From positions 1 through 64,000 of the forward strand of contig JAHUUK010000002.1 of the NCBI GenBank assembly GCA_019218375.1: DNA of 64,000 bases, read 5' to 3'. Position 1 is the stretch's first letter; the number at the start of each line of letters is the position of its first letter. A model generated the notes under the pieces. It did no database searches, had not been told where the DNA came from, and worked only from the letters and a program-made list of their open reading frames with translations. Positions 1-64,000 of the stretch are shown here, piece after piece. A program made the translations under genes and the position numbers. The stretch comes from Dermabacteraceae bacterium TAE3-ERU5 (lineage in GTDB: Bacteria; Actinomycetota; Actinomycetes; Actinomycetales; Dermabacteraceae).

Positions 1-43
1 TGCAGAGGGGATTGTGTTCGGGGCGCGGGAGAGCGACAGGTAG

Positions 44-300
44 GAAGCTCCTGAAGCTCCTGCGGTGAATGCGATTGCCTACGGTAGAAGAGGTCTTGTG
101 TCTTCTTTGGGCTTTTCTTTTTGGTTTCTCTGGAATAGATGGAGAGCTCTGCTGAGACTTACTTTTTGCCGAAACAACAAAGTCTTCTCTGCCCCTGCTT
201 CCATGATGGGAAATATCTTCTTCTGCTCGTGCAAGGCATCCTTGAGAGATAAGAAGTGCGGAGGTTATTGCAAAGAGTGTAAGTCTTATTAACCGATTGC
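44..300. other. Left-edge stretch without a supportable gene
   Basis: I see no convincing coding region here. Short open frames exist on both strands, but they lack ribosome sites and family resemblance. The base composition is lower in GC than the neighbouring genes. It probably holds the 3' flank of the lipoprotein gene that ends at 301. Bases 2-43 can be read on the plus strand as a 13-residue tail ending AEGIVFGARESDR and a TAG stop, which may be the end of a gene outside the window, but that is too short to name. Confidence 0.35.
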
Positions 301-1008
301 TCACTTTGCCCCCGATTCTTCATCTCCTTCTCGAGCAAAGGAGAGCCCCACCACTTGCCACTGGTTGTTTCTATAGTCCATGTATGCGGCAAAGCGATAA
401 AGCTCGTCTTTCGCTTCGCTCTGAGTCTTTCCCCGATCTTCAACTGCAGAAAAACCTTCTACATCGCTTGTTACGTAGTAGACCTTCCTGCCTTTTTCCA
501 GCCCGACCGAAGCGTCGCTGTGCGTTATACTTTTAGATTTTCCGTATATTCCACGCTTATGCTGGGAGACTATATTGCTAAGTGTGGCTATACAGTTATC
601 GCATTCATTTGATGTGTATTTTTTGGCGTAGCTGATATCGCCTGTGGCTATGGAGTAGCTCATTGCCGTATCCCAATACTTCAAGGTCTGGATCGCTCCG
701 GCGTCGGTGTTTTCGTTCATGCCAGGGAAGTCGGCCGGGTCCGGCGGGGCGGGCGGTATCCCCTTGTAGATCCCCGACGGTCCGCTACCGTCATAGTCTG
801 CGCGCGGTAACCCCGTTACCTGGGGATCGTCCGGGTCTGGTTTTTCTTCCGGTTTGGGCCTAGCCGGTGCAGCCTGTTTTTGCTCGGCCTGACCTGTGCC
901 AGGCGTGGGCGTCGTTGCTTCGGAGCCCTGCCCGCATCCAGTGAGCATCAGCGATAGCGCTGCAGCTACAGTAGCGGCATAAATAGGTAACGCCTTAGCG
1001 GAAAGCAT
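301..1008 (-). CDS. DUF6318-type lipoprotein
   Basis: Predicted secreted lipoprotein of unknown function. The N-terminus has a short basic start, a hydrophobic stretch and a lipobox ending LTGC at about residues 22-25, so it should be lipid-anchored on the outer face of the membrane. A Pro/Glu/Lys-rich linker follows. The folded C-terminal part contains ALKYWDTAMSYSIATGD-like sequence and a CDNC pair, as in DUF6318 proteins. I chose the ATG at 1008 because GGAGG lies five bases upstream; an in-frame ATG at 1020 has no such site. The next gene on the same strand encodes a second lipoprotein with the same layout, so the two look like diverged duplicates. Family assignment is from remembered sequence character; the function is unknown. 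Confidence 0.7.
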   Translation of the reverse strand: MLSAKALPIYAATVAAALSLMLTGCGQGSEATTPTPGTGQAEQKQAAPARPKPEEKPDPDDPQVTGLPRADYDGSGPSGIYKGIPPAPPDPADFPGMNENTDAGAIQTLKYWDTAMSYSIATGDISYAKKYTSNECDNCIATLSNIVSQHKRGIYGKSKSITHSDASVGLEKGRKVYYVTSDVEGFSAVEDRGKTQSEAKDELYRFAAYMDYRNNQWQVVGLSFAREGDEESGAK

Positions 1009-1101
1009 CTTTGCCTCCATTTAACTCATCTAGCTATGCGCTATAGGTAACCATAGTTTTCCCGCCACGAAAAGACGCGGTCAGAAGGTGCTGTTTAGCC
1101 A

Positions 1102-1752
1102 CTAGTTTTCTTCCCAAACCGTCATGTCATTTACCTGCCAACCATCTGCCGTTGGCGAGACATTGAGTACGTATCCGAAAAGTAGCTGTGAACCGGATAC
1201 GGATAACACAGACTTTCCCTCAACCCGGTAGGTGTTGCCCGGGAGCTGATGCACGGGACCGTCAGCAAACCTAAGCGCGATCTGACTGCCGGGCGGGAAA
1301 ACCGTTCCCAAAGCGAACAGCCTCGCGGAAAACTCTCGGCACTTTACGCATCCCGGAGCGAAGAAACGTTCCGCAGCGTTCCTGTCTCCAGCCCCCGCGC
1401 GGGCGTAGAAGTCAGACCAAAACAGATGTGAAAACTCCCTTGCCTGCGCAGCCTGCACAATATCGCCACCACCTTGCGCCCCCGTCTCTTTTCCGGCTTC
1501 AGCTTCGGAACTGGCAGCCGCCGCTCCTTCAGCAGTTCTATCGGCGAGGGAAGTTCCGGCTGGGACAGTGGCGGTGGGGGAGACGCCCTGTTCTGACCGC
1601 TGCTGGCTACCGCTGCCTGCTTTTACTGAACTGTCGGCGGCGGAGTCGGGCACGTACGTGTTCTCTTCCTGGCTTGGTGCCGCTGTGCTACAGGAGGCTG
1701 CAAACAGCAAAAAGGCGGTTGCTGCCAGGGGTAATAGTTTCTTGAGAGTCAT
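1102..1752 (-). CDS. Second DUF6318-like lipoprotein
   Basis: Predicted lipoprotein with a signal peptide (MTLKKLLPLAATAFLLFAAS) followed by the lipidation Cys at residue 21. A Ser/Ala/Glu-rich low-complexity linker covers roughly residues 25-100. The C-terminal domain of about 110 residues carries FYARAGAGDRNAAERFF, then a CVKC pair, and ends in a beta-rich stretch WQVNDMTVWEEN. The placement of the CxxC and the closing WQV motif match the neighbour at 301-1008, supporting paralogy. AAAGGG sits six bases before the ATG. It lies 93 bases upstream of its paralogue on the same strand and may be cotranscribed. Function unknown; a role in sensing or binding at the envelope is only a guess. Confidence 0.65.
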   Translation of the reverse strand: MTLKKLLPLAATAFLLFAASCSTAAPSQEENTYVPDSAADSSVKAGSGSQQRSEQGVSPTATVPAGTSLADRTAEGAAAASSEAEAGKETGAQGGGDIVQAAQAREFSHLFWSDFYARAGAGDRNAAERFFAPGCVKCREFSARLFALGTVFPPGSQIALRFADGPVHQLPGNTYRVEGKSVLSVSGSQLLFGYVLNVSPTADGWQVNDMTVWEEN

Positions 1753-1875
1753 AGCGGCCCTTTCGGTTCTGTGTTGCGCGTCAGTGTTACGTATGGGTGT
1801 TGCGTAAAAGCTACAGAGAAACCGAAAACGTTAAAGCGCGATGTGGAAAAGTTCTATTTGCCCTTGCACAGCAAA

Positions 1876-1908
1876 AACGGTGGGCCACCCAAAGGGTGAC
1901 CCACCGTT
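1876..1908 (-). terminator. Terminator of the ctaE-qcrCAB operon
   Basis: Inverted repeat AACGGTGGG-C-CACCC with its complement around a three-base loop; the arms pair over 14 bases with one C/A mismatch. On the minus strand it is followed by TTTTTG. It lies 24 bases after the qcrB stop. Confidence 0.85.
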
Positions 1909-1931
1909 ATTTTTAGCTAATCGGGGAGAGG

Positions 1932-3593
1932 CTAGTCTTCGTCGTCCCCAAGCTTTTCGACCGGACCAACCAGCGCCTCGATCCGGTGCAGCTCGTGGCC
2001 CTGGTGCTCCAGTGCCTCGCGCAGCTCGGACGGGGTGACCGGGGAAATCGAGTCGCGGAAGAAGAAGCTCGTAGCCTTCGCGCGCAGAGCCGACACGCCC
2101 TCGCCCTTAGCCAGCGGACGGTAGTCGTCGTGCTGCACCAGGACCCAGCGATCGTACTCGTTGAGCGGTTCGTGAACTTCCAGCATTTCGCCGTTCTCCA
2201 TACGCACAACCTTGGAGGTCTCGCGGCCGTGCAGCACCAGGTCACGCTTGTGGCGCTGGATGGACAGGCACAGACGCTTCGTGATGATGAACGCCAGGAC
2301 CGGGGCTACGAAGAAGCCGATGCGGTATGCGTAGGTCAGGTCGTTGATGCTCAGCTTCAGGGCGATAGCCACAAGGTCGTTCGTGGCTGCCAGGCAGAGC
2401 AGGATGTACTCGGTGATCCAAGCAACGCCGAACGCGGTACGTACCGGGGTGTTGTAGGGCAGATCTAGCACGTGGTGTTCGCGCTTGTCGCCGGTTACCC
2501 AAGCCTCAATGAACGGGTAGAAGGCGAGCGATCCCAGGAACAGACCGTAGAAGCCCATCGGCAGCAGCATGTTCCAGGAGAACGTGTAGCCGAAGATGGT
2601 CGACTCCCAGCCGGGCATCAGACGCAGACCGCCGTCGGTGAACAGCATGTACCAGTCAGGCTGCGAACCAGCCGAAACGGGGGAGGGGTCGTAAGGACCG
2701 TAAACCCAGACCGGGTTCATTGCGGTGGTGGCGGAGATCAGGGCGATCACGCCGAACACGATGAAGAAGAAGCCACCTGCCTTAGCGGTGTAAACCGGGA
2801 ACAGCGGGAAACCGACAACGTTCTTGTCGGAACGGCCCGGACCGGGGTACTGGGTGTGCTTGTGCAGCACCACGAAGATCAGGTGCAGCCCGATCAGCGC
2901 CAGGATCAGCGCGGGCAGGAGCAGGATGTGAATCGTGAACAGCCGCGGAATGATCACGTGGCCGGGGAATTCGCCACCGAAGAGGAAGAACGAGATGTAG
3001 GTGCCCACCACCGGCATCGACTTCGAGATGCCGTCAGCAATGCGCAGACCGTTACCGGAGAGAACATCGTCAGGCAGGGAGTAACCGGAGAAGCCGGCAA
3101 CCATGCCCAGCACCATCAGCGAGAAGCCGATCAGCCAGTTCAGTTCGCGGGGCTTACGGAAAGCACCGGTGAAGAACACGCGGAACATGTGCACGAAAAT
3201 CGCGACCATGAAGATCAGCGCGGCCCAGTGGTGCATCTGCCTAAACAACAGTCCACCGCGCACCTCGAACGAAAGATGCAGGGTCGATTCGAATGCCTTA
3301 GACATCGCGAGGCCGTGCATCGGTTCGTAAATGCCCTCGTAGTGCACTTCGTCCATGGACGGCACGAAGAACATGGTGAGGAAGGTGCCCGAGATCAGCA
3401 GGATGACGAAGCTGTATAGCGCTACCTCACCGAGCATGAACGACCAGTGGTCGGGGAAGATCTTGCGGGCGAAACCCTTAACAACCGCGGAGGCGGAGGT
3501 GCGGGAATCGATCCAGTCGGCACCGTAGGAGCCGAGCTTTTCCAGACGCGACGGTGCGGCGTCCTGTTTCGGGGCGTTCTGTGTCGTCGTCAC
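1932..3593 (-). CDS. qcrB: Menaquinol-cytochrome c reductase cytochrome b subunit
   Basis: Cytochrome b of the actinobacterial bcc complex. It oxidises menaquinol in the membrane and passes electrons to the Rieske protein and to heme b. Eight or more hydrophobic segments are visible. Heme-ligand His pairs lie in the segments HLSFEVRGGLLFRQMHHWAA and HIHILLLPALILALIGLHL. The quinol-oxidation site is represented by PDWYMLF, the actinobacterial form of the PEWY motif. At 553 residues it has the long hydrophilic C-terminal tail typical of this phylum, after about residue 420. It is the last gene of ctaE-qcrC-qcrA-qcrB and starts three bases after the qcrA stop, so translation is probably coupled. 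Confidence 0.97.
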   Translation of the reverse strand: MTTTQNAPKQDAAPSRLEKLGSYGADWIDSRTSASAVVKGFARKIFPDHWSFMLGEVALYSFVILLISGTFLTMFFVPSMDEVHYEGIYEPMHGLAMSKAFESTLHLSFEVRGGLLFRQMHHWAALIFMVAIFVHMFRVFFTGAFRKPRELNWLIGFSLMVLGMVAGFSGYSLPDDVLSGNGLRIADGISKSMPVVGTYISFFLFGGEFPGHVIIPRLFTIHILLLPALILALIGLHLIFVVLHKHTQYPGPGRSDKNVVGFPLFPVYTAKAGGFFFIVFGVIALISATTAMNPVWVYGPYDPSPVSAGSQPDWYMLFTDGGLRLMPGWESTIFGYTFSWNMLLPMGFYGLFLGSLAFYPFIEAWVTGDKREHHVLDLPYNTPVRTAFGVAWITEYILLCLAATNDLVAIALKLSINDLTYAYRIGFFVAPVLAFIITKRLCLSIQRHKRDLVLHGRETSKVVRMENGEMLEVHEPLNEYDRWVLVQHDDYRPLAKGEGVSALRAKATSFFFRDSISPVTPSELREALEHQGHELHRIEALVGPVEKLGDDED

Positions 3594-3596
3594 GGC

Positions 3597-4655
3597 TCAG
3601 TTCTCCTTGTGGATGTCCCAGAAGCTGGGGCCGACCGGCTCCGGGAAGTCGCCGGTAGCGACCAGGTAGCCTTCGTCGTCCACCTCAATGGGCAGCTGCG
3701 GCAGGGGTCGATGCGCCGGGCCGAAGATAACCTTCGCGCCGTCGGTGACATCGAACGTGGACTGGTGGCAGGGGCAGAGCAGGTGATGGGTCTGCTGCTC
3801 GTACAGCGCCACCGGGCAGCCCACGTGGGTGCAGATCTTCGAGAAAGCGAGGATGCCGGCAAAGCCGTTCTTGAGGCTCTCCTGATCCTGCACATCGCGG
3901 GGATCGACGCGCACCAGAATGGCTGCTGCCTTAGCGCGCTCCTCCAGGTAATCCGGGGTTTCTGCGGTGAGGCCCTCCGGCATGATGTGGAAGATCGAAC
4001 CGATGGTGACGTCGTCAGCCTTAATCGGGGTGCCGGTCACGTCCTGGGTGACGCGCAGCCCCTTGCGCCAGAAGGTGTGGAACAGCTTGTCACCGGGCAG
4101 CGGGCCGAGGGTGCCGAGCGGGCCGATCAGGGCGATCGGGAGGGCAGCGAAAGCGGCCAGCATGGAGCCGACGATCAGCGGGCGGCGGGCGATACCGGTT
4201 TCCGCGAAACCTTCGCTGAGGGCCTGCACGGCCTTCGCACGAGTTTCCGCATCACCGGCGATAGCGTGACGCTCCTCCACCTTTTCGTGGTCGGGCATCA
4301 GGGTCTTGGCCCAGTGCACGGCGGCCGCACCGATGAAGAACACGGAGATCGCCAGGCCGAGCCCGGTGAACAGGTTCGAGTACATGACCGCACTCATCGT
4401 GTTCGGCTCGGCAAAAATGTTGATGCCGGTCGGGGTCACGAAGAAATAGGACAGGGTGAAGATGGCCGTGCCCACGATGGAAAGCAGGAACATGGCGGCA
4501 ACCATGCGTTCCGTGCGCTTTTCCGCCTTCGGGTTGGTGTCGGCGTGGCGTGCCACGTGCGGCGGCAGGCCCGGGTTAGCGAAACCGCCGTCCTCCTTGG
4601 GCACGAGCGCCTGCACCGTCGTGTCGGTGGTTACTTCTTGCTGTTTCATGCTCAC
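3597..4655 (-). CDS. qcrA: Rieske iron-sulfur subunit of the bcc complex
   Basis: Carries the 2Fe-2S cluster that takes the first electron from menaquinol. The two cluster-binding boxes, CTHVGC and CPCHQSTF, lie in the C-terminal third (about residues 270-295). Three hydrophobic segments precede them, around residues 50-70, 92-112 and 170-190. This matches the three-helix actinobacterial Rieske proteins rather than the single-helix mitochondrial type. The 352-residue length is normal for the group. The ATG overlaps the end of qcrC by four bases (ATGA), so the two are translationally coupled. Confidence 0.96.
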   Translation of the reverse strand: MSMKQQEVTTDTTVQALVPKEDGGFANPGLPPHVARHADTNPKAEKRTERMVAAMFLLSIVGTAIFTLSYFFVTPTGINIFAEPNTMSAVMYSNLFTGLGLAISVFFIGAAAVHWAKTLMPDHEKVEERHAIAGDAETRAKAVQALSEGFAETGIARRPLIVGSMLAAFAALPIALIGPLGTLGPLPGDKLFHTFWRKGLRVTQDVTGTPIKADDVTIGSIFHIMPEGLTAETPDYLEERAKAAAILVRVDPRDVQDQESLKNGFAGILAFSKICTHVGCPVALYEQQTHHLLCPCHQSTFDVTDGAKVIFGPAHRPLPQLPIEVDDEGYLVATGDFPEPVGPSFWDIHKEN

Positions 4656-5449
4656 TTAGACTTCGCTCCCAACCAGAATGCACAGCCGAGCAGCATCGCC
4701 AGGCCGATCGTCCACGCGTACAGGCCCTCGGTTACCGGACCCAGCGAACCCAGCGACCAGCCGCCGGGAGAGCCGTTTTCCTTGAGGGTATGCAGGTAAG
4801 TGATGATGTCGTGCTTATCCTGCGGGGTCATGTTGTCGTCAGAGAAGACGGGCATGTTCTGCGGGCCGGTCTGCATGGCCTCGTAAACATGCTTGCCCTT
4901 CACATCCAGCAGCGGGGGAGCGTACTTACCGTGGGTAAGCGCACCACCGGCGCCTGCGGCGTTGTGGCACATGGCGCAGTTGACGCGGAACAGTTCGCCA
5001 CCGCGGGCAGCATCGCCATCGGGGGTCGTGTACTTAGCGTCGGGAATGGCCGGGCCGGGGCCTAGCGTGGCAACGTAGGCCGACAGCTGGCTGATCTGCT
5101 TGTCGTTAAACTGCGGCGGCTTGATCTGCGCCTGGGGGCCTTCCATCTGCATGGGCATACGGCCGGTGCCAACCTGGAAGTCGACCGCGGCAGCGCCTAC
5201 ACCGATGAGCGACGGGCCGAGGGTGTTGCCCTCACCGTCCACGCGGCCCTGGCCGTTGATTCCGTGGCAGGTGGCGCAGTTGGCCAGGAACAGGTTCTTG
5301 CCCTGGGCGATATCTTCTGCGGTCGCTACCTCGGCGCCCGCATCACGGGGTGCGAGAACAGCGTAAGCGGCACCCATGGTCACTAGGGCCAGGGCGAGCA
5401 GGGCAAGATACGCCATCGGGTGATGCCGGTATGCGGCAAGTGCCTTCAC
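4652..5449 (-). CDS. qcrC: Diheme cytochrome c subunit of the bcc complex
   Basis: Fused two-domain cytochrome c that replaces soluble cytochrome c and hands electrons directly to the aa3 oxidase. Two c-type heme sites are visible: CATCHG near residue 57 and CAMCHN near residue 160. An N-terminal hydrophobic segment (about residues 12-33) and a C-terminal one (about 240-260) anchor it, with the heme domains outside. It lies between ctaE and qcrA in the conserved order and overlaps qcrA by four bases. Length (265) is normal. Confidence 0.97.
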   Translation of the reverse strand: MKALAAYRHHPMAYLALLALALVTMGAAYAVLAPRDAGAEVATAEDIAQGKNLFLANCATCHGINGQGRVDGEGNTLGPSLIGVGAAAVDFQVGTGRMPMQMEGPQAQIKPPQFNDKQISQLSAYVATLGPGPAIPDAKYTTPDGDAARGGELFRVNCAMCHNAAGAGGALTHGKYAPPLLDVKGKHVYEAMQTGPQNMPVFSDDNMTPQDKHDIITYLHTLKENGSPGGWSLGSLGPVTEGLYAWTIGLAMLLGCAFWLGAKSK

Positions 5450-5502
5450 AGCGCGAACCTCAATTCGTTACGGGGTGTCAGGGAAAGAACGGGGTGCATC
5501 GG

Positions 5503-6159
5503 CTACGAGACCGTGGTCAGGGCGTCAAGCCAGTAGATGATGAAGTACAGGCCGATCCAGACGACGTCCACGAAGTGCCAGTAGTAGGAAACGCAAATGG
5601 CGCTGACCTCTTCGTGACGGCCGAACTTCTCCGCGGCGAAGGCGCGTGCCAGAACCAGGAGGAAGGCGATCAGGCCGCCGGTGACGTGGATGGCGTGGAA
5701 GCCGGTGGTCAGGTAGAACACGGAGCCGTAGGGCGAAGACGCCAGGGTGAGCCCCTTGTGCACCAGTTCGGTGTATTCGTAGGCCTGGCCCGCGATGAAG
5801 ATGGCACCCATGATGTAGGTGAGGGTGAACCATTCGATCATGCCCCAGCTACGCAGGTTCAGCAGTGAACCGGTGCGACGCTTCTGCAGGCGTTCGGCAG
5901 CAAACACGCCAAACTGGCAGGTTACCGAGCTGAGCACCAGGATCGCGGTGTTCGCCGTAGCGAAGCCCTTGGCGAGCTTCGGTACTTCTTCTGCCCAAAC
6001 ATCGGGCACCACTGCCCGCAGGGTGAAGTACATGGCGAAGAGGCCGGCGAAGAACATCAGCTCGCTCGAAAGCCAGATGATGGTGCCGATCTGGGTCGGG
6101 TTCGGGCGGCTCACAACGGGGTTGTGAGGGCGCTTTGAGGCCATAGTCGTAGCAGTCAC
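5503..6159 (-). CDS. ctaE: Cytochrome c oxidase subunit III
   Basis: Integral membrane subunit of the aa3-type oxidase in the bcc-aa3 supercomplex. It does not bind the catalytic metals but stabilises subunit I. Five hydrophobic helices are visible, including [20 protein letters not shown] and the closing [20 protein letters not shown], both family hallmarks. An upstream in-frame ATG at 6246 would add a hydrophobic, non-homologous leader. I chose the GTG at 6159, giving [11 protein letters not shown] and the usual length of 218 residues. A CATAAT hexamer lies exactly six bases before that GTG, with no ribosome site, suggesting a leaderless transcript. An ATG at 6144 is the alternative. Subunits I and II (ctaD, ctaC) are not in the window. 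Confidence 0.95.
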
Positions 6160-6165
6160 AAAATC

Positions 6166-6171
6166 ATTATG
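6166..6171 (-). promoter_or_regulatory. -10 element of the ctaE operon, leaderless arrangement
   Basis: CATAAT on the minus strand, then six bases, then the GTG of ctaE. Transcription would start on the start codon itself. No clear -35 hexamer at 17 bases. Confidence 0.5.
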
Positions 6172-6250
6172 TCGTGTCGTCAGCAAAATTGTGTAACAGA
6201 CACGAAAATTGATGCAGATCGATACAAAATCGGGGGCAAGGATCACATCA

Positions 6251-6289
6251 AAGAGGCCCGGCGCACTCGCTGTGCGGCCGGGCCTCTTC
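6251..6289. terminator. Strong hairpin between ctaE and fadD
   Basis: AAGAGGCCCGGC pairs with GCCGGGCCTCTT around a 15-base loop. It lies 27 bases after the fadD stop on the minus strand and is followed by CTTTG there. It should separate fadD from the downstream ctaE promoter. Confidence 0.85.
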
Positions 6290-6315
6290 TCAGATGCAGC
6301 TATATAAGGTGCTTA

Positions 6316-8136
6316 CTAGCGGCGGTAGAGGTTCTCGATCTCCTGCGCGAAATCCTTAGCCACCAGGTGTCGCTTCAATTTCATGGACGGCGTCAGGTAG
6401 CCGTTTTCCTCGGTGAAATCGGTGTTAACCACCTTGAAGGAACGGATAGATTCGGCGCGCGAAACGGACCGGTTCGCGAAGTCAATCGCCTCCTGAATCG
6501 CTTTGCGCACGGCGGGAAGCGCCGCCGCGGCGGCAGCGGAGCGGGGAGAGATGCCCCTTTCCTTGAGCCAGGCGTGCAGCCCTTCCCTGTCCAGGGTGAG
6601 TAGGCAAGAAATGAAGGGACGGTTCTCGCCCACCACCATCGCCTGCCCGATCAGGGGATGGCTGCGCAGACGGTCTTCCATCGGGGCGGGGGATACGTTC
6701 TTCCCGCCTGCGGTGACGATGATTTCCTTGCGCCTACCGTTGATGCGCAGGTGGCCGTCCTCATCTATCGCGCCGAGGTCGCCGGTGTTGAACCAGCCGT
6801 CTTCGGTGAAGCATTCCGCAGTTGCTTCTGGATTGTTGTAGTACCCGTTAAAGACCATGCATCCCTTTACCTGGATGTCTCCGTCTTCGCTCAAACGCAT
6901 CTGCCCGCCGGGCAGGGGTGGGCCGACAGTTCCCAGTTTCAGGTTCCACGGTACGTTCACGCAGACGGGGGCGCTGGTTTCGGTCAGGCCGTAGCCTTCC
7001 AGGATGGTTATTCCCGCGCCGTGGAAGAAACGGGCCAGGGTTTCGTTTAGCGCGGCGCCGCCGGAAACGGCCCAGCGGGCACGGCCGCCGAGAGAAGCGC
7101 GCAGCTTACGGTAGACGAGGGCCTCGCAAAGAGCGTGCCGCGCCCGCAGGAGCAGCGGGATGCGCGCATCTTCGGTGGCGTGCGAATATTCCACGGCGGT
7201 ATTGGTGGCGTAGCGAAACAGCTTGCCCTTCAGCCCGCCCCCGGCTTTTTGCTGCGCGGCAGCATAGATCTTCTCAAACACCCTGGGTACGCCCAGCAGG
7301 AACGTTGGCCGAGCCTCCTGGATATCGGAAACCAGTTTCTTCGCATCCGGTGCGTGGGTTAGGGTCATGCCCGTTTGCACGGCAAGCAGGCCGACGAACC
7401 TGGCGAAGATGTGCGCGAGCGGGAGGAAAAGCAGGGTGGAAGATCCGGGAGGTGCCACCTGCTTTCCCAGCAGGGCGTCTCCGTTAAGTGAGGTCTCCAG
7501 CAGGTTGCGGTGAGTCAGCATGACTCCCTTGGGGCGCCCCGTGGTGCCGGAGGTGTAAATGATCGTGGCTAGATCGTCGGCCCGGCGCGAGGTGCGGCTT
7601 AGCTCTATCTGTTCCCGCGGCACCTGCGAGCCGTGCAGGCGAAGCCTGTCTAAATCGGAACCGGCAAAGGACCAGATTTCCTGCAGCTCAGGTGCCTCTG
7701 TGCGCACGGATTCCATGCACTCCACGTGCTCTTGCGTTTCTACGAAAGCGTAACGGGCCTGCGAATTGCTCAGTATCCAAGAAACCTGTTCCGGGGAGGA
7801 CGTCTCATAAACCGGGACGCTCACGCCGCCCGCAAACCAAATGGCCCAGTCCACGAGTGACCATTCGTAGCGGGTGCGAGACATGATCGCGACCCTATCG
7901 CCGGGCAGCATGCCCGCATCGATGAGGCCCCCGGCCAGCTGGCGCACTTCGCCCACGAAAGAAGCCGTGGAAAGATCGACCAGAGACTCTTCGCGCTTCA
8001 CTTTAAAAAGCGGAATCAGCGGGTAACTGCGCTGCCTACGCAACAGCAGCTCCGTAAGGTTTTCGTGGGGTTGCGCGAAAATCTGCTGCGAGGTCGCAAT
8101 ACACGAACCATTGCTGGAAGAATTGGATACGACCAC
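6316..8136 (-). CDS. Long-chain fatty acid-CoA ligase, FadD15 type
   Basis: Acyl-CoA synthetase of the AMP-binding superfamily. It activates long-chain fatty acids via an acyl-adenylate. The P-loop motif YTSGTTGRPKGVMLTH lies near residue 195, and EGYGLTETSAP and NTGDLGAIDEDGHL follow around residues 380 and 445. The C-terminal RRKEIIVTAGGKNVSP is the hinge and lysine-bearing region. The 606-residue length and the C-terminal extension fit the long-chain FadD15/FAA group rather than medium-chain enzymes. The start is GTG at 8136 with GAGG eight bases upstream. It is monocistronic, transcribed toward ctaE, and divergent from the glucokinase at 8251. In M. tuberculosis fadD15 is also near ctaE-qcrCAB. 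Confidence 0.92.
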   Translation of the reverse strand: MVVSNSSSNGSCIATSQQIFAQPHENLTELLLRRQRSYPLIPLFKVKREESLVDLSTASFVGEVRQLAGGLIDAGMLPGDRVAIMSRTRYEWSLVDWAIWFAGGVSVPVYETSSPEQVSWILSNSQARYAFVETQEHVECMESVRTEAPELQEIWSFAGSDLDRLRLHGSQVPREQIELSRTSRRADDLATIIYTSGTTGRPKGVMLTHRNLLETSLNGDALLGKQVAPPGSSTLLFLPLAHIFARFVGLLAVQTGMTLTHAPDAKKLVSDIQEARPTFLLGVPRVFEKIYAAAQQKAGGGLKGKLFRYATNTAVEYSHATEDARIPLLLRARHALCEALVYRKLRASLGGRARWAVSGGAALNETLARFFHGAGITILEGYGLTETSAPVCVNVPWNLKLGTVGPPLPGGQMRLSEDGDIQVKGCMVFNGYYNNPEATAECFTEDGWFNTGDLGAIDEDGHLRINGRRKEIIVTAGGKNVSPAPMEDRLRSHPLIGQAMVVGENRPFISCLLTLDREGLHAWLKERGISPRSAAAAAALPAVRKAIQEAIDFANRSVSRAESIRSFKVVNTDFTEENGYLTPSMKLKRHLVAKDFAQEIENLYRR

Positions 8137-8250
8137 AGGGACACCTCACGGGTAACGTTAGAGACAACAATGCCCAGGTTAAACAGGCTTTTTTATTACT
8201 CGGAAGTCATACCGGGCGGTAACCCATTTTCGCGAGAGAAAGGCTACTCA

Positions 8251-9195
8251 ATGCTGGCTATCGGCATCGACATCGGCGGCACCAAAATCGCTGCGGGCGT
8301 GGTTGATGAAAATGGTCGGGTGCTGGAAACTAAACGGCAGCCAACGCCAGCACAGGACACCGCGGCCCTGGAAGAAACCGTCGCTCACCTGGTACGGGAG
8401 CTGCGGCGTAGCCATGACGCGAAGGCGGTTGGCATAGGGGCCGCCGGGTTCGTTGATTCTGCGCGGCGGAACGTAATTTTTTCCGCGAACCTGGCCTGGC
8501 GCAATCATCCCCTGGCGGAAAACGTGGAAAACCTCGTGGACCTCCCCGTGGTCGTGGAAAACGATGCGAATGCCGCGGGCTGGGCCGAATACCGTTTTGG
8601 TGCCGGTCAGGGCTGCAAGAACATGCTCACCATGACCCTGGGGACGGGGCTGGGCGGCGCGGTAATTATCAATGGTGGACTGGTGCGCGGTGCGGGCGGG
8701 TTCGCTGCGGAAATCGCCCATGTGTGTGCGGTTCCCGACGGGCACCCTTGCGGCTGCGGCCAGCGGGGATGCCTTGAGCAATACACTTCCGGGAGGGCGC
8801 TGGTGCGCGAGGCCCGCACACAGGCGGCAGCCGGGGAAGAAGACCTAGCCCCGCTGCTGGCGGCGGCGGGAGGAAGCGCGCCCGGCATTGACGGGCCGCT
8901 GGTTTCCGCGCTTGCCGCGCAGGGGGATGCGGGAAGCATTCGCCTGCTGCGAGAACTCGGCGCCTGGGTAGGCCACGGCGCGGCCAGCCTGTCGGCCGTG
9001 TTGGATCCGGAAATGATCGTGCTCGGCGGTGGGGTTTCGGAATCCGGCCCGCACGTTATAGAGGCGGCGCGGAAGGCTTGCGCCGAAAAGATTACCGCCG
9101 CGGCCTACCGTGGCAGCCCACGGATCGAACTCGCTCAGATGGGCAACGGCGCCGGACTGGTCGGCGCTGCCGATCTGGCGCGCACCGAAAACTGA
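8251..9195 (+). CDS. ROK-family glucokinase
   Basis: Sugar kinase of the ROK family, probably phosphorylating glucose with ATP. The N-terminus IGIDIGGTKIAAGVVDENG is the phosphate-binding signature. DLPVVVENDANAAGWAEY contains the catalytic Asp (about residue 100). GHPCGCGQRGCLEQYTSG gives the zinc-binding His and three Cys residues of ROK kinases. The open frame extends upstream, but homology and the AAAGG site at 8238-8242 place the start at the ATG at 8251, giving 314 residues. No DNA-binding N-terminus is present, so it is an enzyme and not a ROK repressor. Substrate (glucose versus other hexose) is inferred. Confidence 0.9.
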   Translation: MLAIGIDIGGTKIAAGVVDENGRVLETKRQPTPAQDTAALEETVAHLVRELRRSHDAKAVGIGAAGFVDSARRNVIFSANLAWRNHPLAENVENLVDLPVVVENDANAAGWAEYRFGAGQGCKNMLTMTLGTGLGGAVIINGGLVRGAGGFAAEIAHVCAVPDGHPCGCGQRGCLEQYTSGRALVREARTQAAAGEEDLAPLLAAAGGSAPGIDGPLVSALAAQGDAGSIRLLRELGAWVGHGAASLSAVLDPEMIVLGGGVSESGPHVIEAARKACAEKITAAAYRGSPRIELAQMGNGAGLVGAADLARTEN

Positions 9196-9206
9196 AGCAA
9201 AAGTTA

Positions 9207-9246
9207 AGCGTCGGGCAGGCGGGTAATCGCTTGCCCGACGCTTTTT
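9207..9246 (+). terminator. Terminator after the glucokinase gene
   Basis: AGCGTCGGGCA pairs with TGCCCGACGCT, followed by TTTTT. It is convergent with the hydrolase gene that ends at 9256 and may serve both. Confidence 0.9.
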
Positions 9247-9255
9247 AGCCGTCAG

Positions 9256-10029
9256 CTACGCGTCAGCGGGGGGGTCATCGCTGAACACCCCGCGCAGGAA
9301 GTCGCTGCTGCGGCGGAAAAGTTCCTCGGCATCGTAGTCGAGTGTTGCTACGTGGTAGCTGCGCTCCATCGTGAAGCGTTCGATCTCTAGGCTGCTTGAT
9401 TCCTCCACCAACCAGTCGCTGTGCTTGGGAGGAACCACGTGATCCGCGGTAGAGGTGGCCAGGAAGATCGGCTGGGACACCTTATGCAGATCCCGCTTTA
9501 CCTTGCCCGTCAGATCGTATAGCTGCGCTACCGACGCCACCGGCAGCCTTTCGTAGCATTCTTCGCTTACGCCCGGCTGCGCGATGTCGCTCCCGATAGC
9601 GGATAGCGAGGGCACCACCTTGCTGAGAGTCTTAGCCAGGGGCGCAATACGGGAGGGGACCCCGAGGGCGGGATTGGCGAGGCAGAGCGCCGATACCCGC
9701 TGCGGATGCTGCTGCGCCATGAGCAGGCTCAGGGTGCCTCCCATGGAAAGGCCGCAAACCGCAACGTTGCGGTGCCGACGGGCGCTGTCACGCACCTCGT
9801 GGTCGATGTCCCTGGCCCAGTGCGACCATTTGGTCTTAGCCATCTCCTGCCAGGTTGTACCGTGCCCGCTCAGCAGCGGCAGAGAAACGGCGAAACCCGC
9901 ATCCAGAAAATGCTCCGCCCAGGCGCGCATACTTTGCGGGGTAGAGGTGAAACCGTGACAGAGAACCACCGCCCCCAGCGGGTCGGCAGGACTGGCATGA
10001 AATGCTTCAGATGCCGCAGAAAAACGCAT
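9256..10029 (-). CDS. Alpha/beta hydrolase, carboxylesterase or monoacylglycerol lipase-like
   Basis: Cytoplasmic serine hydrolase. VVLCHGFTSTPQSMRAWAE is the oxyanion-hole region, CGLSMGGTLS (about residues 100-109) contains the nucleophile Ser, TSTADHVVPP supplies the acid Asp, and SYHVATLDYD near the C-terminus supplies the His. This layout matches Est30/YvaK-type carboxylesterases, and many relatives are annotated as monoacylglycerol lipases. The frame opens further upstream, but homology begins at MRFSAASEAFHASP, so I use the ATG at 10029 (257 residues). No ribosome site precedes it; AACTAT lies six bases before the ATG, consistent with a leaderless start. It is divergent from the acyltransferase at 10115, so a lipid-related substrate is plausible. 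Confidence 0.8.
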   Translation of the reverse strand: MRFSAASEAFHASPADPLGAVVLCHGFTSTPQSMRAWAEHFLDAGFAVSLPLLSGHGTTWQEMAKTKWSHWARDIDHEVRDSARRHRNVAVCGLSMGGTLSLLMAQQHPQRVSALCLANPALGVPSRIAPLAKTLSKVVPSLSAIGSDIAQPGVSEECYERLPVASVAQLYDLTGKVKRDLHKVSQPIFLATSTADHVVPPKHSDWLVEESSSLEIERFTMERSYHVATLDYDAEELFRRSSDFLRGVFSDDPPADA

Positions 10030-10114
10030 GCAGCTATAGTTACACGTTCCGGCAAGGAAACGCGCTGCAACCAGAAAGTTTTTCGTGCTCGCCCATAGCA
10101 AGAAAGGCCCGTCG

Positions 10115-10795
10115 ATGCTCTACCGGCTTGCCACTTCAGTCCTGCGCCCGATCGTGCGCTACGTTTACCGCCCGGAAGTGAGCGGTATAAAAAACGTGCC
10201 GCTGCACGGCGGCGCGATCATCGCCGGAAACCACGTTGCCTACCTGGATGCCGTTTTCCTGGCGGTGAATCTGCCCCGCAAGATCACCTTTATCGGCAAA
10301 AGCGAGTTCTTTTCCGGCAAGGGTGTACTTGGCAAGATCATGCGTTATGCGCTGACCAGCATCGGCACGGTTCCCGTAGATCGGCGCGGGGGCAGTTACG
10401 CGCAGGCGGCGTTGGAGGCCGGAGCCGGCATAGTGAACGACGGCAAACTGCTGGGCATCTATCCGGAGGGAACGCGCAGCCCCGACGGGAGGCTTTACCG
10501 AGGGAAAACCGGCGTGGCACGTATCGCCCTTACTACCGGCGCGCCGATTGTGCCGGTGGCGGTGGTTAATGCCTATGCTGCGCAGCCTCCCGGCAGGCTG
10601 ATTCCCCGCCGCCATCCGCGCGTGAAACTAATCGTGGGGGAACCGTTGACGTTCAGCGAGCGGTTGGATGGGAGCGATGCTGATCGCGAACGGCTGCGCC
10701 GGGTGACGGACGCCGTAATGGCTCAGATCGCGCAAATGTCGGGCCAAGAAACCGTTGCCGAATACGCGCACGAGGCCGGACGCAAGCTGTTCTAA
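10115..10795 (+). CDS. Lysophospholipid acyltransferase (PlsC family)
   Basis: 1-acyl-sn-glycerol-3-phosphate acyltransferase family enzyme of phospholipid synthesis, membrane-associated. The catalytic motif GNHVAYLD (HX4D, about residues 38-45) and the substrate-binding motif YPEGTRSPDGRLYRGKTG (about 118-135) are intact, and APIVPVAVVN is the fourth conserved block. The ATG at 10115 is preceded by AAAGG; an in-frame ATG at 10085 adds ten unrelated residues. At 226 residues it is normal for the actinobacterial group. In M. tuberculosis the related gene Rv2182c lies in the same neighbourhood (near aroG and fadD15). Confidence 0.9.
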   Translation: MLYRLATSVLRPIVRYVYRPEVSGIKNVPLHGGAIIAGNHVAYLDAVFLAVNLPRKITFIGKSEFFSGKGVLGKIMRYALTSIGTVPVDRRGGSYAQAALEAGAGIVNDGKLLGIYPEGTRSPDGRLYRGKTGVARIALTTGAPIVPVAVVNAYAAQPPGRLIPRRHPRVKLIVGEPLTFSERLDGSDADRERLRRVTDAVMAQIAQMSGQETVAEYAHEAGRKLF

Positions 10796-10840
10796 CCGGT
10801 GTCACACCGTGTCATATTTTCGTTAGCTGCCTACCTGGCC

Positions 10841-10846
10841 TAGCCT
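10841..10846 (+). promoter_or_regulatory. Probable -10 of the DAHP synthase gene, leaderless arrangement
   Basis: TAGCCT lies seven bases before the GTG at 10854. No ribosome-binding sequence is present between them. Confidence 0.45.
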
Positions 10847-10853
10847 TATCCCT

Positions 10854-12239
10854 GTGAACCTTCCTAGCGTCAGTCCGGTAACTGCCACTACGCCCTCGCT
10901 AAGCGAGGACGAACAGCTTGCGCACCTTGCAAGCTGGCGGGAACTTCCCGCTCTGCAGCAGCCCCGCTGGCCCGACGAAAATTCCCTGCGAGAAGTCTTC
11001 GCAGCCCTGCGCAGCGCGCCCCCGCTGGTATTCGCGGGAGAGGTAGACCTGCTGCGTACCCGGCTCGCGGACGCGGCCGAAGGCAAAGCGTTCCTGCTGC
11101 AGGGAGGCGACTGCGCGGAAACGTTCGCGGAATCAACCGCGCACCATATTCGCAACAAGATCCGCACGATCCTGCAGATGTCGGTGGTGCTTACCTACGG
11201 CGCTTCCATGCCGATCATCAAGATGGGGCGCATGGCGGGCCAGTTCGCCAAACCCCGCAGCCAGGACACCGAAACCCGTAACGGCGTAACCCTGCCGTGC
11301 TATCGCGGTGATGCGGTCAACGGCTACGGCTTCACCGAAGCAGAACGCACCCCCGATCCGCAGCGGCTCTGGCGCGCATACACGACGTCGGCCTCGACCC
11401 TGAACCTGATCCGCGCTTTCATCGGCGGTGGCCTGGCCGACCTGCGCGAGGTGCATTCCTGGAACCGCGGATTCGTGAAAGGCAACGGCTGCGACCGTTA
11501 CGAGCAGCTCGCGCACGACATCGACAAGGCGCTGCGCTTCATGGAAGCCTGCGGCAGCGGCACCCAGGCGCTCAAAGCCGTCGAGTTCTTCTCTTCCCAT
11601 GAGGCACTGCTGCTCGACTACGAAGAAGCGCTTTCCCGGATCGATACCCGCACCGGAAACGTCTACGACTGCAGCGGTCATTTCCTGTGGATCGGTGAAC
11701 GCACCCGGCAGCTAGACGGTGCGCACGTAAAGTTCCTGTCTCAGGTGCGAAACCCGATCGGTGTGAAGCTCGGCCCGAGCACCAAGGTAGACGACGCCCT
11801 GCGGCTAATCGACGCCCTGGACCCGGAACGCGAACCGGGCAGGCTAACTTTCATCACCAGGATGGGCGCGCGCGTTATCCGCGACAAGCTGCCCGAACTT
11901 ATTTCCGGCGTGCAGGCAGAGGGCGGGCGCGTGGCCTGGGTTTGCGACCCTATGCACGGTAACACCATCACCTCGTCGAACGGCTACAAGACGCGCCGCT
12001 TCAGCGACGTCATGAACGAGGTAACCGGCTTCTTCGAAGTGCATCGCGCACTGGGCAGCATCCCGGCCGGGCTGCACACGGAACTGACGGGGGACGACGT
12101 CAGCGAAATCCTCGGCGGAACGGAAAAGATCGACGAAGCCGGGCTGGCTAGACGCTACGAAACCCTGGTCGATCCCCGGCTAAACCACCAGCAGTCGCTA
12201 GAGCTGGCCTTCCTGGTAGCGGAGATGCTCGCAGCTTAA
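10854..12239 (+). CDS. aroG: Class II 3-deoxy-D-arabino-heptulosonate 7-phosphate synthase
   Basis: First enzyme of the shikimate pathway; condenses phosphoenolpyruvate and erythrose 4-phosphate. Class II signatures are clear: FLLQGGDCAETFAEST with the metal-binding Cys near residue 87, RMAGQFAKPRSQDTE, LWIGERTRQLDGAHV, VRNPIGVKLGPST, and the metal and substrate region VCDPMHGNT. The length of 461 residues is typical of the actinobacterial and plant-like class. The start is GTG, placed by homology and by the TAGCCT hexamer seven bases upstream. The gene is convergent with the PASTA kinase, as in M. tuberculosis where aroG and pknL are near neighbours. Confidence 0.96.
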   Translation: MNLPSVSPVTATTPSLSEDEQLAHLASWRELPALQQPRWPDENSLREVFAALRSAPPLVFAGEVDLLRTRLADAAEGKAFLLQGGDCAETFAESTAHHIRNKIRTILQMSVVLTYGASMPIIKMGRMAGQFAKPRSQDTETRNGVTLPCYRGDAVNGYGFTEAERTPDPQRLWRAYTTSASTLNLIRAFIGGGLADLREVHSWNRGFVKGNGCDRYEQLAHDIDKALRFMEACGSGTQALKAVEFFSSHEALLLDYEEALSRIDTRTGNVYDCSGHFLWIGERTRQLDGAHVKFLSQVRNPIGVKLGPSTKVDDALRLIDALDPEREPGRLTFITRMGARVIRDKLPELISGVQAEGGRVAWVCDPMHGNTITSSNGYKTRRFSDVMNEVTGFFEVHRALGSIPAGLHTELTGDDVSEILGGTEKIDEAGLARRYETLVDPRLNHQQSLELAFLVAEMLAA

Positions 12240-12262
12240 AACGGGAAAGGTAACCGGCTGGG

Positions 12263-14269
12263 CTAAACAACCGTCAGCGTGACGGTGGAGCCCTTCACAA
12301 CCTTTTCGCCGCCCCCGATGGACTGACGCTGTACCAGGTTAAGCACCGGGGGGAAGCCGCCAACGCCCTCGACTTTTACCGCCAGGCCCGCCTTCTCTAG
12401 CTCCGCCTTCGCTTCGTCGGTTCGCTTACCGATCACGGCGGGCACGCTCACGTATTCCGGGCCCAGAGAAACGGTAATCTGCACCGAATCACCCTTGAAC
12501 AGGGTGCCGTCGGCAGGCTTCTGTGCGATCACCGCGCCTTTGGGCACGCTCGCCGAATGGGCGCTCACCGTCTTTACGCTGAGGCCGCGTTCCTCAATGG
12601 CGGAGCGGGCGGCGGATTCCGCAGAACCGACCACCTTAGGCACTTCGATCGGCTGGCGTCCCTTGGATAGGGTCACGCCTACCTTCGCGCCGCGAGGCAG
12701 CTCCTGCCCCTTTTCGCGCTGCTGTAAAACCGTCCCCTCGGGAACAGTTTCCGAATATGCCCCCGGCAATATCTCGATCTGCAGGTTTGCCTCTAAAAGT
12801 GCTTTCTCCGCTTCTTCCCTGGTCTTGCCCTGTAGGTCAGGCACAGGGAAAAGCTGTTCGCCGCGCGAGATCGTTAAAGTTACCGTGCTGCCCCGCTGGA
12901 CCTCTTTCCCGGCCTCGGGAGAAGAAGAAATCACGGCCCCCGCGGGCACGGAATCGCTGAACTGCGAAACGGTACGGGTCACCAGCCCCGCTTCGGTGAG
13001 CGACTTTTCCGCAGCCGCGAGTTCCAGCCCGACGGTAGCGGGAACCTCGCGCTGCGCCCCCGGCCCCAGCAGGAACCAGAAAGCGGCGCTTCCCGCAGCG
13101 AGCAGCAACAGCAGTAGCCAGATAAGGAACGCGCGCCGACGCACCGGTTTCTGCTTAGCGGGCTTGGCTTCGCTGGTGCGCACCAAGTGCCGCCCGGCAG
13201 GCTTCGCCTTGCGCAGGGGAGGTAGTTCGGACGCCTCCGCCTCCGCGGGATGCGTTTCGTCCGCAGACTGCGCGGCATCGGTAAGGGGAGGAGCAGCCGG
13301 GGTGCTACCCGGTCCGCTAACCGGCAGCGGCAATACGGGGCGCACGATTTCCGCCGTCGGGCAGGCAATCGAAGCCGTGTCCGTGTCAGTCTTGGGGAGC
13401 GGCGGTGCGTCCAAAACGGCGGGGGATAGCTCCGCCAATAGCGTGCGCACGCAATCCGCAACCTCGCGCGCCGTTTCCGGCCTACGCGCAGGCTCGCGCT
13501 CACAGCACCAGGCAACCAGCGAATCTATTTCGCTCGGCACGTTCGCCATGGTCTGAGACGGTGCGGGCACGTTCTCGTGCACGTGCTTAAAAGCGATATG
13601 CACGGGCAGCTCGCCGCGGTGCGGCTGCTGCCCCGTCAGCATTTCGTAAAGCACGATCCCAAGCGAGTAAAGATCGCTGCGTTCGTCGGCATTACCCACC
13701 GTCACGATCTCGGGGGCGATGTATGCCACAGTGCCCAGCAGGGAAGCCGAAGTGGAGGAAGTAGAAGTGCCGATGGCGCGCGCCAAACCGAAGTCGGTCA
13801 CAACGATCCTGCCGCGCTGGGAAAGAATGATGTTTTCCGGCTTCACATCGCGGTGCACGATGTCCGCCTCATGTGCGGTCTGCAGCGCCTCCAAAATCGC
13901 GAGCGAAACCTGCAGGGCCTCCCGCAGATTAAACGCGCCGTCCTCAACCAGGCGATCACGCACGGTACGCCCGTGAATGAACTCCATCGTCAAATAGGTG
14001 TATCCCTGGTCTTCCCCCTGGTCAAAGACGGGAACCACATGAGGATGCGAAAGTCGGGCGGCGGAACGCGCCTCGCGCCTAAAACGCGCACGGAAGTTCT
14101 GATCTTCTGCCAGGTGGGGATGCATCACCTTCAACGCGATGTCCCGTTCCAGCCGCAGATCCCACGCGCGGAAAACGGTGGCCATGCCGCCGCGCGCGAT
14201 CAGGGAGTCCACGCGGTAGCGACCGTCGAGGACAATCCCGATCAATGGATTGTTAGCTGGGGAAGTCAC
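12263..14269 (-). CDS. PASTA-domain Ser/Thr protein kinase (PknL-like)
   Basis: Transmembrane receptor kinase that senses peptidoglycan or lipid II fragments and phosphorylates Ser/Thr. The kinase domain (about residues 10-275) has GGMATV in the glycine loop, the Lys in IALKVM, HRDVKPENI in the catalytic loop and DFGLARA. A proline-rich, basic juxtamembrane linker follows. One membrane helix lies at about 377-398 (LIWLLLLLLAAGSAAFWFLL), then four PASTA repeats to the C-terminus. The start is GTG at 14269 with TACACT six bases upstream and no ribosome site, so it is probably leaderless. It is divergent from an Rv2175c-type gene, known in M. tuberculosis as a substrate of PknL, its neighbour. 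Confidence 0.95.
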   Translation of the reverse strand: MTSPANNPLIGIVLDGRYRVDSLIARGGMATVFRAWDLRLERDIALKVMHPHLAEDQNFRARFRREARSAARLSHPHVVPVFDQGEDQGYTYLTMEFIHGRTVRDRLVEDGAFNLREALQVSLAILEALQTAHEADIVHRDVKPENIILSQRGRIVVTDFGLARAIGTSTSSTSASLLGTVAYIAPEIVTVGNADERSDLYSLGIVLYEMLTGQQPHRGELPVHIAFKHVHENVPAPSQTMANVPSEIDSLVAWCCEREPARRPETAREVADCVRTLLAELSPAVLDAPPLPKTDTDTASIACPTAEIVRPVLPLPVSGPGSTPAAPPLTDAAQSADETHPAEAEASELPPLRKAKPAGRHLVRTSEAKPAKQKPVRRRAFLIWLLLLLLAAGSAAFWFLLGPGAQREVPATVGLELAAAEKSLTEAGLVTRTVSQFSDSVPAGAVISSSPEAGKEVQRGSTVTLTISRGEQLFPVPDLQGKTREEAEKALLEANLQIEILPGAYSETVPEGTVLQQREKGQELPRGAKVGVTLSKGRQPIEVPKVVGSAESAARSAIEERGLSVKTVSAHSASVPKGAVIAQKPADGTLFKGDSVQITVSLGPEYVSVPAVIGKRTDEAKAELEKAGLAVKVEGVGGFPPVLNLVQRQSIGGGEKVVKGSTVTLTVV

Positions 14270-14275
14270 GCTCTA

Positions 14276-14281
14276 AGTGTA
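14276..14281 (-). promoter_or_regulatory. -10 of the PASTA kinase gene, leaderless arrangement
   Basis: TACACT on the minus strand, followed by exactly six bases and the GTG start codon. Confidence 0.5.
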
Positions 14282-14366
14282 AGAAAAAAATCTGTGTTTG
14301 CGGACGCGACATGCGTCGCTCACCAAACCGAAAGCATTTTCGTGGCACGCTAGGAGGGTGAGCGAC

Positions 14367-14720
14367 ATGGAAAAAGTAGAAACCCTGGTAACTGACTGGC
14401 TTAACCTGCCCGACGTAGCCACCCACCTAGACATCGAAGTGGGAAAGGTGCGCAGGCTGGTAGAAGACGGCGAACTGATCGCGCTGAAGCGCGGAAAACC
14501 CCCGGTACGCAGCGTACCTGCACTGTTCCTGCTTGACGGAGAGATCATTCCGCACCTCGCGGGCACGATCACCGTGCTGCGCGACGCCCGCTACAGCGAC
14601 GAAGAAATCCTGGTCTGGCTCTTCACGGAGGACGATTCCCTGCCGGGACGCCCCGTGGACCAGCTGCGTAAAGGACAGCGCGGAGAGGTACGCCGCCGCG
14701 CGCAGGCGCTGGCTTTCTAA
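14367..14720 (+). CDS. Rv2175c-family DNA-binding protein
   Basis: Small winged-helix-like DNA-binding protein of 117 residues. Homology to M. tuberculosis Rv2175c runs through VATHLDIEVGKVRRLVEDGEL (helix-turn-helix), the central GTITVLRDARYSDEEILVWLF and the C-terminal VRRRAQALAF. TAGGAGG at 14351-14357 fits the ATG at 14367 with nine bases of spacing; a GTG at 14358 would lie directly on that site. The N-terminus is shorter than in Rv2175c, so the threonine reported as the PknL target there may have no counterpart here. It is divergent from the PASTA kinase, with 97 bases between the start codons, supporting a kinase-substrate pair. Regulatory targets are unknown. Confidence 0.88.
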   Translation: MEKVETLVTDWLNLPDVATHLDIEVGKVRRLVEDGELIALKRGKPPVRSVPALFLLDGEIIPHLAGTITVLRDARYSDEEILVWLFTEDDSLPGRPVDQLRKGQRGEVRRRAQALAF

Positions 14721-14742
14721 ACAGCAAGCCGTCCAAAACAGC

Positions 14743-14782
14743 AAAAAGTGGCGCTGCCCCGCTCGGGGCCGCGCCACTTTTT
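14743..14782. terminator. Bidirectional terminator between convergent genes
   Basis: AAAAAGTGGCGC and GCGCCACTTTTT flank an inner GCCCCGCTCGGGGC hairpin. It ends both the Rv2175c-type gene (stop 14720) and the polyprenyl synthase gene (stop 14800). Confidence 0.92.
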
Positions 14783-14799
14783 ACGTAAAGCGCTATGCG

Positions 14800-15933
14800 T
14801 CAGCGCTGCGGCACATCATCCAGGCTGCTCGCAGCGTGAAGCAGGGTACGCAGCTCGGCAATCGCCTGCGGCGCGTCGGTCATCTCCGCCAGACGGTCGA
14901 GGCTGCTTGCAGCCAGCTCGCCCATGCTGCGCACGTCGGCCCGCACAGATTCGGAAGCGCCGGTTTCCACCATCAGCTCACGCACCTTAGCGATGTCCTC
15001 GGCAGAAGAAGAAGCCTTCCCCACGGTGCGCTTGAGGAGCTTCGCGTCCGCTCCGCTCGCCGCTTTCTCGGTACGCGCCAGCAGCACGGTGCGCTTGCCC
15101 TCCAAAAGATCGGAGGTAGAAGACTTGCCCGTGACGGCTTCGTCCCCAAAGACGCCCAGCAGATCATCGCGAAGCTGGAACGCCGTGCCCAGGGGGATAG
15201 CGAAATCAGCGATCGCCTGATGCAGTTCGTCGTCCCCACCGGCCATGCGTGCACCCAACTGCATCGGCCGCAGAATCGTGTAGGGAACCGTCTTCCAGCG
15301 AATCACGCGCTGCGCGTTCTGTTCCTTGCTTAGCTCAGCCTCCGTGGGAAGTTCCTCGTAAACAGCATCTTCCTGGGGGAGGAGGCCCTTCACCTGGTTA
15401 AGTACGTCCAGGTACTGGCCCGCCATAACCTCGGTGCGCATGGCGTCCCACACACGGCGCGCCTCCGGCTCGCGAGCCAGGTCAGGACCGGCCATCTGCT
15501 CGCTCCAAGTCAAGGACATATCGCCCAGCACAATCGCCGCCGCGATACCAAAATCTGCACTAGACCCGGCCAGCACGCGCACCCGGTGCTCCGCCTCCGC
15601 AGCCTTATGCGCCGCCGGGCGGCCACGGCGAGTCGGGGAATGATCGATCACGTCATCGTGCAGCAGCGCGGCGGCCTGTAGCAGCTCTATCGCCGCGCCC
15701 AGACGGGTCAGGGCCGGGCGAACGCTATCGATCCGGTCGCCCGCAGCCAGGGCTCCGGCCCAGTAGCAAAACTGCGGACGCAGCATCTTGCCACCCTCCA
15801 GATACTGCTCCAGCAGAGTCAAGAGGGCGGTTACCTCGGTACCGACAATGGTCAGTTCTTCCCGGCGAGCGGAGAGGAACTCGGAAATGTCGGCCTTCAC
15901 GGACTCGATCAGCGGATTACTTGCCTGGCTCAT
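14800..15933 (-). CDS. Polyprenyl diphosphate synthase (trans, IdsA-like)
   Basis: Head-to-tail prenyltransferase that elongates allylic diphosphates with isopentenyl diphosphate. The first Asp-rich motif is DDVIDHSPTRRGRPAAH (about residue 95), the second is LRDDLLGVFGD (about 260), and GGKMLRPQF is the substrate-binding block. Product length (geranylgeranyl versus longer) cannot be fixed from sequence. Of the possible starts I use the ATG at 15933, preceded by AAGGGAGA three bases upstream; the frame extends to 16023 without homology. A TAGGCT hexamer at 16007-16012 (minus) could be its -10. The position next to Rv2175c and the kinase mirrors idsA2 in M. tuberculosis. It would consume isoprenoid units from the pathway that begins with dxs at 40700. 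Confidence 0.93.
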   Translation of the reverse strand: MSQASNPLIESVKADISEFLSARREELTIVGTEVTALLTLLEQYLEGGKMLRPQFCYWAGALAAGDRIDSVRPALTRLGAAIELLQAAALLHDDVIDHSPTRRGRPAAHKAAEAEHRVRVLAGSSADFGIAAAIVLGDMSLTWSEQMAGPDLAREPEARRVWDAMRTEVMAGQYLDVLNQVKGLLPQEDAVYEELPTEAELSKEQNAQRVIRWKTVPYTILRPMQLGARMAGGDDELHQAIADFAIPLGTAFQLRDDLLGVFGDEAVTGKSSTSDLLEGKRTVLLARTEKAASGADAKLLKRTVGKASSSAEDIAKVRELMVETGASESVRADVRSMGELAASSLDRLAEMTDAPQAIAELRTLLHAASSLDDVPQR

Positions 15934-16033
15934 ACACTCTCCCTTAGCCGGAGCAGCTCCCTGTGCACAACGGGCACGCTTCACTGCCTTTGGTCGTATG
16001 TGGCTAAGCCTATCCACACTCACGGCTTAGGTG

Positions 16034-16609
16034 CGGCAGGCACGAGCAAAAATCACCACGCTATGTGTCATGCCCAAGCTGTTTGCTCCAAGGCTGTGCG
16101 TGCGCAGCCACAGGTTTGCACGTATCAAACGAAGGTGCCGCCAACGAATATCTGAAAGAAGGCGCACGCACGCCGAAATCTGCCTTGTTCTGGCCTTGGT
16201 CATCCGTCAGCAAGGCGCTCTTCCTCCGGGAGGGGTGGTGCTCCTTAAGGCTGCAAGGAACGGTCTGCCACCCCAAATTAGCTGCCGCTACTGCTGCGGC
16301 AGACACGCGTTGCGAGGTGCCCAAGAAATAGGTAGTGAGACCCTTGCCGTGTGCCGTCTACCGCTTCGAAACCTACCGCCAAAGCACGGAGAAACAATTT
16401 TCGTCTTGCTCCGAAAAAGCGAGCCCAAAGGAGGTCGCCCAGGCAAGACGAAGCGTGAACATGGCAGGGAAAAATATTTGCTCACCAAAATTTCCAAGGA
16501 AGTGGCAAGCGTCAGCCGTTTACCGGTGAGACCCGTCCTCATTGACGCGGAGTATCTGAAAGAAACGAAAACCGTAAAGTGCTCCCCGCTACCGTGCGAA
16601 AGATCGCGG
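16034..16609. other. Gene-poor interval, possible decayed gene or RNA
   Basis: No supportable coding region on either strand. All open frames here are under 200 codons, lack ribosome sites, and translate to Cys/Arg-rich sequence without family features. I found no tRNA, tmRNA, RNase P or SRP RNA signature. GC is visibly lower than in neighbouring genes. A 15-base word with one mismatch, containing TATCTGAAAGAA, occurs at 16146-16160 and 16550-16564 and reads EYLKE in both places, in different frames. That could mark an old duplicated and frameshifted gene, but it is thin evidence. Confidence 0.3.
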
Positions 16610-16615
16610 TAGGCT
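16610..16615 (+). promoter_or_regulatory. Candidate -10 for the universal stress protein gene
   Basis: TAGGCT, 34 bases before the ATG at 16650. No good -35 partner. Confidence 0.3.
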
Positions 16616-16649
16616 AGAACGGTAACCGTTTATGCCGCAAGGAGAACGA

Positions 16650-17057
16650 ATGAGCGTCGTAGTTGCCTACATGCCTTCCCCGCAGGGCCGAGCCGCGCTC
16701 GCCGCTGCCGTCAAGGAGGCGCTCGCCAGAAAAACCGACCTGGTGGTCGCGGCGCACGTCTACCTTTCGGATGACGGGACATTTGTAAGCAGCGATGAGG
16801 CGCACGTAAAAGAGGAAATTGCCTCCCTTGCGCTGGCCGGGGCGCAGGAAGTTCCCCTCCGGGTGGTTAGCTCCCTGGAAGAAGATGCGGGCGAATTCAT
16901 CGTGCGCGTTGCGCAAAGCAGTGACGCGGAACGCATAGTTATCGGTCTGCGTCGCAAATCACGTATTGGCAAGCTGAGCCTGGGCGCGGCAGCCCAACGG
17001 GTGATAGTCGAGGGAACTTGCCCGGTATTAGCCGTGAAAGACGGCGCGCCGGAGTAG
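16650..17057 (+). CDS. Universal stress protein (UspA family)
   Basis: Small cytoplasmic nucleotide-binding protein of the UspA fold, 135 residues, a single domain. The C-terminal ATP-binding signature is visible as IVIGLRRKSRIGKLSLGAAA, followed by VIVEGTCPVLAVK, which is the usual closing strand. The leading Gly pattern is less perfect than G-2x-G-9x-G(S/T), so ATP binding is likely but not certain. AAGGAG lies six bases before the ATG at 16650; an in-frame ATG at 16632 lies upstream of that site. It is followed by rpoD on the same strand after 117 bases. The role is a general stress one by family only. Confidence 0.85.
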   Translation: MSVVVAYMPSPQGRAALAAAVKEALARKTDLVVAAHVYLSDDGTFVSSDEAHVKEEIASLALAGAQEVPLRVVSSLEEDAGEFIVRVAQSSDAERIVIGLRRKSRIGKLSLGAAAQRVIVEGTCPVLAVKDGAPE

Positions 17058-17067
17058 CTACGCTGGT

Positions 17068-17073
17068 TATAAT
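17068..17073 (+). promoter_or_regulatory. Candidate rpoD -10 element
   Basis: An exact TATAAT with TGGT just before it, about 100 bases before the rpoD start. It would give a leader of roughly 95 bases. No convincing -35. Confidence 0.4.
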
Positions 17074-17174
17074 TGACAGGCTAGACGCCCAAGGGGCGGC
17101 GCTTGTTGCAGCGGCCCCGCGAAGACCCCAGATCGCCTATGACGTGATTTTTTCGCGTCGAAAGAAGGATCTCC

Positions 17175-18863
17175 GTGCCCACACCCTCCACCTCGTTCAC
17201 TGGTGACCTCTCCACCCCCGCAATCCGCGCGCTTATGTCTAGCGTCGCTTCCGCGGGTCGAGTTACCGTTGCCGAGCTGACCGCCGCCGCAGAATCTGCG
17301 GGTCTTAAAGGCGCCTCGGTAGCCAAACTTGAGGCACTGCTTGCTGCGCGCGGTGTTGAGGTAGTTACCTCTTCTCGTGCCGTAGCGGCGTCGCGTAGCC
17401 GCGCTTCCACGAGCGTGGCGATTGAGGAAGAGGGCGAAGAGGCCAAGAAGGCTCCGGCGAAGAAGACCACCGCGCGTAAGAGCACGGCCAAGGCGAAGGC
17501 CGAGGAAACCGAGGGCGCTGAGGCGGCTCCGGCTAAGAAGACCACCACGCGCAAGCGCGCCACCAAGAAGAGCGACGCGGAAACCGAAACCGCTCCCGAG
17601 GCGGAGGGCAAGGAAGAAGCCCCCGCTAAGAAGAGCACCGCCCGCAAGACCACGGCGACGCGCAAGACCACCACTCGTAAGACCGCCGCGAAAGCGAAGG
17701 CCGAGGAAGCGGAGCAGGAATCGGCCGAGGAAGAAACGGCCACCGAAACCGCACCCAAGAAGCGAGCCACCACGCGCAAGCGCGCCACCGCGAAAAAGGC
17801 CGCCGTCGAAGAGGTTGAAGAACCGGAAATTGAAGAAGACGAAGACGCGAAAGAGGAACCGAAGGCCGATGAGGTCGAGGACACCGCGCGTGGTTTCGTG
17901 TTCAAGAACGACGATGACGACGCACCGGCGCAGCAGGTCGTTACCGCGGGCGCGACCGCTGACCCGGTAAAGGACTACCTGAAGCAGATCGGCAAGGTAG
18001 CGCTGCTGAACGCCGCGCAGGAAGTTGAACTGGCCGAGCGCATCGAAGCCGGCCTGTACGCGGAGCACAAGCTCAAGCAGGACCCCTCCATCGCCCGCAC
18101 CAAGGCCGGACGCGAACTCGGCGTTATCGCAGAGGACGGCCGCGCGGCGAAGGACCACCTGCTCGAAGCGAACCTGCGACTCGTGGTTTCGCTGGCGAAG
18201 CGTTACACGGGACGCGGCATGCTCTTCCTGGACCTGATTCAGGAAGGCAACCTGGGCCTGATTCGTGCGGTAGAAAAGTTCGACTACACCAAGGGCTACA
18301 AGTTCTCTACCTACGCCACCTGGTGGATCCGTCAGGCGATCACCCGCGCCATGGCCGACCAGGCGCGCACCATCCGTATCCCGGTCCACATGGTTGAGGT
18401 AATCAACAAGCTGGCCCGCGTGCAGCGCCAGATGCTGCAGGACCTGGGGCGCGAACCTACGCCGGAAGAACTCGCCAAGGAACTCGACATGACCCCCGAG
18501 AAGGTTGTCGAGGTGCAGAAGTACGGCCGTGAACCGATCTCCCTGCACACCCCGCTGGGCGAGGACGGCGATAGCGAATTCGGCGACCTGATCGAAGACT
18601 CCGAGGCCGTTGTGCCAGCGGACGCGGTTAGCTTCACCCTGTTGCAGGAGCAGCTGCACGCTGTGCTGGATACGCTCTCCGAACGCGAAGCGGGCGTAGT
18701 CGCGATGCGCTTCGGCCTGGAGGACGGCCAGCCGAAGACCCTGGACGAGATCGGCAAGGTTTACGGCGTGACCCGCGAACGTATCCGCCAGATCGAATCC
18801 AAGACCATGTCCAAGCTGCGCCACCCCTCGCGCTCGCAGGTGCTGCGCGACTACCTGGACTGA
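17175..18863 (+). CDS. rpoD: Principal RNA polymerase sigma factor (sigma A/HrdB)
   Basis: Housekeeping sigma-70. Region 1.1-like sequence covers about residues 10-70. A low-complexity Lys/Ala/Thr/Glu segment follows (about 75-245) with four APAKKxTxRK-like repeats. Region 1.2 ([16 protein letters not shown]) begins near 262. Region 2 starts near 328 and includes the core-binding and -10 helices, with [20 protein letters not shown]. Region 3 follows, and region 4 carries the -35 helix [20 protein letters not shown] near 530. The start is GTG with AAGGAT eight bases upstream. It lies in the conserved order rpoD, DUF7455, parE seen in actinobacteria, here with a siderophore-interacting gene inserted. 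Confidence 0.97.
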
Positions 18864-18894
18864 CTCAGCTACGGGTAGGCACAATACCTATAAC

Positions 18895-18952
18895 AAAACT
18901 CCCGGATTCGGTAAGGTTAGTTTCGGCTAACCAAACCTGATCCGGGAGTTTT
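18895..18952 (+). terminator. Long hairpin between rpoD and the siderophore-interacting gene
   Basis: A 13-base perfect outer stem, AAAACTCCCGGAT with ATCCGGGAGTTTT, encloses a second stem GGTTAG/CTAACC with a six-base loop. The closing TTTT makes it a plausible rpoD terminator. The 3' arm also contains GGGAG, the only ribosome-site candidate for the ATG at 18954, so the hairpin could also control translation of the downstream gene. Confidence 0.75.
18917..18935 (+). promoter_or_regulatory. DtxR/IdeR-like iron box
   Basis: TTAGTTTCGGCTAACCAAA matches the remembered IdeR consensus TTAGGTTAGGCTAACCTAA at 16 of 19 positions. It lies 18 bases before the start of a siderophore-interacting protein gene, a typical iron-repressed target. 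A TATAAC hexamer at 18889-18894 would place transcription initiation next to the box. Confidence 0.7.
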
Positions 18953-18953
18953 A

Positions 18954-19832
18954 ATGTCTGACGCCCCCAAGCCCCTTACCCAAGAAGAAGCCAACGGCCT
19001 GCTCGAAGTAGTGCAGGTGCTGGAAAAAGAATATGCCGGCAAAATCGCCCACGTCATTTTCACCGTGACAGAGGTGTTCCCCCGCGCAAAGAAAATGGTG
19101 CGCGTCAGGGGACAGCTCCCGGAAGGCACCGACATGTCGGTCTGGACCGGGCCGAACGTAGCGTTTTCGCTGGAAATCCCCATTCCCGCAGAGGAACTAG
19201 AGGGCATCGAAGGAGCCCCACAGACCTCCCCGCGCCGCTACACGGTAGCTGACTACGACGTCGCCGCGCGCACCCTAGACATTGATTTTGTGCTCCACGA
19301 AGGAGACACCCCGGCCATGCTTTGGCTGCGTGACGCGAAGCCGGGAACCACCATTGAGCTGGAAAGCCCTCGCGTGCATTTCCTCCCTCCGAAGGGGGAA
19401 AAACTGGTGTTGGTGGCGGATTCCACGGCCGTACCCGCCGTGCTGCGCATCTGCGCGGAACATCCGCTTCCTGCCCAGACCACGCTGCTCACCTCGGCCG
19501 CGCGCGATGAACTGCCGGAACTGGCGGGCGTAAAAACCGTGTTCGTGTCGGAAGAAGCATTGGGAGAAGAGTTCACGAAGCTACCCGAAACGAATGCGGC
19601 AGACGCCCTCTGGGCGGCAGGTGAACAGGGACAGATGCGAATAGTGCGTAGGCATTGGCGCAAGACGCTCGGGCGCGGCAAAGAACAGATCGCGATCTCG
19701 GGCTACTGGCGCGCCGGAATCTCCGCCACCGCCCGCGATATTGAGGGGCTGCGAGGAATCAGGGATGCGCTGGTAGCGGGCTCATCGCTCGCAGAGATCA
19801 CTGCGGCCGCGGAAGAAAGCGATGACGTATAG
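18954..19832 (+). CDS. Siderophore-interacting protein, FAD-dependent ferric reductase-like
   Basis: Member of the SIP/ViuB family, which reduces ferric siderophores in the cytoplasm with FAD and a pyridine nucleotide to release iron. RRYTVADYDVAARTLDIDFV (about residues 92-111) is the FAD-binding strand with the family RxYT motif, and FVLHEGDTPAMLWL follows. LVLVADSTAVPAVLRI near 158 begins the SIP nucleotide-binding domain. The C-terminal WRKTLGRGKEQIAISGYWRAG resembles the closing family motif. The 292-residue length is slightly long because of an N-terminal helix. GGGAG precedes the ATG. No siderophore synthesis or uptake genes lie nearby, so it appears as a lone iron-regulated gene beside rpoD. 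Confidence 0.88.
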   Translation: MSDAPKPLTQEEANGLLEVVQVLEKEYAGKIAHVIFTVTEVFPRAKKMVRVRGQLPEGTDMSVWTGPNVAFSLEIPIPAEELEGIEGAPQTSPRRYTVADYDVAARTLDIDFVLHEGDTPAMLWLRDAKPGTTIELESPRVHFLPPKGEKLVLVADSTAVPAVLRICAEHPLPAQTTLLTSAARDELPELAGVKTVFVSEEALGEEFTKLPETNAADALWAAGEQGQMRIVRRHWRKTLGRGKEQIAISGYWRAGISATARDIEGLRGIRDALVAGSSLAEITAAAEESDDV

Positions 19833-19851
19833 CAGCCTTTGCTGACTGAAA

Positions 19852-19895
19852 AACGGGTGGGTCCGCGCTCTAGCTAGAACGCGGACCCACCCGTT
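19852..19895. terminator. Bidirectional terminator
   Basis: A 16-base perfect stem AACGGGTGGGTCCGCG/CGCGGACCCACCCGTT. It separates the siderophore-interacting gene (stop 19832) from the convergent DUF7455 gene (stop 19913). Confidence 0.92.
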
Positions 19896-19912
19896 ACGTT
19901 TCGTGTGCGCTT

Positions 19913-20116
19913 TTAGCGCTGCGGCGAAAGCCTGCCTGTTTCGTCAATAACCTCGGCGGCGACGTTATTCAGCGCGTCGGCGTGAGCGCGCGCGTGGTGG
20001 GCGCAAAACATGAGTTCGCCCCCGGCAACCAGGGAAACCTTCACGTAAGCCTGGGCGCCGCAGCGATCGCAGCGATCGTTCGCAGTCAGATTCGGTGCCT
20101 GCATAGTCTGGGTCAT
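19913..20116 (-). CDS. DUF7455 small zinc-ribbon-like protein
   Basis: Small cytoplasmic protein of 67 residues with one CDRCGAQAYV knuckle and a second MFCAHHARAH pair, which together offer Cys/His ligands for a single zinc. The closing AAEVIDETGRL is typical of the family. In Streptomyces an equivalent gene lies between hrdB and parE, matching the position here between rpoD and parE. I use the ATG at 20116 because homology starts at about that point. A TTGAAT hexamer lies six bases upstream, and there is no clear ribosome site. Function unknown; the constant position beside the main sigma factor is the only hint. Confidence 0.85.
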   Translation of the reverse strand: MTQTMQAPNLTANDRCDRCGAQAYVKVSLVAGGELMFCAHHARAHADALNNVAAEVIDETGRLSPQR

Positions 20117-20240
20117 GCCTACATTCAAGCAACGCACGGTTGCGCTGTCACGGTGATTTCGCTGATTGCGCAAAAGATCATGGAAAAGCGCTGTGGCGAA
20201 GAACGGCCGTGTGCTGCGGGCTTTCCACGCCCGCGCCGCG

Positions 20241-20246
20241 TAGAAT
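20241..20246 (+). promoter_or_regulatory. -10 of the parE-hisF operon, leaderless arrangement
   Basis: TAGAAT, six bases, then the GTG start of parE at 20253. Confidence 0.55.
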
Positions 20247-20252
20247 CTGTGC

Positions 20253-22361
20253 GTGCCTAAAACGCCTGCAACCTCTTACGACGCCCGCCACCTCCAGGTA
20301 CTGGAGGGGCTGGAAGCCGTCCGCAAACGCCCCGGCATGTACATCGGTTCTACCGACTCGCGCGGCCTCATGCACTGCCTGTGGGAGATCATCGATAACT
20401 CGGTAGACGAAGCCCTGGGAGGGCATGCCAGCGCGATAGACATCGTGCTGCACGAAGACGGCAGCGTAGAGGTGCGAGACGATGGGCGCGGCATCCCCGT
20501 CGATAAGGAACCCAAGACGGGCCTGAGCGGCGTCGAGGTCGTGTTCACGAAGCTGCACGCGGGCGGCAAGTTTGGCGGCGGCTCCTACGCCGCCTCCGGC
20601 GGCCTGCACGGCGTCGGCGCCTCGGTCGTGAATGCACTCTCTGAACGCTTGGACGTCTGGGTGGACCGCGCGGGCAAGACCTACGCGATGTCGTTCAGGC
20701 GCGGCGAACCGGGCGAGTTCGACGACGCCGCCGGGGTTTCTCCCAGCAACGAATTCACGCCCTTTACCTCCGGTTCGGGCCTGCGCGTGGTCGGCAAAAC
20801 CAAGCGCGGAGTGACCGGCACGCGTGTGCGCTACTGGGCCGACCCGCAGATCTTCCTGCGGGGGGCCGGATTCCTGCGGGAAGAACTGGTGCGCCGCGCC
20901 AGGCAGACCGCCTTCCTTGTGCCGGGCCTGACCCTGCGCCTGCACGATAACCGTTCCGACAGGCCCGAGGACGCCCCGGACGTGCAGGAGTTCCGCTTCG
21001 ACGGCGGCATTTCCGAGTTCGTCGAGTTCCTGGCCGCCGATCAGAAGATTACCGACGTCATCCGCCTCACCGGCGAAGGAGACTTCAAGGAAACCGTGCC
21101 GGTGCTGGACGGCAAGGGCCAGATGGTTTCGCGCGAGGTGGAACGCACCTGCCGCGTGGACATCGCTCTGCGCTGGGGCAGCGACTACGAAACCAACCTG
21201 CGCTCCTTCGTCAACATCGTGGCTACCCCCAAGGGCGGAACGCACGTAGCCGGTTTCGAACAGGCACTGGTTAAAACCCTGCGCAAGACCGTGGCGGATA
21301 GCGCCCGTAAGCTTAAGTTCAACCCCAAGAATGACCGGCTGGAAAAGGACGACTGCCTGGCGGGCCTGACCGCCGTGGTAACCGTGCGCCTGGATGAGCC
21401 GCAGTTCGAGGGGCAAACCAAGGAAATCCTTGGCACCGCTGCCGTGCGGCAGGTGGTGGCCGGTATCGTCGAAGCGCAGCTCGGCGACTTCCTGCGCTCC
21501 ACCAAAAAGGGCGAGAAGGAACAGGCCGGCCTGGTACTGGAAAAGGTTGTTTCCGAAATGCGCGCCCGCGTGGCCGCCCGTATGCATAAGGAGGTTTCGC
21601 GCCGCAAAAACGCGCTCGAATCTTCCTCCATGCCGACGAAACTGGCCGACTGCCGCAGCCGCGACGTGGCGCGCAGCGAACTTTTCATCGTCGAGGGCGA
21701 TTCGGCCCTGGGCACCGCGAAGAACGCCCGCAGCTCCGAGTTCCAGGCTCTGCTGCCGATTCGCGGCAAGATTCTGAACGTGCAGAAAGCGTCCATCACC
21801 GACATGCTGAAGAACGCCGAGTGCGCGGCGATCATTCAGGTGCTCGGGGCCGGTTCCGGGCGCACTTTCGACATCGAGGCTGCCCGCTACGGCAAGATCA
21901 TCATTATGTCGGACGCGGACGTGGACGGCGCGCACATCCGCACCCTGCTGCTGACCCTGTTCCACCGCTACATGCGGCCAATGCTGGAGGAAGGGCGCGT
22001 CTATGCGGCCGTGCCCCCGCTGCACCGGGTCGAAATCATCCATGGCGGCCGCAAAAAGAACGAATACGTTTACACCTATTCCGAAGCGGAACTAAACAAG
22101 CTGCTGAAGAACCTGGAGCGGCGCGGTAAGCGCTACAAGGAACCGATTCAGCGCTACAAGGGCCTTGGCGAAATGGACGCCGATCAGCTTGCGGAAACCA
22201 CCATGGACCCGCGTCACCGCACCCTGCGCCGCGTCAATATTGCCGATGCTGCCGCAGCGGAGCGCGTGTTTGAGCTGCTGATGGGGTCCGAGGTAGCGCC
22301 GCGCAAACAGTTCATCATCGAGGGAGCGGCCGAACTGGACCGCGACCGGATCGACGCCTAG
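20253..22361 (+). CDS. parE: DNA topoisomerase IV-type subunit B
   Basis: ATPase subunit of the second type II topoisomerase; decatenates chromosomes with ParC. The GHKL ATP site is visible in LWEIIDNSVDEAL and VRDDGRGIPVD, with GGLHGVGASVVNALS as the lid. The Toprim domain has VEGDSALGTAKNAR and MSDADVDGAHIRTLLL (about residues 475-570), and the C-terminal YKGLGEMDADQLAETTMDP is intact. The 702-residue length and the position beside rpoD favour ParE over GyrB. The start is GTG with the leaderless-type TAGAAT six bases upstream. hisF follows after nine bases. The partner parC lies at 24010-26493 on the other strand. Confidence 0.95.
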   Translation: MPKTPATSYDARHLQVLEGLEAVRKRPGMYIGSTDSRGLMHCLWEIIDNSVDEALGGHASAIDIVLHEDGSVEVRDDGRGIPVDKEPKTGLSGVEVVFTKLHAGGKFGGGSYAASGGLHGVGASVVNALSERLDVWVDRAGKTYAMSFRRGEPGEFDDAAGVSPSNEFTPFTSGSGLRVVGKTKRGVTGTRVRYWADPQIFLRGAGFLREELVRRARQTAFLVPGLTLRLHDNRSDRPEDAPDVQEFRFDGGISEFVEFLAADQKITDVIRLTGEGDFKETVPVLDGKGQMVSREVERTCRVDIALRWGSDYETNLRSFVNIVATPKGGTHVAGFEQALVKTLRKTVADSARKLKFNPKNDRLEKDDCLAGLTAVVTVRLDEPQFEGQTKEILGTAAVRQVVAGIVEAQLGDFLRSTKKGEKEQAGLVLEKVVSEMRARVAARMHKEVSRRKNALESSSMPTKLADCRSRDVARSELFIVEGDSALGTAKNARSSEFQALLPIRGKILNVQKASITDMLKNAECAAIIQVLGAGSGRTFDIEAARYGKIIIMSDADVDGAHIRTLLLTLFHRYMRPMLEEGRVYAAVPPLHRVEIIHGGRKKNEYVYTYSEAELNKLLKNLERRGKRYKEPIQRYKGLGEMDADQLAETTMDPRHRTLRRVNIADAAAAERVFELLMGSEVAPRKQFIIEGAAELDRDRIDA

Positions 22362-22370
22362 GAGTATCTG

Positions 22371-23156
22371 ATGTCTCTCGCCACACGCGTTATCGCCTGC
22401 CTTGATGTGGACGCCGGACGGGTGGTGAAGGGCGTCAACTTCCAGGGGCTGCGCGATGCAGGCGACCCGGTGGAACTCGCGCAGCGCTACAACAGCGAGG
22501 GCATCGACGAACTGACCTTCCTGGACGTCACCGCGTCCTCCGGCAACCGCGAAACCATGCTTGACGTGGTACGCCGCACCGCCGATCAGGTGTTTATTCC
22601 CCTCACCGTGGGCGGCGGCGTGCGGGAGGTAGCGGATGTGGATCGCCTGCTGCGCGCGGGGGCCGACAAGGTTGGCATGAACACCGCCGCGATCTCCCGG
22701 CCCGAGGTCATTACCGAGGTTGCGGAGCGCTTCGGCAACCAGGTGCTGGTGCTTTCGATCGATGCCCGCCGGGTGTGTGCAGATACCCCAGACGGCCCTG
22801 CGCGGGGCGGTAGCGGTTTCGAGGTGACCACCCACGGCGGCAGGCGCGGCACGGGAATCGACGCGATCGAATGGATCTCCCGCGTCACCGAGCTGGGGGC
22901 GGGGGAGATCCTGCTGAATTCGATGGACGCCGACGGCACTAGGGAGGGCTTCGATCTGGAAATGATCGAGAGGGCCAGGCGTGCCACCACCCTGCCCCTG
23001 ATCGCCTCGGGCGGTGCGGGCAGCGCCGACGATTTCCCGCCCGCCGTGGCCGCAGGGGCCGATGCCCTTTTGGCCGCCAGCATTTTCCACTATCGGCAGG
23101 TAGAGGTGAGCGCGGTCAAGGCCGCGCTCCGCGCAGCGGGGCATGCGGTTCGCTAG
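22371..23156 (+). CDS. hisF: Imidazole glycerol phosphate synthase cyclase subunit
   Basis: Histidine biosynthesis enzyme; with HisH it converts PRFAR and glutamine-derived ammonia to imidazole glycerol phosphate and AICAR. TIM-barrel markers are present: the catalytic Asp in [17 protein letters not shown] (about residue 11), [39 protein letters not shown] with the second catalytic Asp, and [11 protein letters not shown]. Length is normal (261). GGAG overlaps the parE stop seven bases before the ATG, so it is read with parE. No other his gene is in the window. It overlaps the stop of the convergent mutarotase gene. Confidence 0.95.
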
Positions 23157-24013
23157 AAAGCACGTACCTCGTAGCGGGCACGGATAGTCTTGGTTTCCCC
23201 TTTTCGCGCAGGCCAGGCCGACGTGGTTACGCTGCCCGATTCCAGGCAGAGCATTTTCTGCCATTCACTCAGGTCAGGCCCGTCCTGGTAGGGGTTCCAA
23301 ACAATCGTGGAACCGGCTCCCTGGCTGGTCAGGGTGATGCTGCGGCCAAGCACGGGATCGTGCACGGTGCGCGCGGCATCGCCCGTGATAAACACCGCGT
23401 CCGTGTGCGCGGGAATCGGGAGAAGGCCGTCCTCGCCGCGGGGAGCCAGTCCCTTTCCGGTCTTATCTTCGGCAGGAGCCGACGCCAGCCCGCTCACGCT
23501 CACCTGGGAAACATCGGCGACGCGCAGATACGTGTGCAACGCCGCCTCCGCGAGCGGGGGCACCGCCTCATCCAGCGCGGTGATGCTCAATTCCAGGGTG
23601 AGTGCGTGCGACAACCCCAGCCGATAGCGGTAGGAAAAACCGCCCGTTTCAAGCGTAAAAACCAGCGTCACCGCGCCAGCGCCAGACTCTTCACCGCCGT
23701 CAGACTCCGCGGCGGCCAGCTCCCAGGTGCTCAGGCGGCAGGGGCCGTGGCTGGGGGAGAGAGGCCCGGCAACCCCCGGACCGAACCAGGGAGCACACAC
23801 CGGCACCCCGCCCCGGATCGCTGTCCCCTCCGCGAAAACGGTTTTCGGGCTCAGCCAGAGCAGATTAGTGTGCCCGGCGGGGGTAAACGAGAGCAGCTGC
23901 GCCCCGTACAGGCTAACCAGCGCGCCACACAGTGGCGTCTCCACCCGGAGGCAGGGAAACCCGCCAGGTCCAGCTACCTGGGATACTCCGGCGGGTAACG
24001 TCGGTGCGCTCAC
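23153..24013 (-). CDS. D-hexose-6-phosphate mutarotase / aldose 1-epimerase family
   Basis: Aldose-1-epimerase fold protein that interconverts sugar anomers, probably glucose 6-phosphate (YeaD-like). [13 protein letters not shown] (about residues 68-80) and [12 protein letters not shown] contain family-conserved residues, with the catalytic His expected in [16 protein letters not shown] (about 165-180). The catalytic Glu is in [12 protein letters not shown]. The start ATG overlaps the parC stop by four bases (24010-24013), so it is translationally coupled to parC. A link between topoisomerase and mutarotase is not known and is probably positional only. Confidence 0.85.
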
Positions 24014-26493
24014 AGGGAGCCGCCCGCCACCGTAGCGAGCGGGGTGGCAAGCGGCGAACCGGAACCGTCGCGGCGCGCCAACGGCGCGGGCAGATCCATC
24101 GGCTGCCCGTCAGCGGTACAGGCGCGGGCCGGGCTGCTCACGATCCAGGCCGACAGCAGCACATCCTCACCACGCAGGAACCGCTGGCAGCGCACACCAC
24201 CGGTGGCGCGGCCCTTCGCCGGGTATTCGGCGGCATCGCTCACCTTGAGCGAACCGGCCTGCAGCTCCGGCAGCACACCGGAGGAACCGGCCACGGTAAC
24301 CACCTCGCAGCGTCCCGTGACGTCGTAGGCGGTGAAAGCGACCACGCGCGCGCCGTCCGCCAGCCTGATGCCCGCTACGCCCCCCGCGGCGCGTCCCTGC
24401 GCACGCACGCCGGACGCCGGGAAATGCAGCAGCTGCGCATCGCTGCTAACGAAAGCCAGATCGTGGCTCTCCAACTGCTTGGCCGTGAGATCAACCGCGC
24501 CCACCACTTCGTCGCCGTCCTTGAGGGAAATGACCGTGAAGTCGTCGGCTTTCGGATATTCGGGGCTGACTCGCTTCACCACGCCGTGCAGCGTGCCGAG
24601 CGCCAGGCCGCCGCCATCGCGTTCAAGGTCGGCCTCTTCCGCGCGGGCAAGGGCGATGATTCGCTCGTCCTTTTCCAGAGTCAGCAGGGAAGAGAGCGGA
24701 GCGCCGCCGCTCAGCGAGGGCGCACCCGCCTGCGGCGGCAGGGCCGGTAGATCGACCACGGAAAGGCGCAGCAAACGGCCCCGGCTGGTCACCACGCCCA
24801 CCTGTGAACGGGTGGTGGTGGTTACCGCCGACGTAACCGCGTCATGCGCGCTACGGCCAGGCTGCTCACCGAAGGCGTCGAGCGCGCAGCGCGCCACCAT
24901 GCCGGTGCCAGACAGCAGCACCCGGCAGGGATCGTCGGCCACCTCAAGCGGTGCCGCCTGGCTGGGCGCCGGGGCGGAATCCGCCTCCAGCAGCACGGTG
25001 CGGCGGGGGGTGCCGTGTACCTTGGCGACCTCGGCCAGCTCGCTGCTGACCAGCGCGCGCAGTACCTCGTCGGAAGCCAGGATTTCCCGCAGGGAGGCGA
25101 TCGCCTTCTCCAGCTCGTCCCGCTCAGATTCCAGCTCGATCCGGGAGAACTTGGTGAGCCTGCGCAGCCGCAGCTCCAGAATGTATTCGGCCTGGCGCTC
25201 GCTCAGATCGAACACCATGCGCAGCCGCTCCCTGGCCGACTCTGCATCGTCCGAAGAACGGATGATCTGAATGACCTCGTCGATATCGAGGATCGCCACC
25301 AGCAGGCCCTCCACCAGGTGCAGGCGATCCTCGTGCTTGCGCAGCCGGTATTCGGTGCGGCGGCGGGTGACGTCGATCCGGTGAGCCACGAACACCTCGA
25401 GCAGTTCCTTCAATCCGAGCGTGCGCGGCTGCCCCTCCACGAGGGCCACGTTATTTATACCGAAGGATTCCTCCATCGGCGTGTACTTATAGAGCTGCGC
25501 CAGCACCGCCTCGGGATTGAAACCGCTCTTCACGGTGAGCACCAGGCGCATGCCGTGGTGGCGGTCGGTCAGATCCTGGTAGTCGGTGATGCCCTGCACC
25601 TTCTTGCTCTGCACGGCATCGCGCAGCTTCTCAACCACCTTTTCGGGGCCGACCAAGTAGGGCAGCTGCGTCACCACGATGCCCTTTTTGCGGCTCGTGA
25701 CGTTTTCGATCTGGCAGGTGGCGCGAATCTTGAAGCTGCCGCGCCCGGTGCGGTAGGCGTCGCGAATACCGTCCAGGCCGATGATCTTGCCGCCGGTGGG
25801 CAGGTCGGGGCCGGGCACGAAGCGCATCAGTTCTTCCAGGCTGGCCGACGGGTGCTGCAGCAGGTGGCGGGCCGCCGCGATAACCTCCACCAGATTGTGG
25901 GGAGGCATGTTGGTGGCCATGCCGACGGCGATCCCGGAGGCGCCGTTTACCAGCAGGTTCGGGAACTGTGCGGGGAGCACCTCCGGCTGGGTGAGCTGGT
26001 TGTCGTAATTGGGTACGAAATCAACCACGTCTTCGTCGAGCGAAGAGGTCATTAGCAGCGCCGCCGGGTCTAGGCGAGCCTCCGTGTAACGGGCCGCCGC
26101 CGGGCCGTCGTCTAGCGAACCGAAGTTACCGTGCCCATCGACCAGCGGCAGACGCAGCGAAAAGTCCTGGGCCATGCGCACCAGTGCGTCATAGATGGCG
26201 CTGTCGCCGTGCGGGTGCAGCTTGCCCATCACCTCGCCGACCACGCGCTGAGACTTGACGTGCCCGCGATCGGGGCGCAGCCCCATCTCGCTCATCATGT
26301 AGAGGATGCGGCGCTGCACGGGCTTTAGGCCGTCGCGCGCGTCCGGTAGCGCCCGCGCGTAAATCACCGAATAGGCGTATTCGAGGAAGGAGTTTTCCAT
26401 CTCCGCCAAAACATCGACGTCAACGATGTTTTCCTCGAAGTCAGCCTGCTCTTCGGGATGCTGGGTACGTGATGCGCGAGCCATGCCCTCCAT
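24010..26493 (-). CDS. parC: DNA topoisomerase IV-type subunit A
   Basis: DNA-breakage subunit partnering Par[19 protein letters not shown] opens the winged-helix domain. [17 protein letters not shown] is the quinolone-resistance region, with the Ser and Asp normally altered in resistant strains both present. AARYTEARL holds the catalytic Tyr, followed by [13 protein letters not shown]. The C-terminal DNA-wrapping propeller lacks an obvious GyrA box, which supports ParC over GyrA. The start is ATG at 26493; an ATG at 26484 is nearly equivalent. It leads the mutarotase gene in an operon. Confidence 0.94.
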
Positions 26494-26600
26494 ATTGCCT
26501 TAAAACAGGGGCAAAACCTGGCAGGAAAGGCCGGTGATGTCGGTTGCATCGCCCGGTTTGGCGGGCAAGAACGGGCTTTTGTGGCCGACGTAGTGGCGTG

Positions 26601-26629
26601 TTGCAGGGGAGGGGTGGTGCTGATATAAA
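26601..26629 (+). promoter_or_regulatory. Promoter of the DUF5998 gene, leaderless arrangement
   Basis: TTGCAG, 17 bases, TATAAA, six bases, then the ATG at 26636. Both hexamers are at standard spacing. Confidence 0.6.
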
Positions 26630-26635
26630 CGGCCT

Positions 26636-27199
26636 ATGTTTGCTATCCCGGAGGAGATCGCCCACGCGATCAATCGCAGCGGCTATTTCCCGCAGACCGC
26701 CACCGCAGTTTTGGCGACCCTGCTGGCGGGAGCCGAGGTTCACGGCTATCTGGTACATCCGGAAACCACCTTTGAGGGTAGCTCCGTGCGCCGTCACCTG
26801 ACGCTGCTGGCGCTCACCGAAAAGCACCTCATCGTCTGCCACCTGGATGACGAACCGGCGGACGAACTTAACCCGATGCAGGTGCGCTGCAACAGCGAAA
26901 AGGTGCTCTTTACCCGTATTCAGTCGATCGGGCTGGGGCAAACCTTCGATACCGACGGCGAAAATGTGGACGCGCAGGAAAGCGAAGTCTCGGTGGGGGT
27001 CAATTGGTCCACCACGCGCCGCATCGATGTTGAACCGATGATCTGCGATGACAGCCAGTGCACCCGCGACCACGGCTACAGCGGTAGCGCTGCGCCGGCG
27101 GACCTGATGGTGCGTGTGAGTGCCCTGGCCGACGGTCCGCAGGCGGTGCGTGAAGCGCTCGGCTTCTTCGCGAACCTTAGCGAACGCGTAAACTGCTAG
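26636..27199 (+). CDS. DUF5998 protein
   Basis: Cytoplasmic protein of 187 residues and unknown function, restricted to actinobacteria as far as I recall. It begins FAIPEEIAHAINRSGYFPQ and carries a conserved-looking VRRHLTLLALTEKHLIVCHLD strand pair, then a late CDDSQCTRDHGY segment with two Cys residues that could bind a metal. No signal peptide or membrane helix is present. It is followed after two bases by a phosphodiesterase gene, so the two are coupled, and then by sepH in convergent orientation. The same trio is familiar from Streptomyces. A leaderless-type promoter precedes it. Confidence 0.82.
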   Translation: MFAIPEEIAHAINRSGYFPQTATAVLATLLAGAEVHGYLVHPETTFEGSSVRRHLTLLALTEKHLIVCHLDDEPADELNPMQVRCNSEKVLFTRIQSIGLGQTFDTDGENVDAQESEVSVGVNWSTTRRIDVEPMICDDSQCTRDHGYSGSAAPADLMVRVSALADGPQAVREALGFFANLSERVNC

Positions 27200-27201
27200 G
27201 C

Positions 27202-28263
27202 GTGCATTCACTGCTACCCCCGCCCTGGGCCGGAGGAAACGAACCCGGCGTGGTTACGCAAATGCGTGACCTGCTTACGCAAGATACGGGACTCGATGTA
27301 GTTTTCCTGCTGGACGGCCTGGGCGCGAACCTCTTAGAAAGCGCCTCGGCTCACGCTCGTACCATCACCAAACTGGGCGAATACAGCAGGGTAACGACGT
27401 CTTCCCCCACCACCACCGCAGCCGTGCTGGCGAGCATGTTCACCGCAGCTTCGCCGCGCGAGCACGGGGTGGCCGGTTATACGGTGCTCGATCCCGAACG
27501 CGACAGGGCGCTGCCGCAGCTCGGAGGTGACCTTACGAGCGTCCCCGCCCGCTGGCTGGGGAAGGCCTCCCTGACGCCGAACCGCCCGTGCGCGCACGTC
27601 GGCCCGGATAAGTTCGCGGGCAGCCTGCTCACTTCGCTGCTTTATCCCGGCTGGCGTTTTTGGGGGTATCGGCGCGTCTCGCAAAGGATAGACACGGTGC
27701 TTAGCGCCGCCCGTCAGCTAGGCAAAACCGGGCTTTTGTACGTGCACGTCAGCGAAATCGACCACGCCGGGCACTCCCACGGACCGCACAGTCCGCAGTG
27801 GCTCGCGGCTCTGGAAGATACCGATGCGGAAATCGCGGCGCTGCGGCGGCGCCTCCCCGCGCACGCCCGCATAACGCTGCTGGCCGATCACGGCATGGTC
27901 GCGCCGAGTGCGGCCGACAGGGTGGTGATCCCGCCGGCCCTGGCCAAAAATTGTGCGGCGATAGCGGGGGAGGGGCGCGTGCGTAACGTGCGTTTGCTGC
28001 CCGGCAGTGACCCGGAGCTGGCTGCCGAGGCCTGGCAGGACGCACTGGGTGACGGCTTTTTGGTGATGACCAGCGGATCCGCTCTGGCGAAAGGCTACTT
28101 CGGCCCGCCCGCCGGAAACGAAGCGCTGCGTCCCCGGTTCGGGGACATTACCGTTTGGGCGGGCGGTTCGCGCGTACTGGCGGAGCAAGACTCCCCGCAG
28201 CTGGCGGGAGAACACGGCTCCCTGACGGAAGACGAACTCTACGTTCCCTGTATAAAGGGCTAA
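27202..28263 (+). CDS. Alkaline phosphatase superfamily nucleotide pyrophosphatase/phosphodiesterase
   Basis: Metal-dependent phosphodiesterase-type hydrolase. VVFLLDGLGANLL has the first metal Asp, TSSPTTTAAVLASMF has the nucleophile Thr, EIDHAGHSHGP gives Asp and two His ligands, LLADHGM gives Asp and His, and EHGSLTEDE gives the last His. Thus both metal sites look complete. There is no signal peptide, so it should act in the cytoplasm, unlike many secreted relatives. The start is GTG, two bases after the DUF5998 stop. The true substrate is unknown. Confidence 0.88.
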   Translation: MHSLLPPPWAGGNEPGVVTQMRDLLTQDTGLDVVFLLDGLGANLLESASAHARTITKLGEYSRVTTSSPTTTAAVLASMFTAASPREHGVAGYTVLDPERDRALPQLGGDLTSVPARWLGKASLTPNRPCAHVGPDKFAGSLLTSLLYPGWRFWGYRRVSQRIDTVLSAARQLGKTGLLYVHVSEIDHAGHSHGPHSPQWLAALEDTDAEIAALRRRLPAHARITLLADHGMVAPSAADRVVIPPALAKNCAAIAGEGRVRNVRLLPGSDPELAAEAWQDALGDGFLVMTSGSALAKGYFGPPAGNEALRPRFGDITVWAGGSRVLAEQDSPQLAGEHGSLTEDELYVPCIKG

Positions 28264-28274
28264 CCCTGCATAAA

Positions 28275-28310
28275 AGGCTAGCCACCGCCTTAAAAGACGG
28301 TGACTAGCCT
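28275..28310 (-). terminator. Terminator of sepH
   Basis: AGGCTAG-C-CACCG pairs with CGGTG-A-CTAGCCT; on the minus strand it is followed by TTTTA. It lies 41 bases after the sepH stop and may also act on the convergent phosphodiesterase gene. Confidence 0.75.
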
Positions 28311-28351
28311 CAAATGCTGCCAATGCTTAGGGCGCTTTCGCCCCGTAGCGA

Positions 28352-29449
28352 TTAATGCTTTCCCGGACCGAAAACTATTTCGTCCCAGCTAGGCACGCTG
28401 GAGCGGCGCTGCTTGGATTTCTTCTTCGCGGGTTTTTCCGCGGGAGGAACCTCCAGATCTAGCTCCGCGGTATCTTCCTTGTGCAGGTTGTTTTCCGGTT
28501 CATTTTCCGCAACGAAATCCGTCCCGGTTTCTTCTGAAAGCGCTGCCGGAACGTTAGCTGCCGGAACTTTATCCGTGGAGTTTTCGGCCTGAACGGTGCC
28601 GGTTTCGGCATCCGAAGTGGCGGCTTGTTCTGCGGGCTGAGGTTCTGCCGCGCCCGCCGGTTCCTCGCCTGCGCTGGAGTCTTCGTTTTCGCTGAGGCTG
28701 CTCCAAAGGCTGCTTACTACCTTCGGCTGTACCCTCTCGGGAGCCTGCGGCTCAGGCCTTGCGGTTTCGCTTCCAGAAACCGGCGCGGCGGAAGCCTGCG
28801 GGCGGTTCACCCCGCCGTCGGCCTCCACGTCGTAAACCCGGTTGCGCACGGCCGCGAGGCGGGGGCGTCGGGGCTGTTCCTCAACGCTGGGCGATTCGTC
28901 TTCCGTGATCCAGCGGGCCTCATCGTTTTCCGCGCTTAGGGTTTCGCGCACCAGATCCACGCGCCAAACCGCTACTCGCTCTCGGCCACCGGCGGTGAAG
29001 CCCAGGGTTAGGGTCCACAGTCCGTTCTCGCGCCGCCAGGAATCCCAGACGGGACCGGCGCTCGCGGCGCGGGCGCGCAACCGATCATGCACCAAATCTT
29101 CCAGCCGGGGGGAGTCTCCCTTGCCGACGTGGAAACGACGGGCGCGGGTAGCCGTCATTTCGCGTTCCCCGAGGATCGGCCCCGCGTAACGGGTGACGTG
29201 TTCCAGCGGTAGGCCGGAAATTTCCGCGATTTCCTCCGGCGAGCGTCCGGCCCGCAGCAGCGACTGAATATCGCGCGGCGTATAACTGGACTTCTGCTGT
29301 GCCTGTAGCCGGTTGAGGGCAGGCCTGTCCCGCCGCACGGCGGCGCGCAGAGCCTCGTTTACTAGCAGGGTGTAGCTTTCACCGTCGTCGGTGGTAAGAA
29401 CGAGGTGCTCCCCGTCCTCGTGCAGGCCCACAAGCTCGAGTTCGCGCAT
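28352..29449 (-). CDS. sepH: Septation protein SepH
   Basis: Actinobacterial division protein that binds FtsZ and stimulates its assembly. The N-terminal conserved domain (DUF3071, about residues 1-170) starts MRELELVGLHEDGEHLVL and contains the helix-turn-helix-like LLRAGRSPEEIAEISGLPLE, reported as important for FtsZ activation. The C-terminal half is long, acidic, Pro/Ala/Glu-rich and disordered, ending with a short conserved basic and aromatic patch KKKSKQRRSSVPSWDEIVFG. GAAGGA precedes the ATG. It is divergent from the DUF4193 gene, and both promoters lie in the 210 bases between them. Confidence 0.92.
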   Translation of the reverse strand: MRELELVGLHEDGEHLVLTTDDGESYTLLVNEALRAAVRRDRPALNRLQAQQKSSYTPRDIQSLLRAGRSPEEIAEISGLPLEHVTRYAGPILGEREMTATRARRFHVGKGDSPRLEDLVHDRLRARAASAGPVWDSWRRENGLWTLTLGFTAGGRERVAVWRVDLVRETLSAENDEARWITEDESPSVEEQPRRPRLAAVRNRVYDVEADGGVNRPQASAAPVSGSETARPEPQAPERVQPKVVSSLWSSLSENEDSSAGEEPAGAAEPQPAEQAATSDAETGTVQAENSTDKVPAANVPAALSEETGTDFVAENEPENNLHKEDTAELDLEVPPAEKPAKKKSKQRRSSVPSWDEIVFGPGKH

Positions 29450-29554
29450 TGGCAGTCCTTCCTAACTGATCACACACGATCATAATGTCTAGGCGGGGAA
29501 TAAGTCGCGCCGAGTGCTTAAATCGGGCGCGGCGGGGCCGCCTTAGCCGCTGGC

Positions 29555-29583
29555 TTGCGCGGGCTCTACGAAAGTGCAATAAT
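29555..29583 (+). promoter_or_regulatory. Promoter of the DUF4193 gene
   Basis: TTGCGC, exactly 17 bases, AATAAT. It would give a leader of about 70 bases before the ATG at 29660. Confidence 0.5.
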
Positions 29584-29659
29584 CGCGCCTTGCCTGCCTA
29601 CTCAGGTTTTTGGGCAGTAATTTACGAAGAAGTAGCAACGACTTTTCAGGACGGGAAAA

Positions 29660-29959
29660 ATGGCGACTGACTACGATGCCCCGCGCAAGAACGACGACGA
29701 TCTTGCAGAGGACTCGATCGAGGAACTAAAGGGTCGCCGCAGCTCTTCCTCCACCCCCGCGGTTGATGAGGACGAAGTAGAGGCGGCAGAAGGCTTCGAG
29801 CTGCCCGGCGCCGACCTTTCCGGCGAAGAGCTGTCCGTGCTGGTGCTGCCCCGTCAGGCAGACGAGTTCACCTGCGGCTCCTGCTTCCTGGTGAAGCACC
29901 GCAGCCAGATCGACCACGCCGAAGGCAAGCTGCTGATCTGCAAGGAATGCGCTTTCTAA
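29660..29959 (+). CDS. DUF4193 protein
   Basis: Acidic cytoplasmic protein of 99 residues. The N-terminus MATDYDAPRKNDDDLAEDSI is the usual family start. The C-terminal half has FTCGSCFLVKHRSQ and ICKECAF, two CxxC pairs that should hold one zinc. Homologues sit next to dut and rpoD in many actinobacteria. GGACGGG precedes the ATG. Function is unknown; the acidic tail plus zinc ribbon suggests a protein-binding role in transcription, but that is a guess. Confidence 0.9.
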   Translation: MATDYDAPRKNDDDLAEDSIEELKGRRSSSSTPAVDEDEVEAAEGFELPGADLSGEELSVLVLPRQADEFTCGSCFLVKHRSQIDHAEGKLLICKECAF

Positions 29960-29985
29960 AGCCGATCTCTAGTCACTAGACGGCA

Positions 29986-30032
29986 AATAAATAGCGGCGA
30001 GTCCCCGTTTGGGTGACTCGCCGCTATTTATA
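29986..30032. terminator. Bidirectional terminator
   Basis: AAATAAATAGCGGCGAGTC pairs with GACTCGCCGCTATTTATAT around a short loop. It lies between the convergent DUF4193 (stop 29959) and DUF3093 (stop 30038) genes, with AT tracts on both sides. Confidence 0.92.
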
Positions 30033-30037
30033 TATCC

Positions 30038-30514
30038 CTATTCGGCCAGGGCTTTGCCGCGGGCTTCGCGCAGCGCCGACACCAGCTCCTGGGGGCGGCG
30101 CGAGGAAACAAGCCAATAGGGGGTGGGGTCTGCGGGGTCGGCCACCTGCACCCGTACCGTGTCGGCCACCCATGCCCGCGTGCAGTGGTAGGCCAGCGGC
30201 GCATAGCCTGTGCTCATCAAAGAGGCGCTTTCCTCGCGCGTCGGAGCGTCGGCCTCGCCAAGCAGAGAGGCATCGATGCTGGCGCGGCCCGCCCGGAAAT
30301 GCTGCGCGCTCACTTCAATCACGGGGGAAAGGTTCCACATCCAAACGCACAAGCCCACGCACGCCGCCACCGCCACAAAGGCCGCCAGGCGCAGGGAAAG
30401 CGGAATCATGATGATGCCGAAAGAACCGCCGAAGATGACGGTTAAAAACCAGACTGCGGGGGAAGGAGTGAGCCGCTCGCGGAAAAGGGGAGCGTCGGAA
30501 GGTGATGAACTCAT
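30038..30514 (-). CDS. DUF3093 membrane protein
   Basis: Small membrane protein of 158 residues. Two adjacent hydrophobic helices lie at about residues 20-40 and 43-63. A soluble C-terminal domain follows, with the family-typical YHCTRAWVADTVRVQVADP and PYWLVSSRRPQELVSAL. It is divergent from dut, as in M. tuberculosis (Rv2698 and dut). Function unknown. AACAAT lies six bases before the ATG, again without a ribosome site. Confidence 0.87.
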   Translation of the reverse strand: MSSSPSDAPLFRERLTPSPAVWFLTVIFGGSFGIIMIPLSLRLAAFVAVAACVGLCVWMWNLSPVIEVSAQHFRAGRASIDASLLGEADAPTREESASLMSTGYAPLAYHCTRAWVADTVRVQVADPADPTPYWLVSSRRPQELVSALREARGKALAE

Positions 30515-30569
30515 CCCAAAATTGTTTCACAGGCAGCCCGGCCTATTCGGTATTTAGCCGCGACTGTCC

Positions 30570-30575
30570 TAGGGT
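30570..30575 (+). promoter_or_regulatory. -10 of the dut operon, leaderless arrangement
   Basis: TAGGGT, six bases, then the ATG of dut at 30582. Confidence 0.5.
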
Positions 30576-30581
30576 TGCACC

Positions 30582-31055
30582 ATGAGTGAGACGACTAAAG
30601 CACGTTTGCTGGTTGCCCCCTACGGTAGCGGTGAGGGCCGCGAGGTCAGCCTGGGGCGGGCCCACGAAAGCGATGCGGGCCTAGATCTGGTGGCCAGCGA
30701 GGACGTCACCATCCCGCCGCTCGGCAGGGCGCTCGTGCCGACGGGGATCGCCATCGCGCTGCCGCAGGGCAGCGTGGGCATGGTTTGCCCGCGTTCCGGG
30801 CTGGCCGCAAAACACGGCGTGACCGTCCTCAACGGCCCCGGTATCGTAGATGCCGGCTACCGCGGCGAGGTTAAGGTGCCGCTGCATAACACCGACCCGG
30901 AACAGGCGTGCGAACTGCGCGCGGGGGACAGGATTGCGCAGTTAGTGGTGCTGCCCCTACTTCCGGTAGAGGTAACGGCGGTAGAGTCACTTCCGGAAGC
31001 TGACCGTGGAGACGCCGGTTTCGGTAGCTCCGGCGGCATGCCGAATCTTTCGTGA
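30582..31055 (+). CDS. dut: dUTP diphosphatase
   Basis: Trimeric dUTPase that hydrolyses dUTP to dUMP, protecting DNA from uracil and feeding thymidylate synthesis. The five motifs are visible: HESDAGLDLVA, CPRSGLAAKHGV, GIVDAGYRGEVKVPLHN with the catalytic Asp, RAGDRIAQLVVLP, and the C-terminal RGDAGFGSSG arm. Length is normal (157). It heads a cluster of four genes whose other members are all of unknown function. A leaderless-type -10 precedes it. Confidence 0.96.
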   Translation: MSETTKARLLVAPYGSGEGREVSLGRAHESDAGLDLVASEDVTIPPLGRALVPTGIAIALPQGSVGMVCPRSGLAAKHGVTVLNGPGIVDAGYRGEVKVPLHNTDPEQACELRAGDRIAQLVVLPLLPVEVTAVESLPEADRGDAGFGSSGGMPNLS

Positions 31056-31063
31056 GGCGGAAA

Positions 31064-31759
31064 ATGGCATTCTTCAAAAAGAAACAGCGCCCGCTAAAGC
31101 AGGACGCAGTAGACACCGTGGACGAGGCGGCTCCCGAGCCCCGCGCCCCGCACCTGGAGCACGGCCCCTATGACGAATCCGCCGTGCCGGATACCGATGA
31201 ACAGTACGTAGACCTCGGCGGCCTGCGCATTCCCGCTGTGCGCGGCCTGGAACTGCGCATGGAAGTAGAGCAGGCCACGGGCGTGGTCACCGCCGCGAAC
31301 CTGCTCCTCGAGGGGTCATCCCTGCAACTTCAAGCGTTCGCCGCGCCCCGCAGCGGCGGGCTGTGGGAAGCGGTGCGCACGACCCTGCGCGAAAGCACCG
31401 TCGGCCAGGGCGGCACCGTTGAATCCGCTACCGGCCCATTCGGGGAAGAACTCAAGCTGCGCCTCCCCGTTACCCGGCCCGACGGCAAAACCGGCTATCG
31501 CCCGGCGCGCCTGCTCGGGGTGGACGGTCCCCGCTGGTTCCTGCGCGCCGTTATCTCTGGCCCGGCATGCGAAGACGAACAGCACGCCCAGGCGCTCGAA
31601 AACCTACTTTCCCGCGTGGTCGTGGTGCGCGGACGGGACGCGATGCCCCCGGAGGAACTGATCCCCCTGCAGCTGCCGGGCGGCGGACAGCCCGTCTCCC
31701 CGCTCAGCGGTGAAGGCTCGCCTTTGGAACGCGGACGCAGCATTAGCGAGATCGGCTAA
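31064..31759 (+). CDS. DUF3710 protein
   Basis: Cytoplasmic protein of 231 residues. It starts with a basic FFKKKQR patch, then an acidic linker, then a folded domain with DLGGLRIPAVRGLELRMEVE, LQAFAAPRSGGLWEAVR and GPRWFLRAVISGPA. The last of these is a family hallmark. I chose the ATG at 31064 because GAGG lies six bases upstream; a GTG at 31052 overlaps the dut stop and is the alternative. The gene follows dut directly, as in M. tuberculosis (Rv2696c and Rv2697c). Function unknown. Confidence 0.87.
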   Translation: MAFFKKKQRPLKQDAVDTVDEAAPEPRAPHLEHGPYDESAVPDTDEQYVDLGGLRIPAVRGLELRMEVEQATGVVTAANLLLEGSSLQLQAFAAPRSGGLWEAVRTTLRESTVGQGGTVESATGPFGEELKLRLPVTRPDGKTGYRPARLLGVDGPRWFLRAVISGPACEDEQHAQALENLLSRVVVVRGRDAMPPEELIPLQLPGGGQPVSPLSGEGSPLERGRSISEIG

Positions 31760-31762
31760 ACA

Positions 31763-32206
31763 GTGGCGCTTTCCCACGAAAACGGCCGCAGGATGCTGCC
31801 CACCGGCGAAGAGGTAGCGGCCCAGCCGCCCCGCACGGGTTTCCTGGCTCGGCTACGCGAAAGGTTCGATAGCGCCGCGGAGGCGGACGCCGAACGTGCG
31901 CTGCACGAAGCGCAGCTGGCCGGGCTGGACACCGTGGCGTCGGTCAAGAACAGGCGCAAGGTGCGGCTGGTCGGGTTCATCAGTTCGGTGGTGATTCCGC
32001 CCGCTGCGGCGGAGGCCAGCGTCGAGGTAGACGTTTACGACGGCACGGGAACCATCACCGTGATCTGGATCGGCCGCCGCCACATCGAAGGCATCGAACC
32101 GGGCAGCAAGCTACGGCTGGAAGGGTTCGCGGCGCGCCGCGAACGCAAGCGGGTCATGTACAACCCGCGCTACACCCTGCTGTCGGTACCGGGAGACGAA
32201 GATTGA
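31763..32206 (+). CDS. OB-fold nucleic-acid-binding protein
   Basis: Small protein of 147 residues with a C-terminal OB fold (about residues 70-140): KVRLVGFISSVVIPP, VEVDVYDGTGTITVIWIG and GSKLRLEGFAARR. That pattern resembles the tRNA-anticodon-type OB domains of DNA and RNA enzymes. The N-terminal half is helical and charged. The GTG start lies three bases after the DUF3710 stop. The corresponding M. tuberculosis gene (Rv2694c) sits in the same cluster. Ligand unknown; nucleic acid is the natural guess. Confidence 0.82.
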   Translation: MALSHENGRRMLPTGEEVAAQPPRTGFLARLRERFDSAAEADAERALHEAQLAGLDTVASVKNRRKVRLVGFISSVVIPPAAAEASVEVDVYDGTGTITVIWIGRRHIEGIEPGSKLRLEGFAARRERKRVMYNPRYTLLSVPGDED

Positions 32207-32910
32207 GCGATACGCATAGCGAGGGCACGGAAAAACACCCCGCAGAGAAAAAGCGTGGCGCGCTGGCCGACACCCTCGCGCGGGAAGAATTCTCCTTTTC
32301 CCGTGCGGTGGGCGGGAAACGCGGCCTGGCCGAGGGGGTAGTGCCCACGGCGATCTTCGTAATCGCATACACGATCAGCCGGGACGTGGCGCTTTCCGGC
32401 GCCCTCGCCGGGGCCAGCATCGCGGTGTTTTTGCTGCTGCGCATAATCGCTAGGCAGCGGATAGACCAGGTGCTCGGCGGCGCGGTAGCGGTCGGCATCG
32501 GCGTGCTCTGGGCGCTCAAGACCGGCAACGACAGCGCCGTTTACCTGCCCAGTCTGCTGGTGGCCGGCCTCTATGGCGGCATCTGCCTGCTCAGTATCGT
32601 GCTGGGGCACCCGCTGGTCGGCCTGCTAGCGCAGGTACTTGATCCGCGCGTTAAGGGCTGGCGCGAGGTGCCTGCGGTGAAGCGGCTCTACCTGGCCGCA
32701 ACCGGCGTGCTGACGGGCCTCTTTGCCTTGCGCCTGCTAATACTGCTACCGCTGTTTTACGCGGGGCAGGTGGAAGCGTTGGGGATAGCGCGGATCATTC
32801 TGGGGCTGCCCCTGTTCGCGCTCGTGCTCTGGGTTATCTGGCGTCTGCACGGCGCGGCGGTGCAACTCATGCCCGCCGCCGCAGAGGAAAAAATCGCAGA
32901 GGAAAAATAG
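32203..32910 (+). CDS. DUF3159 membrane protein
   Basis: Integral membrane protein of 235 residues with about six hydrophobic segments between residues 45 and 220. The family motif FSFSRAVGGKRGLAEGVVPT precedes the first helix, and LDPRVKGWREVPAVKRLY lies in a central loop. The start is TTG at 32203, overlapping the stop of the OB-fold gene; GGGAG lies eight bases upstream. It ends four bases from the convergent TrkA gene. The dut-DUF3710-OB-DUF3159 order equals Rv2697c-Rv2693c. Transport or intermembrane function unknown. Confidence 0.88.
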   Translation: MSDTHSEGTEKHPAEKKRGALADTLAREEFSFSRAVGGKRGLAEGVVPTAIFVIAYTISRDVALSGALAGASIAVFLLLRIIARQRIDQVLGGAVAVGIGVLWALKTGNDSAVYLPSLLVAGLYGGICLLSIVLGHPLVGLLAQVLDPRVKGWREVPAVKRLYLAATGVLTGLFALRLLILLPLFYAGQVEALGIARIILGLPLFALVLWVIWRLHGAAVQLMPAAAEEKIAEEK

Positions 32911-32914
32911 GGTC

Positions 32915-33631
32915 CTATTCCTCTTCCTCGCGCATACGCACCACGGGCAGTGCCGCCGTCGTAGCTTCGATCTCGCGGGGCACCAGGTGACGCTGTAGGG
33001 CCTCCTGCGCTTCCTGCTCCGCCAGGAAAAGCAACTCGTCACGCGCTTCGAGCGCGTCCTGCGGGGTGGGCGGCAGGGGCTTGCCGTCGCGCAGGATGGC
33101 GGTCAGCACCACGCCGCGCGGCCAGCGCATGGAGCCGATGGTGCGTCCCACCATGGGGGAGGTCTCGGGCAGGGTCAGTTCCACCATCTGCGTGTTGGAG
33201 GATGAAAACTCGAAGATCTTAACCAGTCGGCCTACCGAAACGGCCTCTTCCACCAGCGCGGTCATGATGCGCGGGGTAGATACGGCAACGTCCACGCCCC
33301 ACTGGGAATCGAACATCCACTCGTTGCGCGGATGGGAAACGCGCGCCACGGTGCGGGGTACCCCGAACTCGGTCTTGGCGAGCAGGGAAACCACCAGGTT
33401 CACCTTGTCATCACCAGTGGCCGCCACAACCACCTCGGCGCTTTCCAGCTCGGCGGAATGCAGCACCGACAGCTCGCAGGCGTCGCCCTCAAGCCACTGG
33501 GCGCCCTCTACTCGCGCCAGCCGTTCGGGGGTGGCGTTACGGTCTATCAGCAGCACACGGTGCGATTTCTGCAGCAGTTCCCGAGCGATGGAACGCCCGA
33601 CGCTACCGGCACCCACGATTACGATTTTCAC
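32915..33631 (-). CDS. TrkA-type potassium regulatory protein (CeoC-like)
   Basis: Cytoplasmic nucleotide-sensing subunit for potassium transport. The Rossmann RCK_N domain begins MKIVIVGAGSVGRSIA (GxGxxG, about residues 7-12) with LLIDRN after the second strand. VVVAATGDDKVNLVVSLLAK is the RCK hallmark. The C-terminal RCK_C domain begins near residue 140 (VELTLPETSPMVGRTIGS). The gene lies 14 bases downstream of a second TrkA gene, so they form an operon like ceoB-ceoC in M. tuberculosis. No TrkH or TrkG channel gene is in the window; the nearest transporter is the KimA-like protein at 34446. Confidence 0.92.
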   Translation of the reverse strand: MKIVIVGAGSVGRSIARELLQKSHRVLLIDRNATPERLARVEGAQWLEGDACELSVLHSAELESAEVVVAATGDDKVNLVVSLLAKTEFGVPRTVARVSHPRNEWMFDSQWGVDVAVSTPRIMTALVEEAVSVGRLVKIFEFSSSNTQMVELTLPETSPMVGRTIGSMRWPRGVVLTAILRDGKPLPPTPQDALEARDELLFLAEQEAQEALQRHLVPREIEATTAALPVVRMREEEE

Positions 33632-33645
33632 GCTACTTTTCCGCC

Positions 33646-34314
33646 TTACTCTGCCGGAGCCTGTTTACGGTGGGTGAGCAGTACCTCGACCTCATCCATG
33701 CGTTCTGTTTCGACCATCACATGCAGCAGATCGCCCTCTTGCAGCAGATCGTCTGCCGACGGGAGGTAGCCGTCCCCCAGCCGGTGCAGGTGGGTGACGC
33801 GGCAGCGCGCGATCTCTTCGATCCTGCGGATGGTAGTTCCTACCCAGGAGGGATCGCATTCGATCTCGACCATCGAAAGCAGGCCGGAAACGTCCTGGAA
33901 TTCGCGGCTCGGGGAACCGGGAATCATGCGCTTGAAAACCTGCGCGGCCACCCAGCGCACCGACGCCACGGTGGCGATCCCCAGGCGCTCGTAGACCTGC
34001 GCCCGGCGCGGGTCATAAATACGGGCCACCACGTGCTTTACCCCAAAGTTTTCGCGGGCCACACGGGCGGAAAGAATGTTCGAGTTGTCACCGCTTGAAA
34101 CCGCGGCGAACGCGTAGGCCTCTTCAATGCGGGCGGCTTTGAGGGTGTCACGGTCGAAGCCCATGCCGGTAACGGTGGTTCCCGCGAAGGAATCGCCCAA
34201 CCTGCGGAAGGCGTGCGGGTCGCGGTCGATAACCGCCACGGTATGCCCCATTTCCTGGATATTCAGGGCTAGGGACGCGCCCACTCGGCCGCAGCCCATA
34301 ATCACGAAATGCAA
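33646..34314 (-). CDS. TrkA-type potassium regulatory protein (CeoB-like)
   Basis: Paralogue of the next gene. It begins LHFVIMGCGRVGASLALNI with GxGxxG and the acidic VAVIDRD at the end of strand two, then AVSSGDNSNILSARVARENF, the RCK hallmark. RCK_C starts near residue 140 (VSGLLSMVEIECDPSWVGTT). I place the start at the TTG at 34314, because AGGAGGAG lies directly upstream at good spacing and homologues begin at this point. The longer frame to 34464 would run into the promoter of the divergent transporter. The operon CeoB-CeoC reads away from the transporter. Confidence 0.9.
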   Translation of the reverse strand: MHFVIMGCGRVGASLALNIQEMGHTVAVIDRDPHAFRRLGDSFAGTTVTGMGFDRDTLKAARIEEAYAFAAVSSGDNSNILSARVARENFGVKHVVARIYDPRRAQVYERLGIATVASVRWVAAQVFKRMIPGSPSREFQDVSGLLSMVEIECDPSWVGTTIRRIEEIARCRVTHLHRLGDGYLPSADDLLQEGDLLHVMVETERMDEVEVLLTHRKQAPAE

Positions 34315-34433
34315 CGCTCCTCCTAAAAACGCGGGGGCGGGATCACTACCCGCGCGCCGCAATTCTTCCACCGTCGGGGCCGCTATGCCAGTTATGTGGG
34401 GCGCGCCTGGCTTACCGAGGGAACAAATAGCGA

Positions 34434-34439
34434 TAATGT
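34434..34439 (+). promoter_or_regulatory. -10 of the KimA-like transporter gene, leaderless arrangement
   Basis: TAATGT, six bases, then the GTG at 34446. An overlapping GATAAT three bases upstream is an alternative hexamer. Confidence 0.5.
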
Positions 34440-34445
34440 GTTCAC

Positions 34446-36404
34446 GTGTCCGGCGGGTTTTCACTAATTAAACGCATCCTGGTTGGCCGAGCCTTTTCTT
34501 CCGACAGGCTCGGCACTACCCGGCTACCCAAAAGGTTGGCGCTACCCACCTTCGCCTCGGACGCGCTCAGCTCCGTGGCCTATGCGCCGGACGAAATTCT
34601 GCTGACCCTCTCCCTCGCGGGCATCGCGGCCTTCACCGTCAGCCCCTGGGTGGCCCTCGCGGTGGTCTGCGTGATGGCCGTGGTCATCCTGGCCTACCGC
34701 AAAAACGTTGAGGCATACCCCTCCGGGGGCGGCGACTACGAGGTGGTGCACACCAACCTGGGCGGCACCGCCGGGCGCGTGGCCGCGTCCGCGCTGCTCG
34801 TGGATTACGTGCTGACCGTGGCAGTCTCGATCTCCCAGGCATCCCGCTACGCCTCGGGCGCAATAGATTTTCTGCACGGCTACGAAACCCTGCTCAGCAT
34901 CGCCCTGATCGCGATCCTGGCGCTTGCCAACCTGCGCGGCACGAAAGAATCCGGCAGGGTGCTCGCGGTGCCGGTTTACCTGTTCATGGCGACCATCGGC
35001 GTGGTCTTGCTAGCGGGGGCCTGGCAGGCTTTTACCGGCACCCTGCACGCCGCACCCTCCGCAGCCTTCGATGTTTTGCCCAGCTCCCGCTACGAACAGG
35101 GCATAACCGCCCTGGGCGGCGCGTTCCTGGTGCTGCGCGCCTTCTCTAGCGGCTGCGCCGCGCTCACCGGCGTGGAGGCTGTCGGTAACGGCGTGCCCTC
35201 TTTCCAGCGCCCCAAGGCCCGTAACGCCTCGCTCACGCTGATCCTGCTCGGCACCATCAGCGCCACCATGATCATGGGCATTATCGGCCTGGCAGCCGCC
35301 ACGGGGGTCCGCTTCGTGGACGACCCTGCCACCCAGCTCACCCTGAACGGGCAGGCGGTAGGCGATAGCTACCGTCAGCTGCCGGTGATCGGCCAGATCG
35401 CCCGCGCGGTATTCGTGGAAACCCCCTTCATCTTCTACCTGGTTTCGCTGGTCACCGGGGTGGTGCTTTACCTCGCCGCGAACACCGCGTTCAACGGCTT
35501 CCCGAACCTCGCCAGCGTGCTGGCCGCAGAAGGGTATCTGCCCCGGCAGCTGCGCCTGCGCGGTGACCGCCTGGCCTACTCCAACGGCATCTTGCTGCTC
35601 ACCGGCGCAGCCGCGGCGCTGGTGGTTTTGACCCAGGCGAACGTCACCACCCTGATCCAGATGTACATCGTCGGTGTGTTCGTTTCCTTCAGCCTGGGCC
35701 AGTTCGGCATGATCCGGCACTGGGGCAAGCGCCTCGCGGTAGAAACCGACCACGGACGGCGCGTGCGTTACCGCGTAAACCGCATAATTAACTCCGCCGG
35801 TTTCTGCGTGGTGACGATAGTCCTAGTGATCGTGGTGCTGACCAAGTTCATCTACGGTGCCTGGGTGGCCGTGCTGGCCATGGCGCTGCTGTGGCTCCTC
35901 ATGTCGGCCATCAACCGCCACTACACCGGGGTGCGCGAGGAACTCTCGGTCGATCTGGCCGACGAAGACCGCGGGCTCTACCCCTCGCGCTCGCACGGCC
36001 TGGTGCTGGTGTCGGGCATGAACAAACCCGCGCTGCTGGCGATCAACTTCGCGGCGGTAAACCACCACACCACCCTCGAAGCGGTCACGGTAAAAACCGA
36101 CATCATTGACACCGACGAACTCGCGAAACGCTGGGGCCAGGCGCAAATCCAGCTGCCGCTGCGCATCATGTATTCGCCCTATCGCGAATACGCGGGGCCG
36201 ATCGTTGACTACGTGCGCCGCATCTCCGCGGGCAGCCCGCGCGATGTGGTGGTGGTTTACGTGCCCGAGTTCGTGGTGCGCCACCCCTGGGAAGGCGTGC
36301 TGCACAACCAGTCAATGAAGCGTCTCAAAGCCGAACTAACCCACCTGCCGCGCGTGGTAATCGCCTCCGTGCCCTGGCAGCTTGGCGGGGGAGAGGAAGC
36401 GTAA
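34446..36404 (+). CDS. APC-superfamily transporter, probably KimA-like potassium importer
   Basis: Polytopic membrane protein with about twelve hydrophobic segments (residues 45-490) and a soluble C-terminal domain of roughly 150 residues. Generic annotation would be amino acid permease. However, ASDALSSVAYAPDEIL (about 37-52) and LVDYVLTVAVS (118-128) closely resemble B. subtilis KimA (YdaO), a high-affinity proton-coupled K+ importer. The residues recalled as K+ ligands there (Asp36, Tyr43, Asp117, Thr121) align with Asp39, Tyr46, Asp120 and Thr124 at a constant offset. The gene is divergent from two TrkA regulators, and no other K+ channel is in the window. M. tuberculosis Rv2690c, beside ceoB, is the likely counterpart. 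Confidence 0.85.
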   Translation: MSGGFSLIKRILVGRAFSSDRLGTTRLPKRLALPTFASDALSSVAYAPDEILLTLSLAGIAAFTVSPWVALAVVCVMAVVILAYRKNVEAYPSGGGDYEVVHTNLGGTAGRVAASALLVDYVLTVAVSISQASRYASGAIDFLHGYETLLSIALIAILALANLRGTKESGRVLAVPVYLFMATIGVVLLAGAWQAFTGTLHAAPSAAFDVLPSSRYEQGITALGGAFLVLRAFSSGCAALTGVEAVGNGVPSFQRPKARNASLTLILLGTISATMIMGIIGLAAATGVRFVDDPATQLTLNGQAVGDSYRQLPVIGQIARAVFVETPFIFYLVSLVTGVVLYLAANTAFNGFPNLASVLAAEGYLPRQLRLRGDRLAYSNGILLLTGAAAALVVLTQANVTTLIQMYIVGVFVSFSLGQFGMIRHWGKRLAVETDHGRRVRYRVNRIINSAGFCVVTIVLVIVVLTKFIYGAWVAVLAMALLWLLMSAINRHYTGVREELSVDLADEDRGLYPSRSHGLVLVSGMNKPALLAINFAAVNHHTTLEAVTVKTDIIDTDELAKRWGQAQIQLPLRIMYSPYREYAGPIVDYVRRISAGSPRDVVVVYVPEFVVRHPWEGVLHNQSMKRLKAELTHLPRVVIASVPWQLGGGEEA

Positions 36405-36410
36405 CCGGAC

Positions 36411-37709
36411 ATGCCGGATCAGACACAAAACATCACCCTCACCTGCGGTGGGCCCGCCAACGGCGGTACGTTCGTGGCGCGCCACGAAGGGAGAGTGGTA
36501 TTCGTGCGTGGCGCCGCCCCGGAAGAAACCGTGTCGGCGCGGCTGCTCGACACCCCCGCGCAGCGTGCCAAGGCCAGCTTCTGGCGCGCCCAGGTGGTGA
36601 GCGTGCTCGAACCCTCGCAGGACAGGGTGGCAAGCATCTGGCCGGAGGCGGGGGAAAAAGGCGTCGGCGGCGCTGACTACGCGCACATTGCGCTTCCCGC
36701 GCAGCGCAGAATCAAAACGGAAGTGGTGCAGGATCTTTTTCGCCGCGCCAAAATCTCCACCTACCTGGCGGAAGATATCCAGGTAGAGCCAGCCCCCGGC
36801 GATCACAGCGGGCTGGGTTGGCGCACCCGCGTGCAGTTCGCGCAGCAGGACGGCCTGATAGGCATGCGAGGCTGGCGCTCCCATGAGGTGTTTCCCGTGG
36901 GGGAGAACCCCCTGGCCACGGCGCAGGTTAATGCGCTGCGCGTACCCGAGGCGCGCCTGCCGCAGGCGGTAACCGGCATCGAGGTCGCGGCCCCCGCCTG
37001 CGGGTCGCGCCCGGCGATCGTCCTGCGCGGCGGCGAAAGCGCGCGCCTTTCCGAGCTGACAAACGGGCTGAAAATCCCTGCCGCCTGGGAAGACGCCAGC
37101 GTGATCGCCCTGGCCCGCGATGGGCAACGCACTTTGCAGGGGGAGGACCACGTCAGCGAACGGGTCGGCAACAACACTTTCTCCGTGCACGCGGCAGGCT
37201 TTTGGCAGGTGCACCGACAGGCCCCCGAGCTGCTAACCGCCAGCGTCATGTCGGCCCTGCAGCCGGTGGCCGGGGAACACGTATGGGACCTCTTCTGCGG
37301 CAGCGGCCTCTTCTCCGTTCCCCTCGCCAGGGCGCTCGGGGAGAGCGGCCGACTGCTTGCGGTAGAAGGCAGCACGCGGGCGGTAGCGTCGGCCCGCCGC
37401 GCACTGGCCGATTACCCGCAGGCGCGGGCCCTAGCCGGGGACTGCCTGCGTACGCTGCGCCAGCAGGGAGGGGAAGCCCCCGACCGGGTGCTGCTCGATC
37501 CGCCGCGTGCGGGGGCCGGGAAAGAACTGATGCGCCTGCTGCTGGAGCGGGTAAAGCGCAGGATCGTCTACGTTTCCTGCGACGCCGCGACCCTGGTACG
37601 TGACCTGAAACAGGCCGAAAACGCAGGCTGGCACATCACGGACGTGCGCGCGCTCGATGTGTTCCCCCACACCCACCACGTAGAAACCGTGAGCGTTTTG
37701 GAGCGTTAA
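36411..37709 (+). CDS. TrmA/RlmD-family RNA m5U methyltransferase-like protein
   Basis: Class I SAM-dependent methyltransferase that should modify uridine C5 in tRNA or rRNA. The N-terminal TRAM-like domain covers about residues 5-65. The catalytic part has VWDLFCGSGLFSVPLAR (SAM site, about 285-301), LLDPPRAGAGKELM, and VSCDAATLVRDL with the nucleophile Cys (about 388). The closing LDVFPHTHHVETVSVL has the catalytic base Glu. The region where RlmD holds a 4Fe-4S cluster has no matching Cys (IWPEAGEKGVGGADYAHI), so it is cluster-free, as in some actinobacterial relatives. It starts six bases after the transporter stop. Confidence 0.88.
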   Translation: MPDQTQNITLTCGGPANGGTFVARHEGRVVFVRGAAPEETVSARLLDTPAQRAKASFWRAQVVSVLEPSQDRVASIWPEAGEKGVGGADYAHIALPAQRRIKTEVVQDLFRRAKISTYLAEDIQVEPAPGDHSGLGWRTRVQFAQQDGLIGMRGWRSHEVFPVGENPLATAQVNALRVPEARLPQAVTGIEVAAPACGSRPAIVLRGGESARLSELTNGLKIPAAWEDASVIALARDGQRTLQGEDHVSERVGNNTFSVHAAGFWQVHRQAPELLTASVMSALQPVAGEHVWDLFCGSGLFSVPLARALGESGRLLAVEGSTRAVASARRALADYPQARALAGDCLRTLRQQGGEAPDRVLLDPPRAGAGKELMRLLLERVKRRIVYVSCDAATLVRDLKQAENAGWHITDVRALDVFPHTHHVETVSVLER

Positions 37710-37813
37710 GCCAAAAATCTCTTGGCTTCAAGATAGTATTGTGACATGCCGTCAGTTAGCGCCTTTCGGATGCGCGCGGCGGCCCATTCCAACTTTTGAA
37801 GGAGAGTGGCCCG

Positions 37814-40513
37814 GTGAGCACCGTCAATTCGTACAACGCGAAAACCACCCTCGCGGTGGACGGCGAAGAATACGAAATCTATGCCCTGGACGCCGTTCCC
37901 GGCAGCGAAAAACTTCCCTACAGCCTCAAGGTGCTGCTAGAGAACCTGCTGCGCACGGAGGACGGCGCGAACATCACCGCGCAGCACATCGCCGCGCTGG
38001 GGGCCTGGGGCCCGCAGGCGGAACCGGACACGGAAATCCAGTTCACGCCCTCCCGCGTGATCATGCAGGACTTCACCGGCGTGCCCTGCGTGGTGGACCT
38101 GGCAACCATGCGCGAAGCGATGGCCGACCTCGGCGGGGACCCGAACGCGATTAACCCGCTCGCCCCCGCAGAAATGGTGATCGACCATTCCGTCATGATC
38201 GACATCGCGGGCAGGCTAGACGCGCTCGAGCGCAACATGGAGCTCGAATACGAGCGAAACCGTGAGCGCTACCAGTTCCTGCGCTGGGGGCAGAGCGCCT
38301 TTAGCGACTTCAAGGTGGTTCCGCCCGGCACTGGCATCGTGCACCAGGTAAACATCGAATACCTGGCCCGCACCGTAATGACCCGCGAGGTAGAGGTCGG
38401 CGGAGAAAAGGTGCTGCGCGCCTACCCCGATTCCTGCGTCGGCACCGATTCGCACACCACGATGGTGAACGGCCTGGGCGTGCTCGGCTGGGGCGTGGGC
38501 GGCATTGAGGCCGAGGCGGCGATGCTGGGCCAGCCCGTCTCCATGCTTATCCCGCGCGTAGTCGGCTTCAAGCTGACCGGAGACATCCCCTCCGGCGCTA
38601 CCGCGACCGACGTGGTGCTGACGATTACCGAAATGCTGCGCAAGCACGGCGTGGTCGGTAAGTTCGTCGAGTTCTATGGCGAGGGCGTGGCGAGCGTGCC
38701 GCTGGCAAACCGCGCCACCATCGGCAACATGAGCCCCGAATTCGGTTCCACCTGCGCGATCTTCCCGATCGATAGCGTCACCACCGATTACCTGCGGCTC
38801 ACGGGCCGCAGCGAACAGCAGGTGGCGCTGGTCGAGGCCTATGCCAAGCGGCAGGGCATGTGGCTGGACCCGGCCGCGGAAGCCCACTACTCCGAATACC
38901 TGGAGCTGGATCTTTCCACCGTGGTGCCCTCCATCGCGGGGCCAAAGCGCCCCCAGGACCGCATCGTGCTGAGCGAATCGAAGCAGGCGTTCAGGAAGGT
39001 GCTCCCCAACTACACCGGCGAGGGCGACGCGGACACCTTCGTCAGCCGTGCCCGCCGCGTGCCCGGCCAGGACTTCGAGATAGACCACGGTATCGTCTCG
39101 ATCGCCTCCATCACCTCCTGCACCAACACCTCCAACCCGTCGGTGATGATGGCCGCCGCGCTGCTGGCCCGTAACGCGGTGGAAAAGGGATTGTCGGCCA
39201 AGCCCTGGGTAAAGACCTCCATGGCCCCCGGCTCGAAGGTAGTCACCGACTACTACGAGAAGGCCGGCATGTGGCCCTACCTCGAAAAGCTCGGCTTCCA
39301 CCTGGTCGGTTACGGCTGCACCACCTGCATCGGTAACTCCGGCCCGCTTTCCACCGCGATCTCGGAAACTATTGCGGAAGCGGACCTGGCCGTCACCGCC
39401 GTGCTGTCGGGCAACCGCAACTTCGAGGGGCGCATCAATCCCGACGTGAAGATGAATTATCTGGCCTCCCCGCCGCTGGTGATTGCCTACGCGCTGGCGG
39501 GAACCATGGACTTCGACTTCGCGAGCGAACCGCTCGGCCAGGACGCCGAGGGCAGGGACGTGTTCCTTTCCGACATCTGGCCCTCCCCGGCGGAGGTTGA
39601 GGAAACCATCGCCAAGAACATCACCCAGGAAATGTTCAGCAGCGACTACGCGAACGTTTTTGCCGGTGACGAACGCTGGCGCGCGCTAGAGACCCCCGAC
39701 GGCGCCACCTTCGCCTGGGAGGACGATTCCACCTACGTGCGCAAGCCTCCCTACTTCGAGGGCATGGGCATGGAACCCGAGCCGGTGAGCGACATCTCCG
39801 GGGCGCGCGTGCTCGTGAAGGTTGGAGACTCCACCACCACCGACCACATTTCCCCGGCGGGCGCGATCAAGGCCGACACCCCGGCTGGCCGTTACCTGAG
39901 CGAGAACGGCGTGGAACGTAAGGACTTCAATTCCTACGGTTCCCGGCGCGGCAACCACGAGGTGATGATTCGCGGCACCTTCGCGAACATCCGCCTGCGT
40001 AACCAGCTGCTGGACGGCGTGGAGGGTGGCTACACCAAGAACCTGCTGACCGGCGAACAGGCGTTTATCTACGACGCCGCCCAGGACTACGCCGCAGCCG
40101 GGATTCCGCTCGTGGTGCTAGCGGGCAAGGAGTACGGCACGGGATCTTCCCGCGACTGGGCTGCCAAGGGCACGATGCTGCTCGGCGTAAAGGTGGTCAT
40201 TGCGGAAAGCTACGAACGTATCCACCGCTCCAACCTGATCGGCATGGGCGTGCTACCCCTGCAATACCCGGCGGGCGAAAATGCCGATTCGCTGGGGCTG
40301 ACGGGGGAGGAGACGTTCTCATTCACCGGCATCGAGGAACTTAACGAGGGGCGCGTGCCGCGCACAGTAAATGTGCGGGCCACCCGCGAGGACGGCTTCT
40401 CGGTCGAGTTCGCTGCCGTGGTGCGCATCGACACGCCGGGCGAGGCCGACTACTTCCGGCACGGCGGTATTTTGCAGTACGTGCTGCGTTCCCTGGCCGC
40501 GCCGCAGAAGTAA
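37814..40513 (+). CDS. acnA: Aconitate hydratase A
   Basis: TCA-cycle enzyme that isomerises citrate to isocitrate using a 4Fe-4S cluster. Cluster ligands are visible as [14 protein letters not shown] (about residue 435) and [14 protein letters not shown] (about 503). The early [20 protein letters not shown] and the C-terminal [15 protein letters not shown] swivel-domain loop are intact. At 899 residues it fits the AcnA/IRP1 class and not AcnB. I use the GTG at 37814 because AAGGAGAG lies about nine bases upstream and homologues begin near STVNSYNAK. The cluster should come from the suf system at 45291. The RNA-binding role of apo-aconitase is possible but not visible here. Confidence 0.96.
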
Positions 40514-40522
40514 CTTTTCCAG

Positions 40523-40573
40523 CCATCACCCCCTACCGTTTGCACATATGTGCGAATCGGTAGGGGGTGATGG
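40523..40573. repeat. Composite palindrome between acnA and dxs
   Basis: Perfect 16-base arms CCATCACCCCCTACCG and CGGTAGGGGGTGATGG enclose a perfect 12-base palindrome GCACATATGTGC (40542-40553). The outer hairpin is strong enough to terminate acnA transcription, but no U-tract follows. A near copy of the inner palindrome, GCACAGATGTGA, lies at 40613-40624, closer to dxs. Confidence 0.9.
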
Positions 40574-40699
40574 CATATCGGTGCGCACCCCTAAAAAGAC
40601 CCGTGAAGATATGCACAGATGTGACCATAAATGCCGACCGGGCTGGCTGTGCGGCCGTAGGCTAGGACAGTCCAAACCACGCCGCGGAGGTTTTTAAGC

Positions 40700-42478
40700 A
40701 TGTTCGAGGATATTTCTACGCCGCAGGACGTGCGCTCCCTACCTGCCAAGCAGCTGCCGGAACTCGCGCGCGAACTGCGCGCCCGCCTCCTTGCCGCAGT
40801 AGCCGAAAACGGCGGCCACCTCGGGCCGAACCTGGGCGTGGTGGAACTTACCATCGCCCTGCATCGCGCCGTGCGTTCCCCGGAAGAACCCATCGTTTTC
40901 GATACCGGGCACCAAAGCTATGTGCATAAGATGCTCACCGGCCGGGCCGAGCTTTCCCAGCTGCGCCGCGAGGGTGGCGTCAGCGGCTACCCCTCACGCG
41001 CAGAATCGGAACACGACGTGGTGGAAAATTCCCACGCCTCCGGCTCTATTGGCTGGGCACACGGCATCGAACGCGCGGGCAGGCTCCTTGGCACCCCCCG
41101 CGTAGCGGTGGCCGTGATCGGCGACGGCGCACTCACCGGCGGCGTGGCTCTGGAGGCACTCAACAACCTGGCTGCGGATCCGGCCTCCCGCACCATCGTG
41201 GTGCTAAACGACAACGCGCGCTCCTACGCGCCGACAATCGGCGGGCTTGCCGCCCACCTGGCGGAACTGCGCAGCGGCGCCGCCCCGGACATCTTCACCC
41301 AGCTAGGGCTGGGATACGTCGGCCCCCTCGACGGGCACGACGTGAACACCCTGGAAAGGGAACTGTGCGCCCTGGCGACCCGCATGCGGGCGGGGGAGGC
41401 CGGCCCCACGGTGGTACACGTGGTTACCCGCAAGGGCAACGGCTTCAACCGCGCCGAAGAGGACGTGCTGGATCAGATGCACGCCACCGGCCCGTTCCAG
41501 CTGGGCGAGCATGATGGCGAGAAGGTTGCCGCCCCGCAGGACGTTAAGAACGAACTTTCCTGGTCCGAAGTATTTGGGCAGGCCGCGCTGGAAGAAGCGC
41601 GCAAAGACCCCCGCACGGTAGCGATCAGCGCGGCCATGGTGGACCCCGTCGGGTTCACCCCGCTGCAGGAGGAACTGCCGGAGCGAGTGCTGGACGTCGG
41701 GATCGCGGAGCAGGAGGCCCTGGTGCACGCGGCCGGATTGGCGCGCGGCGGCATGCGACCCCTGGTGGCGCTCTATTCGACCTTCATGAATCGCGCGTTC
41801 GATCAGCTGCTGTTGGACATCGCCCTGCACAAAGAAAACGTGACCGTGGCGCTGGATCGCGCCGGTATCACCGGCGAAGACGGCCCGAGCCACCACGGCG
41901 TCTGGGACCTGGCTTTAGCCGCCCGCGTTCCCGGACTGCGGGTGGCCGCTCCTCGCGACGCGAAGCGCCTGCGCGAAGCCCTCGCCGGTTTCCTAGCCGA
42001 TGACGAGGGGCCTGCGCTGCTGCGCTATTCCAAGGGCAGTGCGCCGACGGAAATCCCCTCCCTGCACGCCGATTCTGCCGGGGAGGTCGTGTTTTCCTCC
42101 GGTCACGATGCGTTGCTGGTGGCGGTAGGTGCGATGGTGCCGACGGCCATCGCCGCAGCCGAGGAACTGGCGCGGGAAGGTATCCGGGTCGAGGTAGTCG
42201 ATCCGCTGCAGGCCCTGCCCGTGGGCGAAGCGCTCGTGGAACGGGCGCTGTCGGCACGCGCCGTCTTTACGCTGGAGGACGGCCTGGCCGAGGGGGGCGT
42301 CGGCACGGCCCTGCTTTCCGCCATGGCCGCTGCCTGCCCCGCCGGGCAGACGCTGCCGCGTTTCCACGCTTTCGGTGTGGGCGGGGAATTCCTGCCCCAT
42401 GCCTCGCGCGCACGCGTGCTCACGCTTGAGGGCATGGATGCCCCGGCGGTGGTGCGCAAGGTACGCGAACTGATCTAG
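40700..42478 (+). CDS. dxs: 1-deoxy-D-xylulose-5-phosphate synthase
   Basis: First enzyme of the non-mevalonate isoprenoid pathway; joins pyruvate and glyceraldehyde 3-phosphate with thiamine diphosphate. FDTGHQSYVHKMLTGR contains the catalytic His. VIGDGALTGGVALEALNN (about residues 135-152) is the ThDP and Mg motif. DRAGITGEDGPSHHGVWDL lies in the pyrimidine-binding domain, and the C-terminal transketolase domain is complete. The 592-residue length is a little shorter than the usual 620-640. GGAGG lies about eleven bases before the ATG. A TAGGCT at 40658-40663 is a plausible -10. No other MEP-pathway gene is in the window; the polyprenyl synthase at 14800 is a downstream user. Confidence 0.95.
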   Translation: MFEDISTPQDVRSLPAKQLPELARELRARLLAAVAENGGHLGPNLGVVELTIALHRAVRSPEEPIVFDTGHQSYVHKMLTGRAELSQLRREGGVSGYPSRAESEHDVVENSHASGSIGWAHGIERAGRLLGTPRVAVAVIGDGALTGGVALEALNNLAADPASRTIVVLNDNARSYAPTIGGLAAHLAELRSGAAPDIFTQLGLGYVGPLDGHDVNTLERELCALATRMRAGEAGPTVVHVVTRKGNGFNRAEEDVLDQMHATGPFQLGEHDGEKVAAPQDVKNELSWSEVFGQAALEEARKDPRTVAISAAMVDPVGFTPLQEELPERVLDVGIAEQEALVHAAGLARGGMRPLVALYSTFMNRAFDQLLLDIALHKENVTVALDRAGITGEDGPSHHGVWDLALAARVPGLRVAAPRDAKRLREALAGFLADDEGPALLRYSKGSAPTEIPSLHADSAGEVVFSSGHDALLVAVGAMVPTAIAAAEELAREGIRVEVVDPLQALPVGEALVERALSARAVFTLEDGLAEGGVGTALLSAMAAACPAGQTLPRFHAFGVGGEFLPHASRARVLTLEGMDAPAVVRKVRELI

Positions 42479-42580
42479 TTAGCGCTCGCGGGGCTGGGGA
42501 AAACCGCCGGGGAAACCGCTGCGAAAACCGCAGCCGGAAAATCGGTTACTGACGTCAGGGATCGGTTCGTCAGGTATCTG

Positions 42581-43480
42581 TTACTGGCGCCAGGTGTAGA
42601 GCGCCGCGCCGAGGTAGGCGATAAGCGCCGCGAACAGTCCGGCTCCGAGCAGGTGCATGCCCACCAGCAGCTCGGGCAGCCCCAGGAAGTACTGGCCGTA
42701 ACCAATCGCCCCCTGCACCAGCGAAAGCGCCACGAGTAGCCAGGCGGCCTGTTTGGCGGGGCGCTGCGCCCGAATGATGTAGAGAATCGCCAGCACGCCC
42801 ACCAGCAGACCCATGAACAGCATTACGGCATCGGCGTGCAGCCAGGCCACGGTGCGCGGATCGAACGGCAGGCGCGAAGCGCGGGTGGCATCGCCCGAAT
42901 GCGGGCCGGACCCCGTAACCACGGTGCCAAGGAAAATGACGATGAAACCTGCCGCCGCGAGGGCCGCGTACAGGAAATAGATCGCGGCGGGGTAGAGGCG
43001 GCGGCGCTGGCCGTCCCCTTCGTAAAGCCGATAAACCAGCACGGCGGAAAACGCCACGAGGATCGGCGAAACGATGAAGTGGGGCGCCACCAGGCCGGGG
43101 TGCAGGTGGTAAATGACCGTCACCATGCCGATGATCGCCTGCACGAAAGTCAGTATCAGGGGTACGCAAGACAGCAGCAGGAAGCCCTTCCCCTTGTGCT
43201 TTAGGCGCAGCAGCGACATCGCCAGCAGGCCGACGGCGAAGATTACGAGCACGCCCGTGAGCGCGCGGTTCCCCGCCTCGATGAAGGGGTGTAGGCCCGA
43301 TTCCGGGTGATAGACGGGCAGGAACTGGCCGGGTTCGCAGCCGGGCCAGCTGGTGCAGCCCAGACCAGATTTGGTGAGGCGTACCACGCCACCGGTAACG
43401 ATGATGCCGATCTGGCAAAACAGGTTTCCCCAGAAGAAGAAACGGGTTAGGCGGTCAGGCTGGGTGACGGTTTCAGGCAT
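42581..43480 (-). CDS. ctaA: Heme A synthase (CtaA/COX15 family)
   Basis: Membrane monooxygenase that converts the C8 methyl of heme O to the formyl of heme A for aa3 oxidase. Eight hydrophobic helices are visible. VTGGVVRLTKSGLGCTSWPG (about residues 28-47) includes the conserved Cys region of the first extracellular loop. Conserved His residues lie in FIEAGNRALTG (as the EXXXR-type segment), YHLHPGLVAPHF and WLHADAVMLF. The length of 299 is normal. TAGAAT lies seven bases before the ATG without a ribosome site. It serves the oxidase whose subunit III is at 5503. The neighbouring ABC-2 genes read toward it. Confidence 0.93.
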   Translation of the reverse strand: MPETVTQPDRLTRFFFWGNLFCQIGIIVTGGVVRLTKSGLGCTSWPGCEPGQFLPVYHPESGLHPFIEAGNRALTGVLVIFAVGLLAMSLLRLKHKGKGFLLLSCVPLILTFVQAIIGMVTVIYHLHPGLVAPHFIVSPILVAFSAVLVYRLYEGDGQRRRLYPAAIYFLYAALAAAGFIVIFLGTVVTGSGPHSGDATRASRLPFDPRTVAWLHADAVMLFMGLLVGVLAILYIIRAQRPAKQAAWLLVALSLVQGAIGYGQYFLGLPELLVGMHLLGAGLFAALIAYLGAALYTWRQ

Positions 43481-43487
43481 GCAGGCA

Positions 43488-43493
43488 ATTCTA
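43488..43493 (-). promoter_or_regulatory. -10 of ctaA, leaderless arrangement
   Basis: TAGAAT on the minus strand, seven bases, then the ATG at 43480. Confidence 0.5.
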
Positions 43494-43543
43494 TGCGTTC
43501 GCGGCCGGGTCAGAGGGCCTTTTGCGGCGGCGGAGCTTAGGTT

Positions 43544-44269
43544 TTAGACGGACACCCACTTAAAGAATCGCTTCACGGCGAGGAATGCGAGCAGGCCCCA
43601 AACGGCCAGCACCAGCGGTGCCAGTGGATCTAGCGGCAGGCCCGCCAGTGCGCTGCGCAGCATCTCCGACAGCGCGGCGGAGGGAGTCAGGTGCAGCAGG
43701 AACGCGACGGGCGCCGGGAACTCACCGGGAGGAAGGGCCACGCCGCCGACGGCAACCATCAGCACAAAGGCGGTGTTTGCCAGGGCCAAGATAGCCTCCG
43801 TGCGCAGGGTCCCGGCGAGCAGCAGGCCCAGGCAGCCAAAAGCCCAGGTGCCGAGCAGCCAGGCGGGGATCGCCAACAGCAGGGAGGCGCCGGGGCGCCA
43901 TCCGAGTGCGAAGGCGATGCCGCCGAGGGCAAACCATTGGATGGCCTGCACCAGGATTAAGGCCAAAACCTTGCCCCCCAGATAACCGCCTAGCCCCAGG
44001 GGCGTGGTGGCCACCCAGCGCAACACCCCGGCGCGCCGATCAAACCCGGTGGCGATGGCCTGCGAGGTAAAGGCGCTGGAAATCAGGGCAGTCGCAAACG
44101 CCGCGGCAACGGCAGTGGAAAGCGGTGGCACTCCGGGGATCTTGCCGACGGGCAGATAGACCAGCCCGATCAGCAGCATAGCGGGCAGGATGATCGCCAC
44201 CAGGAACTGTTCGCCGTTGCTCAGTAGCAGCCTGGCCTCCCAGGCGGCGTGGTGCAGGAGTCGTTTCAT
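43544..44269 (-). CDS. ABC-2 type transporter permease
   Basis: Membrane subunit of an export ABC transporter, 241 residues with six hydrophobic segments (about 22-40, 50-75, 95-120, 128-150, 160-180, 210-230). The N-terminal amphipathic start MKRLLHHAAWEARLLLSNGEQ is typical of ABC-2 permeases. I use the ATG at 44269 because it overlaps the stop of the ATPase gene by four bases (ATGA); the frame opens earlier without homology. Cargo is unknown. In M. tuberculosis a matching pair (Rv1457c-Rv1458c) also sits between a CtaA-like gene and the suf operon, so a role near cofactor or redox biology is conceivable. Confidence 0.88.
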   Translation of the reverse strand: MKRLLHHAAWEARLLLSNGEQFLVAIILPAMLLIGLVYLPVGKIPGVPPLSTAVAAAFATALISSAFTSQAIATGFDRRAGVLRWVATTPLGLGGYLGGKVLALILVQAIQWFALGGIAFALGWRPGASLLLAIPAWLLGTWAFGCLGLLLAGTLRTEAILALANTAFVLMVAVGGVALPPGEFPAPVAFLLHLTPSAALSEMLRSALAGLPLDPLAPLVLAVWGLLAFLAVKRFFKWVSV

Positions 44270-45177
44270 GCTTTCTTTCCTGTGACGGGGGCGCAAGTGG
44301 CTGTGTTTGCTGAAGCGGTGGCATCCGAATGCTGCTGCGCGGCGGCGATAACAACGTCTTCGAGGGTGCGCCGCTGACCGGCCTGCACGCTCACGCTAGT
44401 GCCGAACTCCGCGGCAAGTTCGCGCACGCGGGCGGTGAACCGCCTTGCGTTTTCCGGGGGCATCTCGGAGGTCGTAAAACTGAGGGTGCCCTGGTGTTCC
44501 GCCAGCCGGGTCAGGTCCTCGCTGCTGCCCTCGGCGACCACTTTGCCCGCGGCCACGATCGCTATGCGGGAGGCGAGCTGTTCGGCCTCCTCCATATGGT
44601 GCGTGGTGAGCAGAACGCAGGCCCCGTCGGCGGTCAGTTCTCGCAGCAACTGCCAGGTCTGGCGGCGCACCTGCGGGTCCATGCCCGCTGTCGGTTCGTC
44701 GAGGAAAAGCATGTCGGGCCTGCCCAGCAGGGCCAGGGCCAGGCTGAGGCGCTGCTTTTGCCCGCCGGAAAGTCGGCGCACAACCCTGCCGAGGAATCCG
44801 CTCAGGTCCAGCCTTTCGATCAGATCGTCCAACGGCCAGGTGCGCGGATAGAGTCCTTCGGCGTAGCGCAGTAGCTGACCCGCCTTCGCGGAAGTAAATA
44901 GCCCGCCGTCCTGCAACATCACACCGATACGCGCCCGATGCGCCGCGTCGGCGCGCAGTGGATCTTGGCCCAGCACCCGCACCGTGCCCGCATCGGGCGT
45001 AAGGAGGCCGACGCAGCAGCCGACGGTAGTCGTCTTGCCGGCTCCGTTGGGGCCGAGGAGGGCGGTGATCTGACCGGGGTAGGCGGCGAGGTCAATTCCG
45101 TCGGCTGCCCGTACCTCGCGGCCGCGCAAGCGATAGGTTTTGCGTAGGCCTACGACCTCCAGGGCGGTGTTACTCAT
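44266..45177 (-). CDS. ABC transporter ATP-binding protein (ABC-2 exporter)
   Basis: Cytoplasmic ATPase partner of the adjacent permease. Walker A is GPNGAGKTTT (about residue 43), the Q-loop region follows near GVMLQDGGLF, the signature is RLSGGQKQRLSLAL, Walker B is MLFLDEPTAGMD, and the switch His is in LLTTHHMEEAEQL. The C-terminal extension of about 80 residues is usual for drug or lipid exporter ATPases of this kind. TACGAT lies exactly six bases before the ATG, consistent with a leaderless transcript for the two-gene operon. It is divergent from sufR. Confidence 0.92.
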   Translation of the reverse strand: MSNTALEVVGLRKTYRLRGREVRAADGIDLAAYPGQITALLGPNGAGKTTTVGCCVGLLTPDAGTVRVLGQDPLRADAAHRARIGVMLQDGGLFTSAKAGQLLRYAEGLYPRTWPLDDLIERLDLSGFLGRVVRRLSGGQKQRLSLALALLGRPDMLFLDEPTAGMDPQVRRQTWQLLRELTADGACVLLTTHHMEEAEQLASRIAIVAAGKVVAEGSSEDLTRLAEHQGTLSFTTSEMPPENARRFTARVRELAAEFGTSVSVQAGQRRTLEDVVIAAAQQHSDATASANTATCAPVTGKKA

Positions 45178-45183
45178 ATGGCA

Positions 45184-45189
45184 ATCGTA
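45184..45189 (-). promoter_or_regulatory. -10 of the ABC-2 operon, leaderless arrangement
   Basis: TACGAT on the minus strand, six bases, then the ATG at 45177. Confidence 0.5.
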
Positions 45190-45254
45190 TCTGTCGCGTC
45201 ACGAAAACCCACTAAAAGCGGCCTCTTACGCAAAGTTGATGTTGTAAAATTAAG

Positions 45255-45270
45255 GGACTTTAGGACTTAT
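45255..45270 (+). repeat. Tandem GGACTT repeat in the sufR promoter region
   Basis: GGACTTTA followed directly by GGACTTAT. It lies 20-36 bases before the chosen sufR start and could be an operator, possibly for SufR itself. I cannot match it to a published SufR site. Confidence 0.35.
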
Positions 45271-45290
45271 CTGTGAAGGGGGTGGATGGT

Positions 45291-46037
45291 ATGGGAACCA
45301 CGCATGAAGAAGCGTCCCCGCGAACGCGAGAACGCCTGGTAGAAGCGATTTCTGAGCTTGGTCCGGTTACCGCCACCGAGCTCGCGGAACGGTTCTCTTT
45401 GACCTCTGCCGCCGTGCGCCGCCACCTGGCTGCGCTCCACGCCGACGGCTGGATTGCCGAACACGTGCAACCCCAAACCGGGCGCGGCAGGGGCAGGCCC
45501 AGTAAGTCTTATGTGCTTACCGAGCGTGCCCACGGAGACCTCTCCAGTGAATACGACTCCCTGGCGCGCATGGCTCTCACGGAACTTCACGAAGTGGGAG
45601 GCGAGGACGCGGTTACGCGCCTTGCCAAGCGCCGCGTGGAACAGTGGGAGAGCGCCTTTGCGCAACGGCTAGCGGAACGGGAAACCGAAGCTGGAGCGCT
45701 GGGGATAGAAAAAAGGGTAGAGATCCTATCCGAAGTACTGAGTGATTTAGGGTACGCCGGGTCGGTGCGCCCGCTCGCGCTGCCGGTGGTGTCACGCACA
45801 ACCGGCGTGGGCGGCAGCGCTAACCGCCCCAGGGTGCGTACCGTGGAGGCAGCGCAACTGTGTCAGGGCCACTGCCCTGTGCAGGGTGCGGCCAGTGATC
45901 ACCCACAGCTTTGCGACGCCGAAACGGAAGCGATTTCCCGCATGCTCGGCGTCCCCGTACAACGCCTCGCCACTTTGGCGCGGGGCGACCATGCGTGCAC
46001 GACGCATATTCCTCTCACCGATGGAAGGACACCATGA
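45291..46037 (+). CDS. sufR: Fe-S cluster-sensing repressor SufR
   Basis: Helix-turn-helix regulator that represses the suf operon when its own Fe-S cluster is present. The winged-helix domain covers about residues 12-75 ([20 protein letters not shown]). The cluster ligands lie in the C-terminal part: LCQGHCPVQ and then HPQLCDAE, giving a Cx3C...C pattern, with another Cys near the end (HACTTHIPL). I prefer the ATG at 45291, with AAGGGGG eight bases upstream. A GTG at 45273 is possible, with TAGGAC six bases before it. The stop overlaps the sufB start, so sufR heads the operon and should autoregulate it. Confidence 0.92.
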
Positions 46038-47461
46038 CGAGCTCACCCGAGCAGCTCAGCCAGGACGAGATCATCTCGTCCATCGGCAACTACGAATACG
46101 GCTGGCACGACCCCGATGTGGCCGGCGCTGCCGCGCGACGCGGCCTCTCCGAAGAGGTCGTAAGGGACATCTCCCGGCTAAAGAACGAGCCGGAATGGAT
46201 GCTTAAGCGACGCCTGCGCGCGCTGCAGCTGTTCGATAAGAAGCCGATGCCCACCTGGGGCCCCGACCTTTCCGGAATCGATTTCGACACGATCAAGTAC
46301 TTCGTGCGTTCGACCGAGAAGCAGGCGCAGACCTGGGATGATCTTCCCGAAGACATCAAGGCCACCTACGACCGCCTAGGCATTCCCGAGGCGGAAAAGC
46401 AGCGCCTGGTAGCGGGCGTTGCGGCGCAGTACGAATCCGAGGTGGTCTACCACCAGATTCGTGAGGACCTGGAAAAGCAGGGCGTCATCTTCCTCGATAC
46501 CGACACCGGTCTGCGCGAGCACCCGGAACTGTTCGAGGAATACTTCGGCACCGTTATCCCCTCGGGCGATAACAAGTTCGCCGCGCTGAACACCGCCGTC
46601 TGGTCGGGCGGCTCGTTCGTTTACGTGCCGCCGGGCGTGCACGTGGACATCCCGCTGCAGGCCTACTTCCGCATCAACACGGAAAACATGGGGCAGTTCG
46701 AGCGCACCCTGATCATCGCCGACGAAGGCTCCTACGTGCACTACGTAGAGGGCTGCACCGCGCCGATCTACAAGTCGGACTCGCTGCACTCGGCGGTGGT
46801 GGAAATCATCGTGAAGAAGAACGCGCGCGTTCGCTACACGACCATCCAGAACTGGTCCAACAACGTCTACAACCTGGTCACCAAGCGCACCACGGTGGAG
46901 GCGGGCGGCACCATGGAGTGGGTCGATGGCAACATCGGCTCCAAGGTCACCATGAAATACCCGGCGGTTTGGCTGATGGGCGAACACGCCCGCGGTGAAA
47001 CCCTCTCCATCGCCTTCGCGGGCGAGGGACAGCACCAGGACACCGGCTCCAAGATGGTGCACATGGCACCCAACACCTCCAGCTCGATCGTTTCCAAGTC
47101 GGTCTCACGCGGTGGCGGGCGCTCCTCCTACCGCGGCCTGGTGCAGGTACAGGAAAGCGCGCACAACTCGGCCTCTAACGTGCTCTGTGACGCGCTGCTG
47201 GTAGATACCCAGTCCCGCACCGACACCTACCCCTACGTGGATGTGCGCGTGGACGACGTGCAGATGGGCCACGAGGCCACCGTTTCCAAGGTCAGCGAGG
47301 AACAGCTCTTCTACCTGATGAGCCGAGGCATGGAAGAGACCGAAGCCATGGCGATGATCGTGCGCGGCTTCATTGAGCCGATCGCGCGTGAGCTCCCCAT
47401 GGAATACGCGCTCGAACTCAACCGCCTGATCGAACTTCAGATGGAAGGAGCGGTGGGCTAA
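46034..47461 (+). CDS. sufB: Fe-S cluster assembly protein SufB
   Basis: Scaffold component of the SufBCD complex on which Fe-S clusters are built. The core is a beta-helix rich in short strands, with [40 protein letters not shown] (containing the conserved Cys), and the C-terminal [18 protein letters not shown] for SufC contact. The 475-residue length is normal. No intein is present, unlike SufB of M. tuberculosis. The ATG at 46034 overlaps the sufR stop (ATGA), with GGAAGGA upstream. SufD follows after two bases. Confidence 0.96.
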
Positions 47462-47463
47462 GC

Positions 47464-48681
47464 ATGAGCAACACCGAGGCACCCAAGACCGACCACTCCC
47501 GCGCCGTAGCGGAAAGCGAAGGCATCACCACGAACGTTGCCCCCGAGGCATCGCGCGCGGCGCGCCCGCGTTCGTTCAGCGTCGCGGACCACCAGATTCC
47601 GACCGGCCGCGAAGAGGAATGGCGCTTCAGCTCGCTGAAGGACATCATCCCGCTGCTGAAGGACGAAACCGAATACGTGGCCGCTTCGCCGCTGCTCGGC
47701 GTCACCGTGGAAACCACCGCCTCCGCGGATGAGCTAATCAACGCGACCCTCGCGGAGGGCGAAGCCCCGCGCGGCAGCGCACTGGTTCCCGAGGACCGCG
47801 TTTCCGCGCGCGTCCACGAAACCGATGGCGCGGCCACCTACCTGTCGGCCAAGCGCAATCAGGAACTGGCCGACCCGGTAACCGTGAACATTCACGGCGC
47901 GGCAGGCGATCACGTCAGCGCCCAGCACCTGGTTCTCGAGACCCAGGAGTCGGCGTCTGCCACCTTCGTGCTCAACCACACCGGCAGCGGCCTGGTGGCG
48001 CAGAACCTGGAAATGATCGCGGGGGATAACTCTTCCCTGACCGTGATTTCGATCCAGGACTGGGACGACGACGCGGTACAGCTTTCCTCCCACGCCGCGC
48101 GCGTGGGCCGCGACGCCCGCTTCAAGCACGTCGTGGTCAGCTTCGGCGGCAAGGCCGTGCGTATCAGCTCCGTGAGCGCCTTCGCGGAACCCGGCGGCGA
48201 GATCGAGCAGCTCGGCCTTTACTTCTCCGACGAGGGCCAGCACCTGGAGCACCGTCTGTTCGTGGACCACGCCGCCCCGAACTGCACCAGCAACGTCACC
48301 TACAAGGGTGCGCTGCAGGGCAAGAGCGCCCGCTCCGTGTGGGTTGGCGACGTGCTGATCCGTAAGCAGGCAGAGGGCACCAACACCTACGAACTGAACC
48401 GCAACCTGGTACTGACCCAGGGCGCACGTGCCGACTCGGTCCCGAACCTGGAGATCGAGACGGGCGAGATCGAGGGCGCGGGGCACGCCTCCGCCACCGG
48501 TCGCTTCGACGACGAGCAGCTCTTCTACCTGCGCGCCAGGGGTATCCCCGAGGTAGAGGCGCGCCGCCTGGTAGTACGTGGCTTCTTCGCCGAGATCATC
48601 CAGCAGATCGACGTACCCGAGGTGCGCGAACGCCTGCTCGCAGCCGTTGAGGCCGAGCTGAGCACCACCATGCACGCCTAA
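47464..48681 (+). CDS. sufD: Fe-S cluster assembly protein SufD
   Basis: Paralogue of SufB that pairs with it in the SufBC2D scaffold. The N-terminus is divergent; IPTGREEEWRFSSLKDIIPL is the usual SufD opening block. The beta-helix core runs from about residue 140 to 330, and the C-terminal RFDDEQLFYLRARGIPEVEARRLVVRGFFAEI binds SufC and contains the conserved His-free helix typical of SufD. Length 405. It starts two bases after the sufB stop. sufC follows after 63 bases. Confidence 0.95.
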   Translation: MSNTEAPKTDHSRAVAESEGITTNVAPEASRAARPRSFSVADHQIPTGREEEWRFSSLKDIIPLLKDETEYVAASPLLGVTVETTASADELINATLAEGEAPRGSALVPEDRVSARVHETDGAATYLSAKRNQELADPVTVNIHGAAGDHVSAQHLVLETQESASATFVLNHTGSGLVAQNLEMIAGDNSSLTVISIQDWDDDAVQLSSHAARVGRDARFKHVVVSFGGKAVRISSVSAFAEPGGEIEQLGLYFSDEGQHLEHRLFVDHAAPNCTSNVTYKGALQGKSARSVWVGDVLIRKQAEGTNTYELNRNLVLTQGARADSVPNLEIETGEIEGAGHASATGRFDDEQLFYLRARGIPEVEARRLVVRGFFAEIIQQIDVPEVRERLLAAVEAELSTTMHA

Positions 48682-48744
48682 TAGCAGCCGTCGGCCGAGG
48701 AATCGGCCCCCATCACAGCCAAAAACTTTTTCAAGGAGAACAAA

Positions 48745-49497
48745 ATGTCGATCCTAGAGATCCGCGACCTCCACGCCACCGTGGAAACCCCCGAGGGCAC
48801 CAAAGAGATCCTGAAGGGCGTAGACCTGACGATCCGTTCGGGTGAAACCCACGCCATCATGGGCCCGAACGGCTCTGGCAAGTCCACCCTGGCCTACTCC
48901 ATCGCAGGCCACCCCAAGTACGAGATCACCTCCGGCTCCGTCATGCTCGACGGCGAGGACGTTCTCGAGATGAGCGTGGACGAGCGCGCCCGCGCAGGCA
49001 TGTTCCTCGCGATGCAGTACCCGGTCGAGGTCCCCGGCGTTACCGTTTCCAACTTCCTGCGCACCGCTAAGACCGCCGTCTCCGGCGAGGCCCCCAAGCT
49101 GCGCACCTGGGTGAAGGACGTCAAGGACGCGATGGACAACCTGCGCATGGACCACGCGTTCGCCGAGCGCAACGTCAACGAGGGTTTCTCGGGCGGTGAA
49201 AAGAAGCGCCACGAGATCCTGCAGATGGAGCTGCTGAAGCCGAAGATCGCGATTCTTGACGAAACCGACTCCGGCCTGGACGTGGATGCCCTGCGCATCG
49301 TTTCCGAGGGCGTGAACCGTGCGAAGGCCGACACCAACGTCGGCATCATGCTGATCACCCACTACACCCGCATCCTCAAGTACATCAAGCCCGACTTCGT
49401 GCACGTGTTCGTCAACGGTAAGGTTGCCGAGCAGGGCGGCCCGGAGCTGGCGGCGCGCCTGGAGGAAGAGGGCTACGACCGCTTCCTGGCTAAGTAA
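48745..49497 (+). CDS. sufC: Fe-S cluster assembly ATPase SufC
   Basis: ABC-type ATPase that drives conformational changes in SufB-SufD. Walker A is GPNGSGKSTLAYSIAG (about residue 36), the signature is NEGFSGGEKKRHEILQ, Walker B is PKIAILDETDSGLDVDAL with the SufC-specific Glu-Thr-Asp order, and the switch His is in MLITHYTRIL. Length 250, normal. AAGGAG lies six to seven bases before the ATG. In most relatives sufS and sufU follow; here sufT follows directly. Confidence 0.97.
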   Translation: MSILEIRDLHATVETPEGTKEILKGVDLTIRSGETHAIMGPNGSGKSTLAYSIAGHPKYEITSGSVMLDGEDVLEMSVDERARAGMFLAMQYPVEVPGVTVSNFLRTAKTAVSGEAPKLRTWVKDVKDAMDNLRMDHAFAERNVNEGFSGGEKKRHEILQMELLKPKIAILDETDSGLDVDALRIVSEGVNRAKADTNVGIMLITHYTRILKYIKPDFVHVFVNGKVAEQGGPELAARLEEEGYDRFLAK

Positions 49498-49508
49498 GCC
49501 CCGGTTAG

Positions 49509-49514
49509 TAGACT
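49509..49514 (+). promoter_or_regulatory. -10 of sufT, leaderless arrangement
   Basis: TAGACT, six bases, then the ATG of sufT at 49521. This gives sufT its own possible promoter within the suf operon. Confidence 0.45.
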
Positions 49515-49520
49515 CTAGGC

Positions 49521-49850
49521 ATGAGCGATAACGCAGCCGTAGCTATTACCGCCGAGGAAGTAACCGAGGCGATGAAGGACGTCATCGACCCGGAACTCGG
49601 AATCAACGTGGTTGATCTGGGCCTGGTCTACGGCGTGAATGTTGACGAGGAGGGCAACGCGGTGGTGGACATGACGCTCACCTCCGCGGCCTGCCCGCTC
49701 ACCGACGTGCTCGAAGAGCAGACCACCGCGGTGCTGGAGCCGATCACCAAGACGCACAGCATCAACTGGGTGTGGATGCCGCCGTGGGGCATGGAGATGA
49801 TCACCGATGACGGTCGCGAGCAGCTGCGCGCGATCGGCTTCAACCTTTAA
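49521..49850 (+). CDS. sufT: SufT-type Fe-S maturation protein (MIP18/DUF59 family)
   Basis: Small accessory factor of Fe-S cluster delivery, 109 residues. The DUF59 core has VIDPELGINVVDLGLVYGV (DPE motif, about residues 24-42) and MTLTSAACPLTDVLEEQ with the single conserved Cys (about residue 59). VWMPPWGMEMITDDGREQL closes the domain, as in actinobacterial relatives. It lies 23 bases after sufC. The lack of sufS and sufU between them is unusual. A HIT gene follows after eleven bases. Confidence 0.93.
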   Translation: MSDNAAVAITAEEVTEAMKDVIDPELGINVVDLGLVYGVNVDEEGNAVVDMTLTSAACPLTDVLEEQTTAVLEPITKTHSINWVWMPPWGMEMITDDGREQLRAIGFNL

Positions 49851-49861
49851 GGAGGCTGGGC

Positions 49862-50293
49862 ATGGCCAGCATTTTCAGCAAGATAATCGCTGGGGACATT
49901 CCCGGGCGCATCATCTGGGCCGATGATTCGGTGGTGGTGTTCCTGGACGCTTTCCCGCAGACCTACGGTCACGCGCTCGTGGTAACCCGCGAAGAGGTGG
50001 ACCGCTGGACCGATCTGCCTGAAGAGCTGGCCACCCACGCCTTCCGCGTGGCTCACATCGTGGGACGCGCACAGCAGGAGGCTTTCTCCTGCAAACGTAC
50101 CGGCGTGATCGTGCAGGGCTACGAGATCCCGCACGTGCACGTGCATGTTTTCCCGACTAATTCGCCCGCCGACTTCGATCCCGCAAGGGGCATGAAGGAA
50201 CCGGACCAGGCGAAACTGGACGAGGCCGCGCAGCTTCTGCGCGAGACTCTCCGCGCGGCAGGTCACGGCGCCTACGTGGTAGACGCCGCTTAG
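49862..50293 (+). CDS. HIT-family nucleotide hydrolase
   Basis: Histidine-triad protein, probably hydrolysing adenylated substrates such as AMP-lysine or adenosine phosphoramidates. FSKIIAGDIPGRIIWADD opens the domain, and HVHVHVFP (about residues 95-102) is the triad. YGHALVVTREE is the conserved second block. Length (143) fits the bacterial HinT/HIT group. AAGGAGG lies six bases upstream of the ATG. It is the last gene before a strong terminator, so it is probably read with suf. Confidence 0.92.
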   Translation: MASIFSKIIAGDIPGRIIWADDSVVVFLDAFPQTYGHALVVTREEVDRWTDLPEELATHAFRVAHIVGRAQQEAFSCKRTGVIVQGYEIPHVHVHVFPTNSPADFDPARGMKEPDQAKLDEAAQLLRETLRAAGHGAYVVDAA

Positions 50294-50302
50294 AATACCG
50301 GG

Positions 50303-50336
50303 AGAAAAGGACGGGCCTTTGGGGTCCGTCCTTTTC
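50303..50336 (+). terminator. Terminator of the suf-HIT operon
   Basis: AGAAAAGGACGG pairs with CCGTCCTTTTCT; a T-run lies within the 3' arm. Ten bases after the HIT gene stop. Confidence 0.85.
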
Positions 50337-50405
50337 TGCCGCCCAAGCGTCTTAAACCCGGTATGACTAACCGCGCCGCACGGCGCACATTTTTAGGAGT
50401 TCCCC

Positions 50406-52010
50406 TTGCTTAGCGTGAAAAATCTGGAGATCCGCGTCGGTGCGCGCCTGCTCATGTCCGACGTAACCTTCCACGTGGGGGCGGGAGACAGGGTCGGCCT
50501 GGTCGGCCGTAACGGCGCGGGAAAGACCACCCTCACCAAGGTGCTTTCGGGACAGAATCAGCCGAGCGCGGGCGAGGTCGAGACAAGCGGGCAGATCGGC
50601 TACCTGCCGCAGGATACGCAGGCCGATAACCCGCACCTGAGTGTGCTCGGCAGGATCCTTTCGGCCCGCGACCTGGACGGTGTGTTGGCGCGACTGCGCA
50701 AGGCCGAAGCGGAAATGTCGGACATGACGATTAGCGATACCCGCCGCGAAAAGGCGATGAACCGCTATTCCCGACTGGATGACGAACTGCACGCCAAGGG
50801 CGGATACGCAGCGGAGGCCGAGGCGAAGCGCCTGGCCGCGAACCTTGGCATCCCGGATCGGTTGCTCGGCAACGAACTGGGCACTTTGTCCGGCGGCCAG
50901 CGCCGCCGCGTCGAACTGGCCAGGATCCTGTTTTCCCAGGCGGAAACACTGCTGCTTGACGAACCGACCAACCACCTGGACGCCGACTCGATCCACTGGC
51001 TGCGCGAATACCTAATGAACTATCCCGGCGGCATAATCGTCATTTCGCACGATGTCAGCCTGGTGGAGAAGGTCGTCAATAAGGTGTTCTACCTGGATGC
51101 GAACCGCTGCGTGATCGACATCTACAACATGGGGTGGAAGCACTACCTGGCGCAGCGGGAGGCGGACGAAAAGCGCCGCCGCCGCGAAAACGCGAACATC
51201 GGTAAAAAGGTAGCGACCCTGGTGGCGCAGGCCGAAAAGATGAAGGCCACCGCCACCAAGTCCTCCGCCGCGCAGAGCATGCTGCGGCGCGCCGAAAAGA
51301 TGAGCCGCGAGATGAACGAGGAACGCCAGGTAGATAAGGTTGCCAAGCTGCGTTTCCCGACGCCCGCGCCCTGCGGCAAGACCCCGCTGATGGCGGAGGA
51401 ACTCAGCAAGTCATACGGCAGCCTGGAAATTTTCGTCGATGTCAACCTGGCTATCGACCGGGGGAGCCGCGTGGTGATTCTAGGCCTGAACGGCGCCGGT
51501 AAAACCACCCTGCTGCGCATCCTGGCCGGGGTTAGCGAACCCGACACGGGCCGCGTGATAGCCGGGCACGGCCTGAAGGTCGGCTACTACGCGCAGGAGC
51601 ACGAAACCCTGGACCCGGAGCGCACGATCCTGGAAAACATGCAGTCCGCGGCGCAAGACCTGCCCGAGGTCGAATGCCGCAAGATCCTCGGTTCGTTCCT
51701 GTTCACGGGGGACGACGTCTACAAGAAGGCCGGGGTGCTTTCGGGCGGGGAAAAGACGCGCCTGGCGCTGGCCGCACTGGTGGTTTCGAGCGCTAACGTG
51801 CTGCTGCTGGACGAGCCGACGAACAACCTGGACCCGGCTAGCCGCGAGGAAATCCTGGGGGCACTGTCGGCCTTCGAAGGTGCCGTGGTGCTGGTTTCGC
51901 ACGATCCCGGCGCGGTGGAAGCGCTTAATCCGGAACGGGTGCTGCTGATGCCCGACGCGGTTGAGGATCTGTGGAACGCGTCCTACCGAGAGTTGATTGA
52001 CCTCGCTTAG
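50406..52010 (+). CDS. ABC-F family ATPase
   Basis: Soluble protein with two ABC domains and no membrane segment, the class that acts on ribosomes. Walker A motifs are GRNGAGKTTLT (about residue 36) and GLNGAGKTTLL (about 360). Signatures are LSGGQRRRVELARIL and LSGGEKTRLALAAL, and both Walker B motifs read LLLDEPTN. The linker (about residues 245-315) is long and basic, with the KKVATLVAQAEKMKATATKS helix that reaches the tRNA sites. No known antibiotic-resistance subtype is recognisable. The start is TTG at 50406 with AGGAG upstream. It precedes efp, another ribosome rescue factor. Confidence 0.92.
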   Translation: MLSVKNLEIRVGARLLMSDVTFHVGAGDRVGLVGRNGAGKTTLTKVLSGQNQPSAGEVETSGQIGYLPQDTQADNPHLSVLGRILSARDLDGVLARLRKAEAEMSDMTISDTRREKAMNRYSRLDDELHAKGGYAAEAEAKRLAANLGIPDRLLGNELGTLSGGQRRRVELARILFSQAETLLLDEPTNHLDADSIHWLREYLMNYPGGIIVISHDVSLVEKVVNKVFYLDANRCVIDIYNMGWKHYLAQREADEKRRRRENANIGKKVATLVAQAEKMKATATKSSAAQSMLRRAEKMSREMNEERQVDKVAKLRFPTPAPCGKTPLMAEELSKSYGSLEIFVDVNLAIDRGSRVVILGLNGAGKTTLLRILAGVSEPDTGRVIAGHGLKVGYYAQEHETLDPERTILENMQSAAQDLPEVECRKILGSFLFTGDDVYKKAGVLSGGEKTRLALAALVVSSANVLLLDEPTNNLDPASREEILGALSAFEGAVVLVSHDPGAVEALNPERVLLMPDAVEDLWNASYRELIDLA

Positions 52011-52052
52011 CCGCAACACCGGGCCGCAACACTGGTAAACTTTCCCGTAAGT

Positions 52053-52071
52053 CTGCCCGAGGGCAGTTTTT
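52053..52071 (+). promoter_or_regulatory. Hairpin with T-tract in the efp leader
   Basis: CTGCC-CGAG-GGCAG followed by TTTTT, 27 bases before the efp ATG. A TAAACT at 52036-52041, preceded by TGG, could be the efp -10, placing the hairpin near the 5' end of the efp transcript. It may instead terminate the ABC-F transcript (stop 52010). The stem is only five pairs, so either role is tentative. Confidence 0.4.
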
Positions 52072-52097
52072 AGGCACGTACAACTTAAAGGAGCCCC

Positions 52098-52655
52098 ATG
52101 GCCACCACGAACGACCTCAAGAACGGCATGGTGCTGAACCTCGAAGGTCAGCTCTGGAGCGTCGTCGAATTCCAGCACGTGAAGCCGGGCAAGGGCCCCG
52201 CTTTCGTGCGTACCAAGCTCAAGAACGTGCTCTCCGGCAAGACCGTAGATAAGACTTTCAACGCTGGCGTAAAGGTTGAGACCGCCAACGTCGATAAGCG
52301 CGACATGCAGTACTCCTACATGGACGGCGAAATGTACGTCTTCATGGACACCTCCACCTGGGAGCAGCTGAACGTCACCGCCGACGTGGTGGGTAACGCC
52401 GCCGACTTCATGCTTGAGGGCCAGGACGTCATCGTGGCGCTGCACGACGACAACCCGCTTTACGTCGAGCTTCCCGCCTCCGTCGTGCTGGAGATCGCCT
52501 TCACCGAGCCGGGCCTGCAGGGCGACCGCAGCTCCGGTGGCACCAAGCCCGCGAAGCTGGAAACCGGCCGCGAGATCCAGGTGCCGCTGTTCCTGGAGCA
52601 GGGCGTCAAGGTTAAGGTCGATACCCGCTCGGGCGAATACCTGGGGCGCGCGTGA
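52098..52655 (+). CDS. efp: Elongation factor P
   Basis: Translation factor that relieves ribosome stalling at polyproline runs. Three OB-like domains; the tip of domain I is [16 protein letters not shown], with Lys32 in the usual modified position. No lysyl or rhamnosyl modification enzyme is seen in the window. The C-terminal domain ends [28 protein letters not shown]-like sequence, normal for the family. Length 185. GGAG lies six bases before the ATG. The stop overlaps the nusB start (GTGA), giving the common actinobacterial efp-nusB pair. Confidence 0.97.
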
Positions 52656-53149
52656 GCCTTCCGCTGCCTCAGCGTGACGGGGAGGAAGTAGAGCTGGTTC
52701 GCACCGAACCCGGCTCAGATAAGCGCCTCCCCGCTCGCACCCGTGCCCGCATCCGCGCGATGGACGTCCTCTTTGAGGCCGACATGCGCGGCGGCCTGGA
52801 CGAGCTGGAACTGCTCGCAGAACGCAAGATTCGTTCCGCGGCGCAGAGTGATTTCCCGGAGTTTGCCGCCGAACTGGTGCGGCTGCACGCCGCGCACAGC
52901 GAAGAGATCGACGATCTCATTGCCACCCACGCGGTGGGCTGGACCCTGGAGCGGATGCCCGCCGTTGACCGGGCGATCCTGCGGCTCGGTACGGCGGAAC
53001 TGGTCTTTTCTCAGGAAGAACAGCCCGTGGGCGCGGTACTCGGACAGTACGTAGACATCGCTACCGCGCTTTCCACCGGGGATTCCCCCCGGTTTGTGAA
53101 CGCTCTTCTGCAGCGGATTGTGGATATGCAGTCCCTTTTGCAGGAATAG
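52652..53149 (+). CDS. nusB: Transcription antitermination factor NusB
   Basis: RNA-binding protein that with NusE/S10 promotes rRNA antitermination. The all-helical domain spans about residues 27-160: [19 protein letters not shown] at the start, [21 protein letters not shown] in the middle, and the closing [15 protein letters not shown] 25-residue N-terminal extension is charged and poorly conserved. The GTG start overlaps the efp stop by four bases. A terminator follows, separating it from the pyr operon. Confidence 0.95.
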
Positions 53150-53156
53150 TTTTATT

Positions 53157-53191
53157 GGCCGCCCGTCAAGATAAGCGACGGGCGGCCTTTT
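53157..53191 (+). terminator. Terminator of efp-nusB
   Basis: GGCCGCCCGTC pairs with GACGGGCGGCC, followed by TTTT. Ends seven bases or so after the nusB stop begins. Confidence 0.93.
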
Positions 53192-53217
53192 CATAACCTA
53201 ATAAAAACAACCTTTAA

Positions 53218-54761
<1,544 letters not shown>

Positions 54762-54764
54762 AAA

Positions 54765-56060
54765 ATGACCAACGCATATCTGATTAAGGGAGGCCTGCTC
54801 TACGGTGAGCAGCGCGCCGATGTTCTGATCGAGGACGGCCGTTTCGCGCGTATCGCGGAGCAGATCACCGATGCCCCGAGTGATGCGACCGTGGTTGAGG
54901 CCGACGGCTGCGTGCTGCTGCCGGGCCTGGTGGACCTGCACACCCACCTGCGTGAACCGGGCGGGGAGGACGCCGAGACGGTGCTGAGCGGCTGCCGCGC
55001 AGCGGCCCGCGGCGGCTTCACCGCCGTTTACGCGATGGCGAACACGACCCCGGTGGCGGACACCGCGGGCGTGGTGGAACAGGTGCTGCGCCTGGGCGAG
55101 GACGCGGGCTACTGCGCCGTGCGTCCCATCGGCGCGGTCACCGTCGGACTGGGCGGCGAACGCCTGGCCGAACTGGACGCGATGGCGAATTCGCGGGCCC
55201 GGGTGCGGGTCTTTTCCGACGACGGTAAATGCGTGCACGATCCGCTGCTCATGCGCCGCGCGCTCGAATACGTTAAGACCTGCGGCGGGGTGATCGCGCA
55301 GCATGCGCAGGAGCCGCGCCTGACCGAGGGCAGCCAGATGCACGAGGGCGTGGTTTCGGCGGAGATCGGCCTGACCGGCTGGCCGGCCGTGGCCGAGGAA
55401 TCGATCATCGCTCGCGACGTGTTGCTGGCCGAACACGTCGGCTCCCGCCTGCACGTTTGCCACCTTTCCACCGCGGGCAGCGTGGAGATCGTGCGCTGGG
55501 CGAAATCGCGCGGCATCAATGTCACGGCGGAAGTCACCCCGCACCACCTGCTGCTGACCGATGAACTGGCGCGTGGCTACGACGCCTCCTACAAGGTAAA
55601 TCCGCCGCTGCGTACCGAACGCGACGTGGCTGCGGTACGGGAGGGGCTGGCCGACGGCACCATCGACATCGTGGCCACCGACCACGCCCCCCACCCGCGC
55701 GAAAACAAGGACTGCGAATGGGTGCATGCCGCGTTCGGCATGACCGGGCTAGAAACGGCGCTGCCGATCGTGCAGCAGACCATGGTTGAGAGCGGCAAGA
55801 TGACCTGGCGGGACGTGGCGCGCGTGCTTTCCGAAACGCCGTCCCGCATCGGCCTGGACGATTCCCAGGGGCGCGAGCTGAAACAGGGAGAGCCTGCGCA
55901 CCTGTTGGTGTGGGATCCGCGCGTGAGCGCCACGGTCGATCCGAACGAGCACGCTTCGCGTTCCGGCAATACGCCGTATCGCGGAATGACCCTGCCCGGC
56001 TTTAACCGGGCCACGTTCTATGGCGGCAAGCGCACCGTGGCTGACGGAAAGGTGCTGTGA
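54765..56060 (+). CDS. pyrC: Dihydroorotase
   Basis: Zinc enzyme of the amidohydrolase family that cyclises carbamoyl aspartate. [18 protein letters not shown] (about residues 53-70) has two zinc His residues; VIAQHAQEP and [13 protein letters not shown] supply more, and [15 protein letters not shown] holds the catalytic Asp (about 304). Length 431 fits the class I enzymes that pair with PyrB. The start is ATG at 54765, and the stop overlaps the carA start. Confidence 0.97.
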
Positions 56061-57226
56061 GAGTCGGTATGAAACAGCAAAGCGAAGAAGCAGTGAAGAA
56101 CACCGCTTACCTGGTACTAGAGGACGGCACCGTGTTCACAGGCCAGCCGTACGGGGCGCGCGGGGAAACGCTGGGCGAGGTCGTCTTTACGACCGGCATG
56201 ACCGGCTACCAGGAGACCCTGACCGACCCCTCCTACGCCGGTCAGATCGTCGTGCAGACCGCGCCGCACATCGGCAACACGGGCGTGAACGCGCAGGACA
56301 TGGAGTCCACCCGGATCTGGGTCGAGGGCTACGTGGTGCGCGACCCCGCGCGGCGGCCCTCCAACTGGCGCAGCGAAAGCAGCCTGGACGAGGCGCTGAT
56401 TGCCGGGGGAGTGGTCGGCATTAGCGGCATCGATACCCGTCAGCTCACCCGCCTGCTGCGCAGCGCGGGAGCCATGCGCGGCGGCATCTTCTCGGGCCTC
56501 GGCCTAAGCCGCAGCGAGATGCTGGAGAGGGTGCGTAACGCCCCCGGCATGGTCGGCGCTTCGTTCGTGGACCGCGTTACGGTCGCCCAGGCGCAGACCC
56601 TGGAACCGCAGGGGGAGTGCGTCGGCACCGTGGCCGTGGTGGATCTCGGCCTGAAGGCGGCCACGCCCCGCAACATGTGCGAACGCGGGCTGCGCGTGCA
56701 TATCGTGCCGGCCGACGTCACCTGCGACGAGCTGCTGGCGCTGGGCGTGGACGCCGTGTTCTTCTCCAACGGGCCGGGGGATCCGGCGAGCGCGGAGCGG
56801 CAGGTGGCGCTGCTGCGCGAGGTGCTGGACCGGGGAATTCCCTACTTCGGGATCTGCTTCGGCAACCAGCTGCTGGGACGGGCGCTCGGTTTTTCCACTT
56901 ACAAGCTGCCTTTCGGACATCGCGGGATCAACCAGCCGGTCTTGGATCGCGCCACCGGGCATGTTGAGATCACCGCGCATAATCACGGCTTCGCGGTGGA
57001 TATCCCCCTGGAGGGGGAAAGCGTAGCGCCGCACGCTAACGGTCGTTACGGCCGGGTGCGCGTCAGCCACGTGGGGCTGAACGATGACGTGGTGGAGGGA
57101 ATCGAGTGCCTGGATATTCCGGCGTTCTCGGTGCAGTACCACCCGGAGGCCGCGGCCGGCCCGCACGATGCCCTTTACCTGTTTGATCGTTTCGTTGCCA
57201 TGGTGCGCAGCGCCAAGGAGTCCTGA
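56057..57226 (+). CDS. carA: Carbamoyl phosphate synthase small (glutaminase) subunit
   Basis: Hydrolyses glutamine and channels ammonia to CarB. The N-terminal domain begins [18 protein letters not shown]. The amidotransferase domain has [34 protein letters not shown] with the nucleophile Cys (about residue 265), GHRGINQPV, and the His/Glu pair in [14 protein letters not shown]. Length 389. I keep the GTG at 56057, which overlaps the pyrC stop and has GGAAAGG upstream; an ATG at 56069 is the alternative. An accessory gene found here in M. tuberculosis (Rv1382) is absent. Confidence 0.96.
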
Positions 57227-60200
57227 TGCCCGCTCGTAAAGATATTTCCTCAGTTCTGGTCATCGGCTCCGGCCCGATCGTGATCGGTCAGGCCTGCGAG
57301 TTCGACTATTCGGGTACCCAGGCCTGTCGCGTGCTGCGCGAGGAGGGCCTGCGGGTGATCCTCGTGAATTCGAACCCGGCAACGATCATGACGGATCCCG
57401 AGATCGCGGACGCGACCTACGTGGAACCGATCGAGGCGGGCATTATTCGTTCGATTATCGAGAAGGAACGCCCCGACGCGATCCTGCCCACCCTGGGCGG
57501 GCAGACCGCGCTTAACGCCGCGATTGAACTGGCCGAACGTGGAGTCCTGGACGAGTTCGGCGTGGAGCTGATCGGTGCCTCGATTGACGCGATCAACAAG
57601 GCGGAGGACCGCCAGCAGTTCAAGGACGTGGTGGAGCGCTGCGGGGCGGAATCTGCCCGCAGCGCGGTCTGCCACAGCATGGACGAGTGCCTGCGTGTGG
57701 CCGACGAGCTCGGTTATCCGCTGGTGGTGCGCCCGTCGTTCACGATGGGCGGCCTGGGCAGCGGCATGGCCTACGACGAGGCCGACCTGCGCCGCATCGC
57801 GGGAGATGGCCTGCACTATTCCCCGACCAGTGAGGTGCTGCTGGAGGAGTCGATCCTCGGCTGGAAAGAGTTCGAGCTGGAGCTGATGCGCGACCGCAAG
57901 GATAACTGCGTGGTCGTCTGCTCTATCGAGAACGTGGACCCGGTGGGCGTGCATACCGGCGATTCGATCACGGTGGCCCCTGCCCTCACGCTCACCGATG
58001 TGGAGCTGCAGAACCTGCGCAATATCGGCATTGCGATCATCCGCGAGGTTGGCGTGGACACGGGCGGCTGCAACGTGCAGTTCGCGGTGCACCCGGAGAC
58101 CGGCCGCGTGGTAGTGATCGAGATGAACCCGCGTGTTTCGCGTTCCTCCGCGCTGGCGTCGAAGGCGACCGGTTTCCCGATCGCGAAGATCGCGGCGCGC
58201 CTGGCCATCGGCTACACGCTCGACGAGATTCGCAACGACATCACCGGTACCACCCCGGCCAGTTTCGAGCCTACGCTCGATTATGTAGTGGTCAAGGTGC
58301 CGCGTTTCGCGTTCGAGAAGTTCCCCGGTGCGGACCCGACGCTGACCACCACGATGAAAAGCGTGGGTGAAGCCATGTCGCTGGGGCGCAACTTCAGCGA
58401 GGCGCTCGGCAAGGCGTTGCGCAGCCTGGACGTGCCCGAGGTCGGTTTCGACTGGGCGGGAGAGCCGCCGAACGAAGCCGAGGTAGCCGAGCTGCTGGAG
58501 GCGGTTAAGACCCCGACGGTGCAGCGCCTGGGGCAGGTGCAGCGGATCCTGCGGGCGGCTGCCTGCGGGGGAAGCGATCCGGAAGAACTGATCGAGCGCC
58601 TCTACGCCGCAACGGGGATAGACCGCTGGTTCCTGGATCAGATCCTGCTGATTAACGAGATCGGCTCCAAGCTGCGCACGGCCGCGACCCTGGACGAGGC
58701 GCTGCTGCGCGAGGCGAAGCGCCACGGTTTTTCGGACCTACAGATCGGTCAGGTGCGCCACCTGAGCGAGGACGTGGTGCGCGGCGTGCGCCGGGCGCTC
58801 GGCGTGACCCCCGTGTTCAAGACGGTCGATACCTGCGCGGCGGAGTTCGCTTCGCACACGCCCTACCACTATTCGGCGTACGACCACGAGAACGAGGTAC
58901 CCGCGCGCGAAAAGCCCGCCGTAATCATTCTGGGCTCCGGGCCGAACCGGATCGGCCAGGGGATCGAGTTCGACTATTCCTGCGTGCACGCAGCGCTCGC
59001 GCTGCGCGGCGGGGATTTCGACTACGAAACCGTGATGATCAACTGCAACCCGGAGACGGTATCTACCGACTACGACGTTGCTTCGCGCCTCTACTTCGAG
59101 CCGCTCACGTTCGAGGACGTGCTCGAGGTGTACGCGGCAGAAAGCGCCGCCGGGCCGGTGGCGGGCGTGATCGTGCAGCTGGGCGGGCAGACGCCGCTGA
59201 AGCTGGCGCAGCGCCTACAGGACGCGGGGCTGCCGATCATCGGCACCAGCCCCGAGGCAATCGACGCGGCAGAGGACAGGGGGGTGTTCGGGGGAGTGCT
59301 CACCAGGGCGCAGCTTCCCGCGCCGCCCTACGGCACCGCCTGGGCCCTCGAAGACGCCCTCGAAGTGGCGTCCCGGATCGGCTATCCCGTGCTGGTGCGC
59401 CCCAGCTACGTGCTAGGCGGGCGCGGCATGGAGATCGTCTACGACGAACCGCAGCTGCGCGACTACGTCAGCCGCAACCTGCCGGATGGCGGTAGGGCGG
59501 AGGCCCCGATCCTGATCGACCGCTTCCTGGATACGGCGATCGAAATCGACGTGGATGCGCTCTATGACGGCGAGGAGCTGTTCATCGGCGGCGTCATGGA
59601 ACACATCGAGGAGGCCGGGATTCACTCGGGCGATTCGGCCTGCACCATCCCGCCGGTTTCCCTTTCGCACGCAGAACTGGAAAGGATTCGCCGCTCGACC
59701 GAGGCCATCGCGGCGGGTGTCGGCGTGCGCGGCCTGCTAAACATTCAGTTCGCGCTGACGCAGGACATCCTCTACGTGCTCGAAGCCAATCCGCGCGCTT
59801 CGCGCACGGTGCCCTTCGTTTCCAAGGCAACCGGTGTGCCGCTGGCGCGCGCCGCTGCGCTGCTGATGGCCGGTAAGAGCATCTCCCAGATGCGCGCCGA
59901 CGGTCTGCTGCCGGAGGGCGATATGACCCATCTGCCGCTGGACGCCCCCATCGCGGTGAAGGAGGCCGTGCTGCCCTTCAAACGCTTCCGCACGGCGGAG
60001 GGCCGCAGCGTGGATTCGGTGCTCGGCCCGGAGATGCGTTCGACGGGTGAGGTGATGGGCCTGGCCCAGACCTTCCCACGGGCCTTCGCCAAGGCGCAGC
60101 TGGGTATCTCCGGTAAGGGCCTGCCCGAGTCCGGCACGGTATTCGTATCGGTGGCCGACAGGGACAAGCGCGCCGTGGTGTTCCCGGTCAAGCGTCTAGT

Positions 60201-60558
60201 GGACCTGGGCTTTAAAATCCTCGCCACGGACGGCACGGCCAACGTGCTGGCGCGTTCGGGAATTCCCTGCGACCGCGTGCGGAAGGTTTCCGAGGCGCGA
60301 GACGGCGAGCAGCACGTTATCGACCGCATCGAATCCGGCGAGGTCGTGATGGTGCTAAACACCCCCACGGGCACTTCCGGTAGGGCCGACGGTTACGCTA
60401 TCCGCGCCGCCGCCACCAGCGTCGATGTACCGATCGTGACCACCGTGCAGGAATTTTCGGCCGCCGTGCAGGGTATCGAATCCCTGCGCGAGGGCAGCTT
60501 TAAGGTTTTGAGTCTGCAGGAGCATCACGCGCACCTGCGTGCGGGAAGGAAAGCATGA
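57226..60558 (+). CDS. carB: Carbamoyl phosphate synthase large subunit
   Basis: Makes carbamoyl phosphate for pyrimidines and arginine. Two homologous ATP-grasp halves are visible: the first has [20 protein letters not shown] at the start and [20 protein letters not shown] near residue 300; the second has [20 protein letters not shown] near 570 and [20 protein letters not shown] near 850. The C-terminal MGS-like allosteric domain (about 950-1090) contains [13 protein letters not shown] and VLNTPTG, the site for UMP control. The length of 1110 is normal. The ATG overlaps the carA stop (TGATG). Confidence 0.98.
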
Positions 60559-61457
60559 ACAAGCAACGCTTTGGTGAAAGGCTGCAGGCTGCAGTAGCCG
60601 AGAACGGCCCGCTCTGCGTCGGCATCGACCCGCACCCCGGGCTGTTAGCAGACTGGGGACTGCCCGACAGCGCGTCAAGCCTGCGCGAGTTCGCCCTGCG
60701 CGTGGTGGAAGCCAGCCAGGGGCTCGCGGCCGCCGTGAAGCCGCAGTCGGCGTTCTTCGAACGTCACGGTTCGGCCGGTGTGGCCGTGCTGGAAGAGACC
60801 CTGGCCGCGCTGCGCGCCTCAGGCACGCTGTCGATCCTCGACGTAAAACGCGGTGACATCGGCTCGACCATGTCGGCCTACGCGGACGCCACGCTGCGCC
60901 CCGGAGCGCCCCTGGAGGCCGATGCCATCACCGTCAGTCCCTTCCTCGGTTATGCCTCCCTGCGTCCGGCACTGGATTTGGTGGCGGAATACGGAAAGGG
61001 AATTTATGTGCTGGCTTTAACCTCGAATCCTTCCGGTCCGCAGGTGCAACACGCGCGGCCGACAGAATCGGAAATAGCTAATTTACTCCCGGGTAATGCG
61101 GAACCTTCGGTGGCCGCTTTGATTGCCGCGGAAGTGGCGCGCAGTAATGCCGAAGAGGTTACAAATCACGGTATTACCGGATGGGGCAGTGCGGGCCTGG
61201 TGATCGGTGCTACGGTGGGCGACGCGGTGCGTCGTCTAGACCTTGACCTGGGTGCTTCTGCGGGAGCTACCACCGTTCTGGCGCCCGGCTTCGGTGCGCA
61301 GGGAGCGGGCCCGCAGGAGCGGGAAAAGGTATTTGCTGAGGCGGCGCCGCGGGCACTGGTGTCGGTATCGCGCGGGGTGCTCTCCGCCGGGCCGAATATC
61401 GCTGACCTGCGTAATTCATGCGAAGAGTGGCGGAAAAACTATCGATTTGCTGAGTAA
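60555..61457 (+). CDS. pyrF: Orotidine 5'-phosphate decarboxylase (type 2)
   Basis: Last step of UMP synthesis. [18 protein letters not shown] and [12 protein letters not shown] precede [15 protein letters not shown] (about residues 93-107), the catalytic Asp-x-Lys-x2-Asp motif. [10 protein letters not shown] near 240 is the phosphate-binding loop. The length of 300 fits the longer type 2 enzymes of mycobacteria. ATG overlaps the carB stop (ATGA). From about 60985 on, codons become noticeably more AT-rich than in the rest of the operon. pyrD, pyrK and pyrE are not in this operon. Confidence 0.95.
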
Positions 61458-61471
61458 AACCGCTGGTAGCG

Positions 61472-61500
61472 GCCCGGCCTTTGATTGAAAATAGCCGGGC
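61472..61500 (+). terminator. Possible pyr operon terminator hairpin
   Basis: GCCCGGC pairs with GCCGGGC around a 15-base loop, 15 bases after the pyrF stop. No T-run follows, so termination is uncertain. Confidence 0.4.
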
Positions 61501-61596
61501 GTAGTCTTATGATTCGATTGGTGGATACACCTGTGTTCACCAAATATCTCCAGTTATATATTCCTATACCCCAAGTAGAAACGTGAGGTACACCTC

Positions 61597-61923
61597 GTGG
61601 CACTCCCCCCTCTGACGCCCGAGCAGCGCGCCGAGGCGCTGAAGAAGGCCGCCGAAGCGCGCCGTGAACGTGCCGCGGTTAAGGCTCGTCTTAAGGAAAG
61701 CGCCGGCCGTCGTGGTGAAGAAATTAAGAAGGTCCTTAAAGACGCGGAAACCAATGAAATTATTGGCAAGCTCAAGGTAGCCGCTCTGCTTGAATCTCTC
61801 CCCGGTGTCGGCAAGGTTAAGGCGCAGCAGATCATGGAGGACATCGGCATTTCTCCCACCCGTCGTATTCGCGGCCTTGGTTCCCACCAGGCCGACAAGC
61901 TAGTGGAACATTTCTCGGAGTGA
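61597..61923 (+). CDS. mihF: Actinobacterial integration host factor (mIHF)
   Basis: Small basic nucleoid protein, 108 residues, that bends DNA and affects nucleoid compaction. The N-terminal helix is Ala/Arg/Glu-rich ([20 protein letters not shown]). A helix-two-turn-helix DNA-binding part contains [20 protein letters not shown] and [14 protein letters not shown]. It is unrelated to HU/IHF of proteobacteria. The start is GTG at 61597 with GAGG about eight bases upstream. Codon use leans to AAG, CGT and GGT, as in highly expressed genes. The stop overlaps the gmk start, and the 139 bases upstream are AT-rich. Confidence 0.96.
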
Positions 61924-62516
61924 CGGTTGTGAAGGCGGACTCGCTTGGCGGGTCCGCCCCCGTTACTGTCCTTGCCGGACCGACGGCGGTCGGCAAGGGG
62001 ACTGTCTCTGCCGCTATTAGGGCAAGCTATCCCGAGATTTACCTTTCCGTTTCGGCGACCACCCGCGCGCCCCGTCCCGGAGAAATTGACGGCGTTCACT
62101 ACCACTTCGTGAGCGACGAGCAGTTCACCCGGATGATCGAGGAGGGTGAATTCCTCGAATGGGCGCAGGTGCACGGTAAGCACCGTTACGGCACTCCGCG
62201 CAGCTCCGTTACCGCTGCGGCCCGTGACGGCCGCCCGGTTTTGCTTGAGATCGACCTCGCCGGGGCGCGTCAGATTAGAAAGACCATGCCGGAAGCCAGG
62301 TTCGTGTTCCTGGCCCCGCCCTCGTGGGACGTGCTGGTGGACCGCCTGGTCGGCCGTGGCACGGAAACCGCCGAGGAACGCGAACGCAGGCTGGTTACGG
62401 CCCGCGAAGAGCTCGCCGCGGAAAGCGAGTTCGACGTCACCATCGTGAACGATTCGGTTGCGCGCGCAACGCGCGAACTCGCCGACGTTATGGGTGTTAC
62501 ACGCCCCGCGCAATGA
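61920..62516 (+). CDS. gmk: Guanylate kinase
   Basis: Phosphorylates GMP to GDP. The P-loop is [12 protein letters not shown] (about residues 18-29), a variant with PTAVGKG instead of the more common [28 protein letters not shown] is the GMP-binding block, [16 protein letters not shown] follows, and the lid Arg residues are in [14 protein letters not shown]. Length 198. I use the GTG at 61920, overlapping the mihF stop; a GTG at 61929 is possible. mihF-gmk-rpoZ-coaBC is a conserved order. Confidence 0.95.
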
Positions 62517-62581
62517 CAAACAGGCACTTTTTGCCGTAGTCTGAATAGCTGTCCACCAATCCAAAACCGGAAGGGACGTTC

Positions 62582-62974
62582 GTGTCCGGAACTGTCGCCC
62601 AGCCTGAGGGCATCACCAATCCGCCGATCGACGACCTGCTCGAGGCGACTGACTCCAAGTACTCGCTGGTTCTGTACGCCGCTAAGCGCGCCCGTCAGAT
62701 CAACGCCTACTATGCGCAGCTCTCCGAGGGCCTGCTCGAATACGTCGGCCCGCTGGTAGAGACCGATAACCAGGAAAAGCCGCTCTCCATCGCCCTGCGC
62801 GAGATCGACGGCGGCCTGCTCACCTCCCGCCAGATCGACGAGGCCGAGCTGGCCGCGCGCGAAGCGGCGGAAAGCGATCTGGCTAAGGAAGAGGATTCTT
62901 CCCCGCGCCTGGACGCCCTGGACCTGAGCCGTCCGGCCCCCGACGAGGACATCCAGTTCCCGCCGACCTACTGA
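62582..62974 (+). CDS. rpoZ: RNA polymerase omega subunit
   Basis: Small subunit that helps assemble beta-prime into RNA polymerase. [20 protein letters not shown] opens the fold, [11 protein letters not shown] is the conserved helix, and [13 protein letters not shown] follows. At 130 residues it is longer than many because of an acidic C-terminal tail (about residues 92-130). The start is GTG at 62582 with GGAAGGGA upstream. coaBC begins 37 bases after the stop. Confidence 0.95.
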
Positions 62975-63011
62975 TTCTTTAATCCCGCAGCGAAAGCGAG
63001 GCGTGTGCCAA

Positions 63012-64000
63012 GTGGCGTCGTCCCTGCACGGTAAAACCGTCGTTGTCGGAGTGTGTGGCGGCATTGCCGCCTATAAGGCCGCGCACGTTGTGCGCGGCCT
63101 TCGCGCTGCCGGTGCCACGGTGCACGTGATCCCCACCCCTTCTTCCCTGGAGTTCGTCGGCCGCGCCACCTGGGAGGCGCTCAGCGGCAACCCGGTACAC
63201 ACCGGGGTCTTTGAGGCGGTAGATAGTGTCGCCCACGTGAACCTCGGCAAACAGGCCGATCTGGTGCTGGTGGCTCCCGCAACGGCGGATTTCCTGGCGC
63301 GCCACCGGCAGGGCCGCTGCGAAGACATGCTTTCTGCGGCGCTGCTCGTCGCCACCTGCCCGGTGGCGATGTTCCCCGCCATGCACACCGAAATGTGGCA
63401 GCACCCCGCCACGGTAGAAAACGTCTCCGTGCTGCGGCAAAGGGGAGTGCTACTGCCCGATCCCGATTCCGGCAGGCTGACCGGTGCCGACACCGGGCCG
63501 GGGCGTCTGAGCGATCCCGAGGCCATCGTGGCTTTTGCGCGCGCGGCGATTTCCGCCAAACCGCGCGACCTTGCCGGGAAACGCATCCTGATTAGCGCCG
63601 GCGGTACCCGCGAGGCGCTGGATCCGGTGCGTTTTATCGGTAACCATTCCTCCGGCAAACAGGGGTTTGCGCTCGCGAACGCAGCCGCCGTGCGTGGCGC
63701 CGAAGTAACCCTGGTGGCGGCGAACGTATCTCTACCCACCCCCTGCGGTGTGCGGCGGATAGACGTCACCTCGGCGGCAGAACTGGCCGCCGCCGTGCAG
63801 CGAGAGAGCGCGCGGCATGACGCGGTGGTAATGGCGGCTGCGGTCGCAGATTTCGCTCCTGCGGGAGCGGCGGCCAGCAAGATCAAAAAGACGCCGGGAG
63901 AGGATGCCTTCACCCTTAACCTGCAAACCACGCAGGATGTGCTGCGCACCCTGGTGACCGAGCGAGGGCAGGAAACCTCCCCGTTCATCGTCGGTTTCGC
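63012..64000 (+). CDS. coaBC: Bifunctional CoaBC (phosphopantothenoylcysteine synthetase/decarboxylase), truncated by the window
   Basis: Coenzyme A synthesis enzyme. The N-terminal decarboxylase half has VVVGVCGGIAAYKAAHVVR (FMN site), DSVAHVNLGKQADLVLVAPA with the catalytic His, and FPAMHTEMWQHPAT in place of PAMNxxMW, as in other actinobacteria. The synthetase half starts near residue 190 with LISAGGTREALDPVRFIGN and HSSGKQGFALANAA, then MAAAVADFAPAG and the SKIKK lysine motif. The frame is open to the last base, so the C-terminal 70 or so residues are missing. I use the GTG at 63012, ten bases after GAGG; a GTG at 63003 is the alternative. Confidence 0.93.
   Translation, partial: MASSLHGKTVVVGVCGGIAAYKAAHVVRGLRAAGATVHVIPTPSSLEFVGRATWEALSGNPVHTGVFEAVDSVAHVNLGKQADLVLVAPATADFLARHRQGRCEDMLSAALLVATCPVAMFPAMHTEMWQHPATVENVSVLRQRGVLLPDPDSGRLTGADTGPGRLSDPEAIVAFARAAISAKPRDLAGKRILISAGGTREALDPVRFIGNHSSGKQGFALANAAAVRGAEVTLVAANVSLPTPCGVRRIDVTSAAELAAAVQRESARHDAVVMAAAVADFAPAGAAASKIKKTPGEDAFTLNLQTTQDVLRTLVTERGQETSPFIVGF

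Follow-up and report, generated by a model that had tools for sequence, protein, structure and literature searches.

The window, that is, the whole stretch of 64,000 nucleotides of Dermabacteraceae bacterium TAE3-ERU5 that was analysed, carries on its forward strand acnA (37796-40513, with the start codon given by the list of open reading frames) and, 186 bases further on, dxs (40700-42478, also forward). The first encodes aconitate hydratase (Pfam Aconitase, 1.2e-165, and Aconitase_C, 1e-43) and the second was assigned by its match to DXP_synthase_N (7.1e-83). The intergenic stretch begins with a hairpin on the forward strand (40522-40574), the outer arms of which are perfect, as a preliminary description of this DNA had stated, but 17 bases long (40522-40538 and 40558-40574) rather than 16. 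The same description had reported a perfect 12-base palindrome in the loop and a copy of it, identical at 10 of 12 positions, 71 bases downstream, and both were found as reported: GCACATATGTGC at 40542-40553, enclosed by the 19-base loop, and GCACAGATGTGA at 40613-40624. The latter forms the core of a 26-bp sequence, GTGAAGATATGCACAGATGTGACCAT (40603-40628), which we call element A. A TAGGCT hexamer (40658-40663, forward strand) and a GGAGG that, by eye, is the likely ribosome-binding site of dxs (40686-40690, forward strand) complete the region.

When the stretch was folded as RNA, the inner palindrome and the outer arms formed one continuous hairpin of 24 pairs, leaving no free palindromic loop. 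The 186 bases as a whole gave a fold z of -5.4, and none of 200 shuffles did as well. A search of the window for inverted repeats (perfect arms of at least 12 bases, spacer of 3 to 30) returned eight, among which the longest perfect arms, 17 bases, were those of this hairpin and, equally, of the inverted repeat at 29987-30031. Another hairpin of the window, at 19852-19895, has perfect arms of 16 bases and the palindromic tip TCTAGCTAGA, so that palindromic tips exist on other hairpins as well. Elsewhere, at 45273-47461, the translations suggest by eye that a sufB-like gene lies behind one for a helix-turn-helix regulator.

In the 1,917,293 bases of this 1.92-Mb genome, GCACANATGTGM occurred at two places only, the two palindromes (none in the reversed control), and the exact matches of TGCACANNTGTG were confined to the same two places. 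With one mismatch allowed, TGCACANNTGTG gave 44 rows, including palindromes counted once on each strand, versus 25 rows in the control. A regulon of the core motif was rejected, no pathway having emerged from 13 one-mismatch places sampled from 42 one-mismatch rows; most lay inside long open frames, a few were ambiguous and one, L212, lay outside. This last place (G000:C5:36375), where the one-mismatch copy TCCACATCTGTG stands beyond a ParB-like frame (by eye), may be a DnaA-box-like site close to the origin. The ispG locus contained no KCAC-N4-GTGM. The suggestion that the repeated palindrome is a nucleoid or recombination site, which the preliminary description had also made, was dropped because the motif occupies only two places in the genome, and a repeat family was rejected because the hairpin region has no further copy in either of the two members of the genus.

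The downstream copy was followed through the family. From seven dxs upstream regions and the near-identical G001 we derived, by eye, the pattern GTGAA-N4-TGCAC-N4-GTGA and searched it in 47 Dermabacteraceae genomes with one mismatch allowed, dxs being counted as present when a match reached E 1e-100 or better. The first thing noticed had been a repeat GTGAAGAT-N-TGCACAGATGTGA, seen in six relatives' upstream regions and in G001. dxs was present in 30 of the 47 genomes, and element A stood upstream of it in all 30, exactly in 29 and with GTGC in place of GTGA in G002; 22 of these 30 genomes had played no part in drawing the pattern. The second dxs match of G051, on another contig, again had element A 215 bases ahead of it. 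At 27 of the 30 sites, window included, at least 23 of the 26 bases were identical to element A of the window, and KCAC-N4-GTGM was found at the core in 30/30, whereas the DXS proteins outside the genus share 54-62% identity with that of the window (full-length matches). Element A also preceded dxs in eight genomes without an acnA match in the upstream DNA, which for G050 comprises 153 bases only. Since element A is found before dxs family-wide, the second palindrome copy is, on this sequence comparison, part of a conserved dxs promoter.

Some match to the pattern occurred in 45 of the 47 genomes, those with one mismatch being mostly scattered single matches. Five identical one-mismatch matches spaced 321 bases apart in G015 (G015:C1:3299951-3301256) suggest a large tandem repeat. 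An exact match was absent from 14 of the 17 family genomes without a dxs match. The three others (G011, G021 and G058) have in common one identical 22-base exact match, which in the two that were inspected lies within a long open frame that looks by eye like a membrane transporter; this match is coincidental.

DXS is the first enzyme and the committing step of the MEP pathway, a route to isoprenoids, and the family seems to be split into genomes with and without this pathway. ispG (PF04551) was detected in 31 of the 47 genomes, namely in all 30 with dxs and in G003, whose best dxs match reached only 6.8e-26. This co-occurrence suggests that the MEP pathway is missing from most family genomes that have no dxs, and that element A goes with the pathway. 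In a family of which only 30 of 47 genomes have the gene, element A serves as a marker of the dxs promoter.

Element A seems to be restricted to this family. In an order-wide scan of 396 genomes (34 from the family) with a 23-letter pattern and up to three mismatches, matches appeared in 17 family genomes, every one dxs-bearing, and in 2 of the 362 genomes outside the family, each time as a three-mismatch stray. The pattern missed 3 of 20 dxs-bearing family genomes sampled (G002, G005 and G009), in which the element is more diverged, so that weaker forms may exist elsewhere. A matrix scan of 91 dxs loci outside the family, from other actinobacteria, did not find element A, the best scores being 5.8 on the forward and 8.1 on the reverse strand, against 31.8-53.7 for the training sites.

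The distance between element A and the downstream promoter sequence was nearly constant. In 30/30 genomes a TANNYT hexamer stood behind the 22-bp core of element A, at 33 bp in 27 of them, 32 bp in two and 31 bp in one, the background of this motif in the upstream DNA being 0.00055 per position. TAGGCT, already singled out in the preliminary description as a candidate -10 of dxs, sits at this invariant position and is thus the predicted -10. Transcription of dxs would then start near 40670, from a promoter without a good -35; a consensus promoter scan reported no promoter.

We considered the possibility that the conserved stretch acts as RNA, in the form of a leader or a small RNA, rather than as DNA. 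The stretch does fold well in the window, but this stability is due to the hairpin, the sequence of which is not kept, and the consensus fold of 15 of the 30 loci amounted to -4.17 kcal/mol, and its covariation term was -0.13. Rfam gave no match at the gathering score in five relatives' loci and, in the window, only chance-level matches of microRNA type below it. Furthermore, element A lies upstream of the conserved -10. We therefore regard an action as RNA as very improbable. A riboswitch or other structured RNA was rejected on the same grounds (no covariation in the 15 loci, no Rfam family). Also dismissed, on inspection by eye, was the idea that element A is crossed by a short conserved open frame, because its variable positions follow no codon pattern.

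Element A could also be the site of a GlxR-like protein of the Crp type, acting as a class I activator. CGTGA-N6-GCACA, within element A, agrees by eye at 8 of 10 positions with TGTGA-N6-TCACA, and its centre falls some 60 bp ahead of the predicted start, class I activators being positioned near -61.5. A Crp-type helix-turn-helix protein (HTH_Crp_2) was present in 47/47 family genomes; in the genome studied here, a protein of 225 amino acids combines cNMP_binding with HTH_Crp_2, and its helix ASRETVNKALADF is one that we take to resemble GlxR. TGTGA-N6-TCACA is reported as the GlxR consensus, GlxR activates ldhA, and an imperfect GlxR site works (PMC7999487). The second half-site of element A is GCAC and not TCAC in 30/30 genomes; since an imperfect site can work, this lowers the claim of GlxR but does not abolish it. 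Also against GlxR, the canonical site was not enriched in the genus (5 places versus 7 in the control, in each genome), and strong conservation extends past the Crp-like core, to GTGACCAT. Taken together, these observations make GlxR an unlikely occupant.

The hairpin raised a separate question, which is whether it ends the acnA transcript. Compared with an intrinsic terminator of the U-tract type, it has the GC-rich stem and lacks the U run, none being present on either side, and the preliminary description had taken this as an argument against a plain terminator. That argument did not hold in the relatives. Among those with acnA upstream, 15 of 21 have an inverted repeat with perfect arms of at least 10 bases within 330 bases before element A; these 15 hairpins have different sequences, and in the 10 bases behind each of them no run of T exceeds two. 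Because a hairpin without U-tract is usual after acnA, that at 40522-40574 is most likely, on this comparison, the terminator of acnA.

The comparison with G001, the near-identical second member of the genus, provided further indications. The two intergenic stretches differ by 12 changes in 186 bases, 4 of which fall in the 17 bases of the left arm; the 19-base loop, the right arm and element A show none. The longest unchanged run, 53 bases, was not exceptional (permutation P 0.20), the two longest together had a P of 0.031, and the clustering of changes is thus weakly significant. On the acnA strand, two of the changes in the left arm replace A-U by G-U pairs. The folding energy of this strand went from -46.7 kcal/mol in the window to -42.2 kcal/mol in G001, and that of the opposite strand from -42.8 to -30.3 kcal/mol. 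This pattern would fit a hairpin that serves in the acnA RNA and the right half of which is independently kept. The preliminary description had proposed that if relatives kept the outer stem and lost the inner palindrome, a terminator alone would be left; G001 displays the reverse, with an intact loop (0/19 changed) and an altered left arm.

To place the inner palindrome we turned to the more distant relatives, where short half-sites are arranged at regular distances from element A. In the 25 genomes of genus g4, presumably Brachybacterium, KCAC was found at -62 and at -41 in 23 each, a further block at -31 in 14, GTGM at -11 in 21, and GTGM at 0 and +18 as well as KCAC at +10 in all 25. The successive steps, 21, 10 (to the -31 block), 20, 11 and 10, are mostly near multiples of 10.5 bp, the last step, 8, being off. 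In a MAFFT alignment of 15 of the 30 loci, the inner palindrome of the window was aligned on the -62 block of the relatives. A matrix of this block, built from 23 distinct g4 sequences, scored 7.15 in the window, one base off the expected place (shuffle mean -2.5, P 0.0085), and found no match in G005 (-6.6) or G002 (-4.0). The sequence CATATCGGTGC, noticed by eye at 40574-40584 in the window, is also present in G005, where it lies 11 bp, or one helical turn, closer to element A.

An exact second KCAC-N4-GTGM upstream of element A was present in 7 of 28 regions (the 30 minus the near-duplicates G001 and G052) and absent from 21; the shuffles gave 0.70 on average and 5 at most, and 0/300 reached 7. 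The distance between the proximal and the second palindrome was 71 bp in the window, 50 bp in G022, 51 bp in G020, G057, G007 and G017, and 29 bp in G002, which corresponds to steps of about two helical turns. The associated Rayleigh p of about 0.0017 is overstated because the five cases at 50-51 bp probably share descent, which leaves about three independent places on the ladder, and the motif was picked after seeing the data.

If the inner palindrome resembled the downstream one by chance, only the downstream element would be an operator, and the inner palindrome would be nothing but the tip of a long terminator stem. Such a tip is expected to be palindromic, the inner palindrome and the arms being one 24-pair stem, and the hairpin at 19852-19895 is palindromic at its tip too; moreover, the hairpins that follow acnA in relatives are unrelated in sequence, and G005 and G002 lack a distal-block match. 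Against a chance likeness, the inner palindrome matches the distal block in sequence and place, as measured by the shuffling P given above; between the two members of the genus, 4 of 17 bases have changed in the left arm and none in the tip or the right arm; and the genome has no exact GCACANATGTGM site other than these two, which are separated by 71 bases. On balance, chance likeness strikes us as rather improbable, though it is the most serious of the alternatives. The hairpin tip is probably a second site, on evidence weaker than that for the downstream copy. The earlier proposal that a dimeric regulator of dxs has a pair of operators here thus gained most for the downstream copy, which belongs to an element present in 30/30 genomes, and less for the inner palindrome as second operator.

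The phased repeats could alternatively be the sites of a response regulator, MtrA or PhoP for example, of the sort that recognizes direct repeats about 11 bp apart. GTGAA does recur at 11 bp in most g4 genomes (those with GTGM at both -11 and 0), and TCAC-type words can be seen by eye on the minus strand of element A, 'GTCACAgcg' being cited as an MtrA motif in PMC2945938. The window, however, lacks the partner at 11 bp, and the core is palindromic in 30/30 genomes. We consider such a regulator quite doubtful, more so than GlxR.

The observed conservation of element A, its linkage to dxs, its fixed distance to the -10 and the spacing ladder can be brought together if the acnA-dxs region is an acnA terminator hairpin overlaid on phased operators of a putative dimeric dxs regulator, the distal one inside the terminator. 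We give this reading a probability of about 0.65. The control region of dxs would then be an array of short GTGM and KCAC half-sites at roughly helical spacing, anchored by element A with its core GCACAGATGTGA and reaching upstream to the distal palindrome GCACATATGTGC. A putative dimeric DNA-binding protein would occupy the palindromes from one and the same side of the helix and act on RNA polymerase at the TAGGCT -10. Activation would be likelier than simple blocking, because the predicted -35 is poor and every site is located upstream of it. In the genus of the window, where the spacer is short, the terminator stem would have come to enclose the distal site.

A more specific version of this reading, which we put forward tentatively and hold to be unlikely in full, is that an undescribed and nearly dxs-dedicated regulator of the Dermabacteraceae controls entry into the MEP pathway through phased GCAC-N4-GTGM palindromes, the distal operator being, in the window's genus, the very DNA of the acnA terminator. 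If this were true, occupancy of the operator could also influence the way in which acnA transcription ends. In the literature that was searched, we found no transcription factor acting on an actinobacterial dxs promoter, nor this element. Kept almost letter for letter in front of proteins that have diverged much further, the 26 bp of element A offer a ready bait for the regulator.

Several known systems invite comparison. CrtR, a MarR-type repressor of C. glutamicum that responds to isoprenoid pyrophosphates, likewise recognizes a palindromic site at actinobacterial isoprenoid genes, but its motif is centred on TTAA, and the targets named for it are its own gene together with the crt operon (PMC7432914, PMC5401885). 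A CrtR site was rejected by eye because element A lacks the TTAA-centred motif. With the class I sites of GlxR and Crp, element A shares the GTGA half-site, the N6 spacing to a CAC half-site and the position of the centre, some 60 bp ahead of the predicted start; it departs from them by its invariant GCAC second half, by the conservation outside the Crp core and by a genus in which the canonical site is unenriched. Pairs of operators in helical phase, occupied by dimeric regulators, are a known general kind, and the present arrangement is similar to them in its palindromic sites and in distances that differ by whole turns; it differs in that its regulator is putative and in having its distal site in a terminator stem. 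Factor-independent terminators without a U-tract occur in actinobacteria, and the hairpin behind acnA is like them in its long GC-rich stem right after the stop codon, but differs from them by the proposed role of its tip as an operator of the gene that follows.
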